From a virus: a stretch of 20,420 nucleotides of DNA. Location of the stretch: IMG/VR virus record IMGVR_UViG_3300021425_000241, positions 1-20,420 of that record. One strand, 5' to 3'. The notes beneath the pieces were generated by a model, which worked only from the letters and a program-made list of their open reading frames with translations, did no database searches and had not been told where the DNA came from. Each line of letters starts with the position of its first letter. Positions within the stretch are counted from its first letter, which is position 1. This document shows positions 1 through 20,420 of this stretch, one piece after another. Position numbers and translations under genes: made by a program.

Positions 1-464
1 ATCGTATTGGAACTTCTTGGGACGTTCAATCTCAAAGATATACCGGAATGCGTGTCGTCAAGGTTTCCAAGAGGGAACTTGATGTTGAGGAGGTCTTCTA
101 TGTGCGCCCTGTGGGGTTCTACACCAACCGTAAGGGTAAGAAGTATGAATGGACCGAAGAACACCGCCAACGCAAGTTAGGGAGGATTCTAAGCGAGTGT
201 GACGAGTATGCTGAGTACTACGAGCAGGGTATGTGTGAGGAACATATACGAGATTATCTTCCGCAGGCAATTCGGCAGAACTTCGTGGTTTCTTTTAATC
301 TTCGTTCTGTTCTTCACTTTATGGACCTTCGCTCAAAACTTGATGCTCAGCTTGAGATTCAGGCATTATGTGATGCATTTGTCCCCGAACTTAAATCTTG
401 GTCTCCAAATGTCTGGGAATATTATGAGGAAAAAAGACTACATAAAGCACGATTAAGTCCCTGA
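1..464 (+). CDS. thyX: Flavin-dependent thymidylate synthase ThyX, 5'-truncated by the window edge
   Basis: ThyX makes dTMP from dUMP using FADH2 and methylene-tetrahydrofolate, supplying thymidine for phage DNA synthesis. The frame is open from base 3 (153 residues) and begins inside the ThyX signature: the first residues read (H)RIGTSWDVQSQRYTG, where the two leading bases 'at' fit the end of a His codon, so the RHR...S..RY motif straddles the window edge. The C-terminal half has the family pattern LPQA, then FNLRSVLHFMDLR, then AQLEIQALCDAF. An internal ATG at 48 lies inside this motif and is not the start. thyX is common in T4-like cyanophages. The identity rests on remembered motifs; the N-terminal FAD/dUMP-binding half is outside the window. 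Confidence 0.92.
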   Translation, partial: RIGTSWDVQSQRYTGMRVVKVSKRELDVEEVFYVRPVGFYTNRKGKKYEWTEEHRQRKLGRILSECDEYAEYYEQGMCEEHIRDYLPQAIRQNFVVSFNLRSVLHFMDLRSKLDAQLEIQALCDAFVPELKSWSPNVWEYYEEKRLHKARLSP

Positions 465-470
465 AGTATT

Positions 471-629
471 ATGAAAACTTACTGTCTAAAAGATCATTTC
501 ACTGGTCTTATTTTTAAAGTATTTGTTTCTGAAGAGGATTTACAAAAGTTTTTAAAAGGAAATCCTGATATTGATGAGTGTATTGATTGCATTGAGTGTG
601 ATGACGCACCTTCAATAACATTGGAATAA
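471..629 (+). CDS. Small hypothetical protein, 52 aa
   Basis: An ATG-initiated frame of 52 codons, six bases after the thyX stop and ending 29 bases before the next gene. The protein starts MKTYCLKDHFTGLIFKVF, followed by a helix-like EEDLQKFLKG and an acidic, Cys-containing tail (DECIDCIECDD). The three Cys residues in the tail (positions about 37, 40 and 43) are spaced CxxCxxC, which could bind metal or be chance. I do not recognise a family. It fills the gap between two real genes on the same strand with phage-like codon use, which supports it being real; its short length leaves doubt. Confidence 0.55.
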   Translation: MKTYCLKDHFTGLIFKVFVSEEDLQKFLKGNPDIDECIDCIECDDAPSITLE

Positions 630-645
630 ATAATAACAGCGCAAT

Positions 646-652
646 AGAGGTG
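646..652 (+). promoter_or_regulatory. Ribosome binding site supporting a TTG start at 659
   Basis: AGAGGTG, six bases before TTG at 659-661. It is the best Shine-Dalgarno match near this gene and supports the TTG start rather than the internal ATG at 713. The TTG start also restores the N-terminus MAIYPIV, which resembles related cyanophage proteins. Confidence 0.5.
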
Positions 653-658
653 TAAATT

Positions 659-901
659 TTGGCGATATATCCAATAGTTCATAAAGAAACTGGAGAGAAA
701 AAAGAAGTTGAAATGAGTGTTCATGATATTCAACAATGGTACGTAGACAATCCTAAGTGGCGAAGGGATTGGTCGGAAGGATGTGCAAGTCCTGGAGAAG
801 TTGGTGAGTGGCAATCAAAACTTGTCAATAAACATCCAGGGTGGAATGAAATTTTAAAAACTGCTTCCAAGTCTCCAGGATCAAGAGTAAAACCTATTTA
901 A
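659..901 (+). CDS. Conserved cyanophage hypothetical protein, 80 aa (TTG start)
   Basis: A small soluble protein of 80 residues beginning MAIYPIVHKETGEKKEVEM, with a Trp-rich centre (QQWYVDNPKWRRDWSEG) and a C-terminal segment HPGWNEILKTASKSPGS. Short proteins with this N-terminus and the NP.W.RDW pattern are, as I recall, common in marine T4-like phages and are annotated as hypothetical. The start codon is TTG, supported by a good ribosome binding site six bases upstream. It sits five bases before phoH on the same strand. No catalytic motif, signal peptide or membrane segment is visible and I assign no function. Confidence 0.75.
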   Translation: MAIYPIVHKETGEKKEVEMSVHDIQQWYVDNPKWRRDWSEGCASPGEVGEWQSKLVNKHPGWNEILKTASKSPGSRVKPI

Positions 902-906
902 AATAT

Positions 907-1659
907 ATGGCACGAAGAAGAAGAGAGGAACAACCAATCGGCGTTGGACTTACTATAAAACAGACAAAACGTAGAAAACCAATCAATAGTGATTCATTGA
1001 GAGAAATTGAACCTCTCACCGAAAATCAAAAACTGTTATTTAAGTATTATAGCGAAGAAAAAAATATTTTTGCCCATGGTGTTCCTGGTTCCGGAAAAAC
1101 ATTTATTTTACTTTATAATGCACTTAAAGAAGTTCTTAATGAAAGAACACCTTATGAAAAAATTTATATTGTGAGATCTCTTGTTCAAACCAGAGAAATT
1201 GGTTTTCTTCCTGGATCAGAAGATGATAAAAAATCTTTATTCGAAATACCATATAAAAATATGGTAAGATATATGTTTGAGTTGCCAACAGATGCTGACT
1301 TTGAAATGCTTTATGGTAATTTAAAGGCACAAGGAAGCATTAGTTTTTGGTGTACTTCTTTTATTCGTGGTGTCACTCTCGACAATGCAATCATTATTGT
1401 TGATGAAGCACAGAACTGCTCTGCACACGAATGTTTTTCTGTAATCTCTAGATGTGGTCTTAATACTAAAATTATGTTTTCGGGAGATATTGAACAAAGT
1501 GATTTAACGAGAATGAGTGAAAAAAATGGAATTATTGATTTTATTCGTGTGATAAATGTTATGCCTTCGTTTGAAAAAATTGAATTTGAGGTCAATGATA
1601 TTGTCCGTTCACCACTGGTTAAAGAGTTTGTAATTGCTAAAAAATCTTTGGGACTATAG
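907..1659 (+). CDS. phoH: PhoH-family ATPase
   Basis: A 250-residue P-loop protein of the PhoH family. Visible motifs: Walker A GVPGSGKT at about residues 58-65, Walker B AIIIVDEAQN at 161-170, and the SGDIEQSDL sensor-like segment at 192-200. The length matches the PhoH core. The first 35 residues are Arg/Lys-rich (MARRRREE, KQTKRRKP) and may contact nucleic acid. In bacteria phoH belongs to the phosphate-starvation regulon; in phages its role is unsettled, with RNA metabolism or a helicase-like activity proposed. It is one of the most widespread host-like genes of marine phages. It lies between two small-gap neighbours in the replication gene run; no separate promoter is evident. Confidence 0.95.
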   Translation: MARRRREEQPIGVGLTIKQTKRRKPINSDSLREIEPLTENQKLLFKYYSEEKNIFAHGVPGSGKTFILLYNALKEVLNERTPYEKIYIVRSLVQTREIGFLPGSEDDKKSLFEIPYKNMVRYMFELPTDADFEMLYGNLKAQGSISFWCTSFIRGVTLDNAIIIVDEAQNCSAHECFSVISRCGLNTKIMFSGDIEQSDLTRMSEKNGIIDFIRVINVMPSFEKIEFEVNDIVRSPLVKEFVIAKKSLGL

Positions 1660-1665
1660 TATAAA

Positions 1666-2346
1666 ATGTCGTTTATTCATCATAATTATCTGGGTGATCT
1701 TGAATTAGAATGTAAGACTACGGATAGTATTCGTCTCTACAATCTACCCAGCGGGCAATGGGTTCCTTCTATTACTTCTGTAACTTCTTTCTACAATCGT
1801 GAGATTTTTGTTAAGTGGAGAAAGAGAGTTGGTCTTGAGGAAGCAAACCGTATTACTAAAAGAGCAACTGCAAGAGGGACTGATTTTCACCAAGTATGTC
1901 AAGATTATCTTGAAAATAAAGAGTTGGATTGGAATAATTATCAACCACTCTCAAAGTTTATGTTCTATCATGCAAAACCAGAATTAGATAAAATTAATAA
2001 TATTCATGCGATTGAAAGAACTCTTTATTCTGAATATCTAGGACTTGCCGGTCGTGTTGATTGTATTGGGGAGTATGATGGTGAACTTGCAATAATTGAC
2101 TTCAAGACCTCTGAAAAAATTAAACCTGAAGAATGGCTTGAAAATTACTTCGTTCAAGAAATGTTTTATGCTGCTGCTTATTACGAATTAACAAAAATTC
2201 CTCCAGTGAAATTAATTACTATTATGGTAACTCCGAGTGGAGAAATCAAAGTATTTGACAAAAGAAACAAAAGCGACTATATTAAATTATTAGTTCGATA
2301 CATAAAAGAATTTGTACATCACAATACTAGGCAAGATGGAAAATGA
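1666..2346 (+). CDS. PD-(D/E)XK superfamily exonuclease (RecB/MGME1-like)
   Basis: A 226-residue nuclease. The motif set of RecB-type PD-(D/E)XK enzymes is visible in order: ARGTDFHQ with H75; LAGRVDCIG with D132; IIDFKTSEK with D145 and K147; and the QEMFYAAAYYE helix with Q164 and Y172. The order and spacing resemble the mitochondrial exonuclease MGME1 and the phage proteins related to it, which digest single-stranded or flap DNA. A role in replication, recombination or host DNA degradation is inferred. It follows phoH by six bases, and its last codons overlap the start of gp33, so the two are probably translationally coupled. No frameshift or missing motif residue is seen. Confidence 0.85.
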   Translation: MSFIHHNYLGDLELECKTTDSIRLYNLPSGQWVPSITSVTSFYNREIFVKWRKRVGLEEANRITKRATARGTDFHQVCQDYLENKELDWNNYQPLSKFMFYHAKPELDKINNIHAIERTLYSEYLGLAGRVDCIGEYDGELAIIDFKTSEKIKPEEWLENYFVQEMFYAAAYYELTKIPPVKLITIMVTPSGEIKVFDKRNKSDYIKLLVRYIKEFVHHNTRQDGK

Positions 2347-2590
2347 ATTAGAGAAAGTTTTAGAGAGTAAATTTTTCTGCCCATCAAGATTTGCACAAGA
2401 AATTGAAAGTCTTGTAACGGAACAGAAAACTAGTTATATTGATGCTATAGTAAATTTTTGTGAGCAAAATAATATTGATTTAGAATCAGTTCCCAAACTA
2501 ATCTCTAAACCACTTAAAGAAAAACTTAAGTGTGAAGCAACTGAACTTAACTTCTTGAAAAGGAGTTCTCGCGCAAAATTACCTCTTTAA
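2336..2590 (+). CDS. 33: gp33, late-promoter transcription accessory protein
   Basis: In T4, gp33 is a co-activator that links the sliding clamp gp45 to RNA polymerase carrying the late sigma gp55. This 84-residue protein can be aligned by eye with T4 gp33 through its central region: SYIDAIVNFCEQNNI, then KLISKPLKEKLKCEA, then ELNFLK, matching T4 SYLEATTAFLEENSI, then FIPSGIIEKIQSEA, then ENLL. I chose the ATG at 2336 because it begins MENELEKVLESK and limits the overlap with the nuclease to 11 bases; an upstream ATG at 2312 would add eight residues. The position just before gp59 and gp32 is the T4 order. The T4 C-terminal clamp-binding tail (DFLL) is not obvious here; the protein ends RAKLPL. 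Confidence 0.8.
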   Translation: MENELEKVLESKFFCPSRFAQEIESLVTEQKTSYIDAIVNFCEQNNIDLESVPKLISKPLKEKLKCEATELNFLKRSSRAKLPL

Positions 2591-2593
2591 TGA

Positions 2594-3190
2594 ATGATGC
2601 CATACGATGCCTACCAAAAATATCTTGCCCTAAAGCGTCATTTTGTAAATAATGATTATGATTATTTCACCTACAATGGAAAAGTAAGAGCAACTGTTCA
2701 ATCTTTCTATAAACGGAAAGACAGAATGTGGTTCGAAAAAGTTTCAAGACAAAAGACGGATCAAGAAGTAGAAGAATTTTTTGTTGCAAACTTTACCTCT
2801 TGTAAGGATCCAGAAACATTATGGATCGGTGAGATAATAAAAGAAGGTGAGGAAAGATATAAGAACTGGCAGAAAAAAGTTCAGTCTCTTTCTTATCTAT
2901 TCAAAGAAGAATCGCAACTTTTGTTTGAAGAACATAAATTTGAAGAGGTTTTTGAATGTTCGAAAGGACATCCTCCATTATTAAAAAAATTTCTTTCTGG
3001 TAAAGTTAGTTTAGAGACTTTGGTAATCTACGATAAAATCTTTATGTTTAGAAAAAACTTCGATAAGAAACTACGAGATCCAGTGTGGGAAACCGTAAGC
3101 CGTAGAATTAAAAAGTACTCACCCTTCATACATATTGAGGTATTTCACTTTAGAAAAATCTTGAAAGAAATAGTTCTGGGGGAAAGATGA
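2594..3190 (+). CDS. 59: gp59, loader of gp41 DNA helicase
   Basis: gp59 loads the replicative helicase gp41 onto gp32-coated single-stranded DNA at forks. This protein has 198 residues (217 in T4) and follows the T4 pattern: an N-terminal YQKYLALKRHF...YDYFTYNGKVR block, then RKDRMWFEKVSR, WIGEI, FEEVFECSKGHPPLLKKFL, a SLETLVIYDKI segment and DPVWETVSRRIKKY. It is basic, as expected for a fork-DNA binder. Two ATG codons in tandem (2594 and 2597) are possible starts. It begins three bases after gp33 and overlaps the next gene by four bases (ATGA), so the set is probably translated as one coupled unit. Confidence 0.88.
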   Translation: MMPYDAYQKYLALKRHFVNNDYDYFTYNGKVRATVQSFYKRKDRMWFEKVSRQKTDQEVEEFFVANFTSCKDPETLWIGEIIKEGEERYKNWQKKVQSLSYLFKEESQLLFEEHKFEEVFECSKGHPPLLKKFLSGKVSLETLVIYDKIFMFRKNFDKKLRDPVWETVSRRIKKYSPFIHIEVFHFRKILKEIVLGER

Positions 3191-3531
3191 GTTTTTTCGA
3201 TTCTGAAATGGTTAGAGCAGAGATGACCGAAATTGCTGAACTTCAAGAAGAAGTTTATGGAAGTGTATTTAAGTTTCCTTCAATGACCAAGGAAGACAAG
3301 ATACGACATGTTGATCTTTTGGAAAGACTTTTATACAAACAAAAAGTCCTTTATACGAGAATGAGTTTATCTGATGACCCAGAAGCACAAGAAATGAAAG
3401 AAAAAATTACTCATTCTGCTGTAATGATGGGTATGCCCCCTGGAACTGATATGAATATTATTTTGAATAATATGACAAAAATGCTTGAGATTATGAAAGA
3501 ACAGATTGACAATACTGGTTTCGACCTGTAG
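3187..3531 (+). CDS. Conserved unknown protein between genes 59 and 32, DUF1825-like
   Basis: A 114-residue, mainly helical protein overlapping the end of gp59 by four bases. It starts MSFFDSEMVRAEMTEIAEL and has a middle segment RMSLSDDPEAQEMKEK and an end segment NNMTKMLEIMKEQID. From memory, the start (FFDSE.V..E), the centre (R..LS.D..A) and the end (M...L..MK) match the layout of DUF1825, a small protein family conserved in cyanobacteria. No T4 gene lies here between 59 and 32. The placement suggests a role near the gp59/gp32 replication machinery, but that is inference. No catalytic residues, signal peptide or membrane segment are seen. The last three bases (TAG) fall within the -10 element of the promoter before gp32. 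Confidence 0.8.
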   Translation: MSFFDSEMVRAEMTEIAELQEEVYGSVFKFPSMTKEDKIRHVDLLERLLYKQKVLYTRMSLSDDPEAQEMKEKITHSAVMMGMPPGTDMNIILNNMTKMLEIMKEQIDNTGFDL

Positions 3532-3534
3532 AAT
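3506..3534 (+). promoter_or_regulatory. Sigma70-type promoter upstream of gp32
   Basis: TTGACA at 3506-3511 (perfect -35), a 17-base spacer, and TAGAAT at 3529-3534 (one mismatch to TATAAT). The expected start of transcription is near 3541, leaving a leader of about 63 bases before the gp32 ATG at 3604. It overlaps the end of the preceding gene. Spacing and location both fit a host-polymerase promoter that would boost gp32 above the upstream gene run. Confidence 0.6.
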
Positions 3535-3603
3535 ATGTGTGGGCTGGACGATCCCTTAAGCAAAGTCGCAAAAGCCAAATCCTACAAATACGAGGTAATC
3601 TAA
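3535..3603 (+). CDS. Possible leader peptide of 22 aa before gp32
   Basis: ATG at 3535 opens a 22-codon frame (MCGLDDPLSKVAKAKSYKYE plus two residues) whose TAA stop directly abuts the gp32 ATG. The codons favour C or G at the third position, as gp32 does more than the rest of the window. The arrangement could couple translation to gp32. Against it: a run of 22 open codons is not rare by chance, no clear ribosome binding site precedes it, and its ATG lies upstream of the start predicted for the 3506-3534 promoter, so it would be present only on read-through transcripts. The same bases contain the gp32 ribosome binding site (CGAGGT, 3591-3596). Confidence 0.25.
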   Translation: MCGLDDPLSKVAKAKSYKYEVI

Positions 3604-4551
3604 ATGTCATTCGAAAATTTAAAAAAGCAATCTAGCATTGGTTCTCTCACTGCTAAACTTATTAAAGAAGTTGAAAAGATGAGTACAACTACTTCTAGTA
3701 CTGATGAGCGTCTCTGGAAACCATCTATGGATAAAGGAGGGTCCGGTTCCGCAATCATCCGCTTTCTACCTGCTCCAGAAGGTGAAGAACTTCCCTGGGC
3801 AAAGATGTACTCACATGCCTTCCAAGGTGTTGGTGGGTGGTATATAGAAAACAGTCTCACTACTATTGGTGGTAAGGACCCACTTGGTGAATATAATCGT
3901 GAACTGTGGAACACGGGATCTGAAACAAATAAAGAAATTGTTCGTAAGCAAAAACGTAAATTAAACTATTATTCTAATATTTACGTCATAAAAGATCCTG
4001 CAAATCCTGAAAACGAAGGTAAAGTCTTCTTGTTTAAATATGGCAAGAAAATCTTCGATAAGATTATGGAAGCAATGCAACCTGAATTTGAAGATGAGAC
4101 TCCTATCAATCCCTTTGACTTCTGGCAAGGTGCAAACTTCAAACTGAAGATTGTAAAAAAAGATGGTTATTGGAACTACGACAAATCGGAGTTTGATCGT
4201 GTAGCACCTCTGCTGGACGATGATGATGCTATGGAAGCAATCTGGAAGAAAGAATATTCACTGACTGCAATTACTGCACCTGATCAATTCAAGTCTTATG
4301 AAGAACTTGAGCGTCGTATGAATATGGTGCTGGGGCAGAAAACTTCTCCTACTCAATCTCGCGCAGTTGTTGAGCAAGAAGACGAATATGAATCATATAC
4401 CCAAATTCCTACTGTAGAAAGTCGTGTAGTAGAAGAACTAGAGCAGTCTTATGCTCGCTCTAAATCTCCTACACTTCCTGTAATTAATAGTGCAGATGAC
4501 GATGACGATACGGACGATGCCCTTGCATACTTCTCAAAGTTGGCTGAATAA
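3604..4551 (+). CDS. 32: gp32, single-stranded DNA-binding protein
   Basis: gp32 coats ssDNA cooperatively during replication, recombination and repair and binds gp59. This protein has 315 residues (301 in T4). Landmarks: a basic N-terminal cooperativity segment (residues 1-25); the OB-fold core with IIRFLPAPEG at 51-60, HAFQGVGGWYIEN at 71-83, KRKLNYYSNIYVIKDP at 117-132 and ENEGKVFLFKYGKKIFDKI at 136-154; WQGANFKLK at 174-182; and an acidic C-terminal tail (298-305) ending ALAYFSKLAE. The zinc ligands of T4 gp32 are largely missing: H71 fits T4 His64, but the region of the three Cys ligands reads SLTTIGGKDPLGEYNR and the protein contains no Cys at all. Its codon use is richer in C-ending codons than its neighbours, as for a highly expressed gene. 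Confidence 0.95.
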   Translation: MSFENLKKQSSIGSLTAKLIKEVEKMSTTTSSTDERLWKPSMDKGGSGSAIIRFLPAPEGEELPWAKMYSHAFQGVGGWYIENSLTTIGGKDPLGEYNRELWNTGSETNKEIVRKQKRKLNYYSNIYVIKDPANPENEGKVFLFKYGKKIFDKIMEAMQPEFEDETPINPFDFWQGANFKLKIVKKDGYWNYDKSEFDRVAPLLDDDDAMEAIWKKEYSLTAITAPDQFKSYEELERRMNMVLGQKTSPTQSRAVVEQEDEYESYTQIPTVESRVVEELEQSYARSKSPTLPVINSADDDDDTDDALAYFSKLAE

Positions 4552-5238
4552 TTAAGAGTAGAGACGTATATTGTCTCCGCGTTTTAAGGTGTCGCTCAGA
4601 TTTTGGGAGGCGCCTTCTTTATATGCCATAATTTCCTCCATATCATTAAGAATAATTCCTAAGTAGTTTTGTTTCAAAATAAAAATATTTCTTTTATTAT
4701 TTTCTATTTTTTCTTCATATTCATAATTCGTAATTGGAATTGTAATTTTTGGACTTTTAAATTCTGGACCCAAATTTACTTGTTGATCAATGAAAAAATC
4801 ATAAAATGATATTGAATAGTTTTCTTCTACTTTAAGATTAGAAGGAACTATCGTGACCCCTTGACTGTTTTTAATTTCTTGAGTTTCATAATGATGGATT
4901 CCATTATAAAGAATATCATAATCACCATACTTATCTAAAAGAAATCTATCAAAATCAGTCTGTGGCAATGGCCACTCTGTTTGTATATTCAAAATATTAT
5001 TGGATAGTAAAATAATCCAGTCTAAAGTTGCATCACCATAGACTTCCAAAGCAACATTATCCGGTCTATTATTTCCTATAATTTTATATTTTTCAAAAAA
5101 TGATAGATTCTTGAAAATATCATCACGTATTTTTCCTTTCTTAAAAAGATTTTTTACTATAGTATAGTCTCCAATTTTAGCATCCGGAAGTCTACTAACA
5201 TAATCAAAATCTGGAAGATAACTGAAGTAATTTGCCAT
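4552..5238 (-). CDS. 53: gp53, baseplate wedge subunit
   Basis: gp53 is a structural part of the six baseplate wedges and promotes their joining around the hub. This 228-residue protein (196 in T4) starts MANYFSYLPDFDYVSR and has the gp53 pattern of a FKNLSFFEKYKI segment, then DNVALEVYGDATLDWIILLSN and NIQTEWPLPQ, followed by FLLDKYGDYD...IHHYE. It is the last gene of the leftward operon, one base after gp48, and its stop codon directly abuts that of gp32 on the other strand. The C-terminal segment (MEEIMAYKEGASQNLS) fits the usual end of the family. The assignment rests on remembered family features and on context. Confidence 0.85.
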   Translation of the reverse strand: MANYFSYLPDFDYVSRLPDAKIGDYTIVKNLFKKGKIRDDIFKNLSFFEKYKIIGNNRPDNVALEVYGDATLDWIILLSNNILNIQTEWPLPQTDFDRFLLDKYGDYDILYNGIHHYETQEIKNSQGVTIVPSNLKVEENYSISFYDFFIDQQVNLGPEFKSPKITIPITNYEYEEKIENNKRNIFILKQNYLGIILNDMEEIMAYKEGASQNLSDTLKRGDNIRLYS

Positions 5239-5239
5239 T

Positions 5240-6562
5240 TTAGAAACCTATGTTATCGTAGTCTAGTCCATATTCATCATCAAAAATAGGTTCAAGTTCC
5301 TGAAACTGTAAAGATAACCTATATGCTGTCATTGAGTTTTCTTTTCCACCATAAGTCATATAAGTTCCATCTGGAGTATAATCTACAGAACAAGAAACAA
5401 GAGCACATTCCTTAAATCTATTCAAATATGGTTGTGCTTTTTTTCCTGTTATATATGAAATTGCAAAAGTATGAGGTGCTTTTAGAAGTAATGAAGTGTC
5501 GCTTCTTTTTACTGACATTGATTGTTTAAATGTACGAATAATTTTTCTAACTCTGATTGCTTCATCCTCACCTCTTGGATAGAAAGAAAACGTGAAGTTA
5601 AAACTTCTTAAACTTGGTCCACTAAAAAGAAGTTCTAAATTGTTGTTTGATACTACCCCAAAAGCCCTTCCCGCAACGTTAGCACCTTGTGTGGCTATTT
5701 TTGTAAATGCGGATTTTACTAAAGTTCCTAAATCTCCTTCTGCTCCTTTTGCTTTATTTAATGTATTATCTATTGCTGCACCAGCACCATCAACTCCATT
5801 ATCAAAAAATCCTAAAGCAACTTTAGAAGCTTCTGCTTGTAGAACATTAAGAGTGTCATCATTCCAACCAACACTATTTGTATCACTAATTCCTGCTGGT
5901 ATTGGAAGAATTATATTTCCAATTGAAGTTGATCCTTTTATGATGGGTATTCCACTTTCTAAAGTAACAACTCTTGATTTGCTACTTCCAAACTGAGTAG
6001 AGGATTGATTCTGTTTTGCTAAAGATGGTGAATATTTTAAAATTGTAAATTTTATAACATCTTGTAATTCAGAACTTAATTTTAAAGGATAAATTAAATC
6101 ATCGTCATATTTTTCTCTTGTTCCAGATCTATATTTATTTTCTTGATTAAATGCAGATTTTTCTTCTGGTGTTGATGGCGATGCTTTTTGACTTTCATCA
6201 GCATTTGGAGATGTTATTGCTTTATTAGGATTTTCTGCATTAGCATTTATCAGTTTCTGTTTCTCTGCAGGTGGATTATTACCATATGGATTCTGTGATT
6301 GAACTTGTTGTTTATATGCTTGTCTTTCTGGTGAGTTTGGATTACTAAATGCGGTTTTTTCTGTTGCTGTCGCGCCACTTTCAAATGTACGAGTTGACTT
6401 ACCAGTGCTTGTCGTATTAACGGATGATACTGGTACTCCGTTATTTCCCTGAGCATCAGTTCTAAATGTAGTCGATTTTAAAGACCCATCAGTATTAGTT
6501 GTAACTGATGTAGTATAGAAATTACTTCCCACTTTAGATGGTTTGCTAGTCGTTGTTGCCAT
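5240..6562 (-). CDS. 48: gp48, baseplate tail-tube cap
   Basis: gp48 sits on the hub with gp54 and forms the platform on which the tail tube polymerises. The 440-residue product has two parts. Residues 1-170 are Ser/Thr/Asn/Gln/Pro-rich and look disordered. The C-terminal half is the conserved part: NNNLELLFSGPSLRSFNFTF, then PRGEDEAIRVRKIIRTFKQS, PYLNRFKECALVSCSVDYTP, DGTYMTYGG, and a final SMTAYRLSLQFQELEPIFDD. I start it at the ATG 6562-6560 rather than the adjacent upstream TTG. T4 gp48 has 364 residues, so this form is longer because of the N-terminal region. It lies between the 130-residue unknown and gp53 in a tight operon. Confidence 0.88.
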   Translation of the reverse strand: MATTTSKPSKVGSNFYTTSVTTNTDGSLKSTTFRTDAQGNNGVPVSSVNTTSTGKSTRTFESGATATEKTAFSNPNSPERQAYKQQVQSQNPYGNNPPAEKQKLINANAENPNKAITSPNADESQKASPSTPEEKSAFNQENKYRSGTREKYDDDLIYPLKLSSELQDVIKFTILKYSPSLAKQNQSSTQFGSSKSRVVTLESGIPIIKGSTSIGNIILPIPAGISDTNSVGWNDDTLNVLQAEASKVALGFFDNGVDGAGAAIDNTLNKAKGAEGDLGTLVKSAFTKIATQGANVAGRAFGVVSNNNLELLFSGPSLRSFNFTFSFYPRGEDEAIRVRKIIRTFKQSMSVKRSDTSLLLKAPHTFAISYITGKKAQPYLNRFKECALVSCSVDYTPDGTYMTYGGKENSMTAYRLSLQFQELEPIFDDEYGLDYDNIGF

Positions 6563-6577
6563 CAAACACTAAGAGTT

Positions 6578-6970
6578 TTATTTATTTAGTAGAAATTTTC
6601 CATACTGTAATGAGTTTAACTCATCTAGTTCTTCATATTTTACAATATGAAGTTGTCCTGCAACTTCATTCCATGTATAATTTCTATACTTTCTCCAATG
6701 AAAATTAATTCCTATAAATCCCCATCTTTTAATTTCTGTACAAGCAATCAAAGGATGTTGATCATATTCTAATCCTGGCGTTTTCGCATTATAAACAAAT
6801 GTATAAAACTTTCCAACCTCAGGTATCATTACCACATCTTTAAAAATATCTAATATGATGAGCATTAAATCTTCAGGATCTTTAATTCCTGAAGATTTAA
6901 TTCTTTTTTTAAGTTCTTTAACTCTTGGCGTTGAACCTGAATTGATATACTGCCCAAAACCTTCTGCCAT
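6578..6970 (-). CDS. Conserved hypothetical protein between gp4 and gp48, 130 aa
   Basis: A 130-residue protein with a basic, helical N-terminus (STPRVKELKKRIKSSGIKDP) and an aromatic-rich C-terminal domain: KFYTFVYNAKTPGLEYDQHP, then IKRWGFIGINFHWRKYRNYTW. The segment 'YDQHPLI...GFIGINFHW' recalls a pattern (a D.hPl... followed by GF.G.N.H) in small proteins of other large myoviruses whose function I do not know. It overlaps the gp4 stop by one base (TAATG) and precedes gp48 by 15 bases, so it belongs to the late head/baseplate operon. No signal or membrane segment is seen. A virion or assembly role is inferred from context only. Confidence 0.78.
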   Translation of the reverse strand: MAEGFGQYINSGSTPRVKELKKRIKSSGIKDPEDLMLIILDIFKDVVMIPEVGKFYTFVYNAKTPGLEYDQHPLIACTEIKRWGFIGINFHWRKYRNYTWNEVAGQLHIVKYEELDELNSLQYGKFLLNK

Positions 6971-7422
6971 TATTTAATTCCTAATTCTTGCTCGGTGATT
7001 ACGCGGAATTTGATTAGATGATCATCACACCATTCCTGAATTGATTTCCACTTGGATTGATTCACTGCATAAGTATTTACTTCATTAATGTATGTCTTAT
7101 TTTTCTTTTTTCCTTGTACGGGGGGAATGGTTTGTCGTTTTGGTTTTATTTCTATTACATACTTTTGTACTTTTGCATTACTTTCTAATACTTCAATAAT
7201 AAAATCTGGAAAATATCTACATACTTTTTGTTTCACTGGGTTATAATAAGGTATACAGAACTCTTCAGATCCATAACGAATAATATTAGGAGATCTATCA
7301 CACCACTGCATAAACTTAAGTTCCCAACTACTACGATAGATTATATTTTGAACATCTCCAATATATTTTTTTGGATTCTGTGGATGAAATCTTCCTTGAT
7401 GATATTTTGAATCTCTTGGCAT
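6970..7422 (-). CDS. 4: gp4 (gp50), head completion protein
   Basis: gp4 acts after DNA packaging to complete the head before tail joining. The product has 150 residues, the same length as T4 gp4. It has the expected PKKYIGD N-terminal motif, YRSSWELKFMQWCD, IPYYNPVKQKVCRYFPDF, and VIEIKPKRQ. E34, D73 and E91/K93 together form a TnsA-like PD-(D/E)XK nuclease signature, so a DNA-end-processing activity is plausible; this is inferred from the motif. It is the first gene of the leftward operon, about 40 bases downstream of a perfect late promoter. Confidence 0.9.
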   Translation of the reverse strand: MPRDSKYHQGRFHPQNPKKYIGDVQNIIYRSSWELKFMQWCDRSPNIIRYGSEEFCIPYYNPVKQKVCRYFPDFIIEVLESNAKVQKYVIEIKPKRQTIPPVQGKKKNKTYINEVNTYAVNQSKWKSIQEWCDDHLIKFRVITEQELGIK

Positions 7423-7438
7423 TTTCTTTATTTTTGAT

Positions 7439-7446
7439 TATACATA
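7439..7446 (+). promoter_or_regulatory. Candidate late promoter for gp54 (TATACATA)
   Basis: TATACATA differs from the T4 late consensus TATAAATA at one base. Transcription would start near 7452, about 19 bases before the gp54 ATG. It sits in the divergent spacer beside the perfect late element on the other strand. One-mismatch matches are frequent in AT-rich DNA, so the location is the main support. Confidence 0.4.
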
Positions 7447-7461
7447 ATATATCAATAAAAG

Positions 7462-7469
7462 TATTTATA
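7462..7469 (-). promoter_or_regulatory. Late promoter for gp4-unknown-gp48-gp53 (TATAAATA)
   Basis: Read on the - strand this is an exact TATAAATA, the T4 late promoter element recognised through gp55, with gp33 and gp45 as activators. Transcription would start near 7456, giving a leader of about 34 bases before the gp4 start at 7422. It is the only exact match I noticed placed upstream of a gene in this window. Confidence 0.65.
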
Positions 7470-7470
7470 A

Positions 7471-8340
7471 ATGCCTTCCGCAAAGAGCATTGCTGACATT
7501 AAATCGGCACTTTTAAATCCAGCAACAACTTCTCATTTTGAAGTTACTATTGATGCACCATCTGGATTAAAAGACAAATATCTCAGTCAAAATGGAGTTA
7601 AATTTGGTACAAATCAGGGAAAATTAAATCTTCTTTGTTCTGATGCCTTACTTCCAGGTTCTACTTTTACAACTCATGATATTACTGGTGATTACTATGG
7701 ATCAATTCATAGACACGCATATAGGAGATTGTATGATGATAGAATTGATTTGAGTTTTTATGTTAATGCTGAAGATTATTTACCAATTAGATTTTTTGAA
7801 GTATGGATGAAGTATATTGCAGGAGAACAAATTGCTTCTAGTGAAAGTGGTCGTTCGGGTGTTAAAGAAGAAAATTATTTTTATAGAATGAATTATCCTG
7901 ATCAGTATATTTTAAAACAAGGACTTACGGTCACAAAGTTTGAAAGAAGTAGTCTTGGTGGTGCTAAAGGTATTAGAGGAGGTACATTAACTTATAATTT
8001 TGTGAATGTATTTCCAATTGCTTTAAATTCTATGCCAGTATCATATGATACTTCTTCCTTGCTAAAGTGTACTGTTTCTCTTTCATACATTAGATATTAT
8101 GTGACACCACCACAAGTTCCAACTGCACCACCAGAAACTACATCAACTCAAAATTTTAATCTTACCACAGACCAATTAGCTGCAATAAATTCACAAGCAT
8201 TTAATCCTAATATTGATTTAACGTCGGTGTTAGGAACTAGAACTACAACGGGTGGAGTTAATTTTAATTCTGCTGCCGCTTCTGGAAATTCTATTAGCGT
8301 ACAGGATGCATACTCTGGAAATTTTAATCTCAATGTTTAG
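7471..8340 (+). CDS. 54: gp54, baseplate tail-tube initiator
   Basis: gp54 joins gp48 on the hub and starts tail-tube polymerisation. The 289-residue product (320 in T4) has an N-terminal SHFEVTIDAP segment, LLCSDALLPGSTFTTHDITG, YRRLYDDRIDLSFYVNAEDY, FFEVWMKYIAGEQ and NYFYRMNYPDQY. These resemble tail-tube-fold motifs (the LPG segment and 'I.r.yYDdi.lsFYv.') shared by gp54 and gp19-like tube proteins. The C-terminal 80 residues are Thr/Asn/Ser-rich and probably flexible. It is the first gene of the rightward tail operon, diverging from gp4; no good Shine-Dalgarno is seen before its ATG, which lies inside an A/T-rich spacer. Confidence 0.88.
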   Translation: MPSAKSIADIKSALLNPATTSHFEVTIDAPSGLKDKYLSQNGVKFGTNQGKLNLLCSDALLPGSTFTTHDITGDYYGSIHRHAYRRLYDDRIDLSFYVNAEDYLPIRFFEVWMKYIAGEQIASSESGRSGVKEENYFYRMNYPDQYILKQGLTVTKFERSSLGGAKGIRGGTLTYNFVNVFPIALNSMPVSYDTSSLLKCTVSLSYIRYYVTPPQVPTAPPETTSTQNFNLTTDQLAAINSQAFNPNIDLTSVLGTRTTTGGVNFNSAAASGNSISVQDAYSGNFNLNV

Positions 8341-8341
8341 A

Positions 8342-8349
8342 GATAAATA
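8342..8349 (+). promoter_or_regulatory. Candidate late promoter for gp26 (GATAAATA)
   Basis: GATAAATA is one mismatch from the T4 late consensus. The predicted start near 8355 would leave about 23 bases before the gp26 ATG at 8378, a spacing like that of the other late candidates here. An AGGA ribosome binding site follows at 8369-8373. Confidence 0.4.
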
Positions 8350-8377
8350 ATCACACCTAAGATTATTATAGGATATT

Positions 8378-9097
8378 ATGCCGCTTCCTCGAATTTCTAC
8401 ACCAACTTATGAACTTGAGTTGCCATCATCTGGACAGACAATCAAATACAGACCTTTTCTAGTTAAAGAAGAAAAACTTTTAGTCATTGCTTTGGAAAGT
8501 GAGGACACAAAGCAAATCACTAATGCTATTAAGGTTGTAATCAAGAACTGTATTTCTACAAAAGATGTTAAAGTTGAAACTTTACCAACATTCGATATTG
8601 AATATCTTTTCTTAAATATTAGAGGAAAGTCTGTTGGTGAACAAGTAGATGTTAATATCATTTGTCCAGATGATAATGAAACTAATGTAAGTGTGAGTAT
8701 TAATTTAGATGATATTAAAGTTGTAAAAAATGAAGAGCATACTAATAAAATTAAAGTAGATAAAAGTATTATGATGGAAATGAAATATCCATCACTTGAA
8801 CAGTTTATTAAAAACAACTTTGATTTCAATAATGAAAATGCAATGGAACAATCTTTCGATTTAATTTCAACTTGTATCGATAAAATTTATACTCAAGATG
8901 AAGTGTGGTCTACTGCAGATGTAACCAAAAAAGAACTCACTGAATTTTTGGAATCTATGAATTCTTCACAGTTCAAAGAAATTGAAAAGTTCTTTGAAAC
9001 AATGCCAAAACTTTCGCATAAAATTTCTGTTATAAATCCAAAAACTAAAGTAGAAAACGAAGTTGTTTTAGAAGGGTTAGCCAGTTTTTTCGCATAG
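8378..9097 (+). CDS. 26: gp26-like baseplate hub assembly protein (T4_baseplate family)
   Basis: A 239-residue protein of the T4 gp26 type. The N-terminus MPLPRISTPTYELELPSSG, followed by the RPFLVKEEKLLVIALESED segment (residues about 26-44), is characteristic of the family; T4 gp26 has 208 residues. In T4, gp26 takes part in assembly of the baseplate hub. The C-terminal part is acidic and helical and ends GLASFFA. The codons for SFF contain the heptamer T_TTT_TTC in the correct frame for -1 slippage, six bases before the stop, and the -1 frame stays open for 62 more codons. So gp26 may be made both as a 239-residue protein and as a 300-residue fusion, as for the lambda tail chaperones G and GT. 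The location just before tape-measure-like genes fits that role. Confidence 0.85.
   Translation: MPLPRISTPTYELELPSSGQTIKYRPFLVKEEKLLVIALESEDTKQITNAIKVVIKNCISTKDVKVETLPTFDIEYLFLNIRGKSVGEQVDVNIICPDDNETNVSVSINLDDIKVVKNEEHTNKIKVDKSIMMEMKYPSLEQFIKNNFDFNNENAMEQSFDLISTCIDKIYTQDEVWSTADVTKKELTEFLESMNSSQFKEIEKFFETMPKLSHKISVINPKTKVENEVVLEGLASFFA
9085..9091 (+). promoter_or_regulatory. Candidate -1 ribosomal frameshift site T_TTT_TTC
   Basis: In the gp26 frame the bases read ag[T TTT TTC] gca tag, a perfect X_XXY_YYZ heptamer in zero frame. A -1 slip continues at 9091 into cgc-ata-ggg-atg and stays open to the stop at 9277-9279. Ten bases downstream, 9102-9106 can pair with 9111-9115 (five pairs including one G-U, loop ATAT), a weak possible stimulator. 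Confidence 0.6.
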
Positions 9098-9099
9098 GG

Positions 9100-9279
9100 A
9101 TGGTCCATATGGATCTTGAAAGTTATTATAGATTAAACTTTGCGTTGATGCAGTACCATAAATATTCATTGTGGGAAATTGAAAATATGATACCTTGGGA
9201 AAGAGACATCTATGTTGGATTATTGCAGCAACATCTTGAAGAGGAACAATTGAAGCAGCAACAAAAAACAAATTTTTAA
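9100..9279 (+). CDS. Short tail-chaperone-like frame after gp26, probable frameshift extension
   Basis: This frame encodes 59 residues from the ATG at 9100, with a core SLWEIENMIPWERDIYVGLL and a charged, Gln-rich end (EEEQLKQQQ). A Trp-rich '.IE.M..WER..Y' segment with a charged helix is typical of the second frame of tail assembly chaperone pairs. It is in the -1 frame of gp26 and is reached from a T_TTT_TTC heptamer, adding 62 residues (from base 9091) to gp26 for a 300-residue fusion. Independent initiation is also possible: the ATG at 9109 has AGGGA eight bases upstream, which overlaps the gp26 stop region. It ends 12 bases before the first tape-measure-like gene. Confidence 0.7.
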   Translation: MVHMDLESYYRLNFALMQYHKYSLWEIENMIPWERDIYVGLLQQHLEEEQLKQQQKTNF

Positions 9280-9291
9280 TAACCAAATAGA

Positions 9292-11460
9292 ATGGCAGTC
9301 AATCAACAAAAACTTTTAGGGAAAACAACTTCAGTTCAATCTACTAAAGTTGCTCCACAACAACAGTTAATTGCTGCTCCTGCAGATACTGCAGCTCTTC
9401 AAGATATATCAAAATCATTAACAAGAATTTTACAACTTTTAACTCAACAAAATACTCAAGTCACTAACGAAGCAAATCAAGAAAGAAAGAATCAAGAAGT
9501 AGCAAGAAGAAAAAAAATAGAACTGGGTTTAGAAGGTTCATTTGCTGTGGTTAAAAATGCAACTCAGGCAATTGTTGCTCCAGTAAAAAATATATTAGAT
9601 CAAATTATACAATTTTTTGTTACTCTGTTTTTGGGAAAAGCACTATTAAACCTAATTAATTGGTTTGCAAATCCGGAAAATCAAAGTAAAGTTAGATCTA
9701 TTGCCAGATTTTTAAGAGACTGGTGGCCAAGTCTAATTGCAGGATACATTCTTTTTGGAACTGGATTTGGTAGGGCTGTAAGAAGTCTTGTTGGAATTGC
9801 TGCTCGAAGTGTAAGGTTTCTTGGTACAGTAGCATTAAATCTTACTGGTGCTATTGCAAAAGCAATTGGATTAAAGAAAGCAGGCACTGCATTATCTGCT
9901 CTTGGTGGTAGGGGTGGTGGATTAAAAGGAATTCTTGCTAAGTTAGTTGTTGGAGGTGCTGTCGCTGCTGGTGGAGCAGTGATTGCAAAAAATATGATGG
10001 AGGGTGGTGAAGAAGGAGCACCACAAATTGAAGTTCCACCAGCACCAGCACTTCCAATAGCAGAAGCATTTGGTGGTGGACTGATTGATTTTAAGACTAT
10101 GCTTGCAGCATCTGGTGGGCAAGTTGATTCTAAGTTAGGTATTCTTACACAACTTTTTGGATCTGGTGGATTTGCAAGTTTACTTCATGGATTTCCTGGT
10201 ATTGTATCAGGACCTAAAGGAATAGATAAGGTTCCTGCAATGCTTACTGATGGCGAGTTTGTAATGTCTCGTGGAGCAGTACAAAAGTTTGGCGTGAATA
10301 CTCTTGAGAGTATGAATGCTGCTGGAGGTGGAACAAATAGACCAAAAATAGTAAATAGAAAAATTTATGCGGAGGGTGGTGGATTTATTGGAAAAGCATC
10401 TCATCATATAAAAGAAGATGAAGCCTTATCTTCACTTACAAAAGGGGAAAATGATTTTATTAAACCTGGTGGACAAAGTGTCCTTAGTTCAAAACCCTGG
10501 AGTTCAGTTAAATCAAATACTCCTCTTTATTCTTATGGGGACAAATATAAAATTCCCACTATAGGATGGGGATCAACTTATTATGATAGTATTCTAAATG
10601 GGAAAAATCCTGTTAAAAGTGGAGATAGCATTACAAGATCACGAGCAGATAGTATTTTAAATGTTAATATTTTAAATCTTGCAAAAGAATATAGTAAAAA
10701 AATTCCAACATGGAATAAGATGAGTGACAACCAAAAGGCAGGAATTCTATTGGTTGGATATAATGCACCAAATGGGCCTATTGGAGCATACCCAAATCTT
10801 ACAGATGCATTAAAAACGGGTAATATGTTATCTGCCGCAGAACATGCAGTAAAGAGACGTGGACCGAGCGCATCAAGACTTTCTCTTGAAAAAAAGTTAA
10901 TATTAGATGGGCCAAAAAATTTATCAAAAGTTAATGTGCAAAAAACTGATTCTAAACCAAAAGAGAAAACAAAATCATCCGGTTTACTTGATAATATTTT
11001 CGGCGGTATTAATAAATTTATTTTTGGGGACAAAAAATCAAATCTGCCTGCATTTTTTGGTGGTGGATTGGTAAGAGGTAAAGAAGGAATTGATAATGTT
11101 CCTGCTATGTTAACTCGTAATGAGTTTGTAATGTCTCCAGGTGCAGTACAAGAGTTTGGCGTGAATACTCTTGAGAGTATGAATGCTGCTGGAGGTGGAA
11201 CAAATAGACCTAAAAATGCAACTCCACGGAGATTTAATGAATCTGTAAAATCAGTATCCTCTGCAAATATTGTAAAGACTCCACCAAAACAAAAACCAAT
11301 TACACCCACACCAAAACCAGCACCAAAAGTAATTAGTAGACCACCAGTTGCTGGTGGTGGAATGGGTGGAGCAAGAGGTGGTGGTGCAAAACCATTCATT
11401 CCATCACTTCCTTCTGGTAAATCAAATTCAAAAACGGCGAAGCAATTAGGAATTAAATAA
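9292..11460 (+). CDS. Tape-measure-like tail protein with GH24-type lysozyme domain, 722 aa
   Basis: A large tail protein directly after the gp26 pair, where tape measure genes usually lie. Residues 1-80 are Gln-rich and coiled-coil-like. Hydrophobic segments at about 105-125, 145-170 and 211-233 resemble the membrane-penetrating helices of tape measures. A module of about 45 residues containing VPAMLT..EFVMS and ending MNAAGGGTNRPK occurs twice (about 307-352 and 596-641). Between the copies, residues 383-545 look like a GH24 lysozyme: SNTPLYSYGDKYKIPTIGWG (D417 and T423 spaced as Asp20 and Thr26 of T4 lysozyme), then VKSGDSIT, IPTWNKMSDNQKAGILLVGYN and RRGPSASRLSLEKKLIL. The catalytic Glu is not at the standard spacing (residue 408 is Ser); E386 is a candidate. 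The C-terminus is Pro/Gly/Lys-rich. It overlaps the next gene by one base. Confidence 0.8.
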   Translation: MAVNQQKLLGKTTSVQSTKVAPQQQLIAAPADTAALQDISKSLTRILQLLTQQNTQVTNEANQERKNQEVARRKKIELGLEGSFAVVKNATQAIVAPVKNILDQIIQFFVTLFLGKALLNLINWFANPENQSKVRSIARFLRDWWPSLIAGYILFGTGFGRAVRSLVGIAARSVRFLGTVALNLTGAIAKAIGLKKAGTALSALGGRGGGLKGILAKLVVGGAVAAGGAVIAKNMMEGGEEGAPQIEVPPAPALPIAEAFGGGLIDFKTMLAASGGQVDSKLGILTQLFGSGGFASLLHGFPGIVSGPKGIDKVPAMLTDGEFVMSRGAVQKFGVNTLESMNAAGGGTNRPKIVNRKIYAEGGGFIGKASHHIKEDEALSSLTKGENDFIKPGGQSVLSSKPWSSVKSNTPLYSYGDKYKIPTIGWGSTYYDSILNGKNPVKSGDSITRSRADSILNVNILNLAKEYSKKIPTWNKMSDNQKAGILLVGYNAPNGPIGAYPNLTDALKTGNMLSAAEHAVKRRGPSASRLSLEKKLILDGPKNLSKVNVQKTDSKPKEKTKSSGLLDNIFGGINKFIFGDKKSNLPAFFGGGLVRGKEGIDNVPAMLTRNEFVMSPGAVQEFGVNTLESMNAAGGGTNRPKNATPRRFNESVKSVSSANIVKTPPKQKPITPTPKPAPKVISRPPVAGGGMGGARGGGAKPFIPSLPSGKSNSKTAKQLGIK
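10286..10343 (+). repeat. 58-bp direct repeat, copy 1
   Basis: Identical to 11153-11210. It encodes part of the conserved tape-measure module ending FGVNTLESMNAAGGGTNRP. The surrounding module (from about 10210) is also similar between copies at the protein level but has diverged in DNA. The distance between copies is 867 bases, exactly 289 codons. Confidence 0.95.
11153..11210 (+). repeat. 58-bp direct repeat, copy 2
   Basis: Identical to 10286-10343, downstream of the lysozyme-like domain in the same gene. The flanking module (from about 11077) matches the first module in protein with several silent or conservative DNA changes, whereas these 58 bases have none, which suggests recent homogenisation or strong constraint. 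Confidence 0.95.
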
Positions 11461-14400
11461 TGGCACCAATAGTTTCTCCTTTAACCGGTACTTTAAAATC
11501 TATAAAAACACAGTTTATCAGTAAAGAGAAACTGTTAAAATCTACCTTAAATGTTCAGCAAAAAAGAATCAATTTAAAAAGAAGTAATGCCGAAAGAGAA
11601 AGATTTATAAATTATGAAAAAGTTCTAGAGAGACCTCTGGCATTTTTAGGAAAACCTATAAGATCAGTTGCTAAAAGACTAGGATTTCTTGATGCTCTCA
11701 AAAATTTTATAGTAAATGTATTACTTGGTTTTTTTGCTTTAAGATTACTGAAGTATCTTCCACAATTAAAAAGTGTTTTTATTGGTATTCTAAAGGCAGG
11801 TAATTTCATTATAGATGTTGCTGGAAGTATACTTAATGGTCTTGTCACATTTATTGATTATGGATATAAGGGATATGATCACGCAAGAAAGATAGTTGGT
11901 AAAATTGGTGGTGATAAGGCAATACAAGGTTTAGATAAAATGACTGGTGAAAGCACCAAGTTAATCAACCAAATGTTGATTGCTGGAATGCTTTTCAGTG
12001 ATTTCAATATATTTGGTGGGATGAAAAGTGGACAGAGTGTTTTTAATAAAACCGTTGATACGATTAAAGATACTGTATCAACCGAAGTTGCAACTGCCAC
12101 GGCACAAAGAACTGCTAGTGTAGCAGCAGTTAAGGCAATGGGTCCTCTTGCAGCAGGTGGAGTTGTTGTTGGTGCAGGTTTACTTTTATCTGCTGCGGGA
12201 GAAGGAATATTTCAACTCACTAGATGGGTAAAAGGAATAAAATCTATTTCTGGACCTGCATCTTCTCTCTTTAGTATTCCTTTGGGAATTGTTGAAGGTG
12301 TTGGAACCATTTTTGATATTCTTGGTGCTCCTTTTAGATATGGTATTGAATTGATTCGCGGTGGATTTATGAAACTTTTTGATGATAAAAGTGGATTAGA
12401 AAAACAGGCAACGAATCTTGGTAAGTTTGATGCTAGAGTGAGAGAAAATTTGAGAAGATTTTCTGGACTTTTTTCTCCACTGTTTAAGTTTTTTGGTAAG
12501 AATGATATTGCAAAAAAATTACAAACTCCCGGATCTTTTGGGAGTCTTTATGGTGAAAAGGCAGTTAAAGATATGGGATATTATGGTGGTGGGAGAGTTA
12601 TAAAAGTCAAAAAGTATGCTTCTGGTGGTCCAGTTTTAATTGAAAGAACTGAAGTTAAAGAAATTAATATTGAAAGAACAGAAACATCAAAAAAAAGTGA
12701 ATTAAATATTGGTTCTTCTATTGGTGGAGAACTTAATTTTGCAAAAGTTTTTCCTGGATCAATTGACGATCCAGGAAGAATGAATCGTTATGAATATATG
12801 GGAAATGCTCATGATAGTATTCAAGGTGCTGCAGATATTGGACCTGTAATGGCGCTAACAACCAAGACATTGTTAGGAGATCAGGTTTCAAAAATGGATT
12901 ATGATAATGCAGGAAGATCTTTATCTGGTTTTATGTTGAGAGGTCTTCAAGATCAAAATCCAGTTGCTTATAATTCTTTATTAAATGTTCTTGATTATAA
13001 TCAATTTACTGGTGTGATTTCTACTTTTTTAATGAAATCAATGAAAAATCCACTTTCTGGTATCTTAAATCTATTGAGAGATCAGGTTGGTCTCGCACCA
13101 GTTCCTGGAGATGCTACTGGAACTGAAGCAGATCCATGTGCCGCTGCTTGTGATACTGGCAGCGGTCAGTCTGTATATGGAGATTCTGTTGATAAGGCAA
13201 TTCTTGATTTGATTTCATCTGTCGAAGCACAAAGTTATGATACAATGAACGTGTCTAGAGGTGCCACTGCAGGAAAACCAACTCAAATGACAGTTGATTG
13301 GTTGGTGGCAAATGCAAATGGTGCGATTGGTCGATACCAACAAATGCCTGAGTATCTTAAAGAGCGTGTAATTGCTGCTGGTGGCAAGGGGAGTGATAAA
13401 TTTACTCCAGAATTGCAAGACAGGGTAGCATTAAAAATGCTTTATTCAGGTCATGGATTTTCCCGATGGAGAAGTGGACAAATGAGTAATGAAGAGTTTG
13501 GTGATCGTCTTTCTGCAACTTGGAGAGGTCTTCCTCATAGGAGTGGTGGAACTTATCCCGACCGATATGCAGGGAGAAACAAAGCACATATATCCAGACC
13601 TGCTTTTATGACTCGTTTATCACAAATTAGAGCGGGTGGTGGTAGTACAATCTCCCCAAGTTCTCCTGCAGCAAATGTAGATCCTTGTATTTGCGATCCT
13701 GATATTCCCTCTGGAGATCCTGGAGATATTTCTGGAGCTACACAATTAGGTACAGGAACTTTTATTCAAGGAAGTACTGGAGAATCAACCGGACCACACT
13801 TTCACATTGGACCAACTGAAATTTATGATCCAAATGGAGATAAGTGGATTGGGAGAAAAACCGAACAAGGAAAAGCATCCTCTAGAGGAGCTGCTTTTCA
13901 AACCATTAAAGGGTTTATTAAAAATAAAATTCCAATTACACTCACAAATGCAGGCATTTCTATAAATCCAGGATCTCCTCCAGATGATTCCACAATAAAC
14001 AAATATATTATTAAAGAACAAGTTGGACATGCGACTAGATCTAGAGGAGGTTCTTGGGGAGGAATCGATCTTGCTGGTGCCGCCGGAATAAGATTTCCTC
14101 TTGCAGTTGGACCTGTTGTAAGTAGTGTTCATGGTTTTGGAAATGCTGCAAGAATTCTTGGTACAAATGCTTTTGTTGGGCATGGAGCGACTGGATCAAC
14201 TGGATCTAGAGAAGGTGGTGGACCAACATTATCTGGAGGCATAAGATTACTTCACAAAGGTGAGTATGTAATTGATAAAGACTCTGTTGATTTATTTGGT
14301 GGAATCCCTTTCTATAGTATGATTAATGGTGTTGAGAATGAAAAACAAAGAACAGAAAAATCTTCTCAATTAATGCAACATCTTAGTAAATACACTGGAA

Positions 14401-14549
14401 GAAAAATAGATCAAAGACCTGAAGTTATTTACGAAGGTGATGAAATTACTTATCTTCCATCTCCTCCAATTTACATACCAGCAGGATCTAGTAGTTTTGG
14501 ATCTTCTGGTGGTGAGAGTAATTATGAATATGATGTATTGGAACGTTGA
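11460..14549 (+). CDS. Tape-measure-like tail protein with muramidase and permuted M23-like domains, 1029 aa
   Basis: A paralogue of the next gene: both share LGFLD..KNF near residue 75, a hydrophobic N-terminal half, D(I)LGAPFRY at about 287-294, NLGKFDARVRE at 319-329 and a C-terminal EYVID.DSV.LFG module (935-947). Two enzyme-like domains follow the structural half. Residues 575-725 resemble a phage muramidase/transglycosylase: candidate Glu E589 (SSVEAQSYD), GAIGRYQQMP at 621-630, FTPELQDRVALKML at 648-661. Residues 755-912 carry M23 peptidase motifs in reversed order: GESTGPHFHIG (H780, H782) first, then WGGIDLAGAAG (D870) and GFGNAARILG...VGHG (H908). The usual zinc His four residues before D870 is Trp866. 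Cys pairs at 560/564 and 743/745 flank the muramidase. The start ATG overlaps the previous stop (TAATG). Likely virion tail protein for envelope digestion during infection. Confidence 0.8.
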   Translation: MAPIVSPLTGTLKSIKTQFISKEKLLKSTLNVQQKRINLKRSNAERERFINYEKVLERPLAFLGKPIRSVAKRLGFLDALKNFIVNVLLGFFALRLLKYLPQLKSVFIGILKAGNFIIDVAGSILNGLVTFIDYGYKGYDHARKIVGKIGGDKAIQGLDKMTGESTKLINQMLIAGMLFSDFNIFGGMKSGQSVFNKTVDTIKDTVSTEVATATAQRTASVAAVKAMGPLAAGGVVVGAGLLLSAAGEGIFQLTRWVKGIKSISGPASSLFSIPLGIVEGVGTIFDILGAPFRYGIELIRGGFMKLFDDKSGLEKQATNLGKFDARVRENLRRFSGLFSPLFKFFGKNDIAKKLQTPGSFGSLYGEKAVKDMGYYGGGRVIKVKKYASGGPVLIERTEVKEINIERTETSKKSELNIGSSIGGELNFAKVFPGSIDDPGRMNRYEYMGNAHDSIQGAADIGPVMALTTKTLLGDQVSKMDYDNAGRSLSGFMLRGLQDQNPVAYNSLLNVLDYNQFTGVISTFLMKSMKNPLSGILNLLRDQVGLAPVPGDATGTEADPCAAACDTGSGQSVYGDSVDKAILDLISSVEAQSYDTMNVSRGATAGKPTQMTVDWLVANANGAIGRYQQMPEYLKERVIAAGGKGSDKFTPELQDRVALKMLYSGHGFSRWRSGQMSNEEFGDRLSATWRGLPHRSGGTYPDRYAGRNKAHISRPAFMTRLSQIRAGGGSTISPSSPAANVDPCICDPDIPSGDPGDISGATQLGTGTFIQGSTGESTGPHFHIGPTEIYDPNGDKWIGRKTEQGKASSRGAAFQTIKGFIKNKIPITLTNAGISINPGSPPDDSTINKYIIKEQVGHATRSRGGSWGGIDLAGAAGIRFPLAVGPVVSSVHGFGNAARILGTNAFVGHGATGSTGSREGGGPTLSGGIRLLHKGEYVIDKDSVDLFGGIPFYSMINGVENEKQRTEKSSQLMQHLSKYTGRKIDQRPEVIYEGDEITYLPSPPIYIPAGSSSFGSSGGESNYEYDVLER

Positions 14550-14556
14550 ATAAGAT

Positions 14557-17500
14557 ATGGCATATCAACCACTCAAAAATCCAACTACATTTATTATTAA
14601 AAAACAAGTAATTCGTGTTGAAAAACTTGTAGGGCAAAGAAATAAGTTCAAAACTGTTGCACTTAAACAAAAAATAAAACTTCAAGAACTGGGACGCAGA
14701 GAACAAGCAGAGAAAAAACTAGAGACAAAAGGAACTGAAAAATTAGTATCAAATAAAATCCAAACTCCTAGACTTGGATTTCTTGACTTCATAAAGAATT
14801 TTTTATTTTCTGTTTTATTTGGCGCATTAACTCTTAAGTTATTACCACATTTACCAAAACTTAAAGGACTATTAATTACAACTCTTAAAATTGGTAATTT
14901 TGGAATTGAGTTTGCTGGAACCATTTTAAATGCAATGGCAACTTTTATTGATAAGGCATATCAAATAATTGATTTCGGTAAGCAACAGGCAAAAATTTTA
15001 GGTGGTGATACTGGTGTAGAAAATTATGAAAAAACATTAGGAATAGCAAATAAAGTAATGAACGGAATGTTCATTGCAGGTATGCTCTTTTCAGATCTGA
15101 TTGTACTAAAAGCACAAACGGATTCCAATCAATCAACTCTTAATGAAATCGGACAAGAAGTTGTTGAACAAGTAGCAAAAAGACAAGGATTTAGATCTGC
15201 TATTCAATCTGTTGCTGGTAAAATTGCTAATATTGCAGGTCGCGCTAATCCAATTCTTCTTGTTGGAACTGCATCTGCTATTTTAGGTGAGTTAGCATTT
15301 CAACAAAGAAAGTTTGCTCAAAATTTGGAGAGGCAAGTTGCAGATAAACTCAAAGAAGCACAAGAAGATAAGAATCCTATAACAAGAGCTATCAAACTTA
15401 ATACATATTCTAATTTTGCTCTTCCTGGACTTAAGTTTTATAATTTTGTTTCTACTGCGATTGGATCATTATTGGATATTATTGGAGCACCATTTAGATA
15501 TCTTGGTGAATTAATTAATTTTGGTATTATGTCTTTAACTGGTGATGCTAAAGGTATACAAACTCAAAGAGAAAATCTGGGTAAATTTGATGCCAGAGTG
15601 AGAGAACAATTTCGCCAACTCACCAATACTTTAAGTTTTGGACTTCTTGCAAAAGAAAAAGGATCTTGGGGAAATATCTATGGAGATGATGCCGCCCAGA
15701 AAGGAATGATGAATAGGATGTATGGTGGCGGAAGTGTCAAATCTTTTGGATATGCGGAAGGTGGTTCCGTATCTAGAGGTGGTGAACTAGTTGGTGGTGC
15801 TATTGGACGAACCGGAGTTAAAAAATCAGTAGCAAGAACAATTGAGATTCCAGTTTCTCCTTTGAATCCTGGTGCTGATGTTGGCGGATCAACACCTTAT
15901 ATGAATCCTACTACAGGTAAACCCACTGGTATTTCTAATATTGAAACCTTTTTTCCAAATCCAGAGGACTCAAAATATGTAAGTCCTTTTCGATATTTAA
16001 CAAAATCTTATGGTGTTGCTTCTATTGGTAATTTTATAAAACCATTCTTGCTGGTTCCAATTAAAATCATTATGGGTGATGGATCTGCTTTTTCTAATTC
16101 TGTTGCTCTTGCAGCGGCAGTCAATAACTTATTCAATAATATTCTTTCTAATATATTTGTTCCAGGTACAAAAGAAACACTTGCTGATAAAATTGGGGCA
16201 GTTGATATTTTGAGTTGGGCAGCAAGAACCATACAAGAAACTATGATGACACCATTGAAAGAGTTGAGGTCTGCATTAATTTCTCAATTTGGTTTGAGAT
16301 CTGGAACTGGAGATGGGTCAGCAGTTTCACCATCAGCACAAAAAGGTGAAGGTGCTGGAACAAATCCTCTTGCTGAGTTTGCTGGACAAGCACAATTTGT
16401 AATTGGTGATAGTATCGCTCACGGATTTGCTGGAAGATCTGGTAATGGTGATAATGGCAGTGATACTCAAGTAGGTCGTAGTTCTGCAAATGTTTTAAAA
16501 ATACTTCAAGCAAAAGGTGATGCTCTTAAAGGAATGCTCATTGATTTATCAACTGGTATTGCCAACTCTCCAGGAGATCTTGTTTCCGTTGAGGCACAAC
16601 TTTCATATCTAAAATCGATTGGGGCAAGAGTTCGTGTTCTTGGCGTTTCTAATTCATTTAGTGAAAAGAATGGAAACTTAAATCAAAAGTTAGACCAAAT
16701 GATAAAGAAATATGGATTTTATTTTTATGGTGGTTATAAAGGAGCAGCGGATGGAGTTGATGGAACTGCAACTGATTATGCTGAATTAAAAACAAAAAGA
16801 GATAGAGATGTTGAGGCGGCAGGAAAGGGTGAAGTTTCTTCAGATTATAAAGTTTCTTCTGGTGCGGTTAATCCAAAACTTATATACGATTACTTAAAGA
16901 GTTTGGGAGTTTCTCATACACATGCTTTAGGAATACTTGCAAATATTAAAGGAGAAAGTGATTTTGTTCCTGGTGAATCTGAAAGTGGTGGACCTGGAGT
17001 TGGTCTCTTCCAGTATTCTGATAATGATAGAAAACTAAAGTTTTTGAGAGCGGTTCCAAATTATAAAACCGACTGGAGGGGACAAATTTCATATGCTGTT
17101 AAGGAAGATAGAGCACCAGAGTATCTTGGAATTTCCTTCTCTTCTCCACAAGAATCTGCTGAATGGTGGATGAATAAATGGGAAAGACCTGCTGCTTATG
17201 TAAAGTCTGGTAGAAGAACAAAACATAATCAGTTTATTGCTTCTTTTGGGGGTTTAAAACAAGCACTTCATGGTGGTTATATTGACAAAACTCAAGATGT
17301 ATTAACTCACCCAGGCGAATATGTAATTGATGCTGATTCTGTAAAATTATTTGGAATTAATTTTTATGATATTATTAATCAAACTGAAACAATCACTCAA
17401 AGACAAAGAGCATCACAGAGTCTAATGTCTATTTTAAGTCAATATACTGAAGATGGATTTCTAGAAACTGAGCATGACTATACATATAATGTTCCACAGA

Positions 17501-17607
17501 GTCAAATAGTCATGCTACCACCACAAGTTATTCCTATCGGATCTGGTGGAATTTATAGTGGAAATAATGGTGATGATCCTTCTTATGATTTTACTGAAAT
17601 ATGTTAG
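14557..17607 (+). CDS. Tape-measure-like tail protein with SGNH-like and phage tail lysozyme domains, 1016 aa
   Basis: A paralogue of the preceding gene along most of its structural part: PRLGFLDFIKNF at 71-82, a hydrophobic stretch at 83-130, FIAGMLFSD at 172-180 (shared as IAGMLFSD), DIIGAPFRY at 307-315 and ENLGKFDARVRE at 339-350. Residues 612-745 look like an SGNH/GDSL hydrolase: block I GDSIAHG at 617-623 (Ser619), LIDLSTGIAN at 661-670, and the C-terminal block ADGVDGTATDY at 731-741, where the usual Asp-x-x-His reads D732-x-x-D735. Residues 769-900 match the phage tail lysozyme family: ALGILANIKGESDF with E800, then GVGLFQYSD and a Trp-rich AEWWMNKWERP. The C-terminus repeats the GEYVIDADSVKLFG module and ends in a Pro/Gly-rich tail with a terminal Cys. 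It starts eight bases after the previous stop. Confidence 0.8.
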   Translation: MAYQPLKNPTTFIIKKQVIRVEKLVGQRNKFKTVALKQKIKLQELGRREQAEKKLETKGTEKLVSNKIQTPRLGFLDFIKNFLFSVLFGALTLKLLPHLPKLKGLLITTLKIGNFGIEFAGTILNAMATFIDKAYQIIDFGKQQAKILGGDTGVENYEKTLGIANKVMNGMFIAGMLFSDLIVLKAQTDSNQSTLNEIGQEVVEQVAKRQGFRSAIQSVAGKIANIAGRANPILLVGTASAILGELAFQQRKFAQNLERQVADKLKEAQEDKNPITRAIKLNTYSNFALPGLKFYNFVSTAIGSLLDIIGAPFRYLGELINFGIMSLTGDAKGIQTQRENLGKFDARVREQFRQLTNTLSFGLLAKEKGSWGNIYGDDAAQKGMMNRMYGGGSVKSFGYAEGGSVSRGGELVGGAIGRTGVKKSVARTIEIPVSPLNPGADVGGSTPYMNPTTGKPTGISNIETFFPNPEDSKYVSPFRYLTKSYGVASIGNFIKPFLLVPIKIIMGDGSAFSNSVALAAAVNNLFNNILSNIFVPGTKETLADKIGAVDILSWAARTIQETMMTPLKELRSALISQFGLRSGTGDGSAVSPSAQKGEGAGTNPLAEFAGQAQFVIGDSIAHGFAGRSGNGDNGSDTQVGRSSANVLKILQAKGDALKGMLIDLSTGIANSPGDLVSVEAQLSYLKSIGARVRVLGVSNSFSEKNGNLNQKLDQMIKKYGFYFYGGYKGAADGVDGTATDYAELKTKRDRDVEAAGKGEVSSDYKVSSGAVNPKLIYDYLKSLGVSHTHALGILANIKGESDFVPGESESGGPGVGLFQYSDNDRKLKFLRAVPNYKTDWRGQISYAVKEDRAPEYLGISFSSPQESAEWWMNKWERPAAYVKSGRRTKHNQFIASFGGLKQALHGGYIDKTQDVLTHPGEYVIDADSVKLFGINFYDIINQTETITQRQRASQSLMSILSQYTEDGFLETEHDYTYNVPQSQIVMLPPQVIPIGSGGIYSGNNGDDPSYDFTEIC

Positions 17608-17636
17608 GTAAATAGTAGTAAGAAAAAGTTTAAAAG

Positions 17637-19019
17637 ATGTTTAATACTCCAATCACTGCGGCACAATCTAAAGAATTTGACATTAAAAAATGTTTGGTAT
17701 ATTCTAATGATGAAAAAACGCAGGCTGATATAGGAAGTCTTATCACTGACTTATATTATTTTGAGGATGTTTTGAGTCCTAGTATAAAAGTTGATATTAT
17801 GTTTGCTGATACTGCAACAATCAATAAAGACAATACTTTAAAAACCGCAATGGAAGCCTTACAGTTAGTAGGAACCGAAAAGGTTGAACTTAAATTATCA
17901 GATCCGAATGAAAAAGAAATATCAGTTACAGTTTACTCTGATTTTATATCTGCACCATCTAAAGAACCTAGAAAATCTTTGATCACAGTAAATCTTGTTT
18001 CTAAAGAACTTATTTTTAATTATAAGACAGTTGTTAATTATAGATTAGATGGAAAAATATCTGATCATGTAACAAAAATACTTAAAGAGACATTCAAAAC
18101 TAAAAAGAAATTAGATATAGAAGAAACTGTTGGGGAATATAATTATTGTGGAGTTAATCATCATGGATTTGCTACAATTCTAACCATGGCAAGAAAAGCA
18201 GTTCCTAATATAAAAAATGCTAAAGGAAATACTGCGGGATTCTTTTTCTTTGAGACATCAGAAGGATTTAAATTTAAGTCTGTTGAAGGATTATTGTCTG
18301 AGTATGAGCCTGGTGGTGGAAAGAAAAATTATAAAAGTTTAGTTTATAATGAAACATCTGATGGTAGAGGGACAACCATTCCTCCAGAATATAACGGAAA
18401 AATATTAGAATATAATTTAGGTAGCACTGCAGGAAGTGTTCAATCAAAACTACAGATTGGAACTTACTCAACTAGAACAGTATTGTTTGATCCTTTTAAT
18501 TGTTATTATGAAGTAGTAACTCCAAATACTCAAGGAGAGAGTGCAGAATTGGGATCAGAAAAAAATCTCCAAACAGCAGGTAAAAACTTACCAAAATATA
18601 ACAAAGAATTTAATGTTGAAGGAAAAAATAAAGATTATACCAGAACTCAATATATGATAATAGATAAAGGAACTCTTCCTACTGGTAATACAAAACAACA
18701 AATTGAAAAGTCAAAACAAGAAAACTTTGATCCAAAAAATATACTAAGTCAATCAACAATGAGATATAATCAGTTTTTTTCTGCTGCCGTTGAAATTACC
18801 ATTACTGGTGATTTTAGTTTACATGCTGGAGATTATATTTTAATTGATGTACCACAAAATAATCCAGAAGATAGAAATTCCATGGATAAACAATTGGGTG
18901 GATATTATGTTATTGCTAAATTGTGTCATTATATTAGTCTAAGATTTGGTGGATATACTAAGTTAACTTTGAGTAGAGATTCTATTGGAAGAAAAGGATC
19001 TCCAACAAATCCAATCTAA
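17637..19019 (+). CDS. 27: gp27-like baseplate hub subunit
   Basis: In T4 a gp27 trimer forms the central hub that holds gp5 and continues into the tube. This 460-residue protein (391 in T4) starts FNTPITAAQSKEFDIKKCLV and has hub-like landmarks: LSPSIKVDIMFADTATI, VNYRLDGKISDHVTKILKET, NYCGVNHHGFATILTMARKA, GFFFFETSEGFKFKSVEGLL, and a late ITGDFSLHAGDYILIDVP followed by GGYYVIAKLCHYI. The last part matches the tube-like domain found in hub proteins (a short 'G....G..i...vP' loop). The position between the tape-measure-like genes and gp5 also fits gp27. Similarity to T4 gp27 is weak by eye, so the call rests on pattern and context. Confidence 0.72.
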   Translation: MFNTPITAAQSKEFDIKKCLVYSNDEKTQADIGSLITDLYYFEDVLSPSIKVDIMFADTATINKDNTLKTAMEALQLVGTEKVELKLSDPNEKEISVTVYSDFISAPSKEPRKSLITVNLVSKELIFNYKTVVNYRLDGKISDHVTKILKETFKTKKKLDIEETVGEYNYCGVNHHGFATILTMARKAVPNIKNAKGNTAGFFFFETSEGFKFKSVEGLLSEYEPGGGKKNYKSLVYNETSDGRGTTIPPEYNGKILEYNLGSTAGSVQSKLQIGTYSTRTVLFDPFNCYYEVVTPNTQGESAELGSEKNLQTAGKNLPKYNKEFNVEGKNKDYTRTQYMIIDKGTLPTGNTKQQIEKSKQENFDPKNILSQSTMRYNQFFSAAVEITITGDFSLHAGDYILIDVPQNNPEDRNSMDKQLGGYYVIAKLCHYISLRFGGYTKLTLSRDSIGRKGSPTNPI

Positions 19020-19022
19020 ATA
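19015..19022 (+). promoter_or_regulatory. Weak candidate late promoter (TCTAAATA)
   Basis: TCTAAATA is one mismatch from the late consensus and overlaps the end of the hub gene. A start near 19028 would leave about 19 bases before the ATG at 19047, similar to the spacing at gp54 and gp26. The match alone is not significant in this AT-rich DNA. Confidence 0.28.
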
Positions 19023-19046
19023 ACTAATATTACAGTACACACCATT

Positions 19047-19211
19047 ATGGATAGAGCACAAAACTATATTGGACAAGATAAAAAAGAAGAATTAAAATCG
19101 CTTGAGAAATCTATTGGAATACCCTCTCAAGATAAACTTGTTCCAACTCCATTAGAATTATACTGTGATGCTCATCCTGATGCTATTGAATGTAAAATAT
19201 ATGAGGTTTAA
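19047..19211 (+). CDS. Small conserved cyanophage protein before gp5, 54 aa
   Basis: A 54-residue frame starting MDRAQNYIGQDKKEELKSLE and ending LELYCDAHPDAIECKIYEV. The end, with Cys residues at positions 40 and 49 around a DAHPDAIE segment, resembles short proteins with a 'Y C...PDA.EC..Y' ending that I recall from other T4-like cyanophages near hub genes; the function is unknown. It begins 27 bases after the hub gene and ends six bases before the gp5 ATG, which supports it as a real gene in the operon. No membrane or signal segment is visible. Confidence 0.65.
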   Translation: MDRAQNYIGQDKKEELKSLEKSIGIPSQDKLVPTPLELYCDAHPDAIECKIYEV

Positions 19212-19217
19212 CAATTA

Positions 19218-20420
19218 ATGGAAGGTGGATCTCTTTTTAACTCTGGGTTTCTTGGTGCAAGTTTTAATTGGTGGGTAGGTCAAATTGCCGATGATGCAAC
19301 TTGGCGTGATAATATACTACCCGGAAAGTTTGAAAGTGCAGATCAAATTCCTGGATGGGGTAGAAGATATAAGGTAAGAATTATAGGTCTTCACGATCAA
19401 GGAGAAACTGAAATACCATCAGATCAACTTCCTTGGGCACAGGTAATGTATCCTGTGACTGCTGGTGGTGGCCAAGGAGCTTCAGGTCAAACACCAAATC
19501 TCCGTCAAGGAAATATGGTATTTGGCTTCTTTTTAGATGGTCAGGAGCAACAAGTTCCTGTGATTATGGGAGTGCTTGGTAATAATGCTCAAACACAACT
19601 TGCAACAAAAATTGGTGACGGAAGAGTAACCAATACTCAACCAGGAAGTCTTGCAACCAGTGGAAATGCTGTATCTGCGAGTGGAAATACTGATACAAAT
19701 AGAAGAGTTCCTGATGATGATAAAGTATCGACAAAACCAAAACCACCAGGAACTCCATCTATAGATGGTAGAAGTCCAAGACCCCCAACAAAAGCAGAAC
19801 TGAATGCGGCACAATCAGCAAGAGCAGAAGCAGATAGACTTGGTGAAACTGGAGCAATAAGAGAAGCAAGAATTAGAAATGCGACTGCTGCAGCAACAAG
19901 ACAAGAAGCAGAAGCAGCAGCATCACCAGCATCACCAGCAGTACCAGGAGCAACTAAAGAAAGTGCTGATGCTGTTCACCAACAAAGTGCTGCTGATGTA
20001 AAAAGATTAGACTTATATCTCAAAAAAACTGTGATGTTAAGTCCCTGTGATCTTCCTGGATCTGCGATGAAAGGAATGCAGACTGATATTGAAAATCTCA
20101 CTAAAGAGATTGATAAAATTTTACAAACAGCATCATCTTATGTGGATGCTGTTTCTGAAGTTACTTCACAAATCAGCGGTATTGTAGGACAAGTAAGTGA
20201 CGTAGCAGGACAAGTAACTAATGTGGTGGGGCAAGCAAGTGATATAACAGGAAGTATTGGTGGTATTGGTGATATAGCAGGAAGTGTTGGTGATATAGGA
20301 GGAAGTGTTAGTGGTATAGCAGGAAGTGTTAGTGATACACAGGAAAAAATACAGGCTTTATTAGAAAAATATGCTCCCAAGATCGCAAAGTATATGAAGA
20401 TTGTTTTTAATAAAATTTCC
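19218..20420 (+). CDS. 5: gp5-like baseplate hub/spike protein, 3'-truncated by the window edge
   Basis: The frame runs from ATG 19218 to the end of the window (401 residues, no stop). The N-terminal part has the gp5/VgrG OB-fold pattern: GRRYKVRIIGLHD at 48-60, LPWAQVMYPVTAGGGQGASG at 71-90, NLRQGNMVFGFFLDGQEQQV at 94-113 and PVIMGVLGNN at 114-123, closely matching T4 gp5 (ELPWA...P, VVGFFLDG, PVILG). In T4 a lysozyme domain follows. Here residues 130-260 are instead a low-complexity Ala/Pro/Gln/Thr linker, including the nine-base repeats at 19920-19946 (ASP, ASP, AVP). Then come helical segments with a coiled-coil look and a run of seven-residue repeats (317-375). No hydrolase motif is seen. 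The C-terminal needle helix lies beyond the window. Confidence 0.88.
   Translation, partial: MEGGSLFNSGFLGASFNWWVGQIADDATWRDNILPGKFESADQIPGWGRRYKVRIIGLHDQGETEIPSDQLPWAQVMYPVTAGGGQGASGQTPNLRQGNMVFGFFLDGQEQQVPVIMGVLGNNAQTQLATKIGDGRVTNTQPGSLATSGNAVSASGNTDTNRRVPDDDKVSTKPKPPGTPSIDGRSPRPPTKAELNAAQSARAEADRLGETGAIREARIRNATAAATRQEAEAAASPASPAVPGATKESADAVHQQSAADVKRLDLYLKKTVMLSPCDLPGSAMKGMQTDIENLTKEIDKILQTASSYVDAVSEVTSQISGIVGQVSDVAGQVTNVVGQASDITGSIGGIGDIAGSVGDIGGSVSGIAGSVSDTQEKIQALLEKYAPKIAKYMKIVFNKIS
20166..20342 (+). repeat. Imperfect 21-bp tandem repeats encoding seven-residue units in gp5
   Basis: Eight successive units read SQISGIV, GQVSDVA, GQVTNVV, GQASDIT, GSIGGIGDIA (expanded to ten residues), GSVGDIG, GSVSGIA, GSVSDTQ. 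Each 21-base unit starts with a Gly (or Ser) codon, and hydrophobic residues fall at positions 3 and 6. The last units are the most alike in DNA, suggesting recent expansion. They may form a coiled coil or a beta-solenoid; the sequence does not settle which. Confidence 0.85.

Follow-up and report, generated by a model that had tools for sequence, protein, structure and literature searches.

In phage lambda, the tail assembly chaperones gpG and gpGT are a short form and its -1 frameshift fusion, encoded between the genes for the tail tube (V) and the tape measure (H), and a G/GT frameshift is otherwise general in long-tailed phages, with T4 listed as the exception (review PMC5009743). The same review notes the low sequence similarity among the tail chaperone genes of different phages and places the Shine-Dalgarno (SD) elements that stimulate -1 shifts 9-14 nt upstream of the shift. 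Phage P2, which has a contractile tail, carries its frameshift gene between the tail tube and tail length genes (FII-E/E+E'-T), and gpE/gpE+E' uses a TTTTTTG heptamer with AAGGTGG just 5' of it. In E. coli dnaX, an upstream SD-like element, a slippery heptamer and a downstream stem-loop act on a shift that shortens the product, with a frequency of about 50%. For T4, gp26 and gp51 are listed as hub assembly chaperones, with gp51 absent from the particle, and genetic studies placed gp26 in the hub (review PMC3004832). The tail assembly chaperone genes of T4-like phages were identified in 2022 (Vladimirov, Gautam and Davidson, Virology 566:9-15); according to one paper citing that study, the TAC-N genes of T4-like phages are known to carry poly-T slip signals, and according to another, some T4-like phages instead have a short gene alongside a long, fused one. 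In cyanophages, gp51 is about 20% of its usual length and seems to be without its first ~200 residues (Sullivan 2010).

We analyzed a 20.4 kb virus record from a T4-like cyanophage (hereafter, the window), whose closest records are Synechococcus phages. The parts of the locus between 7471 and 11460 are on the + strand. An earlier note, made from the letters alone, had proposed that gp26 and the frame that follows it are joined by a programmed -1 frameshift. Having compared the locus with its relatives, we consider it very likely (probability roughly 0.92) that gp26 is decoded in two ways, as a short form and as a -1 frameshift fusion, and that the two products are a tail assembly chaperone pair.

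The gp26 gene (8378..9097; 239 aa) would encode the short, G-like form (TAC-N), and matches the family of T4 gp26 and gp51 through the PF12322 T4_baseplate domain (E 7.9e-76) and phrog_150 (E 3.4e-79). Direct reading of the sequence confirmed the slippery heptamer T_TTT_TTC at 9085..9091, in the exact zero frame of gp26 (AGT TTT TTC, the X_XXY_YYZ arrangement) and separated by one codon (GCA) from the TAG stop that ends the short form (9095..9097). The -1 frame is free of stops from 46 nt 5' of the gp26 stop up to a TAA at 9277-9279. Its extension (9091..9279), a T-like or TAC-C domain, runs for 62 codons past the shift and matches phrog_634, 'baseplate hub assembly catalyst' (E 2.6e-27), so the predicted fusion has 238 + 62 = 300 aa, as the earlier note had calculated; every coordinate that it gave was correct. 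A 59-codon ORF (9100-9279), whose homologue is annotated as gp51 in other cyanophages, sits inside this extension. The main genes of the window contain 16 strong heptamers in frame, which puts the chance of one near the end of a gene at roughly 4%. The heptamer by itself is unremarkable in the window, and its significance rests on conservation.

To assess conservation, relatives were collected from IMG/VR with gp26 queries, together with named phages, which gave 331 loci with a readable junction (KVP40, Cr30 and VAP7 yielded few relatives when used as queries). In 327 of the 331, TTTTTT lies close to the stop of gp26 in the X_XXY_YYZ frame, the next base being C (243), T (55), A (28) or G (1), and the -1 frame was open and conserved from the slip site in the loci examined; the comparison across T4-like relatives that the earlier note had suggested was thereby passed. 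The heptamer was found in Kyanoviridae, Schizotequatrovirus, Aeromonas phage 65, Delftia PhiW-14, and Stenotrophomonas, Pseudomonas, Caulobacter and Methylophilales phages. For further analyses, the 327 heptamer-bearing loci were grouped by shared 10-mers into 176 clusters, leaving out the four loci without the heptamer.

Codon usage at the site indicated that nucleotides are held as well as residues. The first codon of the heptamer always has T in its third position, across Ser, Asp, Asn, Gly, Ala and Thr (41% T at third positions elsewhere in gp26), and the second is always TTT, which accounts for 72% of Phe codons elsewhere. Away from the slip site, Phe-Phe was spelled TTT-TTC in 10 of 181 cases. 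Leu replaces the second Phe in 12 clusters, by TTA or TTG, leaving the U6 run intact, and the nucleotides are thus retained where the residue changes. In 29 loci of a marine clade (L282-L340; e.g. L282, L297, L317), the gp26 stop lies 21 nt further downstream, the heptamer is unmoved at the homologous Phe-Phe, and the two frames overlap there; in the members inspected, the -1 frame is without an ATG 5' of its conserved core.

The heptamer is flanked by two putative stimulatory elements. An SD-like GAAGGG (9071..9076), about 9 nt before the heptamer, would act as the 5' stimulator (anti-SD energy of -4.6 in the window). The run in relatives is rich in purines and GAGGG(A/G)-like, its invariant GG lying nine bases 5' of the heptamer, and pairing of -4 kcal/mol or below was found in 93% of the 176 clusters compared to 13% at the same offset elsewhere in gp26. 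Since the Gly at this position is itself invariant, the codon bias (GGG in 28% vs 6% elsewhere) is the cleaner sign. The probable 3' stimulator is a stem-loop 10 nt past the heptamer (9102..9115; GGUCC-AUAU-GGAUC, 5 bp, -4.5 kcal/mol). The earlier note had called it a weak hairpin, which is right for the window, where the 60 nt 3' of the heptamer fold no better than shuffles (z +0.46), though not for its relatives. The best hairpin downstream of the heptamer averaged -8.5 kcal/mol vs -4.3 at control positions. Across 63 sequences of the window's clade, the 5-bp stem had 35 cells changed on both sides, paired far better than slid versions, and was equaled by 0 of 500 shuffles, which ignore relatedness. 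In the S-PM2 clade the stem reaches 11 bp or more, with z = -5.5 in one member. An Rfam search returned no relevant match. By sequence, the SD-like run, the U6 heptamer and, in relatives, the covarying stem-loop constitute a frameshift cassette of the dnaX and P2 type, with a shift that lengthens the product, presumably at low frequency, where that of dnaX shortens it.

A competing explanation, raised by the earlier note as independent initiation at 9109, makes the 59-codon ORF a small gene of its own (gp51'), with an independent start or termination-reinitiation at ATG 9100 or 9109. The AGGGA eight bases 5' of ATG 9109 is real and pairs well (anti-SD energy of -7.8 kcal/mol), and this good SD counts against frameshifting in the window, as does the weak 3' structure. 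Public cyanophage records (e.g., S-SM2 and S-PM2) also annotate the ORF as its own gene, and an ATG precedes the conserved core of the -1 frame in 119 of the 176 clusters. The other 57 have none, and 41 have no ATG, GTG or TTG there, so that separate initiation cannot easily yield the whole domain in those phages. AGGGA at the position of ATG 9109 is retained in 3 of 176 clusters, and SD strength is at background over all candidate ATGs (14% vs 14% in the control), or 5.6% when restricted to the first ATG (9100 in the window). Moreover, selection on the -1 frame starts at the slip site, 5' of any start. When codon changes were counted pairwise over the six codons that separate the slip site from the position of ATG 9109, the N/S ratio was 0.37 in the -1 frame vs 0.66 in the zero frame, and 0.28 vs 1.29 in the clusters without ATG, GTG or TTG; 168 of the 176 clusters retain the His (or Tyr) immediately 5' of the ATG 9109 position. 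The low N/S ratio and the kept residue indicate that translation of the -1 frame begins at the slip site and not solely at a later start. A separate gene would in addition leave the invariant heptamer, the SD-like element and the stem unexplained, and T4 gp51 is itself a through-fusion. The pattern of separate genes with their own starts and ribosome binding sites was thus not seen, and a separate gp51' gene is quite improbable as the source of the domain. As a general mechanism, independent initiation was rejected on start codons and SD strength, and what is left of the proposal is a minor extra product that may be made from ATG 9109 in this phage, given its good SD.

The fusion could also arise by transcriptional slippage on the T run, a homopolymer of six T in the window and of seven or more in some relatives. 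Runs of six T are usually too short for slippage by bacterial-type polymerases, and most relatives have exactly six T and then C. The frame of the heptamer, the stem-loop, and an SD-like element at the spacing expected for a ribosome suit ribosomal slippage instead, and we regard a transcriptional origin as hardly credible.

The four loci without a canonical heptamer are from the Vibrio phages VAP7, K364, Kuja and 207E48.1, of which K364 is unclassified but similar to the other three, classed as Ackermannviridae. Three other Ackermannviridae likewise are without it. All seven (L087, L088, L089, L096, L350, L351 and L352) have N_NTT_TTY at the gp26 stop (e.g., A_ATT_TTC, C_GTT_TTT and G_CTT_TTT) and keep the -1 ORF, which counts against the frameshift reading. 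A GTTTTT slip motif has been proposed for Vandenendeviridae and Andersonviridae in a paper citing Vladimirov et al. 2022, and a weaker slip site is thus possible in these phages. TAATG occurs at the stop in five of the seven (it is absent in Kuja and 0507-KN2-1), and either a slip site or reinitiation is possible for exceptions of the Ackermannviridae type.

Comparison with T4 supported the fusion. In T4, gp26 and gp51 share matches to PF12322 and phrog_150, and gp51 has a further match to phrog_634, to which the 59-codon ORF belongs. In the alignment, T4 gp26 terminates with GLKEFFELL at the shift site, whereas gp51 runs on with VFKLLVNPDEIF..., colinear with the frameshift product, and the -1 extension of the window is colinear with the C-terminus of gp51. 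KARL-1 is the same as T4, with gp26 terminating at the shift site and gp51 reading through; in Aeromonas 31 and P4-3, gp26 ends within a few residues of the site and gp51 reads through, and RB43 gp51 is likewise fused through it. The products of the window and of T4 are thus homologous, and the difference lies in the genes, since 26 and 51 of T4 are separate, divergent, on opposite strands, and without a frameshift. Given where T4 gp26 ends and that gp51 is a through-fusion, the T4 branch uses two genes where others appear to frameshift. The 2022 study of these genes reportedly found frameshifting conserved in several T4-like groups, with 26 and 51 separate in T4. As a separate observation, a C-x2-C pair (e.g., CPKCGNH) in the C-terminal part of gp26 precedes the slip site in KVP40, Aeromonas 65, PhiW-14, YB07, Astolliot and T4 gp26, and cyanophage gp26 is without it.

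The architecture of the locus resembles that of the described chaperone genes. A short form (239 aa) and a predicted C-terminally extended form of the same protein (300 aa) correspond to lambda G/GT, with a counterpart in T4 gp26/gp51. Like the lambda and P2 genes, gp26 follows a tail tube-like protein gene (7471..8340; PF23849 Phage_TTP_2 E 1.7e-12, phrog_45 tail tube E 6.4e-30) that is syntenic with lambda V and P2 FII. On its 3' side is a 722 aa protein (9292..11460), a candidate tape measure by its position and weak resemblance to such proteins (best tape-measure PHROG 1.8e-7; it also has a lysozyme-like domain). The locus differs from lambda in its slippery site, which is GGGAAAG in lambda, and in showing no sequence similarity to gpG, and from P2 in size (gpE is about 91 aa). 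Searching gp26 against a single lambda gpG sequence with hhalign gave a probability of 0.1%, that is, no detectable homology; given the low similarity among chaperone genes, the missing match does not define the family. Sequence searches of the PDB returned no relevant match. The AlphaFold model of gp26 (pLDDT 85.7) had the HK97 tail assembly chaperone (gp13, 2OB9) as its best match among 350,542 PDB chains, though a weak one (prob 0.89, TMt 0.43, E 0.5), and YqbN (3klu) was the sixth, with matches at E 0.5 and above. The weak HK97 match and the missing gpG match count against the identification, while architecture, synteny and the T4 products support gp26 and its -1 extension as a G/GT-like chaperone pair, as the earlier note had suggested.

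A real frameshift could nevertheless serve another function, the pair being, for example, a baseplate hub component and its variant. The historical names (baseplate hub subunit or catalyst) and the genetic placement of T4 gp26 in the hub favor such a role (PMC3004832), whereas that review also counts both gp26 and gp51 among the hub assembly chaperones and reports gp51 as absent from the particle. As the architecture and synteny match those of lambda and P2, and the best fold match is the HK97 chaperone, we consider a non-chaperone role unlikely.

For the chaperone pair, we infer that the frameshift takes place in vivo, with a low efficiency, and that the products serve as chaperones in this phage. 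Most ribosomes would terminate at TAG 9095 and release the 239 aa gp26. A minority, paused by contact with the upstream SD-like element and by the downstream stem-loop, would slip back one base on U_UUU_UUC and produce the gp26-gp51' fusion of 300 residues. The two forms would then work as a pair, like gpG/gpGT of lambda and gpE/gpE+E' of P2, with the shared domain coating the tape measure protein and the extension recruiting tail tube subunits. Gene 26 (short form) and gene 51 (in-frame long form) would be the sources of this pair in the T4 lineage.

The earlier note was not aware of a description of such a frameshift for gp26, and in this it falls short. The principle is not new in kind, as T4-like chaperone genes with poly-T slip sites were reported in 2022, and the pattern seen here agrees with what citing papers say of T4-like phages, namely poly-T slip sites in some and a short gene with a fused long gene in others. 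No description of a cassette of three parts with covariation, of its rebuilding from clade to clade, or of the clades without starts was found in the literature searched, in which Vladimirov et al. 2022 was represented by papers citing it, and the anatomy of the stimulators and the Ackermannviridae variant may be undescribed. The breadth of its occurrence among relatives suggests that the frameshift is ancestral. A fuller scenario is tentative, and we put it slightly short of even odds: a complete dnaX-like cassette would be ancestral in the whole T4 superfamily, with the stem rebuilt in each clade, T4 would have escaped by duplication into 26 and 51, and Ackermannviridae would have switched to N_NUU_UUY.

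The relatives of T4 thus keep the frameshift cassette, and gp26 and gp51 of T4 appear to be its two products split into two genes. This would also explain the short 'gp51' of cyanophages (Sullivan 2010), as gp26 would contribute the missing ~200 residues by way of the frameshift. In public cyanophage records (e.g., S-PRM1 and ACG-2014d), the -1 extension bears the name baseplate hub assembly catalyst (gp51), is called a hypothetical protein, or is unannotated. It is joined to gp26 in none of the deposited cyanophage records looked at, in which the long form is represented by a separate small gene or missing.

Further downstream of the chaperone locus, the window encodes two large proteins (11460-14549 and 14557-17607), either of which may be the tape measure instead of the 722 aa protein. 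They are tandem paralogues (BLASTP 2e-48, 26% identity), and both end in a GEYVID motif. The similarity of the 722 aa protein to these two is marginal (E 0.012).
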